From: Oscillatoriales cyanobacterium
GTDB lineage: Bacteria; Cyanobacteriota; Cyanobacteriia; Cyanobacteriales; Microcoleaceae
Direction of reading: 5' to 3'
DNA length: 64,000 nucleotides
Assembly: GCA_004292955.1 (NCBI GenBank)
Contig: RDXX01000016.1
Span: forward strand, 1 to 64,000
The notes under the pieces are model-generated. The model made no database searches and was not told the DNA's origin. It was given only the letters and a program-made list of their open reading frames with translations. Below are positions 1 through 64,000 of this stretch, in pieces. Position 1 is the stretch's first letter; the number at the start of each line of letters is the position of its first letter. The translations under genes were made by a program, and so were the position numbers.

Positions 1-3
1 TAT

Positions 4-171
4 TTACATTGTTGGTTGGTGTTCGATATTGTTGGTTAACCCACCCCTACGATATTTGGGAAAATCAGGAAAATTGCTAAGATAATGCAGGTTGATATTT
101 TCTGTGGGGTGGGGGCGGGTTTATGTAAATTGTTGGTTGGCGTTAGATATTGTTGGTGAAAGGGCCCCTAC
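4..171. repeat. Duplicated intergenic repeat (TTGTTGGTTGG family)
   Basis: Two copies of a segment of about 30 bp, reading TGTTGGTTGGYGTTMGATAT then TGTTGG, lie at about 8-38 and 129-158. They are flanked by G/C-rich blocks of the GGGGTGGG/CCCACCCC type. A related palindrome with GGGGCGGGTT/AACCCGCCCC arms recurs at 43625-43680. This looks like a dispersed non-coding repeat downstream of the LpxB-like gene. No gene is supported in the first 176 bases. Confidence 0.6.
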
Positions 172-176
172 CACAA

Positions 177-1442
177 TTAACGATCGCAAAAATCGACTTC
201 TTCACAAACCAATTCAGCGATTTTCCGCGCCGCCCCAGACTCGCCGCGCACACTGCGGAGCCGATCGCCAATCCGTGCTAATTTATCAGGATGGCTCAAA
301 TAGTCGATCGCCAAATCAGCCACAACATCCGCTTCCAGCCGCCCGATCAACTCCGGCACAATCTCCTCGCCCGCCCAGATATTCGGCCAAGCATAAAGCT
401 TTCCCTTCCCCAATTGCAGAATCAGCCAATTAATCCCCGTCGCAAAAACAGAACCGACTAACGGCAAATTTGCCAACAATCCCGGCAAACCATCCCAAGC
501 TTTCATCGCATCCAACTGCTGCGTCGGAATCAACACAATCATCGGTACAGCTAACGAACCCAATTCCGCAGTATTCGCCCCCACAGTAGTCAAACACAGG
601 CTGCATTCTGATAGCAAATCGTAGGCAGGAGTTTGCGTCCAAAGTTCTATTTGTAAGCCATTTGCTGTCTGCAAAAACGGCGATTCTGTTAAATGAAGTT
701 CCGCGCTAGCGTTGGAAAATAAATGCAAGCAGGGATTTTGTTCAGCGTCGGCAAAACGTGCTAGAGTTTGCACATCTAAGCTCGGAGCAACCGGAATTAC
801 AAAGCGCGTTTCAGGGCGGACTCGATGGATCGATTGGGCGATCGCCAAACACAACGGTACACCTAAAGCTAATTTTGCCGCCTTAGAACCCGGTAACAAT
901 CCAATTAACTCTATTTCCCGTCGGGGTTGTACGCCGTCTTTTGTCTCCGATTTGCGATCGCCTACTTCCGCAATCAAATCTCCCACAACTGTAAATTTAT
1001 CAGCATATTTTTGCGGAACTTTAGCCAAAACTTCCGGTTTCATCGCCGCAAACCTATCAATCCAGCGATACCACCGCGCGTCCCATTCCGCATAGGTAAC
1101 AGTGCGATATTTTAGCCTTTTGCCAATAACAACCGTAAAAAATTGGTCGCCGCCTAAAAACAAAACAACTCCCGTTTCATACCAATCCCAATTTTGGGCA
1201 GTTTTGCCCGATAATAAAAATCGAAAAAAATGCTCCGGTGCTTGCACTCTATCCACTTCTGGGTAGCTCAATGCGATTTCTGCTTCTTTTCCCGTGGCGT
1301 GCGGACAGGGGGACAGCACCACGGAGATGCGCGCTTCTGTGCCCCTGTTTGCCAATTGCTGGCGCAATGCTTGCACGGCGGGACGCACCCAAGTTGCTAA
1401 TTCTCCGGGCCCGTTGGAAAGGATTAAAATATCGACTGTCAT
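177..1442 (-). CDS. Lipid-A-disaccharide synthase-related glycosyltransferase
   Basis: The 421-residue protein opens with the GT-B style start ILILSNGPGELATWV and has Gly-rich motifs such as LIGLLPGSKAAK (about residue 180) and TTVGANTAELGSLAVPM in the C-terminal half, where GT-B enzymes bind the sugar nucleotide. It matches the cyanobacterial family annotated as lipid-A-disaccharide synthase-related, distinct from canonical LpxB. It probably transfers a sugar to a lipid or other acceptor at the membrane; the substrate is unknown. It is divergent from the ankyrin gene with about 37 bp between the starts, so the two promoters must overlap or be very short. Confidence 0.8.
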   Translation of the reverse strand: MTVDILILSNGPGELATWVRPAVQALRQQLANRGTEARISVVLSPCPHATGKEAEIALSYPEVDRVQAPEHFFRFLLSGKTAQNWDWYETGVVLFLGGDQFFTVVIGKRLKYRTVTYAEWDARWYRWIDRFAAMKPEVLAKVPQKYADKFTVVGDLIAEVGDRKSETKDGVQPRREIELIGLLPGSKAAKLALGVPLCLAIAQSIHRVRPETRFVIPVAPSLDVQTLARFADAEQNPCLHLFSNASAELHLTESPFLQTANGLQIELWTQTPAYDLLSECSLCLTTVGANTAELGSLAVPMIVLIPTQQLDAMKAWDGLPGLLANLPLVGSVFATGINWLILQLGKGKLYAWPNIWAGEEIVPELIGRLEADVVADLAIDYLSHPDKLARIGDRLRSVRGESGAARKIAELVCEEVDFCDR

Positions 1443-1479
1443 AGCATTTAAGATTTAAAAGGATACAAGGGAGAATTCT

Positions 1480-1956
1480 ATGACAGATTTAATGGATGCC
1501 GTCAAGATGGGTGATGTGGCGGCTGTGGAATGTGCGATCGAACAACGTGCAGATATCAACGCCAAAGATGAGGAAGGCGCGACGGCTTTGACGGCTGCGG
1601 CTGAGGTTGGCAATGCTGATATTGTCAAAAAATTGCTCGCAGCAGGGGCGGATGCTAAGAGTCAGGATAATGACGGTTGGACGCCGTTAATGAGTGCTGC
1701 TGCTGCCGGACATACCGAGATTGTACAGCTTTTGCTGGATGCGGGGGCGGATGTGAATGCTAAAACTGCTTTTGGTTTGACGGCTTTGATGAGTGCAGCG
1801 GGTAGCGGGCGCGCTGATGTTGTGCAGGTTTTGATCGATCGAGGTTCCGATCTCAAAGCCAAGGATAATAATACTTGGACTGCGTTAATCTGGGCATCTT
1901 CGGAAAAGCACCAAGATGTGGTTGAGGTTTTGAAGCTGGCGCGCGATCGCCATTAA
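1480..1956 (+). CDS. Ankyrin-repeat protein
   Basis: The 158-residue protein consists almost entirely of ankyrin repeats. About four units carry the consensus GxTALxxAAxxGxxDIVxxLLxAGA, for example DGWTPLMSAAAAGHTEIVQL and FGLTALMSAAGSGRADVVQV. There is no signal peptide and no attached enzymatic domain, so it is most likely a cytosolic protein-binding scaffold; the partner cannot be told from sequence. The ATG follows a GGGAG-like ribosome-binding site at about 1469-1473. The gene ends before a small AAACCCGG-type palindrome at about 1967-1994. Confidence 0.85.
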   Translation: MTDLMDAVKMGDVAAVECAIEQRADINAKDEEGATALTAAAEVGNADIVKKLLAAGADAKSQDNDGWTPLMSAAAAGHTEIVQLLLDAGADVNAKTAFGLTALMSAAGSGRADVVQVLIDRGSDLKAKDNNTWTALIWASSEKHQDVVEVLKLARDRH

Positions 1957-1963
1957 CAACTTA

Positions 1964-1996
1964 GCAACCGGGTTTATCAAATAAACCCGGTTTCTG
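1964..1996. repeat. AAACCCGG palindrome, possible terminator
   Basis: The inverted repeat CCGGGTTTAT/ATAAACCCGG forms a hairpin 10 bp after the ankyrin stop. The same AAACCCGGTTTCT motif recurs at 28470-28636 and 44952-45018, so this belongs to a dispersed repeat family. It may also act as a transcription terminator. Confidence 0.5.
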
Positions 1997-2035
1997 GATG
2001 ATATAATTAATTAATAAATTTGCCATTTTTATATC

Positions 2036-2695
2036 ATGGTACTATTCGATCGAGAAATGCGTTTGCCAACCAGCGCCGAACTCCCTTCTTCGGATGATAC
2101 TCCCGTGGATAACGAAAATCAAAACTTTCTTCCCAACTTACTGTTATTCTTGCTCAAATTTCACTGGCGCGAGCGGAATGACTGGTTTTTTGCGGTGGAT
2201 ATGGGAGTTTATCACACGACGGGAGTAAGTCATCTAGTTCCAATCGTTCCTGACGGCTTTCTAAGTCTGGGTGTCGAAAGATTCAAAGGCGATACTTTGC
2301 GCCTCAGTTACGTCCTGTGGGAAGAAAATAATATTCCCCCGATATTTGCCTTAGAGATTGTTTCTCAAACTTACGGCGGTGAATACGATAAAAAGATTGA
2401 TATTTACGCGAAGTTGGGCGTGCTTTACTACGTAATTTACAATCCCTATTACTGGCGGCGAGACCAACATCAACCCTTTGAAGTTTATCATTTGGTAAAT
2501 GGCGAGTACGAACAGCAAATTGGTGAACCTTTTTGGATGCCGGAAGTGGGTTTAGGAATTGGTCGAGGTCGGTACAGCGATGGGGAACGACAGTTGGAGG
2601 TTTTGTACTGGTTTGACGAACGAGGTACTAGGTATTTGACGGCTGAAGAATTGGTGGCTCAATATCGCGATCGCTTTGGCGAGTTGCCGGAATAG
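2036..2695 (+). CDS. Uma2/DUF820 family putative endonuclease
   Basis: The 219-residue protein fits the Uma2 (DUF820) fold, a restriction-endonuclease-like family greatly expanded in cyanobacteria. Supporting segments are VPDGFLSLGVER (the PDxxL position), an FALEIVSQTYGGEYDKKIDIYAKLGV core with the E-x-K catalytic arrangement, and the YYVIYNPYYW beta strands that follow. Function is unknown for nearly all members, and several in this window suggest mobile or redundant genes. The start ATG at 2036 is preceded by an AT-rich leader without a clear Shine-Dalgarno. Three more Uma2 genes lie at 14167, 14811 and 30782. Confidence 0.8.
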   Translation: MVLFDREMRLPTSAELPSSDDTPVDNENQNFLPNLLLFLLKFHWRERNDWFFAVDMGVYHTTGVSHLVPIVPDGFLSLGVERFKGDTLRLSYVLWEENNIPPIFALEIVSQTYGGEYDKKIDIYAKLGVLYYVIYNPYYWRRDQHQPFEVYHLVNGEYEQQIGEPFWMPEVGLGIGRGRYSDGERQLEVLYWFDERGTRYLTAEELVAQYRDRFGELPE

Positions 2696-2776
2696 CAAAG
2701 CGCGATCGCCATTTTGTTTCAATGGGCGATTCCACCCATCAAATTCAACACCCACTCATTAATCGCTTCTGGATTT

Positions 2777-3820
2777 TTAGCCTAATAAAAAGTATGAAAA
2801 ACTATTTAATGATTCTGGCAATCGATTCAAGTTCAAATTGCCGCCACCTTTAATTACGGCGATCGTGTCCAATACTATCGCACCAGATGAGCTATCTGAG
2901 AATTTTGTTTGAATTTGTAAATCTAGATTATTGTTGATAGGAGACAGAATGTACCAATCTAAATATCCTCCCAGCCGGATACTGTCCTGACCTTGTGTAA
3001 AGTTCTGAATTGTAGCAAAACCAGGCCCATTGTAGAAAACCTCAATGTTGACCAATGCAGATCTAATACCCATTGGCGTAGTCGTACCCAATAGGAATTC
3101 ATCCTGACCTGTACCACCAATCAGAGTATCAAATTCATTGTCGCCCTTACTTTCATAAACCGTGAAGATCCCACTTGTGAGAACATTAGGGACACTTCTA
3201 CCTACTTCAACTCCAATGAGTCTGGTATTCCCCGCCCCGAAACCAGTAACAATATCATTACCAGAAGTTCCGACAAAAGTCGCAGTACGATTAGGATCAA
3301 ATTGTCCTAATTTCAGATAGTGTTCTCTGCCAGTTTTAAACACTCCTGAATTGACAAGTGACCTGATATCGCCAGTGAAATAATCCGGTTCAGAGAAAGA
3401 AGTCGCAAACAGACCATCTTTGATTCCGAATTTAATGAAATGCTGGTAACCATTTTTAAAGGTTCCATTTTGAATAAACGGTAACAAATCTCGATTATTT
3501 GCTACATAAAATGCTTCGTCGTAGTCAGGCGATACTCGCGTGCGACCTTCTTCGTAACCAAACTGGATAAAGTGGTCTAAACCAGAAGCAAAAGGCGCGT
3601 TTGGATTGCTTGAGTTGCGGATTGAGGGAACAATATCTGGATTTTGAGCTAGATAGGTTTGTTCGTCAAAGTAACGCGATACTGCGGTGAGGCCACCAGC
3701 TTGACCAAATTTTTCAAAGTGTTCTCTGCCAGATTTGATGATTCCTGCATCAAGTGCTGGTTTCAGCCACGGATACTGTGAAAGGTAGTATTGTTCGTCG
3801 AAGATGTCATAGTTTGTCAT
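2777..3820 (-). CDS. RTX-like protein with four N-terminal FEKFG repeats
   Basis: The 347-residue protein has four repeats of about 45 residues in its first 180 residues. Each runs from an F/YDExxYLxxNPDI block to HFxKFGxxEGR. A C-terminal half follows that begins FVGTSGNDIVTGFGAGN, an RTX/hemolysin-type calcium-binding nonapeptide-like segment, and continues with the LGG/IRLGG beta-rich pattern typical of cyanobacterial RTX ends. There is no Sec signal; RTX proteins usually leave by a type I secretion system using a C-terminal signal, so an exported cell-surface role is inferred. It is a tandem paralogue of the next gene. Neither function nor ligand is known. Confidence 0.7.
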   Translation of the reverse strand: MTNYDIFDEQYYLSQYPWLKPALDAGIIKSGREHFEKFGQAGGLTAVSRYFDEQTYLAQNPDIVPSIRNSSNPNAPFASGLDHFIQFGYEEGRTRVSPDYDEAFYVANNRDLLPFIQNGTFKNGYQHFIKFGIKDGLFATSFSEPDYFTGDIRSLVNSGVFKTGREHYLKLGQFDPNRTATFVGTSGNDIVTGFGAGNTRLIGVEVGRSVPNVLTSGIFTVYESKGDNEFDTLIGGTGQDEFLLGTTTPMGIRSALVNIEVFYNGPGFATIQNFTQGQDSIRLGGYLDWYILSPINNNLDLQIQTKFSDSSSGAIVLDTIAVIKGGGNLNLNRLPESLNSFSYFLLG

Positions 3821-3990
3821 GCCATTTACCTGATTTTTAGTCTACAGATTTGTTTGTTAAAATCAACCCACTATTACTAACTCTACTAGCTCATTATGTC
3901 AAGTTAAGTATTATCTAGCAGCATTTTTTTTGCTGGTAGACACAAAAGGGCGATCGCAAGAAAACTCAAAAGCCATCAATCATCAGTATC

Positions 3991-4045
3991 AACTAATGAC
4001 CAATGACTAATGACTAATGACTAATGATTAATGACCAATGACTAA
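3991..4045. repeat. Heptanucleotide STRR array (TGACTAA units)
   Basis: About seven degenerate copies of a 7-bp unit (AATGACT/AATGACC) lie between the two RTX-like genes and run into the 3' end of the downstream paralogue. Such short tandemly repeated repetitive (STRR) heptamers are well known in filamentous cyanobacteria. The unit is too short, and spacers are absent, for a CRISPR array. Confidence 0.8.
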
Positions 4046-5028
4046 CCGATCGCGAAAGTACCGTTACCATTAGATTGGATGAAACTCAAATTCAAGTTTG
4101 CACCTCCTTCAATCACGCCGAGTACATCTCCAAAACGCTGGATTGACAAATTGCCACCAACAGGAGTCAGGCTGTAACCGCTTAAAGAATTTCCTTGCAG
4201 TTGGATCAAATCATTTTCTATGTCGAAGTTGCGAATCGTAGCTTGACCGTTACCTGTATACAGCGCTGCGGCGGAGGGATTCCCGGCTGATGCAGGAACT
4301 CCGAGGACGAATGTATCAACTCCCGGGCTGCCAATTAGGACATCGAATTCATTAGTTCCAAAGCTTTCATACTGCCGGTTTCCGTTGCGATCGATACCTA
4401 CTTCTACTCCCACAAGTTCGGTATTCCCCACGCCAACGCCTGTGATAATGTCGTTGCTACGGCTGCCAACAAAAGTTGCGTCGCGGCTTGGCTCGTTTTT
4501 CCCGAAATTGAAGTAGTGTTCCCGACCAGTTTTCAAGTTTCCAGAGTTGACAAACGGCACGATATCGGGATTTTTCCTTAAGTATTCCGGTTCAAAAAAC
4601 GAAGTCCCAAAACGGCCTTCTTTGGCCCCGAATTGAATGAAATGCTGGTATCCTGATTTGAAAGGTGCATTAGCCCCGATAAACGATCGCAATTCTGAGT
4701 TATTTGCCAAATAAAAATCTTCGTTGTACTCAGGCGATACTTTAGTGCGGCGCTGTCCTTCATCGTAACCGAACTGAATAAAGTGATCGAGGCCGGTGGC
4801 AAAAGGCGCGTTTGGGTTGACAGTTTTGACAAAGGGTGCGAGATCTGGGTTGCCTGCAAGGTAAGTAGCTTCGTCAAAATAACGCGATACTTTAGTTAAG
4901 CCACCTGCTCTACCAAATTTTTCAAAGTGTTCTTTGCCAGATGCGATTACTCCGGCATCAATGGCCGGTTTGACCCAAGGATATTGGGCGAGGTAGTATT
5001 TTTCGTCGAAAATTGCGTAGTTAGCCAT
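4042..5028 (-). CDS. RTX-like protein with four N-terminal FEKFG repeats (paralogue)
   Basis: The 328-residue protein is colinear with the protein at 2777-3820. It has the same four repeats of about 45 residues (YYLAQYPWVKPAIDAG, YLAGNPDLAPF, FYLANNSELRSF, YLRKNPDIVPF), then FVGSRSNDIITGVGVGN and an RTX-type C-terminus with TIRNFDIENDLIQLQGN. The two genes are on the same strand and clearly arose by tandem duplication; the C-terminal regions have diverged more than the repeats. A role as an exported calcium-binding surface or matrix protein is inferred. The 3' end lies against an STRR array. Confidence 0.7.
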   Translation of the reverse strand: MANYAIFDEKYYLAQYPWVKPAIDAGVIASGKEHFEKFGRAGGLTKVSRYFDEATYLAGNPDLAPFVKTVNPNAPFATGLDHFIQFGYDEGQRRTKVSPEYNEDFYLANNSELRSFIGANAPFKSGYQHFIQFGAKEGRFGTSFFEPEYLRKNPDIVPFVNSGNLKTGREHYFNFGKNEPSRDATFVGSRSNDIITGVGVGNTELVGVEVGIDRNGNRQYESFGTNEFDVLIGSPGVDTFVLGVPASAGNPSAAALYTGNGQATIRNFDIENDLIQLQGNSLSGYSLTPVGGNLSIQRFGDVLGVIEGGANLNLSFIQSNGNGTFAIG

Positions 5029-5668
5029 GTTTTATACCTATGGTTTTGATGAGCTTGATTGTGAATACCAATTAGCTTTTCATTGACTCGATCGCGGATC
5101 GGGAACTTACAGCAGATTCCAGGTTTATGAAGTACGCCTCGGATCGAGAAATTCCGGTAGGGACACGGCATTGCCTTGTCCCTACTGCACTTCATAAACC
5201 TGGCATATACTGTATAGAATTCAGAAGTTATAAAATGGTTTTAAGTTCCTAGGCAAATATTGAGTTTTGTGACATACAAATTACTAGAATTTTTTATTCT
5301 ATCTTCATAGATTATGCCTTTTCCCCCTCAATTAACTGCTCTATCGCAAGTATGATCTGTTATACAAAAGTTCGAGCTTGTTTCGGGATTTTTTTTCTCA
5401 AAGGTTTGTTGATTTTTGGGGATTTTTTTATGATAGCTTGCTTTAAACATATTTTATAAGATATGTCAAGTAAATTTTTGTAAAGATAATTTGGAGCATT
5501 TGCTCAAGGAATTTGTAAAATAATGTAACTAAAAATTGCAATAAATTTGTCGAATTGTGTAATTAGCAGGATCGAATCGCCTAATGGCAAGCGTTTTCTG
5601 GTAAAAATGCTTAGGGGACAAAAAAATTCCCGATTGCCGAAAACAGCATCTTAAAGGAGCCTAACCGG
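5029..5668. other. Intergenic region upstream of chlH with nested hairpin
   Basis: The 640 bp separate the divergent RTX-like gene and chlH. The first third holds a nested inverted repeat (5119-5203). The remaining 440 bp are AT-rich with no ORF, and presumably carry the chlH promoter and a long leader. I could not fix -35/-10 boxes. The only firm signal is a ribosome-binding site AAAGGAG at 5653-5659, 9 bases before the chlH ATG. Confidence 0.5.
5119..5203. repeat. Nested inverted repeat (MITE-like)
   Basis: Outer arms CCAGGTTTATGAAGT (5119-5133) and ACTTCATAAACCTGG (5189-5203) are perfect 15-bp complements. An inner palindrome, GTAGGGACA (5157-5165) with TGTCCCTAC (5177-5185), belongs to a family seen again at 30732-30760 and, degenerate, near 27520. 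The nesting suggests one small repeat element inserted into another. Confidence 0.75.
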
Positions 5669-8600
5669 ATGTTCACTCACGTCAAGCCCACCATTCGCCA
5701 CGTCGTGCCGGAAAACTTGCAGGGGCGATCGCTCATGAAGGTGGTCTATGTCGTACTAGAACCGCAGTATCAAAGCGCCCTCTCCGCAGCGGTTCGAGCG
5801 ATAAATAACAAAAATCCGAATCTGGCAATAGAAATCAGCGGCTATCTGATCGAAGAACTCCGCAGCCCGGAAAATTACGAGGCCTTCAAGCGGGATGTGG
5901 CTGATGCCAATGTATTTATTGCTTCTCTAATTTTTATCGAAGATTTGGCCGAAAAAGTGGTAGCGGCTGTGGAACCGCTGCGCGACAGCTTGGATGTCGC
6001 CGTCGTCTTCCCGTCGATGCCTGGGGTGATGCGACTCAATAAAATGGGCAGTTTCTCGATGGCGCAGTTGGGACAAAGCAAAAGCGCGATCGGCGAATTC
6101 ATGAAAAAACGGAAGGAAAAATCCGGTAGTTCCTTCCAAGACGGAATGCTGAAACTGCTGCAAACTTTGCCGAAAGTGCTGAAATATTTGCCGATCGACA
6201 AAGCTCAAGATGCCCGCAACTTCATGCTAAGTTTCCAGTATTGGCTGGGCGGTTCCCAAGAAAACTTGGAAAACTTCTTGCTGATGCTGTCACATAAATA
6301 TGTATTCAAAGGCCAGGAACAGTTAACTTTTCAAGAACCTGTTGTCTACCCCGACATGGGGATTTGGCATCCTTTAGCACCGTCCATGTTTGAGGATGTC
6401 AAAGGATATCTGAACTGGTATAATGCCCGCAAAGATATTTCCGCAGACCTCAAAGATCCCCTCGCACTTTGCATTGGTTTAGTGTTGCAGCGCACTCACT
6501 TAGTTACTGGAGATGACGCGCACTACGTAGCAATTGTGCAGGAATTGGAGGCAATGGGGGCGCGGGTGTTACCGATTTTTGCAGGCGGTTTGGACTTCTC
6601 GAAACCGGTTGAAAGCTTTTTCTTGGAAGTTGGGCCCAAAGGTGTGGCACCGCTGCCGATCGTAGATGCGGTAGTTTCTCTGACTGGTTTTGCGTTGGTT
6701 GGCGGCCCGGCGAAACAAGATCACCCAAAGGCGATCGAGACTTTGAAAAAGCTCAACTGCCCTTATATGGTGGCTTTGCCGCTGGTTTTCCAAACGACGG
6801 AAGAGTGGGAAAATAGCGATTTGGGCTTGCACCCGATTCAAGTTGCTTTGCAAGTGGCGATTCCTGAGTTGGATGGTGCGATCGAACCAATTATTTTGTC
6901 GGGTAGAGATGGCGCAACTGGAAAGGCGATCGCCCTGCAAGATAGAATCGAGGCGATTTCCCAGCGCGCCATGAAATGGGCAATGCTGCGGCGCAAACCA
7001 AAATTAGACAAGAAAGTTGCGATCACAGTCTTCAGCTTTCCGCCCGACAAAGGCAACGTCGGCACAGCCGCTTACTTGGACGTTTTCGGCTCAATTTACG
7101 AAGTATTGAAAGCCCTAAAAGGTAACGGTTACGACTTGCCAGAACTGCCGGATTCCGCCGAAAAACTGATGCAAGAAGTCATCCACGATGCAACAGCCCA
7201 ATACCAAAGCCCGGAATTGAATATTGCTTACCGGATGTCGGTAGCTGAATACGAAGAATTCACTCCTTACTCGGAACGTTTGCAAGAAAATTGGGGCCCG
7301 CCTCCTGGGCATTTGAACAGCGACGGACAAAATTTGCTGATTTTCGGCAAACATTTCGGCAACGTATTTATCGGAGTGCAACCTACCTTTGGATATGAAG
7401 GCGATCCGATGCGGTTGTTATTCTCTCGTTCTGCTAGTCCGCACCACGGTTTTGCTGCTTACTACACTTATTTAGAGCGCATTTGGGGTGCGGATGCGGT
7501 GCTGCACTTCGGCACTCACGGTTCCCTAGAATTCATGCCTGGTAAGCAGATGGGAATGTCTATCGATTGTTATCCCGACAGTTTGATCGGCAAAATTCCT
7601 AACCTTTATTATTACGCCGCGAACAATCCCAGCGAGGCAACAATTGCTAAGCGTCGCAGTTATGCTGAAACCATCAGCTATCTGACTCCTCCGGCTGAAA
7701 ATGCTGGTTTGTACAAAGGTTTGCAGGAACTCAGCGAGTTGATTGCTTCCTATCAAACTTTGAAGGATACGGGCCGGGGTGTGCCGATTGTGGATGCGAT
7801 CGTCGAAAAATGCCGTTTGGTCAATTTGGACAAGGATATCGCCTTACCTCCGGAACAGGAAAGAGGCGTTGCTGCGGGCATGACTGCGGAGGATCGGGAC
7901 AATTTAGTTGGCTTGGTTTACCGCAAGTTGATGGAGATTGAGTCGCGGTTGTTACCTTGTGGTTTGCACGTTGTTGGGAAGCCACCGACTGCGGAAGAGG
8001 CGATCGCAACACTCGTCAACATTGCCAATTTAGACCGGGAAGAAGACGGATTAGTCAGTTTGTCGCGGATTATTGCTCTAAGTTGCGATCGGAATATTGA
8101 CGATATCTACACCAACAACGACAAAGGCATTTTAACCGATGTCGAATTGCTGCAAAACATCACCTTAGCTTGCCGCGATGCCGTCACCGCTTTAGTGAAG
8201 GAACAAACCGATGCTGAGGGTCGAGTTTCCCTAGTTTCCAAGTTGAATTTCTTCAACATGGGCAAGAAAACACCTTGGATTGAATCCTTACACGCAGCGG
8301 GTTACAAAAAAGTCGATGTAGACCTGATTAAACCGCTGTTTGAGTATCTGGAATTCTGCTTGCAGCAAGTTTGCGCCGACAACGAATTAGGTGCACTATT
8401 GCGCGCGCTAGAGGGCGAATACATTATCCCCGGCCCAGGCGGCGATCCGATTCGCAACCCGGATGTTTTGCCGACTGGCAAGAATATGCACGCTTTGGAC
8501 CCGCAGTCAATCCCCACCACAGGGGCGATTAAGTCTGCTAAGGTTGTAGTCGATCGGCTATTAGAAAGACAGCGCACTGATAACGACGGCAACTATCCCG

Positions 8601-9664
8601 AAACCATCGCCGTTGTGCTCTGGGGAACCGACAACATCAAGACTTACGGCGAATCCCTCGCCCAAGTAATGTGGATGGTGGGAGTGAAGCCAGTACCCGA
8701 CGCTTTAGGCCGGGTAAACAAACTGGAATTGCTGTCTTTAGAAGAGTTGGGACGGCCTCGAATCGACGTAGTAATTAACTGTTCCGGCGTATTCCGCGAC
8801 TTGTTCATCAACCAAATGAATTTGTTAGATAAAGCCGTGAAAATGGCAGCAGAAGCCGACGAACCCTTAGAAATGAACTTCGTCCGCAAACACGCATTGA
8901 AGCAAGCGGAAGAAATGGGAATCAACCTGCGCCAAGCAGCCACCCGCGTCTTTTCCAATGCTTCCGGTTCCTATTCATCTAACGTCAACTTAGCGGTAGA
9001 AAACAGCACTTGGGAAACCGAAGCCGAGTTGCAGGAAATGTACTTAACCCGCAAATCCTTCGCCTTTTCTTCCGACAATCCCGGAACAATGGAACAAGAC
9101 AGGCAGATTTTTGAATCATCCTTAAAAACTGCGGAAGTCACCTTCCAAAACTTAGATTCTGCGGAAATTTCGCTAACCGACGTGTCGCACTATTTCGACT
9201 CCGATCCGACTAAATTGATCGGCAGTTTGCGCGCCGATGGCAAGAAACCAACATCCTTCGTTGCTGATACAACAACAGCCAACGCGCAGGTACGGACGCT
9301 ATCAGAAACCGTGCGTTTAGATTCGCGAACTAAGCTGTTGAATCCGAAGTGGTACGAGGGGATGTTATCCCACGGTTATGAAGGCGTGCGGGAGATTTCT
9401 AAGCGTCTGGTGAATACGACTGGATGGAGTGCGACTGCGGGCGCGGTGGATAATTGGGTGTATGAGGATGTGAACGGTACGTTTATCCAAGATGAGGAGA
9501 TGCAGAAGCGTTTGCTGAATCTGAATCCTCACTCATTCCGCAAGATTGTCAGCACTTTGCTTGAGGTGAATGGCCGGGGTTATTGGGAGACTTCGGAGAG
9601 TAATTTGGACAGGTTGCGTGAGTTGTATCAGGAGGTGGAAGATCGAATTGAGGGGGTAGAATAG
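5669..9664 (+). CDS. chlH: Magnesium chelatase subunit H
   Basis: The 1331-residue protein is the large porphyrin-binding subunit of Mg-protoporphyrin IX chelatase, first committed step of chlorophyll synthesis, acting with ChlI, ChlD and Gun4 at the membrane-stroma interface. The length is typical of cyanobacterial ChlH (about 1330). The N-terminus ([19 protein letters not shown]) and conserved stretches such as [20 protein letters not shown] (about residue 612) and [22 protein letters not shown] (split here only for length, about residues 918-940) are diagnostic of the CobN/ChlH family. AAAGGAG lies 9 bases upstream of the ATG. No chlI or chlD gene is adjacent; the gene stands alone. Confidence 0.97.
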
Positions 9665-9673
9665 GATAGTTTG

Positions 9674-9695
9674 GGGCAGGCCCAAAAGCCTGCCC
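9674..9695 (+). terminator. Hairpin after chlH
   Basis: GGGCAGGC (9674-9681) and GCCTGCCC (9688-9695) pair perfectly with a 6-base loop, 9 bp after the chlH stop, and are followed by a T-rich stretch (ACATTTTAGTTTTATTT). This is consistent with an intrinsic terminator, although similar GGGCAGGC palindromes are also dispersed repeats in these genomes. Confidence 0.55.
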
Positions 9696-9735
9696 TACAT
9701 TTTAGTTTTATTTGAGGTATACAAAATGACTGTCA

Positions 9736-10314
9736 TCAGTCATCGAATGACTTGAATATTGTACTTTTTAACCATTTGGGCATAGACCATTCATCTTGCC
9801 AAAGTATGTTATGTTTTTTGCTGTAATAGGTCAATCCTAGTTTAGACCAATACTTTCTCATAATGAGTTGGCCTTTAGTTTTAGAGTATTTACCTTCTAA
9901 ATCATTCATAGGTATAGGATGACAACTTACAACTTCTCCTCTAGCGAATAGTTCTAAGAACAACGCTAATGCTTGAAGAGCATATCCATGTCCTCTAAAC
10001 TGAGGTTCAATAAAAATATGATCTATATAGAAGAGATATCTGCTACCAGAAATTTTTTGATAATTCGTTTTATTATCTAATAAAAAATTAGCCATATGAA
10101 ATAAATCCGAATCAAGGTTATCTGCAAAACTCACTAATGTTCTGGGCGAATAAGCTAAATCAAATCTGTGTGCTAGTATATAGCCTAATTCTATATCTTT
10201 TTCTTCGTCAGTGTCTTCATCATAAAAATCTGTTTTAATAGGTGTATTGAAAGGTGTTATTAATAAGTCATGCTTATTAACAATATAAGCAGTTGGTTCA
10301 AGTTGAAAATACAT
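9736..10314 (-). CDS. GNAT-family N-acetyltransferase
   Basis: The 192-residue protein has the acetyl-CoA binding motif A of GNAT enzymes: the strand YIDHIFIEPQF followed by the RGHGYALQALALF turn and helix (about residues 97-120), which matches the R/Q-x-x-G-x-G/A signature. The substrate is unknown. The gene is convergent with chlH and markedly more AT-rich than it, and it opens the accessory stretch that runs to about 15.7 kb. It may be horizontally acquired; orphan GNATs near toxin-antitoxin genes are sometimes toxins, but no paired antitoxin gene is seen here. Confidence 0.7.
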   Translation of the reverse strand: MYFQLEPTAYIVNKHDLLITPFNTPIKTDFYDEDTDEEKDIELGYILAHRFDLAYSPRTLVSFADNLDSDLFHMANFLLDNKTNYQKISGSRYLFYIDHIFIEPQFRGHGYALQALALFLELFARGEVVSCHPIPMNDLEGKYSKTKGQLIMRKYWSKLGLTYYSKKHNILWQDEWSMPKWLKSTIFKSFDD

Positions 10315-10590
10315 AACAGTAAATTAAATAGAAGATTAGGTTTTAGGTAAAGAAAGTAAGGATGATTATAGCAGGTCGATCAAGGTTTCGCAAGCTTGTA
10401 CGATCGCGATCGTCTTTGCCTGCATCGCCCCTCCGCTTTCCCCGATCGGACTTTGGGGAGTATTCTCGAAGAAAGTGGTGTTTGTTCCAGTCTCAAGTAG
10501 TCTTGGCGATCGCAAGATTAGCTCACCTTATTGACATTGATATCACATTATGATATCATAAAGTAAATTATAATAATAAATAAATTTTTT

Positions 10591-10851
10591 ATGAAACTAA
10601 ATAATAAACATCGTAAGATTTTAGAATCAATTTTTACAGATCCTATACCAGCTAATATTAATTGGCAAGATATTGAAAATTTATTTACAGCACTGGGTGC
10701 TACTGTTACTCAAGGTTCAGGTTCGCGGGTTCGCATTTTATTAAATGAGGTTAAAGCTGTATTTCATGAACCACATCCTCAAAAAGAAACAGATAAAGGA
10801 GCAGTTAAATCTGTCAGGGAATTTTTGATAAAAGCGGGGGTTGAACCATAA
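10591..10851 (+). CDS. hicA: HicA-type mRNA interferase toxin
   Basis: The 86-residue protein has the HicA double-stranded-RNA-binding-like fold pattern: helix NINWQDIENLFTALGA, then VTQGSGSRVRILLN, then KAVFHEPHPQKE holding the conserved histidines, and a final helix VKSVREFLIKAGV. HicA cleaves mRNA and is neutralised by HicB. The predicted antitoxin gene follows 113 bp downstream on the same strand, the usual toxin-first order, although the gap is wider than usual. The start ATG follows an A/T-rich leader. Confidence 0.85.
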   Translation: MKLNNKHRKILESIFTDPIPANINWQDIENLFTALGATVTQGSGSRVRILLNEVKAVFHEPHPQKETDKGAVKSVREFLIKAGVEP

Positions 10852-10964
10852 TGACTTAGCTGTTAACGGGAAAATCCTTGTTGATTACCCAAATCAACAA
10901 GGGTATTAGCATAAAATTTATAATCCACAAGTTTCACTTATTGAAAGAGGAAAAATTAACAGCC

Positions 10965-11303
10965 ATGATGACTTACAAAGGTTACAGTGCTAGCATTGAA
11001 GTAGATTTAGAAGCCGAAATTCTTTTCGGGCGAGTGCTTGATATTAATGACGTAGTGACTTTCAAAGCACAAACTATTGAAGAAGCTCGCCAAGAATTCC
11101 AAAACTCGATCGATGATTATCTAGAGTTTTGCAAAGAATTAGGACAGGAACCGGATAAACCCTTTTCAGGTAAACTTCCCTTCCGCACTACTCCCGAACA
11201 TCATCGCAAAATCTTTATTGCTGCCAAAAAAGCTGGGAAAAGTATTAACAACTGGATGGATGAGGTTTTGATTAAGGCGGCAGAGCAAGCAATTAACACT
11301 TAA
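10965..11303 (+). CDS. hicB: HicB-family antitoxin
   Basis: The 112-residue protein starts MMTYKGYSASIEVDLEAE. It has the HicB RNase-H-like N-domain (FGRVLDINDVVTFKAQTIEE, then ARQEFQNSIDDYLEFCKELG) and a C-terminal DNA-binding segment of the HicB/Arc type (LPFRTTPEHHRKIFIAAKK then INNWMDEVLIKAA). An in-frame start 29 codons upstream is possible, but family lengths and a GAAAGAGG purine stretch just before 10951 favour 10965 or 10968. It should bind HicA and repress its own operon. A 3'-truncated duplicate of its central part lies at 23790-23820. Confidence 0.85.
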   Translation: MMTYKGYSASIEVDLEAEILFGRVLDINDVVTFKAQTIEEARQEFQNSIDDYLEFCKELGQEPDKPFSGKLPFRTTPEHHRKIFIAAKKAGKSINNWMDEVLIKAAEQAINT

Positions 11304-11346
11304 TTAGCTTATGATAATTAAATTAGCTCCATTAACGAGGTAAACT

Positions 11347-11664
11347 ATGTCACTAACTGCAACCGAATATAAATATGTAGAATTAGATGAGAAGAATACG
11401 CCTATCATCACAGGGACTACGATGAAAGTAGTTGAATTAATGAATTCGGTAAAAGCTTACAGCTTGAGTCCTGAAGAATTACTGGAAAGCTATCCTCACC
11501 TAACTTTGAGTAAAATTTACTCTGCTTTAGCCTACTATTGGGATCATAAACAAGAGCTTGATGCAGATATGCAGCGCCGATTCGAGTATGCGGAAAAGTT
11601 GCGATTAGAAGCGGGTGAATCTCCTTTGGCTAAAAAACTCCGCGCCCAAGGACTAATTAAATGA
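11347..11664 (+). CDS. DUF433 antitoxin-like protein
   Basis: The 105-residue DUF433-family protein has the diagnostic core PIITGTTMKVVELMNSVKAY then LSPEELLESYPHLTLSKIYSALAYYWDH, a winged-helix-like DNA-binding unit. It overlaps the downstream DUF5615 gene by 4 bp (ATGA), so the pair is translationally coupled. DUF433/DUF5615 pairs are predicted type II toxin-antitoxin modules with DUF433 as antitoxin. A second pair lies at 21173-21769 on the other strand. Confidence 0.85.
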   Translation: MSLTATEYKYVELDEKNTPIITGTTMKVVELMNSVKAYSLSPEELLESYPHLTLSKIYSALAYYWDHKQELDADMQRRFEYAEKLRLEAGESPLAKKLRAQGLIK

Positions 11665-12008
11665 CTATAGCTTTGTACATGGATGAGAATGTGCCTTTAC
11701 CGATTGCAAATGGACTTAGACAAAGAGATGTAGATGTTTTGAGAGCTCAAGAAGATAACCATCAAAACACCCCAGACCATATTATACTCGATCGCGCAAC
11801 GGATCTTCAGCGCGTTGTTTTTACACAAGACGAAGATTTTTTAGCCATAGCTAACAGCCGCCAGCAAGAAGCAGTAAATTTTGCTGGCGTTATCTATGCC
11901 CATCAACAAAATGTAACTTTTGGTGATTGTATTCGTGACTTGGAAATTGTTGCTAAGGTTAGCGAACCTGAAGATTTAGTTAACCGCGTTCAGTACCTAC
12001 CTTTATAA
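11661..12008 (+). CDS. DUF5615 PIN-like toxin
   Basis: The 115-residue protein belongs to the PIN-like DUF5615 (Mut7-C related) family. It shows the N-terminal acidic motif YMDENVPLPIANGLRQRDVD, a conserved D near DRATDLQRVVFTQDEDFLAIA, and the family's short beta-alpha length. It is a predicted metal-dependent RNase. It overlaps the DUF433 gene by 4 bp. The catalytic-type aspartates (D7, D55 and D62-64 region) appear retained, so it may be active; this has not been shown for the family. Confidence 0.8.
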   Translation: MTIALYMDENVPLPIANGLRQRDVDVLRAQEDNHQNTPDHIILDRATDLQRVVFTQDEDFLAIANSRQQEAVNFAGVIYAHQQNVTFGDCIRDLEIVAKVSEPEDLVNRVQYLPL

Positions 12009-12017
12009 CCAACCCTT

Positions 12018-13373
12018 ATGTATGCTCAACAACTAGAATTATTCGATCTATTCAATCCAACTTCTACAAATACCCGATCGCAATTAACGTTCGTAGACTT
12101 ATTTGCTGGGATTGGTGGCTTTAGAATCCCTCTCGAAGAATTAGGCTGTAAATGCTTAGGCTATTCAGAAATTGATAAAAAAGCCATTCAAGTTTATCGA
12201 GATAATTTTATTAAAGATGCCAATTCAGATGAAGTATATTTAGGAGATATTACCAATCTAAATCAATTGCCTTTTCCGATAGATGTATTAGTCGGTGGTG
12301 TTCCCTGTCAACCTTGGTCGATTGCAGGTAAAATGCAAGGTTTGGACGACCCAAGAGGCAAGTTATGGACAGATGTATTTAGGGTAGTAACAGCTAATCG
12401 TCCCAAAGCTTTTATATTTGAAAATGTCAAAGGCTTGACAGAACCAAGAAATATAGAAAGCTTGAAATACATAATTGATAATTTAACATCATCTGGTTAT
12501 GTTGTCAAATACGAAGTGCTAAATTCCTATGATTTTGGATTACCGCAAGATAGAGATAGAATGTTTATAGTTGGCATTAGGAATGATCTAGAAAGATGCT
12601 GGGGATTGACATTTCCCAAACCAATCGATCGCGCGAGCAAGCTTTATGATGTGATACCAGGGATTCAGCGTAGCAATTTTAGGAAGCAAAAATTTTCACC
12701 AACCGTTTTATTTGATGGCAAAATACCCGGTTCCAGAGGCAGATTTCAAAAGCTAGATGAATTAAATGACTTTTTCTTATTTACTGATATTAGAGATGGA
12801 CATACTGCAATTCATTCTTGGGATTTAATCGAAACAACTAGCAGGGAAAAATTAATTTGTCAAACGATTATGAAAAATCGGAGAAAAAATATTTATGGAG
12901 AAAAAGACGGTAATCCTTTGGAATTTAAAGTGTTAGCAACACTAATTCCTGAGTTGAAACAAACAGAAATTGATAACTTAGTTGACAAGGAAATTTTGCG
13001 AAATGTAGATGAGAAAGGCTATGATTTTGTGAATTCTAAAATATCTTCAGGGATTAACGGCATTTCTAAAATTTTCTTACCTCATGCAGAGGCGATCGCA
13101 ACTTTAACTGCAACTGGAACTAGAGACTTTGTAGCAACAATCTCGATTGAATGTCAAGAGCCCGCAGCATACAAGGAAACATTTATTCGGGAAATTTATG
13201 AAAAGAAAAACTTTCAACCTCTAACTGCACAGGATTACGCAAAATTGCAAGGATTTCCCGAATGGTTCAAGATTGATGACAATGAAAATACAGCCAAACA
13301 TCAATTGGGTAATGCTGTATCAATTCCTGTGGTTTACCATTTAGCCAAAGCATTACTCGAAATTATTTTGTAA
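12018..13373 (+). CDS. DNA (cytosine-5-)-methyltransferase
   Basis: The 451-residue C5 methyltransferase has motif I FVDLFAGIGGFRIPLEELG (about residue 25), motif II around YSEIDKKAIQVY, motif IV VGGVPCQPWSIAGK with the catalytic Cys at about 98, motif VI AFIFENVKGL, motif VIII (QDRDRMFIVG) and motifs IX-X at the C-terminus ending QLGNAVSIPVVYHLAKALL. The variable region between VIII and IX is long (about 200 residues), giving sequence specificity that cannot be read by eye. It starts 10 bp after the DUF5615 gene. No restriction endonuclease gene is visible next to it. Its last ~50 bp are duplicated at 14034-14085. Confidence 0.93.
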   Translation: MYAQQLELFDLFNPTSTNTRSQLTFVDLFAGIGGFRIPLEELGCKCLGYSEIDKKAIQVYRDNFIKDANSDEVYLGDITNLNQLPFPIDVLVGGVPCQPWSIAGKMQGLDDPRGKLWTDVFRVVTANRPKAFIFENVKGLTEPRNIESLKYIIDNLTSSGYVVKYEVLNSYDFGLPQDRDRMFIVGIRNDLERCWGLTFPKPIDRASKLYDVIPGIQRSNFRKQKFSPTVLFDGKIPGSRGRFQKLDELNDFFLFTDIRDGHTAIHSWDLIETTSREKLICQTIMKNRRKNIYGEKDGNPLEFKVLATLIPELKQTEIDNLVDKEILRNVDEKGYDFVNSKISSGINGISKIFLPHAEAIATLTATGTRDFVATISIECQEPAAYKETFIREIYEKKNFQPLTAQDYAKLQGFPEWFKIDDNENTAKHQLGNAVSIPVVYHLAKALLEIIL

Positions 13374-13387
13374 TTGTGACTTAAAAT

Positions 13388-13453
13388 ATGGCAGCTATTA
13401 GCACAAAACAACGAGAAATAATTAACAGAAACCCGATCGACCTTTTTGAGTGA
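13388..13453 (+). pseudogene. 21-codon ORF after the methyltransferase, possible gene remnant
   Basis: An ATG 15 bp after the methyltransferase stop opens a 21-codon frame (AAISTKQREIINRNPIDLFE) that ends just before the ribosome-binding site of the next gene. Its position is where a cognate restriction enzyme would start, and the duplicated methyltransferase tail downstream implies rearrangement here. It could be the 5' stub of such a gene, or it may be meaningless; the evidence is positional only. Confidence 0.25.
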
Positions 13454-13467
13454 GGTAAAATCCCCTA

Positions 13468-13683
13468 ATGAAGTACGAAGTCATCATCTACTGGAGTGAG
13501 GAAGACCAGACATTTATTGCAGAAGTACCTGAATTGCCGGGATGTGCTGCTGATGGGGAAAATTATCAAGAAGCAGTGCAGAATCTAGAGATTATTATGC
13601 AGGAGTGGATAGAAACGGCTAACGCACTGGGTCGCCCTATTCCACAACCGAAAGGTCGATCGATGTTTGCGTACTTGAAATAG
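13468..13683 (+). CDS. HicB-family antitoxin-like protein (orphan)
   Basis: The 71-residue protein has the compact HicB RNase-H-like domain: YEVIIYWSEEDQTFIAEVPE, LPGCAADGENYQEAVQNLE and a closing helix with PIPQPKG. It has no attached DNA-binding domain, as in many short HicB proteins. TGAGGT at 13451-13456 serves as ribosome-binding site. No HicA gene is adjacent: upstream is the methyltransferase stub and downstream a BrnA-like gene, so it is an orphan or has a partner elsewhere. Confidence 0.85.
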   Translation: MKYEVIIYWSEEDQTFIAEVPELPGCAADGENYQEAVQNLEIIMQEWIETANALGRPIPQPKGRSMFAYLK

Positions 13684-13758
13684 CATCACAGGCGATCGCC
13701 CTTTATGCTATCCTCTAAGTAAATACGCTTTGTATATACAATTTTCTGCCGTTTGAAT

Positions 13759-14016
13759 ATGACTATCTCGCCCAAACGACTTGAAGAATTAGAGAATATT
13801 CCAGAATCTGCGATCAATACCTCTGATATTCCTGAGTTAGATGCGAGTTTTTGGGAAACAGCTAAACTGGTAAAACCGCTAACAAAACAAGCTATTTCTT
13901 TAAGAGTCGATAGCGATGTATTAGATTGGTTTAAAAGTCAAGGAAAAGGTTATCAATCTCTGATGAATGCTGTGCTGCGCTCTTATGTTGAACACCACGT
14001 AAAAAGCAGTGAATAA
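13759..14016 (+). CDS. BrnA-like antitoxin (orphan)
   Basis: The 85-residue protein resembles BrnA: an N-terminal acidic linker (NTSDIPELDASFWETAKLVK) followed by a ribbon-helix-helix module (KQAISLRVDSDVLDWFKSQG, then GYQSLMNAVLRSYVEHH). BrnA normally follows and represses brnT, an RNase toxin gene. No brnT is present upstream, where an unrelated HicB-like gene sits, so the antitoxin is orphaned. The ATG at 13759 is preferred over the in-frame TTG two codons upstream. Confidence 0.75.
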   Translation: MTISPKRLEELENIPESAINTSDIPELDASFWETAKLVKPLTKQAISLRVDSDVLDWFKSQGKGYQSLMNAVLRSYVEHHVKSSE

Positions 14017-14033
14017 ATGTGGATTATCCTCTG

Positions 14034-14085
14034 GATCATGCTGTATCAATTCCTGTGGTTTACCATTTAGCAAAAGCATTACTTA
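14034..14085 (+). pseudogene. Duplicated 3' end of the C5 methyltransferase gene
   Basis: About 50 bp are nearly identical to the last part of the methyltransferase gene (about 13313-13360). They encode the motif X tail AVSIPVVYHLAKALL in the same reading sense, and diverge right after. The copy starts within 20 bp of the BrnA-like stop. It is therefore a direct repeat bracketing the HicB-like/BrnA-like block, and looks like the scar of a recombination or insertion event. Confidence 0.85.
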
Positions 14086-14166
14086 CGAAGCACGATCGCC
14101 CTCACAACTCACTCAATAATGCTACAATCCTTAATAAAGGTCGTTTAGCCACGATAAAATACCGCT

Positions 14167-14742
14167 ATGACTACCCTCACCCTCAACCTAAACCCCATTA
14201 TCAAGCTGACAGACGAGCAGTTTTTTCAACTCTGTCAGGAGAATGAAAATATTAGATTGGAACGCACGGCTAAGGGAGAATTAATTATCATGTCACCAGC
14301 AGGAGGAGAAACTGGAAGCAGCAATGCAGGATTAACGGCACAGATTTGGATTTGGAATCAGCAAAAAAAACTGGGTAAAGTGTTTGACTCTTCAACAGGT
14401 TTTAAACTTCCTAATAATGCAAATAGAGCGCCTGACGCTTCTTGGGTAAAATTAGAACGCTGGGATGCTTTGACTCCCGAACAACAAAAGAAATTCCCCC
14501 CAATTTGTCCTGATTTCGTCGTCGAGTTAATGTCTCCCAGTGATAGTTTGAAAGAAACTCAGGATAAGATGAAAGAGTATCGAGATAATGGTGCTGTTTT
14601 AGGTTGGTTAATTAATCGCAAGTCTCGACAAGTAGAAATTTATCGTCCGAATCAAGAAGTTGAAGTGTTAGAATCTCCAGTCACTGTATCAGGTGAAGAT
14701 GTTCTCCCCGGATTTGTGCTGAATCTTGAGTCGATTTGGTAA
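14167..14742 (+). CDS. Uma2/DUF820 family putative endonuclease
   Basis: The 191-residue Uma2 protein has the full set of family motifs: LTDEQFFQLCQENENIRLER, GELIIMSPAGGETG, RAPDASWVKLERWDALTPEQ (PD catalytic position), CPDFVVELMSPSD (E), and QDKMKEYRDNGAVLGWLINR (K). It is a close paralogue of the gene at 30782. The start codon ATG at 14167 lies 24 bp after the end of a small region with AAGGTCGT. Function unknown; it is presumed to have the PD-(D/E)XK fold. Confidence 0.85.
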   Translation: MTTLTLNLNPIIKLTDEQFFQLCQENENIRLERTAKGELIIMSPAGGETGSSNAGLTAQIWIWNQQKKLGKVFDSSTGFKLPNNANRAPDASWVKLERWDALTPEQQKKFPPICPDFVVELMSPSDSLKETQDKMKEYRDNGAVLGWLINRKSRQVEIYRPNQEVEVLESPVTVSGEDVLPGFVLNLESIW

Positions 14743-14810
14743 AGTGCGATCGCACCTGTCCAATGTTCAATAGAGTAAAATAGAGTTAAAGTTCTCGTGG
14801 AGTATTGGCA

Positions 14811-15470
14811 ATGGTTCAAACCCTGACGTACAGTAAAGAAGAGCTTGCAGGTTCTCACCTCGTTTTACATGATATCAGTTGGGAAACCTACGAACACTTG
14901 TTAGAAATATTTGCGGAACGTTCAACGCCGCGCATGACTTACTATCAGGGAACTTTAGAACTCATGGTACCTTTACCAGAACATGAGAGGTATAGCTGGA
15001 CTCTCGGGCGGCTAATTGTAGCACTTTCTGAGGAAATTGGGATTGAAATTATCGGATTAAAATCATCTACTTGGCGTTCGGAACCGAAAAAAGCTGGCAA
15101 CGAAGCTGATGAATGTTTTTATATCCAAAATGAAGCTTTAATGCGGGGAAAGTTAACTATCGATCTCAAAAATGACCCGCCGCCAGACTTAGTTGTGGAA
15201 ATGGATTTGACTAGCTCATCTATTAATAAAATGGCGGTTTATGCGGAACTTAAAGTGCCGGAAGTTTGGATTTGGAAGAAAGGAAAACTAATAATTAACA
15301 TTTTAACTGATACGGGTTATGCCGAGTCGGAAACGAGTTTGGCATTTGCCTCGTTTCCTGTCAAAGAACTCGCACAGTTTATGAATTTAGACTCAGAAAA
15401 GGGAGAGAATGCGAGAATTAGAGAGTTTAGAGAGTGGGTACGATCGCGCTTACAGAATCAGCTACCCTAG
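14811..15470 (+). CDS. Uma2/DUF820 family protein
   Basis: This 219-residue Uma2 protein belongs to a different subfamily from its neighbour: MTYYQGTLELMVPLPEHERY, then DECFYIQNEALMRGK, then PPPDLVVEMDLTSSSINKMA with the PD...E...K residues. The start is taken at ATG 14811 (VQTLTYSKEEL) rather than an in-frame TTG two codons upstream. It sits on the same strand, 68 bp after another Uma2 gene, and could be cotranscribed. Its stop lies 55 bp before a palindromic repeat element. Confidence 0.8.
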   Translation: MVQTLTYSKEELAGSHLVLHDISWETYEHLLEIFAERSTPRMTYYQGTLELMVPLPEHERYSWTLGRLIVALSEEIGIEIIGLKSSTWRSEPKKAGNEADECFYIQNEALMRGKLTIDLKNDPPPDLVVEMDLTSSSINKMAVYAELKVPEVWIWKKGKLIINILTDTGYAESETSLAFASFPVKELAQFMNLDSEKGENARIREFREWVRSRLQNQLP

Positions 15471-15525
15471 GGAAACGGTAGTGCCACCTCCGGCGCGAGC
15501 ACGGATACGAACACGGCATAATACC

Positions 15526-15659
15526 CGGCGGTTGAAACCGCGTCTATACAGACAAAACCCGCCTCCGCGGGTTGAAGAAGACCGGGCAGTTGAAATTATC
15601 TTATTTTCTTCAGTCCGCGGAGGCGGACTTCGTTTGTGTAGACGCGGTTTCAACCGCCG
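15526..15659. repeat. Long inverted repeat, GGCGGTTGAAACCGCGTCTA family
   Basis: A left arm of about 50 bp (15526-15580) carries CGGCGGTTGAAACCGCGTCT and CCGCCTCCGCGGGTTGAAG. A right arm (15608-15659) carries the complementary CTTCAGTCCGCGGAGGCGGA and AGACGCGGTTTCAACCGCCG. Single arms of the same family occur at 44408-44460, 54263-54312 and, inside a coding sequence, at 56485-56540. The element abuts the stop codon of the NB-ARC gene. Confidence 0.9.
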
Positions 15660-15661
15660 TT

Positions 15662-17023
15662 TCATCTTTGCACATACTGTTTCATCACGGGATTCAAACT
15701 AAACAAAGTTATCTTTTCATCTTCTATTGCATCCAATAAAAACCGATTTCCCAGAGATCGCACTGCATTGACTATTTCTGACGGGGAAAATGGTATTTTG
15801 TTGAAAAATTGCGACACACCAACGGGTTCAGGTTGATTAGCCAGGTGAATCATCACTGCCAACTCTGCCGGAGTCAAACGCCCAAAAGGTTGAGATAATT
15901 GAAATTGCAGCGATTCATCTAAAATCGGCATTTCGCACTGCAAAAACTCCGCAACTCTCCCCCCAAATAACTCTCGAATCAGGGTTGCAGTCAACTCCAA
16001 CCACAGAGGATTGCCTTGATAAATATCAATCAAAGTTTCCCATGTTTCCTCATCGGATAACTTTTGGGAGTTCAAAATCTCTTTAGCTGCTACTCCTAAA
16101 CTTCCCAATACAAAACATCGCACGGGACGATTATCTTTTGATAATCTGGCAATTTCTCTGGGTTTTTCCCAACTATTCAATATCAAACAACTTTGATGAC
16201 AAACTTCGGCAATAAGTTTAAAAAATAACTGATAATCTTCATATCCAGTTTTATATTGTCCCGCGAGTTGTCCGCTGCTAAAAAGCATCTGTACGTCATC
16301 GAGGACAATCAGACATCGATATTTTCGCAGGTAATCGAGGAGTTGGGAAATTTTGGTTTCGATGTTTTGGGGAATTTCGGATGGTTGGGAAAAGATTTGC
16401 AGCAGGTTGGTGAGGGTTGCGTCTAGGGTTGGGGAAAAGCGGAGGCTGCGATAGATGACGTAATCGAATTGGGTTTTGATGCGATCGATTAGGCTTAGGG
16501 AGAGGGTTGTTTTGCCGATTCCGCTGATTCCGAGGAGTGCAATGAGGCGTGTGCGATCGCGCGTTATCCTGTTTTCGAGGGTGGAGAGTTCAGAAGTGCG
16601 ATCGAAAAAGGTGAATATTTCCGGTGCGTCGCCTAAGTCTATGTGGAGTTGTTTAGGAGTTTGTGGGGAGTTTTGGGAATTTGTTGGACTTCTCGCCCTT
16701 TCTTGGCAAATATTGACGTTATTAATTTCTACAAAATTCTTGCCTATAGGTGATGAAATATTGTAAATTTTACCACTATCTAATATTGCTCGAAAATTTC
16801 TTTTAGTAATATCTTCTCCGAATCCCTCTGAGAGTATTTTCCATAATTCCGAACCAATATCTCTGGTATGACCTTCGCTGGAATGAGTCTCTTCAGCAAT
16901 TTGTGGGTATGTCCGACCTTGGAATGTCCCTTCAAGGATAGCTTTTTGCAGATAGTCTATATGTTCTCCCGTCTTCGCGAAGATTAGTTCGTCGGCGAGT
17001 TTTAAGACTTCTGCGATGTCCAT
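15662..17023 (-). CDS. NB-ARC ATPase with N-terminal vMAP-type HTH
   Basis: Residues 1-85 of this 453-residue protein (DIAEVLKLADELIFAKTGEH ... DIGSELWKILSEGFGEDITK) match the helix-turn-helix domain found at the N-terminus of many cyanobacterial conflict ATPases (vMAP-type). Walker A GISGIGKTT is at 165-173, Walker B CLIVLDDVQM at about 230, and a GLPLWLEL-like GNPLWLELTATL motif follows. It ends after a winged-helix segment without the sensor repeats (WD40 or TPR) often present, giving a short STAND protein. The stop TGA is at the edge of a palindromic repeat, so the gene may once have been longer. It is divergent from the GTPase/WD40 operon. Confidence 0.8.
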   Translation of the reverse strand: MDIAEVLKLADELIFAKTGEHIDYLQKAILEGTFQGRTYPQIAEETHSSEGHTRDIGSELWKILSEGFGEDITKRNFRAILDSGKIYNISSPIGKNFVEINNVNICQERARSPTNSQNSPQTPKQLHIDLGDAPEIFTFFDRTSELSTLENRITRDRTRLIALLGISGIGKTTLSLSLIDRIKTQFDYVIYRSLRFSPTLDATLTNLLQIFSQPSEIPQNIETKISQLLDYLRKYRCLIVLDDVQMLFSSGQLAGQYKTGYEDYQLFFKLIAEVCHQSCLILNSWEKPREIARLSKDNRPVRCFVLGSLGVAAKEILNSQKLSDEETWETLIDIYQGNPLWLELTATLIRELFGGRVAEFLQCEMPILDESLQFQLSQPFGRLTPAELAVMIHLANQPEPVGVSQFFNKIPFSPSEIVNAVRSLGNRFLLDAIEDEKITLFSLNPVMKQYVQR

Positions 17024-17065
17024 AAGTCAGTCGTGTGCTGGGATTTGTCGTATTATATCCGATCT

Positions 17066-17134
17066 TTCCGACATTTCCGACAAGATTCCGACATTTCCGA
17101 TCTGCTTGTCTGAGGAAAGTCCCGACATTACCGA
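17066..17134. promoter_or_regulatory. Direct repeats TTCCGACATTTCCGA in divergent promoter
   Basis: TTCCGACATTTCCGA occurs exactly at 17066-17080 and 17086-17100, a 20-bp period (about two helical turns). A degenerate third copy, CCCGACATTACCGA, is at 17121-17134. They lie in the 188 bp between the divergent NB-ARC and GTPase start codons. Binding by the NB-ARC protein's HTH or another regulator is an inference. Confidence 0.5.
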
Positions 17135-17211
17135 TATACAAGAGTTACCTTTTGCTAGACAATATATACAAATACTTAATAATTCTTCATTATTCCTCTA
17201 ATTGGTCAAGT

Positions 17212-18390
17212 ATGAATACTTATACAGTCATCATGCTAGGGCCACGCGGCTCAGGCAAAACGGTATTTTTAGCTAGTATGTACAATCAGTTATGTACCCA
17301 AGGGGAAGGAGGCTTTTTTCTGGAGCTTGAAAGTGTAGAAAAAAGCAAACAATTACACGATATTTATACACAAATAGCTTTTGAAGAAAAGTGGCCACTT
17401 GGAACACGACGCAGCGAAGTATCAGAATGGACTTTCACTTGTCGCGTACAAACGAAGGATCTGCCTATCTATCCAGCTTGCAAGTTCACCTATTTAGATT
17501 ATGCAGGTGGTTTGTTAACTGACCAGACAGACGAAGATGATCCGAAATTTGATGAGCAAGTCAAGAAAGCAGATGCTTTACTTGGCTTGCTGGATGGTCA
17601 AAGACTTTGTGCGTTGATGCAAAATGAAAAACTAGGCCAAAAGTGGGCAGTCAACGAGCTACCTAGAATTCTCAGCATCATGCAAAAAACTGGCAAACCG
17701 ATCCATTTTATAATCAGCAAGTGGGATATTGTAGAAAAGAAATACACCCTCGAACAGATACGGGATTGTTTGCTGAAAGAAATTCCACATTTTAAAAATT
17801 TAGTCTTTAATTATAACAAGGCTGGAAAACCAATTAGATTAATTCCTGTGAGTGCAGTGGGTAAAGACTTTGTTACTATGAAACCAGATGGCAGTATGGA
17901 AAAAAATCTGAACATATTGCCCCAACCCTTTCAAGTAGAAATTCCTTTAGCTTGCATCCTGCCCGATTTAATTCAAGCTGATTGCAAAGAGGCCATAGAC
18001 AAAATGAGAGAAGAACTTAACAGTCCGATCGAAGTTAAGGCAAATCTAAAATGGTGGGAGCAAGTGGGTCAAGTTGTTGGCGGAGGGCTAAAAGCAGCGC
18101 AAGACATCCTACCTATCCTAGGGGACTTATTCCTACCTAGAAAATATACAGCCTTGCAGGATGTAGTCCTAAAGATGGTTGAATTTGCTAGTGAATATGC
18201 GGAAGCACCAGCCAAGCAAAAGCAAGAAGCAGCAGATAGAAGATCCGAAGAATTAAGTAAGGAACGAGAAGAATTATTTAAGAAAGTAGAGGATGAAGAA
18301 ACGGCTTTCAAATACGCTCTTAATTGTTTCCTATCTGTTCAAAATGACCTTTATCGCAAATTTCCAGAATCAGATTTAAAATTGCCATGA
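17212..18390 (+). CDS. TRAFAC-type GTPase of a conflict-system operon
   Basis: The 392-residue P-loop protein has a G1/Walker A motif LGPRGSGKTVF (residues 9-19), a G3-like YLDYAGGLL (about 95) and a G4-like SKWD in HFIISKWDIVEKK (about 168), followed by a helical or coiled-coil C-terminus rich in K/E. This is the layout of the GTPase subunits of predicted bacterial NTPase conflict systems. The ATG at 17212 is chosen because the Walker A starts 9 residues in; an open frame upstream (from 17035) would translate the promoter repeats. It overlaps the WD40 gene by 4 bp. Confidence 0.75.
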   Translation: MNTYTVIMLGPRGSGKTVFLASMYNQLCTQGEGGFFLELESVEKSKQLHDIYTQIAFEEKWPLGTRRSEVSEWTFTCRVQTKDLPIYPACKFTYLDYAGGLLTDQTDEDDPKFDEQVKKADALLGLLDGQRLCALMQNEKLGQKWAVNELPRILSIMQKTGKPIHFIISKWDIVEKKYTLEQIRDCLLKEIPHFKNLVFNYNKAGKPIRLIPVSAVGKDFVTMKPDGSMEKNLNILPQPFQVEIPLACILPDLIQADCKEAIDKMREELNSPIEVKANLKWWEQVGQVVGGGLKAAQDILPILGDLFLPRKYTALQDVVLKMVEFASEYAEAPAKQKQEAADRRSEELSKEREELFKKVEDEETAFKYALNCFLSVQNDLYRKFPESDLKLP

Positions 18391-19826
18391 AAAATACTAC
18401 AGCTTGGAGTTTTTTGGTTGGTTGTAATCAGTCTCTTGACTACCGAACAGTGGTCGCCCCAAATTTCATGTGTGAGTCTGGTATAGCTGGTTTACTTGCT
18501 AGAGTAACAGAAGGAGACTTGACGGAAAAAGGAACAGCATTCTACCGAGAAATTCATAACTCTAAAGTCGGAGATATAACTTTGATTTTCCGAGTAATAG
18601 AGGCAATAGCAGAAGATACTGGCATTTCAGGTAACGGCGTTCTCAAAGACCTTTTTGGTAGAGAAATTTATTTAATAGAAGGCATCGCTCTAAAAGGAAT
18701 AGTGCCAAATATTGTGACGACTGCGAACAATCTGGAAGAAGCTCACAAGCGGGTTTTAGGAGATTATAGTAAGTTTTGGGAGGCTGAGGATTCGGTTTCT
18801 GCTGTTGCTTCAGACTCTTTTACATTGCAGATCAAAGGAGAAGAAACGGGTTTAAAATATAACAAACTTAAGCCTTACGTCGCAGGTAATAAGGTTGCAG
18901 CTACTAAGTGGGAGCGCCTGTATCCAGAACCACAACGTTTTGAAGGTGCAATTCACTCTATTGCAATTTTTCCAGATGGAAAAAATATTGCTATCCGATA
19001 TGGCGATCGCAAAATTGTTGTTTGGAGTGTGCAGGACAAACAAGAACTCTATTCCTTGTCAAATTTAAGGGGGCTGACAGGAGGGTATCCCACTCCGATC
19101 GCGATCGACCCCACAGGGCATTTCCTTACAACTGCTATGATTGAGAACATCGATCAAAATAAAGTCAAAGTGTGGGACTTGGATGCAAGGGAACATAAAG
19201 ATATAGGAAACTTAGGAATAGGTTTGGCTCATAGAGTTACATCAGTAGCCTTTACCCCCGATAGTAAAACAGTTATTATTGGGAGTGCTGATAGTAGGAT
19301 TAAGTTGTTAGATGCTAGAGCAGAAGGGCTAGAAATTGGTACACTGTCAAGCCATGCTGGGCAGGTAAAATGTCTGGCTGTTGATTTGAATAATTGGTTT
19401 CTTGCTAGTGGGGACAGCAAGGGAGAAGTTAGACTCTGGAATTTACGAACTCACAAACAAGTTATACTTATTCAAGGACATTCACTGCCTGTTAATTCAC
19501 TAGCTTTTAGTCCAGACGGTCAAACGCTTCTTAGTGGAAGTGATGACCACACAATCAAGTTTTGGAATGTAAAAACAGGCGATAATTCTAATGTTTTGGA
19601 ATTCGATTATGACATTACATCAGTAGTTTTTAGCTCTGATGGGAATTTGTTTGCAACTGGAGACTACGGCGGTAATATCCAAATTTGGGATTTCCAAAGT
19701 AAGAAAGATATTTTTAAGGAGCGCGTACATTCCGCAGCAGTTACTTCAGTAGTTTTCAGTCCCGACGGGCGTACTCTGATTAGTGGCAGTAAGGATAGTA
19801 CAATTGCAGTGTGGCAGCAAAAATAG
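18387..19826 (+). CDS. WD40 propeller protein with novel N-terminal domain
   Basis: The 479-residue protein has seven WD40 repeats from about residue 190 to the end, for example GHSLPVNSLAFSPDGQTLLS and VTSVVFSPDGRTLISGSKDS, enough for a single closed propeller. The N-terminal 185 residues (WSFLVGCNQSLDYRTVVAPN, then FMCESGIAGLLARVTEGDLT, YREIHNSKVGDITLIFRVIE) are a separate domain I cannot assign. The ATG overlaps the GTPase stop (ATGA), so the two are translationally coupled and probably act together. It may be the sensor or adaptor of the GTPase. Confidence 0.8.
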   Translation: MKNTTAWSFLVGCNQSLDYRTVVAPNFMCESGIAGLLARVTEGDLTEKGTAFYREIHNSKVGDITLIFRVIEAIAEDTGISGNGVLKDLFGREIYLIEGIALKGIVPNIVTTANNLEEAHKRVLGDYSKFWEAEDSVSAVASDSFTLQIKGEETGLKYNKLKPYVAGNKVAATKWERLYPEPQRFEGAIHSIAIFPDGKNIAIRYGDRKIVVWSVQDKQELYSLSNLRGLTGGYPTPIAIDPTGHFLTTAMIENIDQNKVKVWDLDAREHKDIGNLGIGLAHRVTSVAFTPDSKTVIIGSADSRIKLLDARAEGLEIGTLSSHAGQVKCLAVDLNNWFLASGDSKGEVRLWNLRTHKQVILIQGHSLPVNSLAFSPDGQTLLSGSDDHTIKFWNVKTGDNSNVLEFDYDITSVVFSSDGNLFATGDYGGNIQIWDFQSKKDIFKERVHSAAVTSVVFSPDGRTLISGSKDSTIAVWQQK

Positions 19827-19931
19827 GCTATACTTTCAGTTCATCATTAAAGTAGTACATCAGAATAGCAATTTAGTATCGAGAGAAGTGAGTGAAGCGC
19901 AGCTATCCCGTAGGGAATCGCCCTTATCTTC
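19827..19931. repeat. TA-cassette boundary repeat
   Basis: The phrase AGCAATTTAG ... GCAGCTATCCCGTAGG (A)AATCGCCCTTATCTTCC occurs here and again at about 20481-20547; a shorter form is at about 22477-22520. The repeats separate small antitoxin/toxin genes and may be the homology through which the cassettes were exchanged. Confidence 0.6.
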
Positions 19932-20156
19932 CTAAAGTGCGATCGCCTTCATGCCGAGTTTTTGATGAACTTCCACAGGTTCAAGACTGTTTTCTCCTGA
20001 TTGTTTACGCTTCATTGACTCTAACAATTTCAGCTTAACTTCTTCCTTAACTTCTAAACCTGCATCAGCATCGCCCAAATATTCTTCTAAACACTGTTCA
20101 ACGGTATGTCGAATCAAGTCCCGCAGTTGCTCAACTGTCATATCTTTGACTTGCAT
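19932..20156 (-). CDS. Small antitoxin-like protein (orphan)
   Basis: The 74-residue acidic-basic helical protein (KDMTVEQLRDLIRHTVEQCL, then EYLGDADAGLEVKEEVKLKL) belongs to a family common in cyanobacteria and often found just upstream of RelE-type toxin genes, so a toxin-antitoxin role is inferred. Here no toxin follows: the next gene downstream in its direction is the WD40 gene on the opposite strand. The C-terminal residues (EPVEVHQKLGMKAIAL) may be altered by the boundary repeat. Confidence 0.6.
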   Translation of the reverse strand: MQVKDMTVEQLRDLIRHTVEQCLEEYLGDADAGLEVKEEVKLKLLESMKRKQSGENSLEPVEVHQKLGMKAIAL

Positions 20157-20235
20157 CTTAATCTCCTAGTCTGTGGGATTATCAATAAATAATAGCAACT
20201 TTAGTACAGTTGTCTCTGTAACTGAGCTATCCATT

Positions 20236-20442
20236 TCATGAATTTCGTTCCCGATCGACATATTCTTGAGCATCAATCCCATGCCAAATTTCCTTACCCA
20301 AACCTGATAATTCTAAAATACTGCGCTTGGGTGATAGAATCACCCGTTGACGAATATGTGTAAACAATTCAGAGATGAGTCGCATTTGCTCATCTGGTGC
20401 AAGTTTGAGAACCTGATTCAGTACCGTGCTGTAAGTAGACAT
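20236..20442 (-). CDS. Small antitoxin-like protein, STYS family
   Basis: This 68-residue protein begins STYSTVLNQVLKLAPDEQMR, matching a small cyanobacterial family of predicted VapB-like antitoxins; a paralogue starts STYSEVLSQAQSLTPDEQQQ at 22209-22439 and a third N-terminus is fused to another C-terminus at 22532-22864. The C-terminus, ELSGLGKEIWHGIDAQEYVD, has the usual toxin-binding tail of VapB antitoxins. No PIN toxin gene is adjacent, so it appears orphaned. Confidence 0.65.
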   Translation of the reverse strand: MSTYSTVLNQVLKLAPDEQMRLISELFTHIRQRVILSPKRSILELSGLGKEIWHGIDAQEYVDRERNS

Positions 20443-20559
20443 AGACTCTGCATTAAGATTTTTGGGCTGATTGTCATTATAGCAATTTAGGATCGAGGGG
20501 ACTGCGCGCGATCGCAGCTATCCCGTAGGAAATCGCCCTTATCTTCCCTGCATTGCGCC

Positions 20560-20856
20560 CTAATACACTTCACGACGATGAGCAATAACAGTCACAACCA
20601 CCCGCTTTTGCTCCTCATCAATGTCATAAACAACCCGATAATCTCCAACGCGATAGCGATAGTATCCAGCTAAGTCGCCTTTGAATTGCTTAATATTTGG
20701 ATGACTGCGAGGGTCAGTTTTCAACATTTCAAAACATCGATCTAGCTTGCGTTGTAAAGAAGCTGATGCTTCTTCAAAAAACTCCTGAGCATCAAAGCTA
20801 AGAACCACTGAATAAAAATTCAGATTTTCATCAGTATTTTCGTTTGAGTTGCTCAA
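20560..20856 (-). CDS. RelE/ParE-family toxin
   Basis: The 98-residue protein has the RelE/ParE core: VVLSFDAQEFFEEASASLQR, KLDRCFEMLKTDPRSHPNI, KQFKGDLAGYYRYRVGDYRV and VYDIDEEQKRVVVTVIAHRR. The LAGYYRYRVGDYRVVY stretch is the family hallmark. It overlaps the upstream antitoxin gene by 26 bp, typical of a coupled antitoxin-first operon. The N-terminal dozen residues (NSNENTDENLN) look like an unstructured lead; a shorter start is possible. Confidence 0.85.
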   Translation of the reverse strand: MSNSNENTDENLNFYSVVLSFDAQEFFEEASASLQRKLDRCFEMLKTDPRSHPNIKQFKGDLAGYYRYRVGDYRVVYDIDEEQKRVVVTVIAHRREVY

Positions 20857-21061
20857 CGGTCGTCACCTTACCTGCTGCTACATCCTTTTTGGCTTTATTA
20901 AATGCTTCAACAAAGCCTGGAATTTTCAATAATTCCACCGTAGCTTCATTGCTTTCACGTTCTGCTAAATAAGCTAAAAAATCAGCCACAACGAGCAGCC
21001 GTTCAGGAGATAAGCTATCTATCGATTGCTTAAGGTTCTGGCGAAGTTCTTGAGTTTTCAT
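20831..21061 (-). CDS. Antitoxin partner of the RelE/ParE toxin
   Basis: The 76-residue protein (TQELRQNLKQSIDSLSPERL, then LVVADFLAYLAERESNEATV, then a C-terminal LLKIPGFVEAFNKAKKDVAA) matches antitoxins that commonly precede RelE/ParE toxins in cyanobacteria. It overlaps the toxin gene by 26 bp. It likely binds the toxin through its C-terminal tail and represses the operon. Confidence 0.8.
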   Translation of the reverse strand: MKTQELRQNLKQSIDSLSPERLLVVADFLAYLAERESNEATVELLKIPGFVEAFNKAKKDVAAGKVTTVEQLKRKY

Positions 21062-21172
21062 AGTTCATAGCTATTGAAAATTATTAGAGCTACTTGCCTG
21101 ATTATACCAGATAGTCTGAAATTCACCAAAGTGCGATCGCCCTTTTATTCCAAGACCAAACTAATTAACTCC

Positions 21173-21532
21173 CTATCTCAGAGGTTTTCTGAACCGATGT
21201 CCATCAGGTTCTACAACGACAAATGACCCTTTTAGTTCTACTTCAGAGTAATTTTCTATAACTCCTGCTAGTTCCTTGTGAACTTCATTTACCATTTTAG
21301 GTAAGACTCGAAGGTAAATTACACCTGTTCCGATCGCCCTCACAAAAACAAGATTTCCGTAATCTCTGTCTCGCGTAACCAGGATGCGATTTTCTGCTTG
21401 GGCTATTCTCAGTATTTCTTCATCACTTGCTTGCGCTAAACCCATTTGAGCAACAACAATTACATCATGTCCTGCATCAATCAAAAACTTTATGGTAACA
21501 GCATACACATCTTGATCAATCAGAAATTTCAT
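21173..21532 (-). CDS. DUF5615 PIN-like toxin
   Basis: The 119-residue protein starts KFLIDQDVYAVTIKFLIDAG with the conserved N-terminal D, followed by ASDEEILRIAQAENRILVTR and DRDYGNLVFVRAIGTGVIYL carrying further acidic residues of the PIN-like site. It is the predicted RNase of a DUF433/DUF5615 module; the antitoxin gene is 3 bp upstream. A second module of the same type is at 11347-12008 but is clearly diverged, so these are not recent duplicates. Confidence 0.85.
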   Translation of the reverse strand: MKFLIDQDVYAVTIKFLIDAGHDVIVVAQMGLAQASDEEILRIAQAENRILVTRDRDYGNLVFVRAIGTGVIYLRVLPKMVNEVHKELAGVIENYSEVELKGSFVVVEPDGHRFRKPLR

Positions 21533-21535
21533 AAT

Positions 21536-21769
21536 TTAAGCTAATGCCAAATGCACATCGACCGCCGCCACCAGTGCGATCGCATAACGCAAACACGCCC
21601 GAATATCATCCATTTCCAGATCGGGATAGTAGTCTCGGATAATTTCTCCAAAAGAAAGCCCTTCATTTAGTAATTCGAGAACGCTCTGTACAGTAATGCG
21701 CGTACCCACTATGCAAGGCTTACCGAAGTGAATTTGAGGGTTGACGGAGATTCTGTCCATTTTGACCAC
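21536..21769 (-). CDS. DUF433 antitoxin
   Basis: The 77-residue protein is a canonical DUF433 protein: DRISVNPQIHFGKPCIVGTR, ITVQSVLELLNEGLSFGEII, RDYYPDLEMDDIRACLRYA. It is a small DNA-binding protein presumed to neutralise and regulate the downstream DUF5615 toxin, with which it forms an operon (3-bp gap). Confidence 0.9.
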   Translation of the reverse strand: MVKMDRISVNPQIHFGKPCIVGTRITVQSVLELLNEGLSFGEIIRDYYPDLEMDDIRACLRYAIALVAAVDVHLALA

Positions 21770-21880
21770 AGAGCTATATGTCTCTTCTATTTTAAGTCAT
21801 CAGATAGGCGATCGCAACTTGTCTCTTTTCACCAGCGAGCCGATCGCCATTTTTTCCCAAAAGTGCGATATTATTCATCC

Positions 21881-22135
21881 CTACCAGGGAAGTGGACGAT
21901 CTTGACGCAATTCTCGCTGCCATTCCACAGGATCGATAATATCAGCAAAGACATTACTTGCTGCAATTTTTTCCAATATTTCAACTATTCTCTGACGGCG
22001 AAGCTCAGCACTTAAAGTCGATCGCTCTTCTTGCAAAGTAACGTAAACTTTGACAGGCTCATCGCCCTGTTTTGGAACCTCATTAGCCCATTCTAAAAGG
22101 TTTCCCTTCAATATAGCCTCAAATATTCGCTGCAT
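21881..22135 (-). CDS. Small antitoxin-like protein, QRIFEAIL family
   Basis: The 84-residue protein, from MQRIFEAILKGNLLEWANEV, ends with EKIAASNVFADIIDPVEWQR and ELRQDRPLP. The start four codons upstream (22147) is also possible. It resembles small cyanobacterial proteins that precede PIN-domain toxins, but no toxin is next to it. Its C-terminal 35 codons and flanking DNA (21863-21970) are duplicated at 22523-22630 in another gene. Confidence 0.6.
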   Translation of the reverse strand: MQRIFEAILKGNLLEWANEVPKQGDEPVKVYVTLQEERSTLSAELRRQRIVEILEKIAASNVFADIIDPVEWQRELRQDRPLPW

Positions 22136-22208
22136 AGCTAATATCAACTATTCTTTATTTTTATTATTATAGCTCTTGATGACTGCCTCGCCCCTTTTCT
22201 TTCCTCTC

Positions 22209-22439
22209 TTACTCATCCCATTCTGCTCTAAGTTGCAACTGGAATTCCAAAGCATCCACACGATACGGCAAAAAACCGCGCCATCTCTTTAAATTTTTCC
22301 TGGACAATCTTTCACTGCTACCCTGAATATGGGTTGTTAGGCGATCGCGCATCAAAGCTGACAATACTTCTAAAAGCTGCTGTTGCTCGTCAGGAGTGAG
22401 ACTTTGAGCCTGACTCAGTACCTCGCTATAAGTAGACAT
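22209..22439 (-). CDS. Small antitoxin-like protein, STYS family
   Basis: The 76-residue protein starts STYSEVLSQAQSLTPDEQQQ then LLEVLSALMRDRLTTHIQG, close to the N-terminus of the protein at 20236-20442. The C-terminal SRKNLKRWRGFLPYRVDALE region differs. It is a predicted antitoxin without an adjacent toxin. Confidence 0.6.
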   Translation of the reverse strand: MSTYSEVLSQAQSLTPDEQQQLLEVLSALMRDRLTTHIQGSSERLSRKNLKRWRGFLPYRVDALEFQLQLRAEWDE

Positions 22440-22531
22440 AGGCTTTATGTTGAGATTTTTTGGCTGATTGTTATTATAGCAATTTAGGAGCTAGGGAAGC
22501 GCGATCGCCTTTATCTTTCCAAAGTGCGATA

Positions 22532-22864
22532 TTATTCATCCCTACCAGGAAGTGGACGATCTTGACGCAACTCTCGCTGCCATTCCACCGGATCGCTAAT
22601 ATCCTCAAAGACATTACTTGCTGCAATTTTTTCTACCAACAGCTTCAATTTGAGTTCTTGGGAGGATATCCCCCGATCGCGACCAGCTTTATAATCTTGC
22701 CAAGCAGCTTCACTCTCTGCTATTTCTTCTGCTGAAATCACTTCATCATCTTCTGCAACTTCTTCTCGTAACTGAATCATTTTTTTCAAGTCTTCTAATA
22801 ACCGCAGTTGGTCTGCAAGCGTGAGGCTTTTAACTTGATTCAGTACCTTGCTATAAGTAAACAT
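22532..22864 (-). CDS. Chimeric antitoxin-like protein
   Basis: The 110-residue protein from FTYSKVLNQVKSLTLADQLR is of the STYS type at its N-terminus, then has an acidic middle (EEVAEDDEVISAEEIAESEA). Its C-terminus, EKIAASNVFEDISDPVEWQR and ELRQDRPLPGRDE, is almost identical to that of the unrelated small protein at 21881-22135, including at the DNA level. It thus looks like a recombinant. The ATG at 22864 is preferred to one 15 codons upstream, since it aligns with the paralogues. Confidence 0.6.
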   Translation of the reverse strand: MFTYSKVLNQVKSLTLADQLRLLEDLKKMIQLREEVAEDDEVISAEEIAESEAAWQDYKAGRDRGISSQELKLKLLVEKIAASNVFEDISDPVEWQRELRQDRPLPGRDE

Positions 22865-22967
22865 AGACTTGGTTGTAAGAGTTTTTGCTTGCTCTCTATT
22901 ATATCTCAATTTACAATTCTGGGAAATGCGATCGCCCTTTTATTCCCAAAGTGCGATCGCTCTTATA

Positions 22968-23165
22968 CTATCTTGCACAATTTGTTGGCTGCTGCGAATT
23001 CACCTCAAAGGCGATCGCAAACTCCACTTGCGGCAGCAATCTTTTGATAATCCGCAAGTGTTCCTCGCCGTCGTTTCGGCGGCGAAAACGCGCCACAGTC
23101 AGGCGTTGCAGGTTGGGCAGGTGACGGTAAATCACCCACGGGTAAAGTTGTTGTTTGTAGTTCAT
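22968..23165 (-). CDS. Conserved small cyanobacterial protein, NYKQQLYPW family
   Basis: The 65-residue basic protein, from NYKQQLYPWVIYRHLPNLQR to VARFRRRNDGEEHLRIIKRL and LPQVEFAIAFEV, matches a small protein family seen repeatedly in cyanobacterial genomes, with the RFRRRNxxEEHLRxxxRL core. Function unknown. The ATG at 23165 is chosen from this family start; nine further codons are open upstream. Confidence 0.65.
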   Translation of the reverse strand: MNYKQQLYPWVIYRHLPNLQRLTVARFRRRNDGEEHLRIIKRLLPQVEFAIAFEVNSQQPTNCAR

Positions 23166-23251
23166 CCTAGTTCTGCCATAGATTGCGGGCAAAATGAGAC
23201 ACTAGAAAGGCAGGGCTGATTTCCCGTACTCTGCCCTTTTGCTGTCTATAT

Positions 23252-23304
23252 AGACATAGTGTCTGGACAAAATTGTCTTGTCAAGCGGTCTAGACACAAT
23301 GTCA
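23252..23304 (+). promoter_or_regulatory. Palindromic operator-like sites before the XRE pseudogene
   Basis: Three related dyads lie in 53 bp: AGACATAGTGTCT (23252-23264), GACAAAATTGTC (23266-23277) and TAGACACAATGTCA (23291-23304, overlapping the ATG). Their shared GACA...TGTC half-sites suggest binding by a dimeric XRE-type repressor, probably the product of the gene they precede before it was broken. Confidence 0.5.
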
Positions 23305-23565
23305 GATTTTGTAATGACAAAGCGAAGACAACCTCAAGAAGAAGCTGGCGAATCACTGCTTAAAAAACTGAGAGATGAGTTAGGAATGTCCCAAGAAGAA
23401 TTTGCTCGGCAAATTGGGACATCGGTACGGACTGTGAGTCGCTCTTAAGCCGGAGATAACGTGCCGACATTCACAATTGCCCAAATGAAAGCTTTGGCAA
23501 ATTTTTTGCGATCGCGTGGGTTAACTCTTGATGACTTGCCCGATCGCTTTGGCCCGCCTGAGTGA
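23299..23565 (+). pseudogene. XRE-family HTH regulator with internal stop
   Basis: The frame encodes LLKKLRDELGMSQEEFARQI then GTSVRTVSRS, a TAA stop at codon 50 (23446-23448), and continues in frame as AGDNVPTFTIAQMKALANFL and LTLDDLPDRFGPPE to TGA at 23563-23565. The family consensus has a W-E pair (VSRWEAGDNVP) where Ser-stop is found, so two codons in the recognition region have been altered. The gene is broken in an otherwise intact frame. The 49-residue product would keep only half of the HTH domain. Confidence 0.8.
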
Positions 23566-23685
23566 GGAGGTGAGAAAAATAGGATACGATCGCCCTCGAT
23601 TTGCCTTCGATCGAACGAAAGAGGAGTATTTTCGCAGAGCGATCGCCCTTGATACTATATTATAAATAGATGGGAATATTGAGCC

Positions 23686-23823
23686 ATGAATAACGTCAAT
23701 TATGCTGGAATTAGCGATCGCAAATTAAAGCGATACATTCTCACCTACAGAGACGATCGCAAAGCTTTCTATGCCTATGTAGTGACTTTCAAAGCACAAA
23801 CTATCGAGGAAGTTCGCCAATAA
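23686..23823 (+). pseudogene. Chimeric ORF: DUF6887-like start joined to hicB fragment
   Basis: The 45-codon frame begins NNVNYAGISDRKLKRYILTY RDDRKAFYAYV, which resembles the small cyanobacterial DUF6887 family. It then continues VVTFKAQTIEEVRQ, a near-copy (nucleotide level too) of codons in the middle of hicB at 11040-11085. It stops at TAA, after which hicB-like DNA (TTCCAAGTTCGATCGACGATGAT) goes on. A fusion remnant of two toxin-antitoxin type genes, probably non-functional. Confidence 0.6.
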
Positions 23824-23853
23824 TTTCCAAGTTCGATCGACGATGATAGAATT

Positions 23854-24411
23854 TTAGTCCGCTTGTGAGGCTGCTGCACCATTTTCAAAGTTAAACTCAT
23901 TTTCAATTGATTCAAAAAATTGCGAAATCTGCTCAGTCGATGTGATGTGATAAACATTTTTGGTACTTCGTGCCCGATCGATATATTCGCGATATTTTGG
24001 GTTCAAATATTTGTCGCACAACCAAAGCACGCGGTAACTGGTAAGCGAACTCTTTAATATTGGGGTGTTTTCCGGCCAGCCTGCGGGTGGTTTAAAGTAA
24101 CCCGACATCAGTCTTTTAGTCACCCACCAGAAATGCACGTATAGCGGTAGATCGATAAAAACCAGGGTATCCGCCTCATCAAGTCGCAGCCAGAGGGTTT
24201 CTATGCAACCAAACCCGTCAATAACCCATCTGTCAGTCTGCAAAATTTCTTGATGGGCGCGCTTAAAATCTTCCTTTGGAACCTCAGCGCCGCCCGATCG
24301 ATATTGAATCTTGTCTAAGATGTGAAGGGGCAATCCAGTGATGTCCGATAATCTCTTGCTGAGAGTGGATTTACCGCCTCCGGTGTTGCCAAATACTGCT
24401 ACTTTTTGCAT
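23854..24411 (-). CDS. Adenylate-kinase-like P-loop NTPase
   Basis: The 185-residue protein has Walker A VFGNTGGGKSTLSKRL at its N-terminus (residues 5-20), then LPLHILDKIQYRSGG, DRWVIDGFG and LVFIDLPLYVHFWWVTKRL, the pattern of the small nucleoside/adenylate kinase-like (FlaR-type) family. Start: ATG at 24411 with AGGAG 7 bases upstream, preferred over the in-frame ATG eight codons earlier. A nucleotide kinase function is likely but the substrate is unknown. Confidence 0.8.
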   Translation of the reverse strand: MQKVAVFGNTGGGKSTLSKRLSDITGLPLHILDKIQYRSGGAEVPKEDFKRAHQEILQTDRWVIDGFGCIETLWLRLDEADTLVFIDLPLYVHFWWVTKRLMSGYFKPPAGWPENTPILKSSLTSYRVLWLCDKYLNPKYREYIDRARSTKNVYHITSTEQISQFFESIENEFNFENGAAASQAD

Positions 24412-24738
24412 AGCTACTCCTGCGCCCGAGTTCAAGTTTAATTTTAGCCGATCGACTTTGCGAACAAGTCCAGAGCGCGATCGACTTTTCGATACCGCTG
24501 CATTCTACAATAATTGAAAATGGTATGATTCCCCGGGTTCCGGCTGCTAGCGGCGAGGTGCGTACATAATCACCAAAACGCCCAGCAATGCAATCCACCC
24601 TCCTAGTAAATCGTATTTATCAGGAGCAACGCGATCGACAATCGGGCCTATACAAAAAGCAACAAAGATTGCATCTTATCTCCGATCGAATGTCTTGCTG
24701 CTAACATTAAATCATTGATTTTTCCAGGGATTACTGCG

Positions 24739-25176
24739 ATGGCTAAGTCTAAAACTTACATTGGCAAATTAAAACCTCGATATTCCTTCATGCTGAACCC
24801 GTATAGCGATATCCGGTTGAGCAAATGTCCGAAGTGTGAAAAACTGACACATCTGCGGAAATTTGCTTTGTTTATCTGGATTGAGGGCCTGGGCCCACTC
24901 ATACAGGGAAAAACCTGTCGCTACTGCTCTAAATGCGAGTTAATTATGGCGCATCAAGATGAATTGGAGGCAGAATTGATATTAGGCTTGCAGAAAATCG
25001 CACCGCAGGCGATCGGAAATGACTATTTTGTTGTCGGAACCTTCGATAAAAAGGTGTGGCAGGGCGGACTCAAAAATGAAGAGAATTATTTGAACTCGGA
25101 AATGTTCAACTATTTGGCTGATTTCAAAACAATGCTGGATTTGGAGGTTGAACCGGGAGGTTGGTATCTAGAGTAG
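24739..25176 (+). CDS. Hypothetical zinc-ribbon protein
   Basis: The 145-residue protein, from AKSKTYIGKLKPRYSFMLNP, has a likely zinc ribbon made of KCPKCEKLTHLRKFALFIWI and KTCRYCSKCELIMAHQDELE, with Cys pairs about 36 residues apart. The remainder (GNDYFVVGTFDKKVW) is soluble alpha/beta. ATG 24739 is taken rather than the one eight codons upstream because the conserved-looking region begins there. I do not recognise the family beyond the ribbon. Confidence 0.6.
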   Translation: MAKSKTYIGKLKPRYSFMLNPYSDIRLSKCPKCEKLTHLRKFALFIWIEGLGPLIQGKTCRYCSKCELIMAHQDELEAELILGLQKIAPQAIGNDYFVVGTFDKKVWQGGLKNEENYLNSEMFNYLADFKTMLDLEVEPGGWYLE

Positions 25177-25255
25177 GTATTCGATTTGGGGAGTTGCTGG
25201 TGCGATCGTAGGGAATCGTCTCTTATAATTAAAGACTTAGCATTTTATTTTTGAG

Positions 25256-25327
25256 CAGGTACGTTGTTGCGCTTCAGCGCTCTTTTTGGGATATTGGAAA
25301 GAGCGCTAAAGCGCAACAACGTACCTG
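25256..25327. repeat. 29-bp inverted repeat (stem-loop)
   Basis: CAGGTACGTTGTTGCGCTTC (with AGCGCTCTT, 25256-25284) pairs with 25299-25327, with one mismatch in 29 and a 14-base loop. It lies between the convergent zinc-ribbon and methyltransferase genes and could terminate both; it also has the look of a dispersed cyanobacterial palindrome. Confidence 0.8.
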
Positions 25328-25434
25328 GACTTAATAGTTGTAGCAGCGAGAGTTATTACTGGCGACGCACATTATATTTAGAAAATCAATGGGGTAGGCA
25401 CGCACCATCCACTACCCCTACAAATTGATTTAAA

Positions 25435-26220
25435 TCATTTAGGATTGCTATATAACTTTGCTTTTTCGCCAACGATCGCAGCGATGGGAACCGCATAATG
25501 AATTGCATCGCCTCGAAAATGTACGCCAATCCCCAGACTGTCAACACCAATATCTTCTCTAAAAAGTTGTCGCAGCTTATCGTCATCGCCGGGGTTGGGG
25601 AAAGAAGCAGCTAACTGCTGTTCTAGCTCCAATTCTACCTTATAAAATGCTAATTTGACATTTTGCAGATTCGCATCTGCGACTAATTTCGGCAACTCTT
25701 CCAGAGTCAAGGCGCGAGTATGAGATGGATCGCGCAGCTTCTCAATATAGTTGTAAGCATCAACTTTTTCCGGTGGCATTGCCACATCAGCAATCAAAAT
25801 GCGATCGCCCGCGCGACACACCCGAACCATCTCCGACAGCACAACATCGGGCTGCAAGAAGTGATGGAAAGCGTAACGACTCAGCACAATGGAAAAACTA
25901 TCATCGGGAAACGGTAGCGTTTCGATATCGCCTTGCAGCCACGAGAGATTAGTCAAGTTTTTTTGCTCTGCCAAAATCTGGGCTTGTTCTAGCATTGCCG
26001 GTGTTAAATCGATGCCCGTAACGCGATTGGAAACTGCCGCAAAAGCACAAGCCACAATACCCGGGCCGCAAGCCACATCTAGAACTGTATCCTTGTCAGA
26101 TATGCTTGCCATCTTCATCAGTAAATCGAGAGATTCTTGATTTGTGTGGCCGTACAAGTTAGAGAATGGTACAGCTTGACGGGTGAACTGGTCGATGATG
26201 GATTCGTGATATGCGGTCAT
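25435..26220 (-). CDS. Class I SAM-dependent methyltransferase
   Basis: The 261-residue protein has motif I TVLDVACGPGIVACAFAA (about residues 40-57), the acidic post-I residue in GIDLTPAMLEQAQ, motif II region WLQGDIETLPFPDDSFSIVL and post-motif SRYAFHHFLQPDVVLSEM of UbiE/COQ5-like enzymes. The substrate is not clear; in this subfamily small molecules and lipid quinones are targets. Standard start with MTAYHESIIDQF. Confidence 0.85.
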   Translation of the reverse strand: MTAYHESIIDQFTRQAVPFSNLYGHTNQESLDLLMKMASISDKDTVLDVACGPGIVACAFAAVSNRVTGIDLTPAMLEQAQILAEQKNLTNLSWLQGDIETLPFPDDSFSIVLSRYAFHHFLQPDVVLSEMVRVCRAGDRILIADVAMPPEKVDAYNYIEKLRDPSHTRALTLEELPKLVADANLQNVKLAFYKVELELEQQLAASFPNPGDDDKLRQLFREDIGVDSLGIGVHFRGDAIHYAVPIAAIVGEKAKLYSNPK

Positions 26221-26293
26221 AGTTAAATTCTGTCATTTTTTCTGACTAGCGGGTATAGTAGGAGTGACTTTTGCCACTCCTACAAAATTTATC

Positions 26294-27202
26294 TTATCCT
26301 TGTGGATTTTGTAATACACCACCTGCGAGAGCAGTTAAAATCGCCACGCCAAAGGCCAGCCGGTACCACACAAACACCCACGTATTCTGAGTTTGCAGGA
26401 ACTTCATCAGCCAGGCGATCGAAATATAGGAAAAAATAAAAGCTGAAATTGTTCCGACTATCAAAGCTACAACTCCAGCGTCGCTGGCGCCTTCACCCAA
26501 AGCACTTTTCAATTCGACTAAACCAGCCAGAGTAATTGCCGGAATTCCTAACAAGAAAGAAAATCGGGCGGCGGCGGCTCTTTGCAATCCGAGGAACAAT
26601 CCTGCTGTTAGGGTAGAACCCGATCGCGAAACACCAGGAATTATTGCCATTGCTTGAGCTAATCCCATTAAAATACCATCTTTGATATCTAATTTTTCGT
26701 AATCCCGTTCGCGCTTGCCAGTTTTTTCGGCGATCGCTAACAGCAGCGACATCACGATCGAAGCAATCGCGATCGCTCCCAAACTCCGCAGCGGTGATTT
26801 ATCAAAATCTGGCACCAATATCTTGATTAACAATCCAAAAAATATAATTGGTATAGTTCCCAAACCAATCCCCAGCGCCATCCGAAACTCTTGGGATTCG
26901 TAGTCTGAGCGCCTAATAGCTTTAAATCCACCAATAGCTATATTTGTTAAGTCTTTCCAAAAATACCACAGCACTGCCACAATGCTGCCTAATTGAATGA
27001 CAGCAGTATAAGCAACACCCGGATCGGCCCAGCCGAGGGCTAAAGGCACGACTTTTAAATGAGCGCTGCTGCTAATTGGCAAAAATTCCGTTAATCCTTG
27101 GACAATGCCTAAAACAATAGCCTGTAAGATATTAATTTGAGCTGGCCCGGAAGCCTCAGCAACGGGCGTTTGCGCGAATAAGTGAAGCAAAGCAATCATC
27201 AT
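26294..27202 (-). CDS. uppP: Undecaprenyl-diphosphatase
   Basis: This 302-residue polytopic membrane protein recycles the undecaprenyl carrier by removing a phosphate from undecaprenyl-PP for peptidoglycan and other glycan synthesis. The family motifs QGLTEFLPISSSAHL (E and S residues near residue 38) and PGVSRSGSTLTAGLFLGL are intact. It has about seven to eight hydrophobic segments. The N-terminus MMIALLHLFAQTP is slightly extended relative to many homologues. It is not obviously in an operon. Confidence 0.95.
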   Translation of the reverse strand: MMIALLHLFAQTPVAEASGPAQINILQAIVLGIVQGLTEFLPISSSAHLKVVPLALGWADPGVAYTAVIQLGSIVAVLWYFWKDLTNIAIGGFKAIRRSDYESQEFRMALGIGLGTIPIIFFGLLIKILVPDFDKSPLRSLGAIAIASIVMSLLLAIAEKTGKRERDYEKLDIKDGILMGLAQAMAIIPGVSRSGSTLTAGLFLGLQRAAAARFSFLLGIPAITLAGLVELKSALGEGASDAGVVALIVGTISAFIFSYISIAWLMKFLQTQNTWVFVWYRLAFGVAILTALAGGVLQNPQG

Positions 27203-27317
27203 TTGTTGTCAGTTCCTAGTTGTCAGTTTCTATCTGTCAGTCACCAGCGATCGGTTGATATCAAATCCCGTGGATTGTACGGGATATCTGTAGGAACGCG
27301 GCAGTACCAAAGGAGTG

Positions 27318-27499
27318 TCAACTTAAGACTCAAACGTAGTCAGAGATTGCTGTTTGACTATAAAACTCAGATCCCCCCTAGCCCCCCTTCTTAAGGGGGG
27401 GACAAGAAATTACTCAAAGTCCCCCTTTTTAAGGGGGATTTAGGGGGATCTAGACTCGACTAAAAGCGAGATTTATCAAGGGTTTTAGTCTTAAGTTGA
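27318..27499. repeat. Nested inverted repeat of about 180 bp
   Basis: Outer arms TCAACTTAAGACT (27318-27330) and AGTCTTAAGTTGA (27487-27499) are perfect complements. Inside lies GATCCCCCCTAGCCCCCCTT with TTAAGGGGGATTTAGGGGGATC (about 27370-27450), the CCCCCCTTAA...TTAAGGGGGG repeat family that also occurs inside the CHAT gene. GCAGTACC motifs sit just outside each arm. Probably a non-autonomous mobile element with another repeat nested in it. Confidence 0.75.
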
Positions 27500-27677
27500 A
27501 ACCAATGGGCAGTACCGTATCCCTACCCATAGTGTTGTCGATCGCCAATAAAAGCAGATTAAAATAGTTTGTCAAAAACCAATTTAACCTACTCAACTGT
27601 AAATACAGGCATTTGCTGATAAACTTAATAATGTTTTGCACGCTTTTTCGCCACTTTACAGCAACTGCCAACCACCT

Positions 27678-28292
27678 ATGATATTTTCTGATTCCCAAAA
27701 ATTAATTTTGATTGCAGCTTCAGGCAAACGCTGGCTGCGGCGAATCGTGTCTGCTAGTCTTTTAACTGTGGCGATCGCACTTAGCTTGATACTGCTCACC
27801 GGTCAGCCGCCCGCCTTCGCAACACTCACGGACGATCGCTTCGACGGCACCATCTTCGCTCTCTACGCCGGCAACGGTTCCCTCGTTCCTCCTAAAGTCA
27901 AGCTCACAGATTCTTTCAACCGCAAAAAACCCGCATTGTTAGTTTTTTACACTGACGACAGTAGCGACTCCAAGCAATACGCGATCGTTGTCTCAAACCT
28001 CCAGGAATTTTACGGCCGCGAAGCAGATTTTATGCCGATAAGCATTGACTCTTTGCCTTCGCAACCGTCACCAAAAATAACCGAACCCGGTCATTATTAC
28101 GAAGGTTTCGTACCTCAAACTGTCATCCTCGACCAATCGGGAAAAGTAGTTTTTAATGAAAAAGGACAAATACCTTTTGAGAAGGTAGATGATGCCTTTC
28201 GGAAAGTATTCGACTTGCTTCCTAGAGAAAAATCGCTCCCGCTCAAGCGCCGTGTCGTGAACGAACTTAACATCGAATTGTCCAATAAATAG
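27678..28292 (+). CDS. Thioredoxin-fold photosystem I accumulation factor homologue
   Basis: The 204-residue protein, from IFSDSQKLILIAASGKRW, has an N-terminal membrane anchor or signal (ASLLTVAIALSLILLTGQPP, residues about 25-50) followed by a lumenal thioredoxin-fold domain (KKPALLVFYTDDSSDSKQYA and VPQTVILDQSGKVVFNEKGQ). The CxxC redox site is absent: DSSDSK sits where it would be, so it is not a disulfide reductase. It matches the cyanobacterial family annotated as thylakoid-membrane PSI accumulation factor. ATG 27678 is used since translation from the upstream start would add non-homologous residues. Confidence 0.8.
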   Translation: MIFSDSQKLILIAASGKRWLRRIVSASLLTVAIALSLILLTGQPPAFATLTDDRFDGTIFALYAGNGSLVPPKVKLTDSFNRKKPALLVFYTDDSSDSKQYAIVVSNLQEFYGREADFMPISIDSLPSQPSPKITEPGHYYEGFVPQTVILDQSGKVVFNEKGQIPFEKVDDAFRKVFDLLPREKSLPLKRRVVNELNIELSNK

Positions 28293-28334
28293 CTAAGGAT
28301 CGCGAATTAAATAAGTTACAATTTTTATTGTTAT

Positions 28335-28385
28335 TGTGGGATGGGCGTCCCGCCCGTCCAAAAAGAGCGGGCGGGACACCCCACA
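28335..28385. repeat. GC-rich palindrome
   Basis: TGTGGGATGGGCGTCCCGCC pairs with GGCGGGACACCCCACA across a short AAAAAG loop. It is a dispersed hairpin between genes, possibly a terminator for the upstream thioredoxin-fold gene. Confidence 0.7.
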
Positions 28386-28458
28386 AACTTGTGTAAGTTA
28401 TTTAATTCTCATTCCTAATAGCTAATCGCCTATTCAGGACTTACGCAATTTTATATAG

Positions 28459-28636
28459 GACGAACGGGTAGCCAGAAACCCGGTTTTTCACCAAAATATA
28501 TCGTTGCAGGGCTGAATTCTGCCAAAAACCCGGTTTCTCGACTCTGACGAACGGGTAGCCAGAAACCGGGTTTTTTCACCAAAATTATTGGTTACAGCCC
28601 GTAATTCTGCCAAAAACCCGGTTTCTTGAGTCGGAG
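28459..28636. repeat. Tandem 87-bp repeat with AAACCCGGTTTCT palindromes
   Basis: Two diverged copies begin GACGAACGGGTAGCCAGAAA at 28459 and 28546. Each contains paired AGAAACCCGG and AACCCGGTTTCT motifs. It lies 50 bp before the serine-protease start. The same motif family is found at 1964 and 44952. Confidence 0.8.
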
Positions 28637-28685
28637 TGCGATCGCAAACTATCCTAATTTTTTCACGAATTATCAACAGCATCAA

Positions 28686-29615
28686 ATGAAGCAAATTATA
28701 AAAATATTATTAATGACAGTTTTGACTGTACTTTTAGTTTTAGAAGCAGCCGAAGCAGGGCGATCGATAATTAGTGCTTTTGGCGATAGCAGTTCCCGCA
28801 AACCCCTAGCTTTAGAGCGATATACAGGTGTCGCCTACCTCGAACCGGTGCAGTGTACGGGTTCGGTGTTAACCGGAGGATTGTACGTACTCACGGCCGC
28901 CCACTGCCTCAATGAAGGCGGGGTCAAGGTTCCTGCTGGAACTGCTGTAACGGCAACTTTTAAATTGCCCAGCGGTCAAGTTACTATCCCTGTTAGCAAC
29001 TATTATATCCATCCGGGATGGACTGGTTACGAATCAGAAGTCGGAAACGATATTGCTATTTTAAAGCTTAAAAAAACCGCACCGCGTACTGTGGAACAGT
29101 ACGAAATTAACAGGAATAAAAATGAAATTGGCAAGGTGTTTACAAAAATTGGCTATGGATATATCGGCCTGGGTAATAAAGGACAAAATGAGAATTCTAA
29201 TTCTGAGGCGAAACGATATGGAGGTCAAAACCGCTACGATGCACTAGGCGAAATATTCAAAAGTTCTACTGAATCTGATATGTCTGAATTAGTCTTGGGG
29301 AGTCAGTTAATTTTTGATTTTGATGATGGAACCGCCGAACACGATAGTTTGGGGAGGCATTTTCCTAAATTAGCCGATCGCGGTTTGGGGAAAAATGAAA
29401 TAGCTACGGCTAGCGGAGATTCGGGCGGGCCTTCGTTTGTGGACGGGAAAATTGCGGGGATTAGTTCTTGGGGTTATAGCGATCGCGGATTTTTCAAAAC
29501 AAATATCGGCGATATTGATAAAATTGACGATAATGGCAGTTTTGGCGAAATTTCCGGCGACACGCGGGTATCATTTTATGCTAATTGGATTGACAAAGTG
29601 ACAGGTGGAAGATAG
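28686..29615 (+). CDS. Secreted trypsin-like serine protease
   Basis: The 309-residue protein, from KQIIKILLMTVLTVLLVLEA, has a Sec signal peptide (about 20-25 residues). The chymotrypsin-fold triad is visible: His in VLTAAHCLNEG, Asp in EVGNDIAILKL, Ser in ASGDSGGPSFVDGK, followed by GISSWGYSDRG. It is presumably exported to the periplasm or outside. Start ATG 28686 is chosen because the signal peptide begins there; 20 more open codons lie upstream in the repeat. Confidence 0.88.
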   Translation: MKQIIKILLMTVLTVLLVLEAAEAGRSIISAFGDSSSRKPLALERYTGVAYLEPVQCTGSVLTGGLYVLTAAHCLNEGGVKVPAGTAVTATFKLPSGQVTIPVSNYYIHPGWTGYESEVGNDIAILKLKKTAPRTVEQYEINRNKNEIGKVFTKIGYGYIGLGNKGQNENSNSEAKRYGGQNRYDALGEIFKSSTESDMSELVLGSQLIFDFDDGTAEHDSLGRHFPKLADRGLGKNEIATASGDSGGPSFVDGKIAGISSWGYSDRGFFKTNIGDIDKIDDNGSFGEISGDTRVSFYANWIDKVTGGR

Positions 29616-29661
29616 AAGGTAGAATTTAAAATATAGACATCAATTGTTTAAACTTTAAACC

Positions 29662-30723
29662 ATGAGTAGAACCTTAATTCCTGTGATTCTGGCCGGCGGT
29701 AAAGGCGAACGTTTTTGGCCGCTGAGTCGCAAGCAGCGCCCCAAACAGTTTCTCAGTCTCGACGGTAGCGGCAAGAGTTTGCTGCAAGCTACAGCCGATC
29801 GACTATTAACATTAGGTAACGGCTGGGAAGATTTGTGGGTAGTAACATCGGAAATGCTGGCCGACGGAGTGCGGGAACAATTGCCGCTGCTACCTCCTGA
29901 GAATTTGCTGGCGGAACCGGAAGGCCGGGATACTGCGCCGGCGGTGGCTTGGAGTGCGATCGAAATTGCGAAACGTTACGGTGAGGATGCGGTTGTCGGG
30001 TTTTTCCCGGCGGATCACTGGATTGGGGAACCGGAGGAGTTTGTCAAGACTTTGGAGGCGGCGGCTGAATTGGCGACAAAGGAAAGTGCGATCGCCACTT
30101 TGGGAGTCAAGCCGAGTTATGCTTCTACTGGTTACGGCTACATCGAACAAGGCGAGGAAATTGGCAGTTTTGGCGGTTTTCCGGCCTATCGTGTGGCTAG
30201 GTTTACAGAAAAGCCCGATCGCGCCACCGCCGAGGAATTTGTAGCCAGCGGCAAGTTTAGTTGGAATGGCGGAATCTTTGTATTTAAAGTTGGCACTGTC
30301 TTGACAGAATTGCGAAATCATGTGCCGGAAATGATGGCAGCTTTGGAAGCAAAAGGCGCTGCTGCTTACTCGGAATTGCCGAAAATTAGCATCGATTACG
30401 CGCTGATGGAGAAGACGCAAAAAGCCTGTGTATTACCTGTAGGCTTTAGTTGGGACGATTTGGGTGACTGGAATGCGATCGCCCGTTTGTTGCAAGGAGA
30501 CAAGCCGAATGTCGAGTTAGCAAAACACATCGGAATTGATACCAAAGACGCTATTTTCTATGCAGCGGATGAGAATGAAGTCATCGTCACCATCGGTTTA
30601 GAAGATGTCGTCGTTGTCAGAGATGGTAATGTGACTTTGATTGTGAAAAAAGACAGGACGCAGGAGATAAAACAGGTGATTAAAGTATTGGGAGAAGATG
30701 AGAAATTGAAAGATTTACTGTAA
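29662..30723 (+). CDS. manC: Mannose-1-phosphate guanylyltransferase
   Basis: The 353-residue nucleotidyltransferase makes GDP-mannose for surface polysaccharide and glycan synthesis. It has the signature VILAGGKGERFWPLSRKQRP near residue 9, FPADHWI, FTEKPDRATAEEFV and VGFSWDDLGDWNAI. The C-terminal phosphomannose-isomerase domain of long ManC proteins is absent, so this is the single-domain form. Followed within 10 bp by a GTAGGGACAC palindrome. Confidence 0.93.
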   Translation: MSRTLIPVILAGGKGERFWPLSRKQRPKQFLSLDGSGKSLLQATADRLLTLGNGWEDLWVVTSEMLADGVREQLPLLPPENLLAEPEGRDTAPAVAWSAIEIAKRYGEDAVVGFFPADHWIGEPEEFVKTLEAAAELATKESAIATLGVKPSYASTGYGYIEQGEEIGSFGGFPAYRVARFTEKPDRATAEEFVASGKFSWNGGIFVFKVGTVLTELRNHVPEMMAALEAKGAAAYSELPKISIDYALMEKTQKACVLPVGFSWDDLGDWNAIARLLQGDKPNVELAKHIGIDTKDAIFYAADENEVIVTIGLEDVVVVRDGNVTLIVKKDRTQEIKQVIKVLGEDEKLKDLL

Positions 30724-30731
30724 CTAATTCC

Positions 30732-30760
30732 GTAGGGACACGGCACTGCCGTGTCCTTAC
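30732..30760. repeat. GTAGGGACACGGCA palindrome
   Basis: GTAGGGACACGGCACTGCCG followed by TGTCCTTAC folds into a near-perfect hairpin 8 bp after the manC stop. It is the same family as the inner palindrome at 5157-5185 and may serve as a terminator between the convergent manC and Uma2 genes. Confidence 0.75.
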
Positions 30761-30781
30761 TCGATATCTATAATTCTAGAA

Positions 30782-31366
30782 TTACATAATTTCTACTAAA
30801 TCCAACACAAAACCCGGCAGTACATCTTCCCCTGAAAGAGTGGCAGGATTTTGGAGAATTTCCACATCTTGACCGGGGCGATAAATTTCTACCCGCCGAT
30901 TTTGCCTGTCAATTAACCAACCCAATCTCGCACCGTTATCTATATATTCTTGCATTTTATCTTGCAGCTTTTTCAACGAATCAGTCTTTGAGCGCAACTC
31001 AACTACAAAATCGGGACATAAAGGAGCAAAACTGTCTTTTTGTTCCGGTGTTAAAGCATCCCACCGTTCTTTTTTGACCCAAGAGGCATCAGGAGAGCGA
31101 TCGGCACCATTACGGAGGGTGAAACCTCCAGAAGAGTCAAAGGCAACTCCTAGATTATTTTGCCTGCTCCAGGCTTGAAGTTGATACGATAGATCCATAT
31201 TGCGCTTGCTAGTTTCGCTGCCCGTTGGTGGCATAATAATTAACTCCCCTGATACTGTACGTTCAAATTGATAATCGCGGTTGTTCTGACAAAGCTGAAA
31301 AAATTGCTCGTCAGTTAAGTCTATGGATAATTCGATCGAGGTTGCAGGAGATTGGATGGCAATCAT
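30782..31366 (-). CDS. Uma2/DUF820 family putative endonuclease
   Basis: The 194-residue protein, from IAIQSPATSIELSIDLTDEQ, has the Uma2 motifs GELIIMPPTGSETSKRNMDL, RSPDASWVKKERWDALTPEQ, LCPDFVVELRSKTDSLKKLQ and DKMQEYIDNGARLGWLIDRQ. It is a close paralogue of the gene at 14167 (same length, similar throughout). The start ATG 31366 is preferred: the 24 codons upstream do not look like family sequence. The family's job is unknown. Confidence 0.85.
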   Translation of the reverse strand: MIAIQSPATSIELSIDLTDEQFFQLCQNNRDYQFERTVSGELIIMPPTGSETSKRNMDLSYQLQAWSRQNNLGVAFDSSGGFTLRNGADRSPDASWVKKERWDALTPEQKDSFAPLCPDFVVELRSKTDSLKKLQDKMQEYIDNGARLGWLIDRQNRRVEIYRPGQDVEILQNPATLSGEDVLPGFVLDLVEIM

Positions 31367-31722
31367 GTTTTTTATTGGGTTTGAAACACATTGAGAATTT
31401 GGCTTGTAATAACTTACTAATTCAAGTCTTTGACACAATTTTTCAACTCAATAATTTTAATTATAAAAAGATCGTGTCTGGTTTAACTGTAATATTAGCA
31501 TGAGGATTAATGCCACCGCCAAAAACCGTAGCTTGCGGGGCGGAACGCCATCGCCCTCCCCCACACCCCAAAGTACGCGCGGCGCAGCTATCCCCAGCAG
31601 GAATTGCACCCATTCCCGCTATTTCTACCAAAGTTATTCCTCAAGACCAAGGTCAGCTTGGTTAACAGCGCTATCCTAGTAGTTATATAGCCCTTAAACC
31701 CGATCGACCCGGAGGCCACCAC

Positions 31723-33375
31723 GTGTTCAGCCTAGTTCAAAACACTTCTCGCAAAGGAGAAATTCTAGAGGTCGTCTTCCGCAACGGTTGGGACTACATG
31801 AAAAGTCTCCTCACCGGCCGCAAAACCGACGCACCCAGTCTCCCAACTCCAGCGGTTCTCCGCAACATCCTCGTCGAATTAGGCCCAGTTTTTGTAAAAT
31901 TGGGACAATTGTTGAGTACCCGTCCCGACCTTTTACCCGCTGCTTACATCGAAACCCTCTCTTCTTTACAAGCGGAAGTGCCGCCCGTATCATGGTTGGA
32001 AGTAGAAGCAATCGTCCGCCAGGAACTCAAACAGTCGATCGAAGAAACCTTCTCCAAATTTAACACTCAGGCGATCGCCGCAGGTTCGATCGCCCAAACC
32101 CACAAAGCTACCTTAAAAGACGGCCGCGAAGTCGCCCTAAAAGTTCAGCGCCCCGGTATTGATATTGTCATCGAACAAGACATCGCCGTGCTCCGAGGTT
32201 TAGCAGAACTTGTCATGCTGACAGACCTCGGTCAACAATACGATATTGTGGCCCTAGCAGAAGAATTTGCGATCGCCCTGCGTGCAGAATTAGACTTCAT
32301 TCAAGAAGCCAGCTACACAGACGAACTGCGCCGCAATTTATCAAAAAGTCGCTGGTTTGATCCCACACAAGTTGTCCTCCCAGAAATTAACTGGGAATTA
32401 ACTACAAAAAAACTCTTAGTCATGGAGTGGCTGAACGGAGTCCCAATTTTGTCAGGCGATTTGCAAGGAATTCGCCACAAAGGAGATATAAATGCCGAAC
32501 GCGAAGAAATTACAACCCTGCTTTGCCGCGTTTTCTTCCAGCAGTTATATATTGACGGCTTCTTTCACGCAGACCCGCATCCAGGCAACTTATTTTATCT
32601 CAAAGACGGCCGGATAGCTTTGCTCGACTGCGGCATGGTCGGCAGATTAGACCCGCGCACCCAACAGAATCTGACAGAAATGTTGCTGTCAATTGTCGAT
32701 TTAGATGCTCAGCGCTGCGCTCAATTAACATTGCAAATGGCAGAATTTGCTCAGCCTACAAGTTTAGCTAATCTAGAGAACGATTTGGCTCGAATGCTGC
32801 GGAAGTATTATAATGTCAGCTTGTCGCAAATGAACTTGTCGGAAATTTTTTATGAAGTGCTGGAAATCACTCGCAAAAATAAGATTAGGCTTCCCAGTAA
32901 TCTCGGTTTGTATGCAAAAACTCTCGCTAATTTAGAAGGAGTAGCGCGTTCTTTTAATCCCAGATTTAATATTGTAGAACAGGTCAAACCGCTGATGACC
33001 GATATGTTTCGGCGTCAGTTATTAGGAGAAGACCCGGTGCAAGCTTTGCTGAGAACTGCTTTGGATCTAAAAAGCTTATCTTTACAATCTCCGCGACAGG
33101 TGGAAGTGCTTTTAGACCGAGTTACTTCCGAAACTTTGAAGTGGAACTTGACGCTAAAAGAACTCGACCCGCTGCGTCGCACTTTGGGGGATTCAGCCAA
33201 CCGACTTTCTTTTAGTATTGTGGTAGGTTCGCTGATTATGGGGGCGGCAATTATTTCTTCTAACGCGCAAACTGCTCAGCTATCTTTTCTGAGTAATGGT
33301 TTGTTTGGGGCGGCGAGTTTTTTGGGTTTTTGGTTGATTATTAGCATTCTCAGGTCTGGCCGTTTGCGGGGATGA
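31723..33375 (+). CDS. ABC1/AarF (UbiB)-family atypical kinase
   Basis: The 550-residue protein has the ABC1 family motifs: VFVKLGQLLSTRPDLLP (KxGQ) at about residue 55, AAGSIAQTHKATLKDGREVA, ALKVQRPGIDI with the ATP lysine, FFHADPHPGNLF catalytic loop and LLDCGMVGRLD. Two hydrophobic stretches close the C-terminus (SFSIVVGSLIMGAAIIS; FGAASFLGFWLIISILRSG). The start is GTG 31723 with GGAGG at 31711-31715. These proteins support quinone or lipid metabolism. Confidence 0.93.
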   Translation: MFSLVQNTSRKGEILEVVFRNGWDYMKSLLTGRKTDAPSLPTPAVLRNILVELGPVFVKLGQLLSTRPDLLPAAYIETLSSLQAEVPPVSWLEVEAIVRQELKQSIEETFSKFNTQAIAAGSIAQTHKATLKDGREVALKVQRPGIDIVIEQDIAVLRGLAELVMLTDLGQQYDIVALAEEFAIALRAELDFIQEASYTDELRRNLSKSRWFDPTQVVLPEINWELTTKKLLVMEWLNGVPILSGDLQGIRHKGDINAEREEITTLLCRVFFQQLYIDGFFHADPHPGNLFYLKDGRIALLDCGMVGRLDPRTQQNLTEMLLSIVDLDAQRCAQLTLQMAEFAQPTSLANLENDLARMLRKYYNVSLSQMNLSEIFYEVLEITRKNKIRLPSNLGLYAKTLANLEGVARSFNPRFNIVEQVKPLMTDMFRRQLLGEDPVQALLRTALDLKSLSLQSPRQVEVLLDRVTSETLKWNLTLKELDPLRRTLGDSANRLSFSIVVGSLIMGAAIISSNAQTAQLSFLSNGLFGAASFLGFWLIISILRSGRLRG

Positions 33376-33376
33376 T

Positions 33377-33488
33377 TGGTACAAGATCAGTATGTGTTGT
33401 GGAACAGGCATCTTGCCTGTTCTTGAGAATCGTGGTACAAGATCAGTATGTGTTGTGGAACAGGCATCTTGCCTGTTCCTAAGAATCG
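33377..33488. repeat. Tandem 56-bp repeat with GAACAGGCATCTTGCCTGTTC palindrome
   Basis: Two nearly identical 56-bp copies (33377-33432 and 33433-33488) each contain an imperfect palindrome of GAACAGGCA and TGCCTGTTC. A related copy lies at about 50735-50770. It ends 50 bp before the PLD-SNF2 helicase start and separates it from the aarF gene. Confidence 0.85.
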
Positions 33489-33537
33489 TGGAAGATGTAG
33501 AATATAGCCTAATGCAACAACCGCATAAAGGTAGGCT

Positions 33538-36500
33538 ATGTCACAGCATGATTCTTCTCTCCCAAAGTCGGCAATTAGAGACAACCGTCATCGCGGAACT
33601 GTGGGCAATTTTTTGAAAGCCAAGGTCGAGAAAAACTCAACCCTATCCATTGTTTCTGCTTACTTTACAATTTATGCCTTTGATGCTTTGAAGGAACAAC
33701 TTCTAGGTATTAAAAGCTTGAAATTTTTGTTTGGTGAACCGCGCTTCATCAAGTCCCTTGACCCCAGTAAAACCGATAAAAAGGCGTTCCAAATTGAGGA
33801 TCAGGGCTTGCAGCTACAGAATCGGTTGCAGCAAAAACGGGTTGCGAAAGAATGTGCAGAATGGATTGAAAAAAAAGTCCAGATACGGTCGGTCAAGCAA
33901 TCTAATTTACTGCACGGCAAAATGTATCACATTGCTCATAACGGAACTGAAAATGCTATTATGGGCAGTTCTAATTTTACCATGCGGGGACTGGGATTAG
34001 GTAGGAAAAACAACAATATTGAACTCAATTTAGAAGTAGATAGTAAACGGGATACCCGCGACCTTAAAGCCTGGTTTGATGAACTCTGGAATGATGCCGA
34101 ACTCATCGAAGATGTCACACAAGACGTGCTGCTGTATCTAGAGCAACTTTACCAGAATAATTCTCCTGAGTTTATCTACTACAAAACTCTGTTTCATATC
34201 TTCGAGACATTTCTCGATGACCTAGAAAAAAGCGATATTCTCAGCGAACAGCTACACCTATTTGATACAGAAATCTGGAAATCTCTATTTGAATTTCAAA
34301 AAGACGGAGTTAAGGCAGCCATCAATAAAATCCGACGATATAACGGGTGTATTATTGCTGACAGCGTTGGTTTAGGTAAAACATTTGAAGCTCTCGCGGT
34401 GATTAAATATTTTGAACTTCGCAATGAAAAAGTTTTGGTTCTTTGTCCCAAAAAACTCCGCGATAATTGGACTGTATATCTAGCACAAAACAATAGCGAT
34501 CTCAATCCTTTGGTTAAAGACCGCTTCAACTATACAGTCCTGTCTCACACCGACTTGAGTCGTGACTCTGGTTACTCTGGGGACATTAATTTAGCAACGA
34601 TTAATTGGGGTAACTACGACTTGGTAGTTATTGATGAATCGCACAATTTCCGCAACAACATCAAGAGCAAACGGGACGAATCTGGCAATCTAATTAGAAA
34701 GAGCCGTTACGAAAGGCTGATGGATGATATTATCAAGAGCGGTGTCAAAACTCAGGTGCTACTCTTATCAGCAACTCCGGTTAACAATGATTTAAAGGAT
34801 TTGCGGAATCAACTTTATTTTATAACAGAAGGTAGCGACGCTGCGTTTAGGGAATCGCTGGGAATTGTTAGTCTGCGCGATACACTAGCTGATGCTCAGC
34901 GGAAATTTACCAAGTGGGCAAAGAAAAGTCGCGATCGCAAAACTAGCGAACTCCTGGAAGAACTAAGTTCTGCTTTCTTCAAACTGCTTGACGAATTGAC
35001 GATCGCCCGATCGCGCAAACACATTCAAAAATACTACAAAGATGCGATCGCCCAATTAGGCGGCTTTCCAGAACGGCTCAAACCCATCTCGGTATTTCCT
35101 GAGATTGACCGAGAGGGTGAGTTCATGTCCTACGAACAGCTTAACAGTGAAATTTCTAAATATCAACTCTCCCTATTCAACCCTTCAAAATATGTCCTGC
35201 CGCCATACCGTTCGGCTTATGAAAATAAAAGAGTGCAAAACTTCAAACAGAGCGATCGCGAACGCTCTCTGATCGGCATGATAAAGGTTAATTTTTTGAA
35301 ACGCCTGGAAAGCTCGGTGAATTCCTTCGCTATCACAATGCAGCGGACTATTGACAAAATATCCGAGTTACAAAAACGACTCGAATCCTTCAAGAATTGG
35401 CAAGACGAAAACGCGGTAATTGATTTCAACTATTTAGAGTTTGAGGCAGAAGAAGACGAGGATTTACGAGCGGCGTGGGAGGTTGGCAAGCTAAAAGTTA
35501 AAATGCTGCACCTCGATGTCGAAACCTGGTTAAAAGACCTAAAAAACGACAAGAAACAGCTTAAACAAATCTACAATTCTGCCCAAAGCATTTCTGTTGA
35601 ACGCGATGCCAAGCTGGCTGAGTTAAAATCACTAATCGCCGAGAAAGTCAAGCATCCTACGACTAACAAGCATGGTCAACCAAATCGCAAGGTTTTAGTC
35701 TTTACTGCCTTTGCAGATACCGCAGTCTATCTCTACGAAGGATTGCGGGAGTGGGCTACATTAGACTTGAAAATTAACTTAGCTTTGGTGACTGGTGGTT
35801 CGGCGAAAAATCAGACTACCTTTGGCAAAAATGAGTTCAATCACGTCCTGACAAATTTTTCACCTTTCGCCAAGAAACGCGCCCAAATTCCATCTATGCG
35901 GCAAGACGGCGAGATTGACCTATTAATTGCCACAGATTGTATATCAGAAGGGCAAAATTTACAAGATTGCGATTATCTGATTAACTACGACATCCACTGG
36001 AACCCAGTCCGAATTATCCAGCGGTTCGGTAGGTGCGATCGCATTGGTAGCCCCAATCACACCGTACAATTAATCAATTTTTGGCCGACAGAGGACCTGG
36101 ATCAGTACATCAATCTGAAAAATCGAGTAGAAGCACGGATGGCTTTAGCGGACATAGCTGGTACATTTGAAGATAATCTGCTGGAGGTAAAGGAGATTCA
36201 AGAACTAATTGAGAGTGATTTGAAATACCGCGACAAGCAGTTGCTGCGATTGAGAGACGAGGTGCTGGATATCGAAGATTTCACCGAAAGTGTCGCCCTA
36301 ACGGAATTCACTCTCGATGATTTCCGAATGGAACTAGCCAAATACATTGAGAGCAACCGCAAACTACTCCAAGATGCTCCTTTAGGACTTTATGCAGTAG
36401 TTCCAACTAACTCGGAGTACCCGATAATTGCTCCTGGCGTAATTTTTTGCCTCAAACAAAAAGGCGATTCTCTTGATAATAAAACCGTCAACCCGCTGCA

Positions 36501-36837
36501 ACCATATTTTGTAGTTTACGTGCGCGAAAATAAGGAAGTGCGATTGAGTTTTGCTCAACCCAAACAAATACTTGAAATATATCGGTTGCTGTGCGCGGGA
36601 TGTACGGTTCCCTATGAAGAGTTGTGCAATTTGTTCGATCGAGAAACTAATAACGGATTTGATATGAGTTTGTATAACGATTTGCTCAAGCTGGCCGTTG
36701 ATTCAATTGCAGATATTTACAAGAAGCGGAGCATCGGCAATCTGCTGTCTAGCCGCCGTGCTGTGTTGGTTGAGCAAGCGCATCAGGTTAAAGCAACAAC
36801 GGATTTTGAACTGATTACCTGGCTGGTGATTAAATGA
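33538..36837 (+). CDS. PLD-nuclease/SNF2-helicase fusion (defence-type)
   Basis: The 1099-residue protein starts with a phospholipase-D-like domain carrying one HKD-type motif, [13 protein letters not shown] followed by [11 protein letters not shown] (about residues 122-152). An SNF2-type SF2 helicase follows: Walker [14 protein letters not shown] (about 274-286), DESHNFRN (about 366), [11 protein letters not shown] (about 410), and motif [16 protein letters not shown] (about 826-839). Such PLD-SNF2 proteins are typical of restriction-like phage-defence loci. It overlaps the next gene by 4 bp (ATGA), so the two are translationally coupled. No DNA methyltransferase is encoded in this operon. 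Confidence 0.88.
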
Positions 36838-39800
36838 GCGTCAGCGAACAACAAGCCAAAGCATCTATCAATCAAGCTTTAAGTAGTTTTGCAAAGGGAA
36901 AACTAGCGGATAACGCCCGTAATTTGTTCTTTACTCTTGGATACCGCAGTGATAAAACTCTTCCGTTTTATCCTAATAGTTCGGAGAATTTTATTGCCGA
37001 ATTTGACATAGATCAAAAGCTCAACTCCCAAAAAGCTCTCTTAGAGGAATGGCTGTCGGTTGATTTTCTCTTCCAGTTTACCGGGACAGAAATTGCAGAT
37101 AATGACCAGTTTGTCGAATTTGATACTAGCAGTGGTGAGAGTGCCTTTTTTACTTCGTACTTGTTTTTCGCGATCGCACTGCGGAGGAGTGCGTACACTA
37201 TAGAACAACTTGACGGGATTATCCGCGAGATTAATAAAATTTTACCGATTCCCGCGATCGTTCTTTTTCAGCATGGAGAAACTCTGACTTTATCCATTAT
37301 CAACCGTCGCCAACACAAACGCAATGAATCTGAAGATGTATTAGGAAAAGTCAAACATATTAAAGATATCCCATTCGCCAGTCCGACAAACTCTCATTTA
37401 AAAATGCTCTTCAATATTTTTTTGACAGAGTTGTATGAAAATCATGGCTTTAGCAACTTTGACGAATTTCATGAAGCTTGGCATAAAACTATTCCTGACA
37501 ACATCAAATTTAAAAAAGATCGTATACTGTCAGATTCGCTTCGGGTTTACCTGCAAGAAATCGGTCGAATTCCCATGCTCAAAGCTGACGAAGAGATTGA
37601 ATTAGCTCGAAAAATTGCTGAGTTAGAGTTAGACGGATACCGAAAAGCTAAAGACAAAATGGTAGAGTCGAATTTGCGGCTGGTAGTCTCAATTGCTAAA
37701 AAATATCAAAATCGAGGGCTGGATTTCTTAGACTTGATTCAGGAGGGAAATATCGGTTTAATCAAGGCTGTAGAAAAGTTTGATTGCACGAAGGGAACCA
37801 GGTTTTCTACCCACGCATATTGGTGGATTCGTCAGGCAATTACGCGGGCTATTGCCGATCGATCGCGGACTATCCGCCTACCAGTTCACGTTTATGAAAC
37901 TATCTCGAAGATTAAGAAAACTACCAAACAGCTTTCTCAAGAAATCGGCCACAAGCCTACCGAAGAAGAAATCGCTACTAAAATGGAGATGACAATTGTA
38001 AAAATGCGATTGGTTATTCAATCGGCTAAATCTATCATTTCCTTAGATACTAAAATGGGTGATTATGAAGACTGTACATTGGGAGAGTTGATTGAATTCG
38101 ATGGAGAAACACCAGAAGAACAAGCATCTAAAAAATTGTTTACCGAAGATTTAGAAAGCGTTTTAGATACTCTTACCCCTCGACAACGTGACATTATTCG
38201 GATGCGATTCGGATTGGATGACGGCAGCGAGAAAAGTCTACAGGAAATCGGCAATATATTTAATCTTACCCGCGAGCGGATTCGGCAAATTGAGGGTAAG
38301 GCTTTACTAAGATTGCGCCATCCCAACCGCAACAGCATTTTAAAAGATTATATTCGCCCTACACCAGTTTATCAAACTGAGACAAAAAGACCGATCGCCA
38401 AACCGAGCCAGCCCAGACAGTTCAATATCTCAGAAAACTTGTCTCCCAGCCGCGACACTTTCTTACTGGAGCCTGTTCGTGATAAAATAGTTGAAACAGC
38501 TAATACGACCGAACCATTAATTCCTTTTAACAATTTCATAGAAAAATCAAATATAGAACAAACAAAGTTGGCTCAGACTCACCTGTCAAGTGCCGATGGA
38601 AGTCAAAACAATCTCACCTATGCAAATTTGAACGAGCATAATTTCCACATTGCCGAACTGACAGAAAATGACTTAAATAAAGCGATTAAACCGATGAAAC
38701 AAAATTCAGCAGACTTACTCAAACAACTCACCGCACTAGAAGATGTTTTTTCCCAATTAGAGAAACGGCTGTCAGAGGCGAGTCGAAAGTTGCTAAACCC
38801 TGGTATACCTATATCTCAAAAGCTGATTCAAGAACTTGACGAGTCCCATAAAAAGTTTATTCAGCTTCGCGACAAGGTGCTAGAAGTGGCTGAATATTTG
38901 GCAGTATCGACAACGCTGAAAGTTGAAGAAATTTGTTCTTTAACAGATATCAGGTCTGTACTTGAGCGTGTGGATTTGGCCGAGAAGCAAAAAAGTGCGA
39001 TCGCCCTTGTCCGCGACTCTGCTTTGAGGGTTCTGGAACGAATTTTAGCGATCGCCCATCGAGTAGAGAGCAATTTTCAGTCATTGCTGGAATGTCAGGA
39101 AAAAGCCCGCGAACTTCAACGCGCCATCTCCGAATCCCACAAGTCTGACTTGCATCCCGACACCCAAATCTTGGCTGATGGCAATCATCCATTCTGCAAA
39201 CTTCTAACACTAATTTCAGAATGGGAAGAAGCAGATGACGAGCATTTAGCTTCTTTACAGGATGCCGTAGCAGAATCATTTGGAAGAACTCTGGCGATGG
39301 CAGCAGTAAGAGGAAAACTGATGATCCAGGCGGAAGCAATACCAGATTTGCCTGCTGTTTCTACTAACAATAACTTAGACGAAACTTCCTTAGTTGATGA
39401 GCCGGAATCTGAAACTGTTCCTGTTGTCGAACAACCACCAGTAGCAGAGTTGAACTCGGTATTGACAGAGGAGGCGATCGCGCAGCCAACCCCTGAATAT
39501 ATCCCAGATATTCCACCAACAGAACCGCCAACCACAACTCAGATTGAGCTGCCAAATTCTGAAAATAAGCAAGGAAAAAAAGTTGAAAATCAGGCTGATT
39601 ATACCAGAATTTGCAGTGTATTGGAGCAAGGCGATATCCTGACGGCTAAGGAATATATATCTATGCTGCAAGAGCGGCGATCGCTTCCTGAACCAGAGGA
39701 AAAGAGAGATGCTTTTAAAGACTTCTTTGGGCATAAGTATGCTGCGATCGAAAAAGTGCTTGAGGAGTGCGATCGCGATCGACAAAAAAAGCAAGAGCTA

Positions 39801-42482
39801 ATTCCCAATATTTCCAAAGGAAAAAGTATCGCCAAAATCCAGATACCGCAGGGGGCTCAAGCCAAAAAAGCCGCTGAAATGCTAGACGCTTGGTTTGCAG
39901 CCAAGGGAAGGAAGCAAGAAATCACAGAGAAAGATGCTCGCCAAATTCTCAGCAACCTCGGTTTTAACATAACATCTCTTACATTTAAAAAATCAGGACA
40001 AAATACCTGGATTGACGTTAAAGCTGAGCCGATATTTGACCAAAATCGCTGTCCTGTGTCTGCCTATGGTTCAGCCGCGAAGGGTCATTACCGCATTCTT
40101 TGCGTATGGGATAGACCGAACGAACAGGATCTCCTCAATGCCGTTGGAGAAACTGCTCTTGGAGGGCCGGTCTTCGTCTTTCATTTTGGGCGAATGACCG
40201 TCAAGAGACGCCGAGATTTGGCTGATTTATGTCGGCAGCGTCGGAGCACTTTCATTGTTATAGATGATGTGCTGATGCTCTATCTTTGCGGAGAACAAAA
40301 AACACGCCTACCTGTATTGTTTGATTGTACCTTACCCTTTACTTTCCTAGAACCGTATAAAACCGCAGCAGGAGAGGTTCCCCCTGAGATGTTTTACGGG
40401 CGAGTACGAGAACGGGAATCCATAATCGATCGAGAAGGTTCTTGTTTAATTTATGGAGGCCGCCAGTTAGGTAAAACGGTTTTGCTTAAATATGTACACC
40501 GGACTTTTCACGCAACCGACGCGGGCAGGAACGCCCTATTTTTGGATATCAAAGAAATTGGACGCAAGCAACTGTTAGATAAGATTTGGCATCTACTAAA
40601 CGAAGAATTGGATAAATTAAAAATTCCCGATACCAACCGGCGAAATTCCGTCCGCGAAAGCAGCTTGCAGCGGATTAAAAGTTGGCTAGAATCGGACAAT
40701 CAGCGGCGCTTTTTGCTGTTGTTGGATGAGGCAGATAATTTCTTGGAAGCTGATGGTAAGGAGGATTTCCTGCGCTGCGATGAGTTCAGAAAATTAATGA
40801 CGGAAACTCACCGACGTTTTAAGGTGGTCTTTGCCGGATTGCACAACGTTCTGAGAACCACTAGACAAGCAAACCATCCGCTGGCTCACTTTGGCGCGCC
40901 TATCTGCATTGGGCCTCTGCTGAATAATGGTGAAATGCGAGCCGCAACAGCTTTGGTAGAACGTCCGCTGGCTAGTCTTGGCTATCGTTTTGAATCACCA
41001 AATTTAATCCCGCGCATTCTGTGGCAGACTAACTATTATCCGAGCTTGATTCAACTTTATTGCGAGCAGCTACTCAAGCACATCACTAACCCAGATATCC
41101 CTACTTTCGATCCTAAAATTAGTCCGCCTTATGTGATTACTTCTCGCCATGTAGAAGAAGCTTATCAAAGTCAAGACCTTCGCAATAATATTCGCGATCG
41201 CTTTAAGTTGACACTGGGACTCGATCCGCGCTACGAGGTAATTGCCTACTCGATTGCTGATGGTTCTCAGGAGAATGAAACAGGCATGGAGGATGGGTTT
41301 TCTGTATTTTGGATTCGCGAACAAGTCTTATATTGGTGGTCTGAGGGATTCGCGGGAAGGTCATCGGAAGATGAAATTCTTGCTTTACTAGAAGAAATGA
41401 TAGGATTAGGAGTTTTACGAGAAAGCAATCCAGGTTACTTCACTCTGAGAAATTCTAATTTAGCCTTGCTTATGGGTACGCAACCAGAAATTGAAGCAGA
41501 ACTTCTGAGACACCGCGAACCTCCACATGAATACGAACCTGCTACTTTTCGGTCTCCTCTTTTGGTTAAAAATAAAGCTGATTCCCAGCGCAGTCCTTTA
41601 ACTGTTAAACAGGAATCAGAACTTCTGCTCCGCGAGTACGGTGTCTCTATTATATTTGGGTGCCAAGCCGCAGGAATTGACGATTTGAGAGTTTTTATGG
41701 AAGCAGCATTTAGTAAGAAGGATTGCAAAGTTCACTATTTAGAAAATCTCTCAGATCGATCGGATTTCAGCCAGCGTTTGACAGAAATTAGTAACCGTCG
41801 CAAGAAAGATACCACGACGCTCGTTGTTGTATCAGCCACCACTTCTTGGAGTAAGGATTGGGTTGATGAGGCAATTAAGAAAATCAAAAGATTGAAAAAA
41901 GAGGACTCATTTCTCCAGCTTGTTTTTGTCGCCTATCCTCAGAAGGCTTGGCAGTTAGTTATTCATAATTGGACAGGTTTTGATTCCTTTAAGGAACTGA
42001 GATTTTTAAGTCTCAAACCTTGGCACGATGCCGCGCTGCGACATTGGTTGGAAGATGCCAATTTGCCGAGCAAACTAGAAGTTAGAAATAAGATTACGGC
42101 AGTTACAGGGAATTGGTCAAACCTCCTGCAAGAATTCTATCAATTTGCTCAAGCTAATCCGCATTGCTGGCAAGATTCCTTGGCCCAACTGAAGAATCAA
42201 TTTAATAAATCTGACAAATTAATTAATTCAATGGGTTTTGACGGTTGCGAACCTCAAAGAAAACTGGTGATGAGAACTTTAGCTGAATGGGGAGAAGCAG
42301 TCGCGATTGAGGTATTAATTGAGGTTCTTGATGATGTACCGCCTGAAGTTGTCAAGCAGACTCTCAGATGGGCTGAACTCCTCAGTCTTGTCTCGCATTT
42401 AGGAAATCAGAAGCAAGATGGTAAGGATTACTGGCAGATTGACCCTGTAGTTGGTCGTCTGCTCGAATCTATGGCAGAGTAA
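36834..42482 (+). CDS. Giant fusion: Eco57I-methylase-like N-domain, sigma-70, STAND ATPase
   Basis: This 1882-residue ORF is unbroken. Residues 1-230 ([44 protein letters not shown]) resemble, from memory, the N-terminus of large Eco57I-type methylases. Residues 234-505 form a complete sigma-70 unit: [12 protein letters not shown] (1.2), [18 protein letters not shown] and [16 protein letters not shown] (2), [14 protein letters not shown] (3), [18 protein letters not shown] and [14 protein letters not shown] (4). After a coiled-coil (about 626-690) and a Pro/Glu linker (842-921), a domain at 1002-1190 leads into an ATPase with Walker [12 protein letters not shown] (1207-1217) and Walker [12 protein letters not shown] (about 1294). 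A degenerate second ATPase-like unit (about 1600-1800) and a winged helix finish it. Overlaps the helicase gene by 4 bp. Confidence 0.85.
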
Positions 42483-42576
42483 TACGCACTTTCTGCTGTG
42501 CGATGTACTTAAGCACATCTCTGACTTAAGATAGGCGATCGCCCGCAGCAACTAAGTCTAAACTAGAAACTGTAGT

Positions 42577-42658
42577 TAGATTCAGGTTTGTATTAGGGAC
42601 TTTAGTCCCTCCAAATTCAGGACTTTAGTCCTGACTACAAACCTATGTTAAAGTAAGA
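42577..42658. repeat. Inverted repeat with ACTTTAGTCC hairpins
   Basis: CAGGTTTGTA and TACAAACCT flank two small hairpins, AGGGACTTTAGTCCCT and AGGACTTTAGTCCT. This is between the fusion gene and uvsE, 20 bp before the uvsE start. A related GGACTTCAGTCC element is at about 60370-60415. Confidence 0.75.
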
Positions 42659-42680
42659 TTAGAGATAGATATTATTTTAA

Positions 42681-43625
42681 ATGAGCAAACTTAACCCAGT
42701 GTTATTAAGTCAAAAACAGCCTGAATTAGGATTGGTCTGCATTACGACTTCGGATGCAGTTCGTTTCCGCACAGTCACGCGGAAGCGGCTGTTGCAACTT
42801 ACAGAAATAGAACAAGAAAAAGTATTGCGCGAGTTGTATGCAGATAACTTAAAAAGACTTGACAAAGCGCTTGATTTCTGCTACGCCAATGGGATTAAAT
42901 TGTATCGCATGACTTCTGCACTCTTCCCTTTTGCAGATATAGATTTGGGGGAAACAGTTTTAGATTCGATGAATGAGGAATTGCGAAGAGTTGGCGATCG
43001 CGCAATTGACCTCAATATCCGTTTGGTGTTCCACCCCGATCAATTCGTCGTCCTCAGTTCCGACAAGCCGGATGTTGTGAAAAACAGCATTAAAATTCTG
43101 GCGACTCATGCTTTAATTATGGACAAGTTGGGACAACCCCGATCGCCCTGGGCACTGATGAACATTCACGGCGGTAAGGGCGATCGCACTTCGCAACTCA
43201 AATCAGTCATCCGCGATTTACCCGAATCTATTCGATCGCGCTTAACCTTTGAAAATGACGAATACGCCTACAGTTCGTCGGAATTGTTAGACGTTTGTCT
43301 CGATACAGGCGTAGCAATGGTTTTTGACGCGCACCACCACGTCATTCACGAACATTTAGAAAGTTACAACGATCCAAACGTTGCCGAAATGCTCGCAGCA
43401 GCCCGCACTTCTTGGCCTGTTCCTGAATGGCAATTAGTCCACATATCAAATGGCAAAGAATTTTTTGCAGATCCGCGCCACAGCGACTTGATTGTAGATA
43501 TGCCCAATTGCTATTATGATGCTCCTTGGATTGAAGTAGAAGCTAAATTCAAAGAATTAGCTATTGACAAGTTGCGCGCCGAATGGTTGTCTGCAAATGT
43601 TCCACAATTTAGCAGTGTCTCCTAG
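42681..43625 (+). CDS. uvsE: UV damage endonuclease
   Basis: The 314-residue UvsE/UVDE-family protein nicks DNA 5' of UV photoproducts and abasic sites, starting an alternative excision repair. Family marks include LGLVCITTSDAVRFRTVTRK near the N-terminus, LYRMTSALFPFAD, LVFHPDQFVVLSS (metal-binding His), LMNIHGGKGDR, LTFENDEYAYSSSELLDVC and MVFDAHHHVIHEHL of the TIM-barrel metal site. It follows the defence operon after about 200 bp and precedes an SRAP gene; both act on damaged DNA. Confidence 0.93.
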   Translation: MSKLNPVLLSQKQPELGLVCITTSDAVRFRTVTRKRLLQLTEIEQEKVLRELYADNLKRLDKALDFCYANGIKLYRMTSALFPFADIDLGETVLDSMNEELRRVGDRAIDLNIRLVFHPDQFVVLSSDKPDVVKNSIKILATHALIMDKLGQPRSPWALMNIHGGKGDRTSQLKSVIRDLPESIRSRLTFENDEYAYSSSELLDVCLDTGVAMVFDAHHHVIHEHLESYNDPNVAEMLAAARTSWPVPEWQLVHISNGKEFFADPRHSDLIVDMPNCYYDAPWIEVEAKFKELAIDKLRAEWLSANVPQFSSVS

Positions 43626-43680
43626 GGGCGGGTTCGCCAACAATCTCGGCCTAATACGAATAATCTCAAAAACCCGCCCC
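43625..43680. repeat. GGGGCGGGTT palindrome
   Basis: GGGGCGGGTT (43625-43634) pairs with AACCCGCCCC (43671-43680). The left side, read in reverse, matches the TTGTTGG...GAACCC repeat at the start of the window, so the two belong to one family. It follows the uvsE stop directly. Confidence 0.75.
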
Positions 43681-43731
43681 CACCCAACGGTAAATCGCAA
43701 TCTACTTTCTTGTTAATACCAACTATAAATT

Positions 43732-44406
43732 ATGTGCGGCAGATTCACGTTAAATACTCCAGCTAAAATCATCGCCGAATTCTTCAAACTCTCGGAAATT
43801 CCCGACATCAAACCGCGATACAACATCGCCCCAAGTCAATCAATTGCTACCGTCACAGTTTCTCCCGAAAAAAATCAGCGACAGTTTCAATTTATGCGCT
43901 GGGGTTTGATTCCCAGTTGGGCAAAAGATATGAAAATCGCCAGCCATACGATTAATGCCCGATCGGAAACAGTAGCAGAAAAACCTGCTTTTCGCAGCGC
44001 CATCAAGCACAGGCGGTGTTTGATAATCGCTGACGGCTTCTACGAATGGCAACCGCAGGGCAAGAAAAAACAGCCTTACTATTTTACAATGACAAACAGC
44101 GAACCTTTTGCGTTTGCCGGTTTGTGGGAAAATTGGGAATCTGCCGAAGCAGAAAACATTGTATCTTGCAGTATAATTACTACTGCTGCTAACGAAACAG
44201 TGCAACCCGTGCACGATCGAATGCCGGTGATTCTCCCCGCAAGCGATTGGGAACAATGGCTCGATCCTTCTGTTGACAAGGCTCAGGAAGTTTTGCCACT
44301 GTTAAAGCCCTACGATCCAGCAGCAATGATAGCAAATGCCGTAAGTGCGATCGTCAACAGTCCAACTAAAGACAGTCCTGAGTGCATTCAAGCTATCCCC
44401 TTATAA
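43732..44406 (+). CDS. SRAP-domain abasic-site processing protein
   Basis: The 224-residue SRAP (YedK/HMCES) protein crosslinks to abasic sites in single-stranded DNA through its N-terminal Cys. The hallmark start CGRFTLNTPAKIIAEFF (Cys2), the YNIAPSQSIATV segment, ARSETVAEKPAFRSAIKHRR, IIADGFYEWQPQGKKKQPYY (Glu) and PVHDRMPVILP (His) give the full active site. It protects replication forks from abasic sites; pairing with uvsE is functionally coherent. Confidence 0.95.
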   Translation: MCGRFTLNTPAKIIAEFFKLSEIPDIKPRYNIAPSQSIATVTVSPEKNQRQFQFMRWGLIPSWAKDMKIASHTINARSETVAEKPAFRSAIKHRRCLIIADGFYEWQPQGKKKQPYYFTMTNSEPFAFAGLWENWESAEAENIVSCSIITTAANETVQPVHDRMPVILPASDWEQWLDPSVDKAQEVLPLLKPYDPAAMIANAVSAIVNSPTKDSPECIQAIPL

Positions 44407-44407
44407 C

Positions 44408-44460
44408 TCGGCGGTGTGAAACCGCGTCTACACACAGGAAGTCCGCCTCCGCAGACTAAG
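44408..44460. repeat. Single-arm copy of the GGCGGTTGAAACCGCG repeat
   Basis: CGGCGGTGTGAAACCGCGTC followed by TACACACAGGAAGTCCGCC matches one arm of the element at 15526-15659. It begins 2 bp after the SRAP stop codon. Confidence 0.85.
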
Positions 44461-44545
44461 AAGTCGAGGAGTATTACAGTTAAACTCAGTTGTGATATTC
44501 TTAAAGACTTTTCTTCATCTTAACATCACTGAAAGGACAAAAAAT

Positions 44546-44932
44546 ATGATCGGATACGTTACAATCGGCACAAACAATCTTGAACGTGCAGCCAACTTTT
44601 ATGATACTTTGCTTGCTGAAATTGGCGCTCAACGATTCATGGAATTCGACCAATTTATCGCATGGAGCGTTTCTCCAGAGATGCCAGGACTTGCTATTAC
44701 AAAACCATTTGATGGTAACCGAGCAACTGTTGGCAATGGAGTAATGATAGCTCTTCAAGTTGACAGTCCCGAAAAAGTCAACTTAGTTTATAACAAAGCG
44801 ATCGCACTTGGCGCTCAGGATGAAGGAGCAGCAGGGCCGAGAGACGCTTTGCCGGGGTTTTATGCGGGATATTTCCGGGATCTTGATGGAAATAAGTTGA
44901 ACGTGTTTTGTATGATTGAACCAAACAGTTAA
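44546..44932 (+). CDS. VOC/glyoxalase-family protein
   Basis: The 128-residue protein, from IGYVTIGTNNLERAANFYDT, has the paired beta-alpha-beta-beta-beta units of the vicinal oxygen chelate fold, with FYAGYFRDLDGNKLNVFCM at the end supplying the usual metal-binding Glu region. The start ATG 44546 has GAAAGGA 8 bases upstream; an earlier in-frame start (44492) is unlikely. It belongs to the glyoxalase/bleomycin-resistance-type group; substrate unknown. It is followed by an AraC regulator and a dienelactone hydrolase on the same strand. Confidence 0.85.
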   Translation: MIGYVTIGTNNLERAANFYDTLLAEIGAQRFMEFDQFIAWSVSPEMPGLAITKPFDGNRATVGNGVMIALQVDSPEKVNLVYNKAIALGAQDEGAAGPRDALPGFYAGYFRDLDGNKLNVFCMIEPNS

Positions 44933-44951
44933 GATTTTTCGGATCCGACTA

Positions 44952-45018
44952 AAGAAACCGGGTTTTTTCGAGTTTCTCCACTGTCATCAAGTATTCTCGT
45001 AAAAACCCGGTTTCTGAC
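44952..45018. repeat. AAACCGGG inverted repeat
   Basis: AAGAAACCGGGTTTTTTCGA pairs with AAAAACCCGGTTTCT at 45001-45017. It is of the same family as 1964 and 28459-28636, and lies between the VOC and AraC genes. Confidence 0.75.
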
Positions 45019-45041
45019 TACCAGTGCGCTAACGATAAAAG

Positions 45042-45959
45042 ATGACAACATCAGAACCAGAGGTGAAACTGATTGATTTCAGCCAAGAAAAGGCAACAGA
45101 TTTTATGTTGCCTCAGCCTGCTGTCTTGACAAGTTCGGGATGGGATAAAATCTATTACGAACACCATCAACAGCCGCAGTTTGACACGCCAGAACATCAA
45201 GGTTCATGGCACGTTATTGCCCATTGTCCTGCTTTTGAGGTATCGGGAGAGCGATCGGGAGAACGATGGTTGGATGGTAAGCTGAAAACAGAAGCCCGGA
45301 ATCAGGGAGACATTGCGGTGATTCCGGCGGGTATTTCCCAGCGCTGTAATTGGAATAGGTTATCTGAGTTTACCATTTTGGCGATCGCCCCTACACTCCT
45401 GGAACAAGTGGGTCAAGATTTGGTAAATTGCGATCGCATTGAACTCATTCCTCATTACATGGAAGAACAAGATATCCTGATTCAAGGGATATTCGGTGCT
45501 TTAAGACAAGAATTAGAATTTGGACAAATCGGCGGTTATTTGCTGATTGATAGTCTTAAAACCGCATTAGCGATTCACCTGTTGCGGAATTACTGCACCA
45601 CACAACCTCGGCTTTCTAGCTATACGGATGGATTATCTAAACCCAAACTGCAACAGGTGAGGGAATATATTAACGAACATCTTCATCAAGAGATAAAACT
45701 AATTGAACTTGCTGCGATCGCCCAAATCAGCCCTTATCACTTTTTACGTCTGTTCAAGCAAAGCATGGGCATAACACCTCACCAGTATATCTTGCAGCGC
45801 CGCATCGACAAAGCCAAGTACCTGTTACGCGATAGCAAACTGAGCATCGCAGATATTGCTTTGCGAGTCGGATTTTGCGATCAAAGTCACTTGACTCGAT
45901 GTTTCAAGCACCTGCTGGGGATGACACCTAAACAATTTCAGTCAGGGCGATCGCAATAA
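45042..45959 (+). CDS. AraC-family transcriptional regulator
   Basis: The 305-residue protein has a C-terminal AraC DNA-binding domain with both HTH units: IKLIELAAIAQISPYHFLRL and LSIADIALRVGFCDQSHLTR, ending MTPKQF. The N-terminal 180 residues form a cupin-like sensor (GDIAVIPAGISQRCNW). It could regulate the adjacent VOC and dienelactone hydrolase genes; this is inferred from position only. Confidence 0.9.
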   Translation: MTTSEPEVKLIDFSQEKATDFMLPQPAVLTSSGWDKIYYEHHQQPQFDTPEHQGSWHVIAHCPAFEVSGERSGERWLDGKLKTEARNQGDIAVIPAGISQRCNWNRLSEFTILAIAPTLLEQVGQDLVNCDRIELIPHYMEEQDILIQGIFGALRQELEFGQIGGYLLIDSLKTALAIHLLRNYCTTQPRLSSYTDGLSKPKLQQVREYINEHLHQEIKLIELAAIAQISPYHFLRLFKQSMGITPHQYILQRRIDKAKYLLRDSKLSIADIALRVGFCDQSHLTRCFKHLLGMTPKQFQSGRSQ

Positions 45960-46015
45960 TCTACCAAAATCCCGCAATTTTTTTCTAGAATTCAGAATCG
46001 CCAATTTTCTAAGCT

Positions 46016-46855
46016 ATGAGCAGGATTAGAAAACTGAACGAGCGAAGCTGGAAAAAGCAAATGAAAAATCGCGAAATTAATACCACAACAGTCAAAATCC
46101 TTAACAACAACTTACAAATCGATGCTTACTTAGCCCAACCAGTAGAAAAGGGAATTTTTGCTGCGGTTATTGTGTTTCACGAAATCTTTGGTGTTAATGA
46201 AAATATTCGGGATATTACCGAATTGATAGCACGACAAGGATACATAGCAATTGCACCTGCGATGTATCAACGTATTGCACCCGGTTTTGAATTTGGGTTT
46301 AGCGAACCAGATATTGGTTATAGTCCAGAAGCTTACCAATTGGGGTTGCAATACTATCAACAAGTCAAATATTGGGAAATATTCAGCGATATTCAAGCAA
46401 CTATTGCCTATCTAAACACATTACCCAACGTTAAAGCTGATTCTATTGGCTGCATTGGTTTTTGCTTTGGTGGTCATATTGCTTATATGGCTGCAACCTT
46501 ACAGGATATCAAAGCAACTGCTTCGTTTTATGGCGGGGGGATTACAACTTCTAGCTATGGAGAATATACTCCAACTATCGATCGCACATCGGCAATCAAA
46601 GGCACGATTTATACATTTTTTGGTACGAAGGATACATTGGTTTCACAGGAAGAAAACCAAAAAATTGAGGCAGAATTACAGAAACATCAAATCAATCATC
46701 GTGTATTTCGATACGATGCAGGACATGGATTCTTTGGTGGATTGTTCGTAGATAAGTACCCGTTTTTAGCACACCATCCTAATATAATAGGATACAGAGA
46801 AGCTGCTGCTGATGCGTGGCAACAGGTTATTGAACTCTTTCAAAACAAACTTTAA
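46016..46855 (+). CDS. Dienelactone hydrolase-family protein
   Basis: The 279-residue alpha/beta hydrolase has a Cys nucleophile in SIGCIGFCFGGHIAYMA (about residue 150), an acidic residue in FFGTKDTLV, and a His in YDAGHGFFG, the Cys-Asp-His triad of dienelactone hydrolases. An in-frame start at 46061 (KNREINTTTVKIL) would give 264 residues and equally fits the family, and the first 15 residues are poorly conserved. Probably hydrolyses a small lactone or ester. Confidence 0.85.
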   Translation: MSRIRKLNERSWKKQMKNREINTTTVKILNNNLQIDAYLAQPVEKGIFAAVIVFHEIFGVNENIRDITELIARQGYIAIAPAMYQRIAPGFEFGFSEPDIGYSPEAYQLGLQYYQQVKYWEIFSDIQATIAYLNTLPNVKADSIGCIGFCFGGHIAYMAATLQDIKATASFYGGGITTSSYGEYTPTIDRTSAIKGTIYTFFGTKDTLVSQEENQKIEAELQKHQINHRVFRYDAGHGFFGGLFVDKYPFLAHHPNIIGYREAAADAWQQVIELFQNKL

Positions 46856-46929
46856 AGCTTACCAGCGAGATCGTTAGTATTTGAAAGCAGATGGTAGAAG
46901 GCATAATTAAAAATTCAGCTTTCTACCTT

Positions 46930-46974
46930 CTGTCAACTGTCAACTGTCAACTGTCAACTGTCAACTGTCAACTG
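46930..46974. repeat. Heptanucleotide STRR array (CTGTCAA)
   Basis: About six perfect copies of the 7-bp unit CTGTCAA lie between the dienelactone hydrolase and the 3' end of the CBS gene. The reverse-complement array (TTGACAG) lies at 50424-50464. Confidence 0.9.
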
Positions 46975-46980
46975 ACTAAA

Positions 46981-47619
46981 TTAACTGTCGTACATCCGGG
47001 CTTCGGCCGCGTCGGGATTCTCTTCGCAATACTCATCAAAAGCCGTTTTTTCAAGCTTGATCGATCGCTGGTGAGCGGCCTCAGCCTGCATTTCCTCTAC
47101 GATGTCCCAAGCTACGGCGCACTGTTTAGAAGTAGCACCTTTCTCTGAACAGACTGTTCTAGCATCGGCGATCGCCTTTTGAATTTCATCCTCAAAGACA
47201 ACACTCTTCGGCTTCTCAACAAAATCACTTTTTGTCAAAATATCCGTTACCGAAATAATGCCCAGCAGTTTGTCCTTAATCACCGGAGCTCGACGGATGC
47301 GGGTATTGGCGAACAACCTCGCCACATATTCGACGCCCAAGTCGGGATTCACCGTGATGCACGGTTTGGTCATAATCTCGAAGACGCGGACTTTTTGCGG
47401 GTCTACTCCGTAGGCTGTTACTTTGTAAACAATATCCGTTTCTGTGACTATGCCATAGGCGTCTTGTTCGTGGCGGCGTTCCACAATTAGCGCGCGCAGA
47501 CACAGTTCGTTCATCATCGCCACTGCTTCAGCTACCGTTGCCGAACCACGAATGGTGACAACTTCCTTTGTCATAATATCTTGGGCTTTCATCATCATTT
47601 TTTCTTGCTCCCAGCTCAT
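46981..47619 (-). CDS. CBS-domain pair protein
   Basis: The 212-residue protein has two CBS motifs: KAQDIMTKEVVTIRGSATVA (about residues 11-60) and VFEIMTKPCITVNPDLGVEY (about 75-130), then a helical acidic tail (KTAFDEYCEENPDAAEAR). CBS pairs bind adenine nucleotides and act as energy sensors. There are three Met codons near the start (MMMKAQDIM at residue 8), so the start could be 46981-47598. Its stop is close to the STRR array. Confidence 0.8.
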   Translation of the reverse strand: MSWEQEKMMMKAQDIMTKEVVTIRGSATVAEAVAMMNELCLRALIVERRHEQDAYGIVTETDIVYKVTAYGVDPQKVRVFEIMTKPCITVNPDLGVEYVARLFANTRIRRAPVIKDKLLGIISVTDILTKSDFVEKPKSVVFEDEIQKAIADARTVCSEKGATSKQCAVAWDIVEEMQAEAAHQRSIKLEKTAFDEYCEENPDAAEARMYDS

Positions 47620-47947
47620 ACACTTAGAGTGTATCTCGATTGTGGGACGCCTGATTTACCATGACTATCGCAACTTACGCCTGGGATCGCCTCCGCCTCC
47701 GAGAGTCCGCTCTTGGACGATCGGGCCCGCCTGTGTAGGACGATCGCCATCGCAAGAGTCAAGCATTCGGGCGATCGAGCCTTCAGCTTATTTTGCCCAA
47801 TTTATCAGCCCCAGTCTCAAAGAAGTAAAAGTTAACACAAACAAACCAACTGCTTGCGCTCGCACAGATCCCCGCCTCTGATAAACTTGATGGCTGGGAG
47901 TGCAAAAAGCACAAGGCACGCAAGACTTAGTTGGGAGTATATAGTTC
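47620..47947. other. Intergenic region upstream of glpX
   Basis: 328 bp between the divergent CBS gene and glpX. It contains three GCGATCG-type HIP1-like sites and the CGATCGCC motifs usual here, but no ORF or palindrome I would trust. It must contain both promoters; the boxes are not evident. Confidence 0.4.
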
Positions 47948-48985
47948 GTGGATAATGCAATCGGTTTAGAGATTATCGAAGTAGTTGAGCAGGCAGCCAT
48001 CGCCTCCGCTCGATTGATGGGCAAAGGCGAGAAAGATGAAGCCGACAGAGTGGCTGTAGAAGCAATGCGCGAGCGGATGAACAAAATTCATATGCGCGGC
48101 CGCATCGTGATCGGTGAAGGCGAACGCGATGACGCACCCATGCTTTACATCGGCGAACAAGTGGGTATTTGTACTCGTGAAGATGCTAAAGATGTCTGCA
48201 ACATAGATGAATTGATCGAAATTGATATCGCTGTTGACCCTTGCGAAGGTACTAACCTGGTTGCTTACGGTCAAAACGGTTCGATGGCTGTTTTGGCAAT
48301 CTCTGAAAAAGGCGGTTTGTTTGCTGCTCCCGATTTCTACATGAACAAATTGGCTGCTCCTGCGGCTGCCAGAAATCATGTAGATATTCGCAAGACACCA
48401 ACCGAAAACCTCAAAATTATCTCTGATTGTCTCGGCCGTAGTGTTGAAGATTTGGTGGTTGTGGTGATGGATCGCCCTCGTCACAAAGATTTAATTAATG
48501 AAATTCGCCAAGCTGGTGCAAGAGTTCGACTGATCAGCGACGGCGACGTTTCTGCTGCGATTTCTTGTGCGTTTTCTGGTTCCAACATCCACGCCCTGAT
48601 GGGTATTGGTGCTGCACCTGAAGGTGTGATTTCCGCAGCAGCCATGCGCTGTTTGGGCGGTCACTTCCAAGGACAGTTAATTTACGATCCGGCTGTTGTA
48701 AAAACTGGTTTGATCGGTGAAAGTAAAGAGAGCAATATCGCTCGACTTACATCAATGGGCATCACAGATCCAGACAAGATCTACAATGCTGAAGAATTGG
48801 CATCTGGAGAAACAGTTCTGTTTGCGGCTTGCGGAATTACTCCCGGAACGCTGATGGAAGGAGTTCGCTTCTTTGGTGGCGGCGCTCGTACTGAAAGTTT
48901 GATTATTTCTTCTCAGTCGAAGACTGCTCGGTTTGTGGATACAATCCATATGTTTGACCAGCCTAAATCTCTGCAATTGAAATAA
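47948..48985 (+). CDS. glpX: Class II fructose-1,6/sedoheptulose-1,7-bisphosphatase
   Basis: The 345-residue GlpX-type enzyme runs the Calvin cycle FBPase/SBPase reactions in cyanobacteria. Motifs: [59 protein letters not shown] and [20 protein letters not shown]. The start is GTG at 47948 ([14 protein letters not shown]), as in many homologues. Length is typical (about 345). Confidence 0.96.
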
Positions 48986-49128
48986 TCATTAGTTAGCGGT
49001 TAACAGTTAAATTTTAAATGTTAATTTTTGACTATTAACCGTTGACAGTCACCAGTGATTAGCAATTAGCGATAAACTAAGAGTTAATCACAGGTGACTG
49101 TAGATAACTAAGAAATAAATAGTGACAA

Positions 49129-50430
49129 ATGACAGATATGAATATTGCAGTCGTAGGTCTCAGCCACAAAACAGCGCCGGTTGAAGTTCGGGAAAAACTC
49201 AGCATTCCAGAACAAAAGATTGAAGCGGCGATCGCCCAATTGCGCGGCTACCCCCACATTCAAGAAGTTGCAATCCTCAGCACTTGCAACCGTTTAGAAA
49301 TTTATATCGTTACCACAGAGTCAGAGCCGGGAGTGCGAGAAGTGATGCAGTTCCTTTCGGAATGCAGTAAACTTCCTTTGCAGTCTTTGCGCCCTCACCT
49401 GTTCATTTTGCTGCACGAAGATGCGGTGATGCACTTGATGCGAGTGTCTGCGGGCCTCGACAGTTTGGTGCTCGGAGAAGGACAAATTTTGGCTCAGGTG
49501 AAACAAACTCACAAACTCGCCCAGCAGTACAAAGGTGTTGGCAGAATTTTAGAACGTTTGTTTAAGCAAGCTTTGACAGCCGGGAAACGTGTTCGCACAG
49601 AAACTAGCATTGGTACTGGTGCGGTTTCGATTTCTTCGGCGGCGGCGGAATTGGCTCAATTAAAAGGTCAGCATTTAGCAACTAGCCGGATTGCGATTAT
49701 TGGTGCTGGGAAGATGTCGCGCTTGTTGGTGCAGCATTTGCTGTCGAAAGGAGCGAGTCATATTGCGATCGTCAATCGATCGATGCGAGGCGCTGAGGAA
49801 TTGGCGGGTTTGTTTAAAGATGCTACATTGCACTTGCATTTGCTCTCGGACATGATGCAGGTAATTGCGGATTCTGACTTGGTGTTTACCAGTACAGCCG
49901 CTACAGATCCGCTGTTAAATAAAGCTAAATTAGAAGCTGTCTTAAAACCCGATCGCCCTTTGATGTTGGTGGACATTTCTGTGCCGCGCAACGTTGACTC
50001 GGATGCTAAGGAATTGGCTAACGTGAAGTCGTTTAATGTGGACGATTTGAAAGCAGTGGTAGCTCAAAATCACGAAAGCCGCCGCAAAATGGCAATGGAA
50101 GCTGAGGGCTTGCTGGAACAGGAAGTCGAGGCTTTTGATGTCTGGTGGCGCAGTCTAGAAACTGTTCCTACCATTAGCTGTTTGCGGGATAAGATCGAAT
50201 TAATTCGGGAACAAGAGTTAGAAAAAGCTTTGTCGCGTCTGGGGTCCGAGTTTTCGGAGAAACATCAAGATGTGATTGAATCTTTAACAAGAGGGATTGT
50301 GAATAAGATTTTGCACGATCCAATGGTGCAGTTGCGGGCGCAGCAGGATATTGAGGCGCGCCGACAAGCGATGCACACTTTGCAAACTCTGTTTAATTTG
50401 GATGTTGATGTAAATCAGCAGTACAGTTGA
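49129..50430 (+). CDS. hemA: Glutamyl-tRNA reductase
   Basis: The 433-residue enzyme reduces glutamyl-tRNA to glutamate-1-semialdehyde, the first step of tetrapyrrole synthesis (chlorophyll and haem), so it belongs to the same pathway as chlH. The catalytic Cys is in [11 protein letters not shown] (about residue 52), with [18 protein letters not shown] at the start, [34 protein letters not shown] and [13 protein letters not shown] (NADPH site). The second Met at 49138 may be the true start ([13 protein letters not shown]). The stop codon lies within an STRR heptamer array. Confidence 0.96.
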
Positions 50431-50464
50431 CAGTTGACAGTTGACAGTTGACAGTTGACAGTTG
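50424..50464. repeat. Heptanucleotide STRR array (TTGACAG) over the hemA stop
   Basis: About six copies of CAGTTGA start before the hemA stop codon: the last codons (AGT TGA) are part of the first unit. It is the reverse complement of the array at 46930-46974. Confidence 0.9.
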
Positions 50465-50910
50465 TCATTGGTGATGTTTTGCATCAGCTTTTAATGTAAT
50501 TAGGACTTACCCATTTGCTCATTAAGTAATGGGGTTTCTTAACTCAAATTTAGGGTTTTATATCCTTTCTGTTTGCATTGGAACGATCATTTTGTGCATT
50601 GCTGTCCCTGCTGGCGAGTCGCGCGAGCGGGGACAGCACTGTATAATTCCGATGTAACTGATATCTTGCACCATTCTTAACTAGCCTTTCACGGACGGGC
50701 AGGATGCCCATCCCACAAGAAAATTTAATTTTTGTGGAACAGGCATCTTGCCTGTTATTGAGAATGCGGCAAGATGTGAGATGTAACCGCAAAAAATATT
50801 ACTTGTTACCAGGCTGGAGCCTGGTAACGCAGATTCGGAGGTTCTGCCTCCATTTTTGGATGAGGCAGAGCCTCTCGATATCGGTTCCCTGGCAGAGCCT
50901 GGGAACCAGT
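50465..50910. other. Repeat-rich intergenic region
   Basis: About 450 bp with no supported gene. It contains dispersed palindromes: GAACAGGCATCTTGCCTGTT at about 50737, GGACGGGCAGGATGCCCATC at about 50693 and CCAGGCTGGAGCCTGG at about 50808. They are of the same families as elsewhere in the window. Small open frames across it are repeat-derived. Confidence 0.6.
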
Positions 50911-51003
50911 TTAACAACTAACAACTAACAACTAACAACTAACAACTAACAACTAACAACTAACAACTAACAACTAACAACTAACAACTAACAACTAACA
51001 ACT
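50911..51003. repeat. Heptanucleotide STRR array (AACAACT), ~13 copies
   Basis: About 13 copies of AACAACT run right up to the base before the start codon of the UPF0182 gene, so the array occupies the position where a Shine-Dalgarno would be. The heptamer arrays in this window (3991, 46930, 50424, 50911) share a period of 7 but have different units. Confidence 0.9.
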
Positions 51004-51004
51004 A

Positions 51005-54000
51005 ATGACTATTAAGCGAATTCATCAATTAATTCTATTGCTTGTAGGGCTGTGGTTAGTTTTTGAGTTTTCCTCGCGGATTGCGGCAGAAATGCTGTGG
51101 TTTGAGGAAGTTGGATATCTTCAGGTTTTGCTGTTAAAACTGAAAACTCAAGGGTTGCTGGGCGCGATCGCACTTTTGGTATCTTCCGCCTTCTTCTTCG
51201 GAAATTTAGCCCTAGCCCGCCGCCTGCAACTTCCCACCGAAAACATTAAATCACCTGTTTTTAGGCAGTTAATCGCGCCCGCAAGTGGCAAAAACACGAA
51301 GAAAAATCATCAATCACCTGCTGCTAAATCTCAAATTGCGTTTCCCTGGCTGTTGTTGGCGATATTTGGATTAAGTGCGATCGCAAGTTTAACAGTAATT
51401 CACTGCGGGCTCTTAGCCGCCGGTAGCATCGGCGATTTTAGGATAGTCGGGGGTTTGTCTGCGCCGCCAATTCACTTCGGATTTCAGTCAATCCAGGTTG
51501 GCGTGGTGCAGCTATCGTCTGATTGGTGGCAGTTGGGCTTGCTGCTGGGGATGATGTTCGCTGTAGCAATTAAGCCGGATTTTTGGTTGCGGGCGATCGC
51601 TCTTTTGCTCAGTTTGGCGATCGGGATAATTGCCGCTAGTCGCTGGACTAAACTTTTACACTATTTCCACCCTACTAATTTTAACATCACCGACCCGATT
51701 TTTAATCAAGATATTAGCTTTTATGTATTTATCTTGCCCATCTTAGAATTGCTAAGTTTCGGGCTGACTGTTGTATCTGTGTACGGTTTAGTATCTTGCA
51801 CTTTAACCTATTTGCTGGCGGGAAACAGCCTCAGTCAAGGGATATTTTTGGGGTTTTCGCGATCGCAACAGCGGCACTTGTACGGCTTGGGAGCAGCTTG
51901 CATGGTAGCCATCTCGCTCCGGTACTGGCTGGGCTGTTACACCTTGCTGTACTCGCGCGGAGACGTTACCTACGGGGCTGGTTACGCTGACGTGACAGTG
52001 CGGCTTCCCGTCTATGGCTTTTTGAGTGTGGTGGCTGGGGCGATCGCACTTTTCATGCTTTGGCCTGTTTTCCAATTAAACATCAACAATAATAACTTAA
52101 AAAAAATCATCTTAGCATTTTTAACTTTAAGTATATCTCTAGGTTTGCTGCTGCCAAAAATCGTGCAGCAACTGATAGTCAAACCCAACGAACTAGCCCG
52201 CGAACAGCCCTACATCCAGCGCAGCATTGCCTTTACTCAACAAGCTTTTGACCTCAAGAAAATTGAAATCAAAACCTTCGATCCAGGCGGAAAACTTACA
52301 TATCAAGACTTAGAAAAAAATCAACTTACTATTAGCAACATCCGGCTGTGGGACAAACAGCCACTGCTGCAAGCCAACCGACAGTTACAGCAAATTCGAC
52401 CTTATTATACATTTCCTGATGCTGATATCGATCGCTATACAATCAAAAACGCCACAGCAAAAAAGGGAGATGTGGAAAGCCAGCAAGTAATTCTGGCGGC
52501 GCGGGAATTAGATTACACAGCGGTGGCGCCGGAAGCTCAAACTTGGGTAAACGAACACCTCGTGTACACTCACGGTTACGGCTTTACTCTATCTCCCGTA
52601 AACACAGTCGGTGCCGGCGGTTTACCCGATTATTTTGTCAAGGATATTGGGGTGACAGCCCAGACAGGAGATACTGTTTTAGATGTCACTAAAGATAGCA
52701 TTCGGGCCAGTATCCCGATCGGCTATCCGCGCATTTACTACGGCGAAGTCACCGATACAGACGCCATCGCACCGACAAAAGTCAAGGAATTCGACTATCC
52801 CAGCGGCCAAGACAATGTTTACAATACCTACAGCGGTACGGGCGGAATTGCGATCGACTCTCTATGGAAGCGCTTGCTGTTTGCGAGTTATCTCAAAAAT
52901 TGGCAAATGGCGCTAACCCGCAATTTCACACCCGAAACTAAGTTACTTTATCGCCGCAATATTAACAAAAGAGTCCGGGCGATTGCTCCTTTTTTGCGCT
53001 ACGATTCCGACCCGTATTTGGTAGTAGCAAACGCCAATCTCAGCAAAGGCGAAATCGAAAAAAAACCGGATAAAATTGGCAACAAGATTAAACCTTCACC
53101 CTCGGTAAACGATAAATCTCCCAACTATCTTTACTGGATTATCGATGGCTATACAGCGAGCGATCGCTACCCTTATTCAGATCCAGGAAGCAATGAATTT
53201 AACTACATCCGCAACCCGGTAAAAGTCGTCATTGACGCCTACAACGGCTCTGTCAACTTCTACGTTAGCAATCCTTCCGATCCGATTATTAAGAGTTGGA
53301 TGGCTATCTTTCCCGGACTCTTCAAACCCCTGGACAAAATGCCTCCGGCACTCCGCAAACATATTAGATATCCCGTAGATTTGTTGAGCATTCAATCGGA
53401 ACGGTTGTTAACTTATCACATGGAAGATCCGCAGGTATTTTACAATCGGGAGGATTTGTGGCGCGTTCCTAATGAGATTTATGGTGGCAAACAGCAGCCC
53501 GTAGAACCGTATTATTTGATTACAAAACTACCGACAGAAACATCAGAAGAGTTTATTTTGCTATTGCCATTTACGCCAGTCAGTCGTAATAATTTAATTG
53601 CTTGGATTGCAGGGCGATCGGATGACGATGATTATGGTAAATTGCTATTGTATCAATTCCCCAAACAGCGATTAGTTTACGGCCCGGAACAGATAGAAGC
53701 TTTGATTAACCAAGATCCGGTGATTTCCGAACAAATATCTCTGTGGAATCGGCAGGGTTCAAAGGCGATTCAAGGCAATTTATTAGTAATTCCGATCGAA
53801 CAATCTTTGCTGTACGTGGAACCTCTTTATTTGGAGGCTGAACGCAATAGTTTGCCAACTTTAATTAGAGTGATTGTTGCCTACGAAAATAGAATTGTGA
53901 TGGCGGAGAATCTCGATAAGGCACTGAAGGCACTTTTTCAGCCAAAATCTACTAATAAACCCGCAATTGTGAGGCCAGTAGAAGGCGCAGCCCCCGCATT

Positions 54001-54007
54001 GAATTGA
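51005..54007 (+). CDS. UPF0182 family membrane protein
   Basis: The 1000-residue protein fits the UPF0182 (COG1615) family: about seven to eight transmembrane segments in the first 385 residues (e.g. LILLLVGLWLVFEFSSRIAA; AIALLLSLAIGIIAASRWTK; FGLTVVSVYGLVSCTLTYLL) and a large soluble C-terminal part with LVYTHGYGFTLSPVNTVGAG and RIYYGEVTDTDAI, diagnostic of the family. Function unknown. The ATG at 51005 is immediately downstream of a 93-bp STRR array and has no recognisable ribosome-binding site. Confidence 0.93.
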   Translation: MTIKRIHQLILLLVGLWLVFEFSSRIAAEMLWFEEVGYLQVLLLKLKTQGLLGAIALLVSSAFFFGNLALARRLQLPTENIKSPVFRQLIAPASGKNTKKNHQSPAAKSQIAFPWLLLAIFGLSAIASLTVIHCGLLAAGSIGDFRIVGGLSAPPIHFGFQSIQVGVVQLSSDWWQLGLLLGMMFAVAIKPDFWLRAIALLLSLAIGIIAASRWTKLLHYFHPTNFNITDPIFNQDISFYVFILPILELLSFGLTVVSVYGLVSCTLTYLLAGNSLSQGIFLGFSRSQQRHLYGLGAACMVAISLRYWLGCYTLLYSRGDVTYGAGYADVTVRLPVYGFLSVVAGAIALFMLWPVFQLNINNNNLKKIILAFLTLSISLGLLLPKIVQQLIVKPNELAREQPYIQRSIAFTQQAFDLKKIEIKTFDPGGKLTYQDLEKNQLTISNIRLWDKQPLLQANRQLQQIRPYYTFPDADIDRYTIKNATAKKGDVESQQVILAARELDYTAVAPEAQTWVNEHLVYTHGYGFTLSPVNTVGAGGLPDYFVKDIGVTAQTGDTVLDVTKDSIRASIPIGYPRIYYGEVTDTDAIAPTKVKEFDYPSGQDNVYNTYSGTGGIAIDSLWKRLLFASYLKNWQMALTRNFTPETKLLYRRNINKRVRAIAPFLRYDSDPYLVVANANLSKGEIEKKPDKIGNKIKPSPSVNDKSPNYLYWIIDGYTASDRYPYSDPGSNEFNYIRNPVKVVIDAYNGSVNFYVSNPSDPIIKSWMAIFPGLFKPLDKMPPALRKHIRYPVDLLSIQSERLLTYHMEDPQVFYNREDLWRVPNEIYGGKQQPVEPYYLITKLPTETSEEFILLLPFTPVSRNNLIAWIAGRSDDDDYGKLLLYQFPKQRLVYGPEQIEALINQDPVISEQISLWNRQGSKAIQGNLLVIPIEQSLLYVEPLYLEAERNSLPTLIRVIVAYENRIVMAENLDKALKALFQPKSTNKPAIVRPVEGAAPALN

Positions 54008-54065
54008 TAATATTTGTATGGAAACTGCATTACCGTGTCCGGCGCGAGCCACTTACCATAATACT

Positions 54066-54249
54066 TGTAGGGTGTGTCGCCATCAACAATCTCAAAAAAA
54101 GATGAAAAATCTCATAGCGACGCACCTCATGTCTATATCCGGTAAAAACAAGTATTAGGTTTATTTCCAGAAGCCCTTGAATAGCAAAGGTGCGTCGCTA
54201 TGAGATTATCGCTCTAATTCAGAGATTTTCTAGGGCGACGCACCCTACA
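54066..54249. mobile_element. MITE-like element with 16-bp terminal inverted repeats
   Basis: The ends TGTAGGGTGTGTCGCC (54066-54081) and GGGCGACGCACCCTACA (54233-54249) are imperfect inverted repeats. Inside, AATCTCATAGCGACGCACCT pairs with AGGTGCGTCGCTATGAGATT. At 184 bp with no ORF this is a non-autonomous element. A degenerate relative starts GGTAGGGTGTGGATTCATCG at about 60231. Confidence 0.75.
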
Positions 54250-54262
54250 ATGACTGATCTCT

Positions 54263-54312
54263 TAGTCCGCGGAGGCGGACATTGTTTGTGTAGACGCGGT
54301 TTCAACCGCCGG
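54263..54312. repeat. Single-arm copy of the GGCGGTTGAAACCGCG repeat
   Basis: TAGTCCGCGGAGGCGGACAT followed by TGTTTGTGTAGACGCGGTTT and CAACCGCCGG matches the right arm of the element at 15526-15659. It lies upstream of the CHAT gene, which carries another copy inside its coding sequence. Confidence 0.85.
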
Positions 54313-54385
54313 GTGCTCAAGGCGATCGCGAATCCCCACAATTATTGCTACAATAACAAAAACCAACCGCCTCACCATCTCACCA

Positions 54386-57304
54386 ATGTTAGATAAAATC
54401 TGGCGCTTCCTCAAACAATTAATTCAGCGGATTTTGTGCGCTTATACTCAGTATTTTAACCCCCCCTGGCCCCCCCCCTTGGTAAGGGGGGGGACAAGAA
54501 AGAAAATCTTGCTTCCCCCCTTAGCAACAGCGGGGGGGAAAGAGGGAACAAATCTTGCTTCCCCCCTTAGCAAGGGGGGACTGAGGGGGGTTCTTCCAAC
54601 TTTGACTGATGCGGAATACGAGGCGAAGTTGATGAAACTTCTAGAATGGGTGAATCAGGGCTGGGGAAGAGGCGATGTTGCGGAATTCTTAATCGCAAAA
54701 CAAATTAAAAATGGTGATTTGGCGGCTTGGTTGCCGAGGTTTGGATCTCGATTGTTGGAGGGCGCGCAGGGGAGTACAGCGTCTGCGGATGCGGTGTCAT
54801 CGCTTCAGGAATTGGCGCGGGGGCTGGAGGCTGAGGTTTGGTATAAGCGAGGGAAAGAACAAAATGATTTAGGCTTGTTTGAACAGGCGATCGCATCCTA
54901 CGAAAAAGCTTTAGAATTCAAACCAGATTTTTACCAAGCCTGGATTAATCGGGGCTGTATTCTTTGTGACAATTTCAACAAATATGAAGAGGCGATCGCA
55001 TCCTTCGACAAAGCTTTAGAAATCAAACCAGATTTTGACAAAGCCTGGTACAATATGGGCATTGCACTGGATAATTTCGGAAAGTTAGAAGATGCCATCG
55101 CATCCTGGGACAAAGCTTTAGAAATTAAACCAGATGAGCACAACGCATGGTTCAATCGGGGCCTTGCACTGCGTAAGTTAGGAAGGTTAGAAGAGGCGAT
55201 CGCATCCTACGACAAAGCCTTAGAAATTAAACTAGATAAAGAGGAAGCCTGGTTCGATCGGAGCGGTGTACTGTATCATTTAGGAAAGTTAGAAGAGGCG
55301 ATCGCATCCTGTGACAAAGCTTTAGAAATCAAACCAGATGACCACGCAGCCTGGAAAAATCGGAGTATAGCAGTCGAAAATGCACCTAAACATAGGCTGC
55401 TAGTTTATGAAATCTTACAGGGACAATTCCCTAAATCTCCACCAGTAACCAGAACTCTCATAACTCACAACCTGACACAGCGCGGCTATGAAGGTCAAAT
55501 ATTAACATTAAAAACAGGCTTAGAGTATTGCCAACAAAATACCCACCCCGAAGGATATGGAGAACTGCATCAAGCACTAGGAGATGCTCATTATAGTCGC
55601 GGAAAACTCACTTCTCCCAACACCTATTGGAATAAAGCCACCACCAACTACCAAGAATCCCTCAAAACTCTAACACCAGATACTTTCCTAAAACTGCATC
55701 TACAAGTATTGCAGAAATTAATCAAAACCTTAGTCAGCTTAAAGCAAACTGATGAAGCAAATAAATTACGACGAGATGCCACCGATTTATTGCAACGCTT
55801 ACTGAAACAGCAAAACTATTCCCAACTCACCCAACAGCAACTCACCGACAAATTAGTTAGCTTTGAACAATTAACCGTAAATATATTCATGCAATCTGGG
55901 CAGTTTGCCGAAGCCTTAGCCACAGCAGAAACCGATAAAAATGTCTGCTTATCTTGGCTGGTGGATGCCTTGCCAATTCCCGATTACGAAACAGAAGAGA
56001 CAGTCACTCACGCCCAAATTCAGCAACTCCTCAATCCGACAACAGCCGCGATTTACTGGCATCTCAGCGACGCATCCCTGACAACATTCATCATTAAATC
56101 CGATGGCTTGTTGTCTCCCGAAACCTGTTTCAGCGATTTTCCCGATGAACTTGAAAAATGGGTGAAGGAGTGGAATCAACAATACACCGACTATCAATCT
56201 AAGGAGAAAACAAGTCAAGTAAATCATCCTTGGCGTGGGGGAATGGCAAGTAAATTTGCCCGACTCAATGCAATCCTGAAAATTGATGCGATTGAACAGC
56301 AATTAGAGGGAATTACCCAGTTAATTTTGATTCCGCATCGGGACTTGCACCGCTTCCCGATTCATGCTTTGTTTAGTCGGGATTTTGTGGTTAGTTATTT
56401 GCCTAGCGCTCAATTTGGGTTGAATTTGAAACATCGGTTGAATCCTCCAACTGCGGCAAATACAGCAAATACACCAAATACAGTCGGCGAATGGAATTCG
56501 CGGCTACACAGACAAAACCCGCCTCCGCGGGTTGAAGAAGGGGAAGTGAATTCTATCCTCAGTATCGAAAATCCCAACAGTATAATCATTGATGAAAACG
56601 GCAAACGAAAAGAATTGCTTCCTTTACCAGCCGCCGAGATAGAATCCGAAATTATTTGCCGAATGTTTGCCAACTCTACCCGACGGGGAGAAAATGCAGC
56701 TACCCTCGATGAAGTCACCAAATTATTGCCACAGCCCCACAACATTTTTCACTTTACCGGACACGGTAGCTATGATTTTGACAATCCTCAACAATCAACT
56801 TTATACTTAAGCGATACTCACCGATTAACAGTCAAAGAAATCATCCAACTCAACCTCAGTAACTACAAATTAATCTGCCTTTCCGCCTGCGAAACCGCAG
56901 TCACAGACAAGCAAACAATTCTCGCCGAATATGTAGGATTGACTAGCGGTTTTATGCGGGCGGGAGTTGGCTTTGTCGTCAGTACCCTGTGGCCAGTCCA
57001 ATCCGGGGCGAGTACGTTATTAATGATAGACTTTTACCGACGGTGGCGAGAAGAGGGCGATTCGCTACCCGTCGCCTTAGCAAATTCTCAAAAATGGCTG
57101 CAATCAGCCACCCGCGAAGATTTAGCCGCTTGGTATCAGCGGGAAATTGACAAGATTTCCGAAAACAGCAGCGAACTTTCTGTAGCTGAAGTTAGCCTGC
57201 GCCGATTCTTTAAAAGCAATCAGCAAAACTTGGCTAAAATGGAATCAGACCAACCTTATCAACATCCGTATTACTGGGCAGCCTTCACTCTAACGGGATT
57301 ATGA
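54386..57304 (+). CDS. TPR-CHAT caspase-like protease
   Basis: The 972-residue protein opens with an amphipathic DKIWRFLKQLIQRILCA segment and has five to six TPR units at about residues 150-330 (e.g. DKAWYNMGIALDNFGKLEDA and IASWDKALEIKPDEHNAWFN). A caspase-like CHAT domain follows in the last 350 residues, with the catalytic His in IFHFTGHGSYDFDN and Cys in LICLSACETAVTD; LWPVQSGAS completes the motif. CHAT proteases are activated by partner proteins and cut a target. Residues about 26-70 and 703-721 are translated repeat elements (PLSKGGLRG; LHRQNPPPRVEEG). It overlaps the next gene by 4 bp. Confidence 0.88.
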   Translation: MLDKIWRFLKQLIQRILCAYTQYFNPPWPPPLVRGGTRKKILLPPLATAGGKEGTNLASPLSKGGLRGVLPTLTDAEYEAKLMKLLEWVNQGWGRGDVAEFLIAKQIKNGDLAAWLPRFGSRLLEGAQGSTASADAVSSLQELARGLEAEVWYKRGKEQNDLGLFEQAIASYEKALEFKPDFYQAWINRGCILCDNFNKYEEAIASFDKALEIKPDFDKAWYNMGIALDNFGKLEDAIASWDKALEIKPDEHNAWFNRGLALRKLGRLEEAIASYDKALEIKLDKEEAWFDRSGVLYHLGKLEEAIASCDKALEIKPDDHAAWKNRSIAVENAPKHRLLVYEILQGQFPKSPPVTRTLITHNLTQRGYEGQILTLKTGLEYCQQNTHPEGYGELHQALGDAHYSRGKLTSPNTYWNKATTNYQESLKTLTPDTFLKLHLQVLQKLIKTLVSLKQTDEANKLRRDATDLLQRLLKQQNYSQLTQQQLTDKLVSFEQLTVNIFMQSGQFAEALATAETDKNVCLSWLVDALPIPDYETEETVTHAQIQQLLNPTTAAIYWHLSDASLTTFIIKSDGLLSPETCFSDFPDELEKWVKEWNQQYTDYQSKEKTSQVNHPWRGGMASKFARLNAILKIDAIEQQLEGITQLILIPHRDLHRFPIHALFSRDFVVSYLPSAQFGLNLKHRLNPPTAANTANTPNTVGEWNSRLHRQNPPPRVEEGEVNSILSIENPNSIIIDENGKRKELLPLPAAEIESEIICRMFANSTRRGENAATLDEVTKLLPQPHNIFHFTGHGSYDFDNPQQSTLYLSDTHRLTVKEIIQLNLSNYKLICLSACETAVTDKQTILAEYVGLTSGFMRAGVGFVVSTLWPVQSGASTLLMIDFYRRWREEGDSLPVALANSQKWLQSATREDLAAWYQREIDKISENSSELSVAEVSLRRFFKSNQQNLAKMESDQPYQHPYYWAAFTLTGL
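54461..54600 (+). repeat. CCCCCCTTAGCAAGGGGGG repeats inside the CHAT gene
   Basis: Several copies of a G/C-block palindrome (CCCCCTTGGTAAGGGGGGG; CCCCCCTTAGCAAGGGGGG) lie within codons about 26-70 of the CHAT protein, yielding PLVRGGT and PLSKGGLRG peptides. The reading frame stays open. It is the same family as the intergenic copy at 27370-27450. Confidence 0.85.
56485..56540 (+). repeat. GGCGGTTGAAACCGCG repeat arm inside the CHAT coding sequence
   Basis: TCGGCGAATGGAATTCGCGG then CTACACAGACAAAACCCGCC and TCCGCGGGTTGAAGAAG is a copy of the left arm of the element at 15526-15580. It is in frame, encoding about 18 residues at the junction before the CHAT catalytic half, and does not break the gene. 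Confidence 0.85.
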
Positions 57305-57768
57305 TGAAAAATAATAATGACGATATTTTTACAGCTTTCATTGGCGCGGTACTCCAACAAACAGAACCGCTACCCGCACCAGTTCAATTAGAGTTTAATA
57401 AAATTGATGAAGCTTTCACAATTATCGATATCGAAAGACTTGCCGAATTGCATCCCCCTCTGCTAGCTGCTTATGAAGAGACTCATAATTGGTTGATGTA
57501 TCATAGCAATGAACGTAGCAAAGGATTAGATGTTTTGCCGGATAGTGAATCTGAAAAATAAAACACTACTAACCCCGAAATTAGTAACGTCGCCAGCGAT
57601 ATCAGCGATTTGCCAAGTTTGCGAAAAATTATCAATGAAATTGATACTAAAGCTAAGCCGCGAGGGTTAAAAAAAATTCTCGGAAAAATCTTGCAAGCTG
57701 GGGATTCAGTGCAAGCAAGTCGCGATACAATTTTATCGTCAATAGCAGACAGTTTCACCCATGACTAA
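57301..57768 (+). pseudogene. Small CHAT-operon gene with in-frame stop
   Basis: The ATG overlaps the CHAT stop (ATGA). The first 86 codons (KNNNDDIFTAFIGAVLQQTE ... GLDVLPDSESEK) end in TAA at 57559-57561. The same frame then stays open for 68 more codons (NTTNPEISNVASDISDLPSL, RKIINEIDTKAKPRGLKKIL, GKILQAGDSVQASRDTILSS) to a TAA at 57766-57768, overlapping the next gene's ATG. The whole would be 155 residues, so one nonsense codon appears to have split an otherwise intact gene. Family not recognised. A truncated 86-residue product may still be made. Confidence 0.7.
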
Positions 57769-59143
57769 CGAAAATTGGCTGATTTACCCTACCGTCGATT
57801 TGTTTGTCTACGATTTAGCCGACGGTATCGGACAAAGTGAAGACAAAATCAGCCAAAACCGCCAGCAGTTTTGGCAAAAAATCTATGGCGACAAACTCTC
57901 GCAGCCACAGCAAGCACAAATCGAACAAGCTGAAACCGAAATCGGTGATTACATCGATTTACTCGGCAACAAAAAAGTAGCAGCATTTGAATCTCCCCTC
58001 GATGGCTATGCTTATCCTGTCAAATTCGGCGATACTTATGCGGTGCAGTTTGACTTATCCGGCAAAATAGAACCCGACAGCGATAAGAAATTTGCACCCA
58101 AAGAAATCGATTGTTTAGAAGGGCTCAAATCAACAATCATCTCGCGCTTCAATCAACCTGCTACTATCGGTCAAAGTTGGCTAGTTTGGGGTGAATTGAC
58201 TAGCGGCCAAGATGCTTTAAAAACTGCCAAAGATTGCTACAACAAACTTGAGTTAGTCCCGAATGCTAAATGGGATCGGGATTTAAAAGCATCAGGGCAA
58301 TTTTTAGGGGCAAATTTTTATGAATTGTGGCTACCTCCGGGAGATAGAGGCAATATCAGCCAAAATTATCATGTGTTAATTTGCTTTTTTCCTAACAGCG
58401 GCGAGGCATCAATTAGCACTACTAGCCAAAAAATGACTAAACTTTATCCGCAGTTCCTCCGATTATTTGGATACCGCAATAAAGTGATTTGGGCTTATCA
58501 ACAAAGCCGCCAACTTAAGTCGGATCTCAAGGATGCTTCGCGGAAGATTCAAGAAATTGTCAGCCAACTGCCAGAACAAGTCAATGCTGCTAAAGTTGAC
58601 TTGAAACAATTGCAGAAAAATCTTGTTTATTGCTTGACAATTTTCTCGATTTATGCTAATTATATTAGTCGATTGGAAGAACAAGAAAATACAATTAAAA
58701 CTAATCTAAATAACTATAATAAACGGCTAGAAACTATAGCGGAAAGAATGGGAAATGACAAAAATGAGTTAAAATTTATGGCAAGTTTCAGCGATTTTGC
58801 TGAGGAAAAGTATGTCACCCAAGTTAAAGCGGATAATAGAAGTTTGAGTGCGGGTTTGCGGTTGTTGGAAAATGCGATTCAGACGATTGAGGGGATTATC
58901 GAGATTGAGAGGGCTAAGAGCGATCGCACTTTAAACTTTACCATTGGTACAGTGGGCGTGGGAATTGGCACCAGCGGAGTCGCCGCCAGCATCTACGCCA
59001 GCCAAATCAAAAGCCCCGCTAGCCCGGAAAATCCGATGTCGGCCAGTCAAGTTCTCGTGTTGAGTCTGCTTTTGGGAATTGCAGGAGGCTTAGTCAGTGC
59101 GGGTTTATTAAAATTGCTTGACAGAATTCGGGGCTCGAAATAA
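57761..59143 (+). CDS. Coiled-coil membrane protein of the CHAT operon
   Basis: The 460-residue protein has a soluble N-terminal domain (about 1-240; DLFVYDLADGIGQSEDKISQ), a long helical coiled-coil (about 250-385; KDASRKIQEIVSQLPEQVNA, KVDLKQLQKNLVYCLTIFSI), and two hydrophobic segments near the C-terminus (FTIGTVGVGIGTSGVAASI at about 392-410; VLVLSLLLGIAGGLVSAGLL at about 430-450). It could be a membrane effector released or switched by the CHAT protease; this is inference from the operon. The ATG overlaps the end of the preceding frame. Confidence 0.75.
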   Translation: MTNENWLIYPTVDLFVYDLADGIGQSEDKISQNRQQFWQKIYGDKLSQPQQAQIEQAETEIGDYIDLLGNKKVAAFESPLDGYAYPVKFGDTYAVQFDLSGKIEPDSDKKFAPKEIDCLEGLKSTIISRFNQPATIGQSWLVWGELTSGQDALKTAKDCYNKLELVPNAKWDRDLKASGQFLGANFYELWLPPGDRGNISQNYHVLICFFPNSGEASISTTSQKMTKLYPQFLRLFGYRNKVIWAYQQSRQLKSDLKDASRKIQEIVSQLPEQVNAAKVDLKQLQKNLVYCLTIFSIYANYISRLEEQENTIKTNLNNYNKRLETIAERMGNDKNELKFMASFSDFAEEKYVTQVKADNRSLSAGLRLLENAIQTIEGIIEIERAKSDRTLNFTIGTVGVGIGTSGVAASIYASQIKSPASPENPMSASQVLVLSLLLGIAGGLVSAGLLKLLDRIRGSK

Positions 59144-59221
59144 ACCGCAGATGGGGCTGAGGGCGCACAGAGAAGACAAGGGGAGAAAGTTATTGAGGGT
59201 TGATAACTCTGAGGATTTCTG

Positions 59222-59866
59222 TTAGTTAGCAGGCTTGACATCTTCCCACCAAAGTTGGACATAAGGCCAGAATACTTTATCATCATCTAGCCTGACTGTC
59301 ACTTCATAGCGATCGATCTGAGTGAGTTCGCCTGTTTTACCATTGAATTGCAATTGTTTGGGATCGTCAGTGTGAATTTCTACCTTCTGATTCAACAGCG
59401 GCAGCATTTGCTTTGAAGAACCATGAAACGGATTTTTGCCTCTGAGCACATAGCCACCAATGAAAGATATGTACATTAAAGTTAGGAAAAATACTGTACA
59501 GAAACTCACAATCAACAGTGTTTTTGGTTGTGAAAAATTGGTATAAACGCTCGTAACTCCTACTACCATTGTTCCGAAAAATAACAGACTCGGCAGCAAG
59601 AGTCCATCTCCCAGAAACTCGCTACAAAAAAGCATCAGGGGTATCTGAAAACCAAATAATGCAGCTACCCAAATCCACCCACTCAGCAAGGATTCAGATA
59701 GTAGCCAATTCATTCCTACTGTAAGGCCGATCGCAATTCCTATCGCCCAAATCGGTGCCGCATAATCGTACTGTCTGAAGGGAAGAACTACAAAAAAGAA
59801 TACAGCATAAATAAAACCCGCAATAGCTAAGGCTAATCCACTAATTATTTCGTTCCAGTTCAGCAT
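59222..59866 (-). CDS. Hypothetical polytopic membrane protein
   Basis: The 214-residue protein has four to five hydrophobic segments (e.g. ALAIAGFIYAVFFFVVLPF; TLLIVSFCTVFFLTLMYISF) and a C-terminal soluble tail of about 60 residues (NGKTGELTQIDRYEVTVRLD). It is convergent with the CHAT operon. I do not recognise the family. Confidence 0.7.
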   Translation of the reverse strand: MLNWNEIISGLALAIAGFIYAVFFFVVLPFRQYDYAAPIWAIGIAIGLTVGMNWLLSESLLSGWIWVAALFGFQIPLMLFCSEFLGDGLLLPSLLFFGTMVVGVTSVYTNFSQPKTLLIVSFCTVFFLTLMYISFIGGYVLRGKNPFHGSSKQMLPLLNQKVEIHTDDPKQLQFNGKTGELTQIDRYEVTVRLDDDKVFWPYVQLWWEDVKPAN

Positions 59867-60668
59867 TTTTAAATTCGGCGCAAATAGTGAAATCTTAATT
59901 AATATTATGTCGGCTTGAACAATAGTCCGGACATTTTTTTATCGCGAACGGTATAATAAGGGTTTCAGCTTCTTCAGACGCTGAAATCTTAACGGTAGAA
60001 TGCCAGTTTCAGCCACCACCCCAAAAAAACTGTCCGGATTATTGCTCGAACAACCCCTATAAAATAGGTTTGAGGGTTCGGACTTCTCAGAACAAACGCA
60101 TCTTATTTTTAGGATGCTTGCTAGACAAAGGTTTGGGCTATTGTGCATTTGTGTTCCCAAATGCTGAAACCCTTGCTAGGTAATGCTTACAGAATTCATG
60201 CCAATTTGAAAAATTAATGCAACAATATTGGTAGGGTGTGGATTCATCGATCGTACAAAAAAAATACAGAAAATCTGACAGCGACACAAAGCGCGACAAT
60301 ACTTGAGTAAACAAAGTCAACTAAGAGTGTTGCAGCAAGGATTTTTTAAATTGGTATTAGATGCGTTTGCCATGGGACTTCAGTCCTTTGATTTTTGATG
60401 CGGACTGAAGTCCGAACGATCAAACCTTATAAATGATAAAAATTAATAAATTAGACAGGAGAAGGAAAAAATTTGCGATCGCCCAAAGATGTAAAATCTA
60501 ATTCCGCTAATGCTTTCTCGCTTATTTTGATGTGTTCTCAATCTGTGAATAGTTACCAATTAACCGGGCTGGCAATTACAGATTAAGGCTATCACAGACT
60601 TTTGCTACTTGCTGTCGATGGTGATAGTCCTTATTGAAGCTAGAAAGCGGAATTTTCAGACCGATATA
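59867..60668. other. Intergenic region with repeats
   Basis: About 800 bp without a supported gene. It contains a MITE-like element (59915-60052), a degenerate GTAGGGTGT element at about 60231, and a GGACTTCAGTCC/GGACTGAAGTCC hairpin at 60372-60412. The remainder is AT-rich. Confidence 0.55.
59915..60052. mobile_element. MITE-like element, TCCGGAC terminal repeats
   Basis: TTGAACAATAGTCCGGACAT at 59915 and its inverted partner ending GTCCGGATTATTGCTCGAA at about 60049 form imperfect terminal repeats of about 26 bp about 140 bp apart, with T-runs inside. No ORF. It looks like a non-autonomous insertion-sequence remnant. Confidence 0.7.
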
Positions 60669-61622
60669 TCATTTAGGGTCGATCGACTTGACAAATTGTT
60701 GCACAGGCTGCGGTAGAGCCGGTACAAAAGTCTTTCTAAAACCCCGAGCATCCAACACTCGCCACAAAATACCCACCGCTACCGTCAAGAAAAATAACGC
60801 TCCCAAAAAATTGAACGCACCAGACAGAAAACCGCCATCCCTTTTTTTCGGAGGCGTAATGTGTTTGATCCGATATACAGCCGGCTCGTAATCTTTCCGT
60901 TCCTCGCGACTGGGCACCGGCTTTTTGGCATTGGTGCGCGAACTCTTACGGGGGCTCCCACTCAAACCCGTTTGATTAGTTTTAGTAGAACTACTGGGCG
61001 AGTCCAAATCAGAAGCGCCACGCATCGTGAACTTGCTAACAGATGTCCCGGTTTTGCCAACACCAGCATTCTGTATTCTACTGTTAGAGCGCTGAGTTGA
61101 TTGGCGATCGGCTAAAGTTCGCATCAAACTTTGCAATTGCTGAGTCGCAGCCGGCGGGCGTTCCGCTTTCCTCGCCCAATTTAACAGCATCGCCGCAGTA
61201 ATGCCGCAAAGATTCGCAGCCCCCACAGAAGCTATCCGCTTCAGCAGAGGCTGACTGTTGGACACAAACACCACCAGTGCGTCGGGATGTTCCTGAGCCA
61301 GACCGTAAACGCACTGAGCTGTAGCTACTACTAGCATTGCTTGTGCGCTTTGATTTTTCATCGAGGGTTCTAGGCCCCGATGCGTTTCTTGAGCATCAGT
61401 CACAATCCAGCCACTATCTGCAAAAAAGCGCATAAACTCTCTGGCCACTTGCTCTTGAGCTTTTTCTACCGCTTTCCCTGTCAGATAATCTATTTCGTCA
61501 TACACTACTTCCGGGAGATAGCAACTTCCCACCTTGGCATATTCTTGCCAAACTTGGGTTCTGCCAGCCATCAAAACATCCGCATCAAAAGTTACCAATA
61601 CAGGAGGAAGTTGATTAGCCAT
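60669..61622 (-). CDS. PIN-domain protein with C-terminal membrane anchor
   Basis: The 317-residue protein begins PPVLVTFDADVLMAGRTQVW, a PIN-type nuclease start, with further acidic residues in LPEVVYDEIDYLTGK and DALVVFVSNSQPLLKRIASV. The middle (about 185-255) is Ser/Lys/Arg-rich and disordered. A single transmembrane segment (LSGAFNFLGALFFLTVAVGI, about 270-290) lies near the C-terminus. A membrane-tethered PIN RNase would be unusual; activity is not shown. Confidence 0.75.
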   Translation of the reverse strand: MANQLPPVLVTFDADVLMAGRTQVWQEYAKVGSCYLPEVVYDEIDYLTGKAVEKAQEQVAREFMRFFADSGWIVTDAQETHRGLEPSMKNQSAQAMLVVATAQCVYGLAQEHPDALVVFVSNSQPLLKRIASVGAANLCGITAAMLLNWARKAERPPAATQQLQSLMRTLADRQSTQRSNSRIQNAGVGKTGTSVSKFTMRGASDLDSPSSSTKTNQTGLSGSPRKSSRTNAKKPVPSREERKDYEPAVYRIKHITPPKKRDGGFLSGAFNFLGALFFLTVAVGILWRVLDARGFRKTFVPALPQPVQQFVKSIDPK

Positions 61623-61760
61623 AACTTTAGCCTAGATGCTCATATCCGTGATTTTTACTTGCTAAATTAAGTTTAAACAAATTCCGAGCTTTTCTATTGG
61701 GTTAATTCATAAATATCTGGGGTGCGCCCAAGCGCACCCAGCCCACCAATGGTCAGATGA

Positions 61761-63395
61761 TTAGTTGCCAATTCCTAAACGCCCAGCTAAAGCGGGAGTC
61801 AAGGGCAAAAGTACAGAAATCATTAAGAACAAAGCCAACAAACCCAAAGCTGCGCGAGCGTCGTCAGGTTCAGTCAGCTCGTTAAGGCTCGGCCGCTCCA
61901 GATTCCGCTGTAAAATCAGAATCACGATCGCCCAATACAAAGCCAAAGGATTAACTAAAGAAGCGATCGCCAGCACCACAAACGTCGCCAAAGTAGCGCG
62001 ACTGGCAATTTTCCGGCCGTAGATTGCTTGCACAATTCTACCTCCGTCCAACTGTCCCGCAGGCATCAAATTAATCGCCGTGATTACCAAGCCCAACCAA
62101 CCAATAACTACCAGCGGGTGAACGTCAACAATCTGTTGCTGCAACGCCGCACCCAAAACCACTTTTGCCAAAGTTCCCACCAAAACCGAGCCCTTGAAAT
62201 ACTCTGCGGGAATTTGAAACAAACTGCCGGGGTGAGAAAGCAGCAAACCCGTTACCAGCATGAGCAGAGAAATTATTCCCCCAGCGGCTGACCCAGCAAA
62301 AGCAATGTCAAACAAAACTTTACGGTTGGGAAGCAGCGACTCAAAACGCTCGATCGCCCCAAAAGAACCTATCTGAAAAGTTGGTATAAAAAACGGCCAA
62401 CTCAAGCCAACCTTGTACTGATTTGCCAGCACTCGGCGAGCAATTTCGCCTGAACCTAAAACCGCCCAAATTCCCGCCGCAATTGGCAGCACTTCTGGAT
62501 ATCTACCAGGCGAGTTAAAGAAATCGAAACTCAGCAGCAAACCGGCTGTTTCCAAACTGGTAGCAATTGTTGCTAGTAGCAGTACGACTGCGAGGATTTT
62601 TTGAGATAGGGTAGTTGGCTGCGGGTCATTTGTGCTGGGCAAGATAATAACTACCGGCTTCTCGTCCTGATTTTCTACTAAAAACAGGCGGTAGCGATCG
62701 TTCAATCTTTCTTGCAAACTTGCCGTCAAACGCGAGTGTACTTGTTCTGGGTCTCCCCGGAGATTGCCTTTCAAGATTACCCCATCTTGATAGGGAATCG
62801 TTTCTATAGCAAAGAAAGTATCGATGCCAAAGATGCCTTGAATTGCCTTGAGGTCTTCAACTGGAACGGGAATTATTTCTAATTCATTAGTTGCAGGCGA
62901 TGTGACGATCTTAATAATTTCTTTTGCTGGTACCCGTTGTTCGTTTGCAGGGGAGTTTCCATCGCTTTGGGACTCGATCTGGGCCGGATCGGGGCGCGAG
63001 TCGATCACTGCATCGGCTGCTGCCTTCCGCAATTGCCTGCCCAGATAAATGTACAATCCCGTGGATGTCACCAGCAGCAACAATACCGCCACTAGATTTA
63101 GGTAAATCCCGGCACCGAACAAACCAAAGAACAGCAGCCACGGACTCATCAGCACCACTGACTGCAACCAAGCTAACATTCCCAGTTTGCCAAAAGGTCT
63201 GGCGCGATAAAATCCCCAACCCAGAATTCCCACAGCAACCAATACCAGTGCAATTGTGGCGGTATTTTCCGATGCCACGATCGGCATTCCGGTTGCTTGC
63301 GCCAATATCGGCTGTAACTGGTCGATCGCGCTGCGGTCTAGTAATAGCATTAAATTTTGGGGTATATGAAATAAAATTGCTCTTAACATATCCAA
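61761..63395 (-). CDS. Site-2-protease (M50) homologue lacking the HExxH motif
   Basis: The 544-residue multi-pass protein resembles cyanobacterial/plastid S2P (EGY-type) proteins: an N-terminal helical pair, a soluble domain (FGIDTFFAIETIPYQDGVIL), then the M50-like core. The third motif NLMPAGQLDGGRIVQAI (about 464-480) and FIPTFQIGSFGAI are present. The first zinc motif HExxH is not: the position reads GSGEIARRVLA, so both His ligands are missing. Like plant EGY3, it is probably a pseudoprotease. Confidence 0.85.
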   Translation of the reverse strand: MDMLRAILFHIPQNLMLLLDRSAIDQLQPILAQATGMPIVASENTATIALVLVAVGILGWGFYRARPFGKLGMLAWLQSVVLMSPWLLFFGLFGAGIYLNLVAVLLLLVTSTGLYIYLGRQLRKAAADAVIDSRPDPAQIESQSDGNSPANEQRVPAKEIIKIVTSPATNELEIIPVPVEDLKAIQGIFGIDTFFAIETIPYQDGVILKGNLRGDPEQVHSRLTASLQERLNDRYRLFLVENQDEKPVVIILPSTNDPQPTTLSQKILAVVLLLATIATSLETAGLLLSFDFFNSPGRYPEVLPIAAGIWAVLGSGEIARRVLANQYKVGLSWPFFIPTFQIGSFGAIERFESLLPNRKVLFDIAFAGSAAGGIISLLMLVTGLLLSHPGSLFQIPAEYFKGSVLVGTLAKVVLGAALQQQIVDVHPLVVIGWLGLVITAINLMPAGQLDGGRIVQAIYGRKIASRATLATFVVLAIASLVNPLALYWAIVILILQRNLERPSLNELTEPDDARAALGLLALFLMISVLLPLTPALAGRLGIGN

Positions 63396-63882
63396 ACCTG
63401 TCCAAAAATAGCCCGATCACTAAGGATAACTCCTGAGGGCTTCTCGACCCACAATCGCCTGCTGCTGTTTTAACTTTTGGGCGATCGGCTATTGACACAA
63501 AAGACCTTTTATGATAACACATCCGGTGTGTCAATCGATTTTAGATTGTAGATTTTAAATTTTAGATTTTAGAGGCGACCCCACGGATAAATTCGGGGGA
63601 AGAGAGGATTTGAGATTTTCGATTTGGGATTGATTCCACCGATAAATCACGTGGCGGAACATGCAGAAATTCGCTTGTCAAACATAAGAGGAAGAGGCGT
63701 AGGAGTGTCGATCGCGCGGAAGCCGGAAGATTTGCCAAATTTGGCAGGTCGGGCTTCAGGACGAATTTCATGGTGTTTTGGATGCCCGAATCCGCAACAA
63801 CTGCGAAACAAACAAGGTTTCAGGTAGTCTGTCAGCTTTGGGGAAAACGTCTGAAACTATTGTCATGTATAGGTTTGGTTAA
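63396..63882. other. Intergenic region before tRNA-Arg
   Basis: About 490 bp without a supported gene. It contains an ACACATCCGGTGTGT dyad at 63518-63532 and a run of degenerate ATTTTAGA heptamer-like repeats at 63535-63572. Small open frames across it are not convincing. Confidence 0.5.
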
Positions 63883-63956
63883 CGGGTACGGCAGGACTTG
63901 AACCTGCGGCTCGCTGCTTAGAAGGCAGCTACTCTATCCAACTGAGTTACGCACCC
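63883..63956 (-). tRNA. tRNA-Arg (anticodon UCU)
   Basis: The complement of 63883-63956 begins GGGTGCG and ends CGTACCC plus discriminator G, giving a seven-pair acceptor stem (one G-U). The anticodon stem-loop GCTGC-CTTCTAA-GCAGC has UCU, for Arg AGA codons, and the T-loop segment is GGTTCAAGTCC. 74 nt with no encoded CCA. Confidence 0.92.
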
Positions 63957-64000
63957 AACTCAAAAAATCTTTAACAGTATCATTGTATCGGTGGAGTGTG

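Follow-up and report, generated by a model that had tools for sequence, protein, structure and literature searches.

Why should a complete primary-type sigma-70 factor be built into a giant ATPase, and what might it do there? The question is raised by one gene in the window (the whole stretch of 64,000 nucleotides that was analyzed), for which the earlier note had described one unbroken frame of 1,882 codons holding both a sigma factor and an ATPase. We confirmed this frame at 36834–42482, and the whole fusion is likewise encoded in a single frame in six other genomes (G001, identical to L023; L021; L022; L024; L027; and L028), while two further orthologues are incomplete, L025 (on a contig of bin 341R) being cut by contig ends and G002 (L035) truncated. 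Since the window and six orthologues share the single frame, an assembly join or frameshift behind the fusion was ruled out, and the separate sigma and ATPase genes that the earlier note had considered were not seen among the orthologues. Its layout stands insofar as sigma and ATPase form a single polypeptide, but it had overlooked a conserved adaptor of 233 residues ahead of the sigma part. Its statement that no such family is described agrees with our literature search, which found none with an adaptor-sigma-giant-ATPase architecture; as far as our searches show, a primary-type sigma within an ATPase of 1,900 to 2,450 residues is an undescribed architecture. The features of the locus are as follows.

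33504–33539, no strand assigned: inverted repeat with arms ATAGCCTA and TAGGCTAT, the second arm spanning the helicase start codon
33538–36837, plus strand: PLD(HKD)-SNF2 nuclease-helicase gene, 1,099 aa, presumed effector
36834–42482, plus strand: giant adaptor-sigma-ATPase gene, 1,882 aa, ATG start, no internal stop
36834–37532, plus strand: N adaptor, DUF4391-like by hhalign, residues 1–233, common with Eco57I methyltransferases
37533–38354, plus strand: sigma-70, residues 234–507, Pfam regions 1.2 to 4
37731–37781, plus strand: sigma region 2.2, core-RNA-polymerase-binding motif, by motif comparison
37803–37835, plus strand: sigma region 2.3/2.4 motif, kept, with His replacing the usual Tyr
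38268–38297, plus strand: sigma region 4.2 motif
38355–39995, plus strand: middle regions, residues 508–1054
39996–41273, plus strand: AAA+ ATPase, residues 1055–1480, by AAA_22 match and motifs
41274–42479, plus strand: C-terminal region, residues 1481–1882, conserved in relatives

The sigma part is complete, as had been claimed, with all regions above their curated Pfam cut-offs: region 1.2 (residues 234–263, E = 9.6e-13), region 2 (276–346, 5.2e-23), region 3 (355–430, 1.2e-19), and region 4 (443–496, 4.3e-18). Among NCBIfam models, cyanobacterial RpoD scores best (E = 1.5e-138), yet the model cut-offs are not reached (462.2 versus 500 bits for PRK07406.1 and 353.9 versus 384.5 bits for Sig70-cyanoRpoD), and it shares 73% identity over regions 2–4 with SigA of the same genome. 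The core-binding residues, whose mutation the earlier note had considered, are intact, and the core-RNA-polymerase-binding motif D[LI]IQxG is present in 20/20 adaptor-linked sigmas. The window sigma also retains the WW pair, the Q and T residues, and RERIRQ, has its -10-reading and -35-reading residues, and could be a working sigma.

In the ATPase part, Walker A (GGRQLGKT, from residue 1208, 40455–40478) and Walker B (LLLLDEAD, from residue 1294, 40713–40736) were found as first quoted, as were the sigma motifs. AAA_22 (E = 3.2e-9) is the sole ATPase model above its Pfam cut-off; the original STAND label was not upheld, with nSTAND6 scoring 16.9 bits where 27.7 are required (E = 0.0069). Searched against PDB sequences, the ATPase profile A1 gave no match at E ≤ 1 and the middle-region profile gave chance-level matches only. 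The middle regions of four orthologues contain 587 extra residues ahead of approximately residue 906. The C-terminal region, for which a profile search gave no match, is perhaps a degenerate second AAA-type domain, judged by eye. Some members of the ATPase family have no sigma; in one case, in Azospirillum, a relative lies behind a PIWI-RE module in a single frame. In the ATPase tree, giants with and without a sigma are intermixed, and the sigma-less G052 groups beside the Microcoleus set (83.2/79).

Adaptor N aligned with stand-alone DUF4391 proteins at an hhalign probability of 95.8 (E = 7.4e-9), whereas adaptor N′, which belongs to a second adaptor/helicase lineage, scored 0.3 against the same set and shows no similarity. 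Pfam DUF4391 was not listed for the window adaptor at E ≤ 1; among relatives, the L022 orthologue scored below the cut-off of 29.9 (17.0) and L069 above it (38.2). The adaptor profile had no match among solved structures in the PDB. Beside the same kind of helicase, the adaptor is found in three states, joined to an Eco57I-type methyltransferase (four open N-lineage frames and two scanned N′-lineage frames), to a sigma alone (L070, with one; L071, with two; L148; L198; and L199), or to a sigma plus giant ATPase (the window set, L036, L062, and L032), and the N′ lineage shows the same three cargo states. Moreover, the Planktothrix plasmid L191 has an adaptor-methyltransferase, an adaptor-sigma, and a PLD-SNF2 gene within one gene row. 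Methyltransferase and sigma thus alternate on a shared adaptor, which makes the sigma look like a swappable component of a machine for virus defence and not like an ordinary regulator of genes.

The giant gene is paired with the PLD-SNF2 gene upstream, which it overlaps by ATGA in the window, the six orthologues, and G002. The helicase gene matched PADLOC C3a139, an HKD+Snf2 candidate defence protein, at E = 1.4e-129 over model positions 18–946 of 948, and SNF2, Helicase_C, and PLDc_2 each exceed their Pfam cut-offs in its product. The HKD-type (residue 126), Walker A (274), and DESH (366) motifs are present in all seven helicase partners of sigma-bearing loci that were checked. No PLD-SNF2 gene was found near L199 or L032, both of which lie close to the end of their contigs. 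G262 does have one, which was missed by one of two candidate scans; both scans scored at most two candidates per genome, so that their tallies are lower bounds. The inverted repeat over the helicase start retains two intact arms in 5/7 aligned loci and is a possible control site. A promoter scan of the upstream stretch, where just 0.5 matches are expected by chance, found nothing, which carries little weight; eight other window genes compared with PADLOC gave a single match, of the repeat-type model HEAT-ARM_XIII (2.4e-16) to a WD40 protein.

How strongly is the sigma part constrained? Among adaptor-linked sigmas, 6/20 have a changed promoter-opening WW pair, compared with 0/28 ordinary sigmas (Fisher p = 0.003, treating relatives as independent and with some of the 28 reference rows identical). 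A sigma-containing query matched 145/146 genomes, nearly all via ordinary sigmas, and served solely as a source of reference sigmas. Because the replacements differ (LL, GW, HW, CW, and WL), at least four separate changes can be argued, although Phorm6 and 341R may share theirs. These changes may represent decay, given that several members are broken or shortened (G002, L198 with a stop, Nodularia, and L202). Of the 18 members that extend as far as the -35-reading motif, 17 keep it as R-E-x-[IV]-R-Q and one, G156b, has GESINQ; the Nodularia and G262 sigmas end before it and are not in this count. The fused sigma had a dN/dS of 0.43 versus 0.02 for SigA, approximately 20-fold (one genome pair, equal dS), and a value of 0.41, still clearly below 1, was obtained for 21 pairs; it is under relaxed but real constraint. 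Among residues invariant in 14 SigA proteins, the fractions kept in region 2.3 (melting) versus region 2.2 (core binding) were 0.86 versus 0.76 in the N′ giants, 1.00 versus 0.67 in L148, and 0.92 versus 0.72 in L070/L071, the Microcoleus set alone being reversed (0.76 versus 0.82). As region 2.3 is mostly kept better than 2.2, the simple idea that the sigma docks but cannot open promoters is disfavoured.

Several independent captures of a sigma were considered: in the sigma trees, the G065 sigma groups with its host's other sigmas (94/94, and 98/89 in a second tree), which we take to be group-2 sigmas, and the L070/L071 sigmas are placed apart. In AU tests, however, a single origin for the full set of 16 fused sigmas compared was not rejected (p = 0.239), nor was a grouping of the giants with L070/L071 (p = 0.427) or with G065 (p = 0.123), and a tree with the giants alone as one clade had a small advantage in fit over the free tree (0.656). 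The host_L110 sigma was left out of both trees and five near-duplicate references out of the AU-test tree; the Planktothrix, Nodularia, G262, and G035 sigmas, found later, are in no tree. Silent divergence has local peaks in the adaptor (residues 81–120) and the sigma (321–360). In every segment the PHI-like recombination test gave the lowest p value it can reach (0.002), so the recombination signal is not sigma-specific.

As for mobile elements, scans of IMG/VR found no relative. The L070 protein matched 260 records in the phage collection, none covering more than 80% of it, and the best 15 of the 260 begin after the adaptor; PLD-SNF2 matched five phage records. Against the plasmid collection, adaptor N gave no match and adaptor N′ matched eight cyanobacterial records.

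We tentatively propose, with somewhat less than even confidence, that the gene pair is a restriction-like defence system, assigning the defence role by association. The effector would be the PLD-SNF2 protein, a nuclease that translocates, and its partner the giant protein, which would contact it through the DUF4391-like N-terminal domain as an adaptor; in sister systems this domain bears a DNA-reading methyltransferase. The sigma-70 would have no regulon; its role would be either to tether the complex to core RNA polymerase or to serve as a bait that attracts sigma-binding or sigma-displacing phage proteins. Switching would fall to the AAA+ ATPase, which would react to disturbed docking or to polymerase on foreign DNA and, once triggered, license the nuclease. 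In a bolder version, which we consider rather doubtful, the system would be a bacterial counterpart of the "integrated decoy" receptors of plants, a sigma-70 bait or dock within an ATPase-nuclease system that turns phage take-over of RNA polymerase by anti-sigma proteins or phage sigma factors into DNA cleavage, with sigma and methyltransferase interchangeable on one adaptor.

We favour the polymerase-docking or bait module over a gene switch. A working alternative sigma, gated by the ATPase and recruiting RNA polymerase to specific promoters (its own operon's or those of defence genes, for example), is somewhat unlikely, even though none of the four regions is incomplete, core-binding, WW, and promoter-reading residues are all retained in the window copy, the N′ and small-genome groups preserve region 2.3 well, and Calp as well as the ECF-linked systems in passages of PMC8195603 show that immunity can make use of sigma-driven transcription. 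The altered WW pairs of other members, the 20-fold excess of dN/dS over SigA, and an adaptor common with DNA methyltransferases that adjoin the nuclease-helicase, once in the same operon, argue against it. The earlier note's suggestion that defence or stress genes are switched on is therefore unsupported, yet the window copy with its WW pair and -35-reading motif does not refute it. The sigma could instead replace the DNA-reading part of the methyltransferase and steer PLD-SNF2 to promoters or to polymerases initiating on incoming DNA. The alternating cargo, the widely kept -35-reading motif, and the two silent-divergence peaks are consistent with such targeting, but we regard it as unlikely, as sparing of self-DNA without a methyltransferase is left unexplained and recombination is signalled in all segments, not just at those peaks. 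Very unlikely, finally, is a chance-captured sigma drifting as a passenger in a system run by adaptor, ATPase, and helicase: raised dN/dS, broken members, and sigma-less ATPase relatives point that way, but dN/dS stays well below 1, and seven genomes retain the sigma in a single frame, with a further occurrence in the second adaptor lineage.

If the sigma is a dock or bait, bacterial immunity would here guard RNA polymerase, a main phage target, and wire it to a nuclease. The undescribed architecture stands, as far as searches show, even if the sigma proves an ordinary regulator. Planktothrix agardhii plasmid p4, Brasilonema plasmid pBOCT2, and Microcoleus sp. FACHB-61 provide named loci for testing.

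Among known systems, the MZA anti-phage system offers a parallel in MzaA (NF041931, PDLC02203), a larger protein encoded in a defence operon that likewise carries a complete primary-type sigma-70 at one of its ends, and the window sigma matched MzaA models at E = 1.3e-93 and 2.8e-61. However, only model positions 443–716 of 726 match the window, at 315 bits against the equivalog cut-off of 800, and neither the helicase gene nor the eight other window genes scanned had an Mza match, which rules out membership of MZA. To our knowledge, the MzaA family has no ATPase fusion and no PLD-SNF2 partner. A passage of PMC9523054 makes MzaA a precedent for a sigma factor in a defence operon. DISARM was also ruled out (160.8 versus 610 for the DrmD equivalog NF038317). 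HKD(PLD)-SNF2 effectors of the same build, partnered by an N6-methyltransferase and an ATPase, are described in passages on BREX-related Type-2 (PMC12839542) and PbeA/CXC-ABC (PMC10853773) systems. The BREX-related ATPase is DUF499, however, which was not listed for the giant protein at E ≤ 1, ruling out a DUF499-type system, and the passages on HKD-SNF2 restriction-like systems mention sigma-like HTH domains only (BrxL, DndH) and no full sigma-70. TRADD-N proteins, in passages of PMC8195603, similarly count a sigma-type domain among the exchangeable modules of conflict proteins, but it is an ECF-sigma-like HTH only and their core domain is unrelated. The pPIWI-RE proteins are related through the Azospirillum fusion, which has another recognition module and no sigma. 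Plasmid operons of PLD-SNF2, DUF4391, and a site-specific DNA methyltransferase (with or without a DEAD helicase) have a homologous helicase (41–45% identity among the 40 matches listed), directly followed by the DUF4391 gene in the seven loci opened. Unlike in the window, their adaptor is a separate small protein, a methyltransferase is present in 7/7, and the annotated stretches show neither sigma nor giant ATPase. Adaptor-methyltransferase and adaptor-sigma beside the same kind of helicase offer a clean contrast.

The giant gene and the PLD-SNF2 gene that precedes it fit best as a restriction-like adaptor/PLD-SNF2 system in a sigma-bearing variant, which in the window's genus is additionally fused to a giant ATPase. 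The layout is as follows, the domain borders being our own placement.

33538-36837: PLD(HKD)-SNF2 gene, 1,099 residues, preceding the giant gene
36834-42482: giant adaptor-sigma-ATPase gene, 1,882 residues, a single protein
Giant-protein residues 1-233: DUF4391-like adaptor (N)
Giant-protein residues 234-507: sigma-70
Giant-protein residues 508-1054: middle regions
Giant-protein residues 1055-1480: AAA+ ATPase
Giant-protein residues 1481-1882: C-terminal region

The stop of the PLD-SNF2 gene and the start of the giant gene share an ATGA overlap, and the PADLOC candidate C3a139 'HKD+Snf2' matches the PLD-SNF2 protein nearly end to end (E 1.4e-129). The earlier note's observation of a sigma-70 and an ATPase in one frame was confirmed by single-frame orthologues and by Pfam, where all four sigma regions exceed their cut-offs; profile searches place the ATPase above the AAA_22 cut-off and did not confirm the STAND label. 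The fused sigma's own genome gives seven sigma matches, one of them the fused sigma itself; SigA is nearest to it (73% over regions 2-4), followed by four at 46-54% and a last one at 29%. Genes for an ABC1 kinase and for UvdE flank the pair, and one side or, mostly, both recur with the orthologues, the exception being L024 (CAWBG506), at another locus. An inverted repeat, ATAGCCTA/TAGGCTAT, lies at 33504-33539 with its second arm over the helicase start codon; both arms are intact in five of seven aligned loci, including CAWBG506 at its other locus.

The whole fusion occupies a single frame in the window, in genome G001 (L023), and in loci L021, L022, L024, L027, and L028. Three of these proteins have 1,882-1,886 aa and four have 2,447-2,457 aa, the latter carrying 587 extra residues ahead of about residue 906. 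Incomplete copies are contig-end fragments (L025, L026, and L030) or truncated (G002), and the ATGA overlap also occurs in the six orthologues and G002. With residues 1055-1882 as query against 98 genomes, an ATPase copy of at least 90% identity was found in 7 of 29 same-genus genomes, window included. Across the phylum, the ATPase was detected at E ≤ 1e-40 in at least 5 of 386 genomes, a lower bound with at most two candidates scored per genome.

Of 20 giants, 18 fit the Walker A pattern GGR[QR]LGKT and 16 the DEAD pattern. In the sigma-less giants L031, L033, and L037, similarity to the window's protein begins at about residue 616-664, and in L029 and L038 only from the later middle region onward. 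An Azospirillum oryzae plasmid (L039:1197-10964) encodes a 3,256-residue protein in which a pPIWI-RE/RNaseH module (PIWI-RE 1.2e-54) is followed by the ATPase relative; according to its annotation, the preceding gene encodes a further large ATP-binding protein. Frames of ~377-387 aa, giving no convincing Pfam match, follow four sigma-less giants (L037:12024-13154, L038:11832-12989, L029:11385-12521, and L033:11296-12456), and a 1,935-residue DEAD/Helicase_C protein (L033:24-5828, G078) lies directly upstream of one.

A search of 386 genomes with the adaptor (residues 1-233) gave matches at E ≤ 0.001 in 14, those in G039, G044, G186, and G352 being weak and confined to about residues 121-228. 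Ten neighbourhoods, then two more, were examined. In L064-L069, the adaptor domain adjoins a PLD-SNF2 gene that shares 46-71% identity with the window's (the L065 helicase frame has one stop). The rest of the adaptor protein is an Eco57I N6-methyltransferase in L064, L065, L066, and L069 (E 1.5e-30 to 9.6e-44), as is the separate methyltransferase piece of the split L067 gene, these five being the loci scanned. In L070 and L071, from small-genome phylum members, the adaptor bears sigma-70 instead, once and twice respectively, with PLD-SNF2 adjacent. A REP-type tyrosine transposase domain was seen in frame inside the adaptor-methyltransferase at L064:7563-12374 (Y1_Tnp 4e-7, above cut-off; NF047646 below cut-off). 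In 7 plasmid loci examined out of 122 matching records (Desulforapulum, Methanomethylovorans, two Acinetobacter, Levilactobacillus, Methylotuvimicrobium, and E. coli), a stand-alone DUF4391 gene comes immediately after PLD-SNF2, with a DNA methyltransferase next in line, and six also contain a DEAD helicase. Profile comparison links the adaptor to the DUF4391 proteins of such plasmids (95.8, E 7.4e-9), although the window adaptor's own sequence falls below the Pfam DUF4391 cut-off.

A different adaptor, N', accompanies a second PLD-SNF2 clade whose identity to the window's protein is about 26-33%. In profile comparison, N' resembles N weakly (76%, E 2.3e-5) and shows no similarity to DUF4391 itself (0.3%). 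N' is joined to an Eco57I methyltransferase in L151 and L152 and, judged by similarity to that of L151, on plasmids of Calothrix, Microcystis, Planktothrix, and Nostoc (interrupted in the last). It is joined to sigma without the ATPase in L148, L199, and L198 (the last with one stop in the sigma), and to sigma plus giant ATPase in L062, L032, and Brasilonema plasmid pBOCT2 (L036). No PLD-SNF2 was seen in the sequence present near L199 or L032, where both contigs end close by. On Planktothrix agardhii plasmid p4 (L191:4469-14342), an N'-methyltransferase, a 434-aa protein (no Pfam match at 1e-5), an N'-sigma, and PLD-SNF2 form one gene row. An N'-methyltransferase with an internal deletion precedes the sigma in L148, and both N' proteins persist as remnants in L202 and as cut-short copies on a Nodularia plasmid. 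N' occurs in 11 of 377 genomes: four with sigma (one interrupted), one with both remnants, three with methyltransferase, and three with short methyltransferase-type fragments.

Because the N and N' lineages both carry either a methyltransferase or a sigma, methyltransferase and sigma are alternative cargo of related adaptors, together or apart. PLD-SNF2 was found in at least 37 of 377 genomes, and sigma adjoins it in G000, G001, G285, G156, G065, and G159; in G090 a sigma remnant does. This tally covers 30 of 42 PLD-SNF2 places, and since the flanks were mostly 1.5 kb, a more distant sigma could escape it. The trees suggest more than one sigma capture; AU tests rejected none of the completed single-origin groupings.

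Evidence that the fused sigma works as a sigma is mixed. It is maintained, yet far more loosely constrained than SigA. Comparing the window genome with G001 gives dN values of 0.0587 (fused sigma) and 0.0028 (SigA) at dS 0.136 and 0.137; across 21 pairs, dN/dS comes to 0.41 in the sigma, 0.22 in the ATPase, 0.19 in the helicase, 0.32 in the adaptor, and 0.56 in the first middle region. Of the residues invariant in 14 SigA, the fractions kept in regions 2.2 and 2.3 are 0.82 and 0.76 in nine Microcoleus-type rows, 0.76 and 0.86 in N' giants, 0.67 and 1.00 in L148, 0.72 and 0.92 in L070/L071, and 0.74 and 0.83 in four ordinary host sigmas.

Our preferred reading is that the fused sigma acts as a dock or bait; in the mechanism that we infer for the adaptor-sigma/PLD-SNF2 system, it would dock the complex on core RNA polymerase or bait phage sigma-binding proteins, with PLD-SNF2 as nuclease partner. 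Docking is supported because all 20 adaptor-linked sigmas have the core-binding motif of region 2.2, D[LI]IQxG (G040 and G065 with a change of its E), while the promoter-opening WW pair (E. coli W433/W434) is altered in 6 of 20 (UBA9251 LL; Phorm6 and 341R GW; G156b WL; Planktothrix HW; Nodularia CW) versus none of 28 reference sigmas, comprising SigA, other sigmas of the hosts, and housekeeping sigmas of small-genome members. It is weakened because N' giants, L148, and L070/L071 keep region 2.3 better than 2.2, as the four ordinary host sigmas also do, and the fused sigma may instead be a divergent regulator. The window sigma keeps WW, with the preceding Tyr (Y430) replaced by His as in L028; an upstream promoter scan gave no match where chance alone predicts 0.5, and so carries no weight either way. 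A restriction-like defence system with the sigma as polymerase dock or bait is still the best overall explanation, held tentatively and at somewhat less than even chances, and an integrated decoy, in which a sigma-70 bait or dock would link phage take-over of RNA polymerase to DNA cleavage, seems unlikely. Both estimates were lowered slightly because of the regional conservation result. L097 and some other small-genome phylum members have open frames, roughly 990-1,040 aa long, that contain a sigma-70; these are perhaps sigmas whose N-terminus is greatly extended, or frames on a different reading.

Elsewhere in the window, 15662-19826 looks like another conflict-type module, with a double-GTPase-like protein (DO-GTPase1 6e-7) whose gene overlaps a WD40 protein gene and, by eye, an NB-ARC-like ATPase on the opposite strand. 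A C5 cytosine DNA methyltransferase-like frame, also recognized by eye, occupies a low-GC stretch at 12018-13373.

The available excerpts of six open-licence PMC articles (PMC9523054, PMC12839542, PMC10853773, PMC8195603, PMC7641849, and PMC12751052, on Calp) yielded no description of the adaptor-sigma-ATPase architecture. Nothing relevant was found in PMC7641849. Others report a sigma factor, mzaA, that just a few of the systems covered there possess (PMC9523054), ECF-like HTH modules (PMC8195603), HKD-SF2 helicases accompanying methylases and some DndH with a sigma-like HTH (PMC10853773), and a SIGMA-HTH in BrxL, together with BREX-related systems that combine an HKD-SNF2 helicase, an N6-methyltransferase, and a DUF499 ATPase (PMC12839542).
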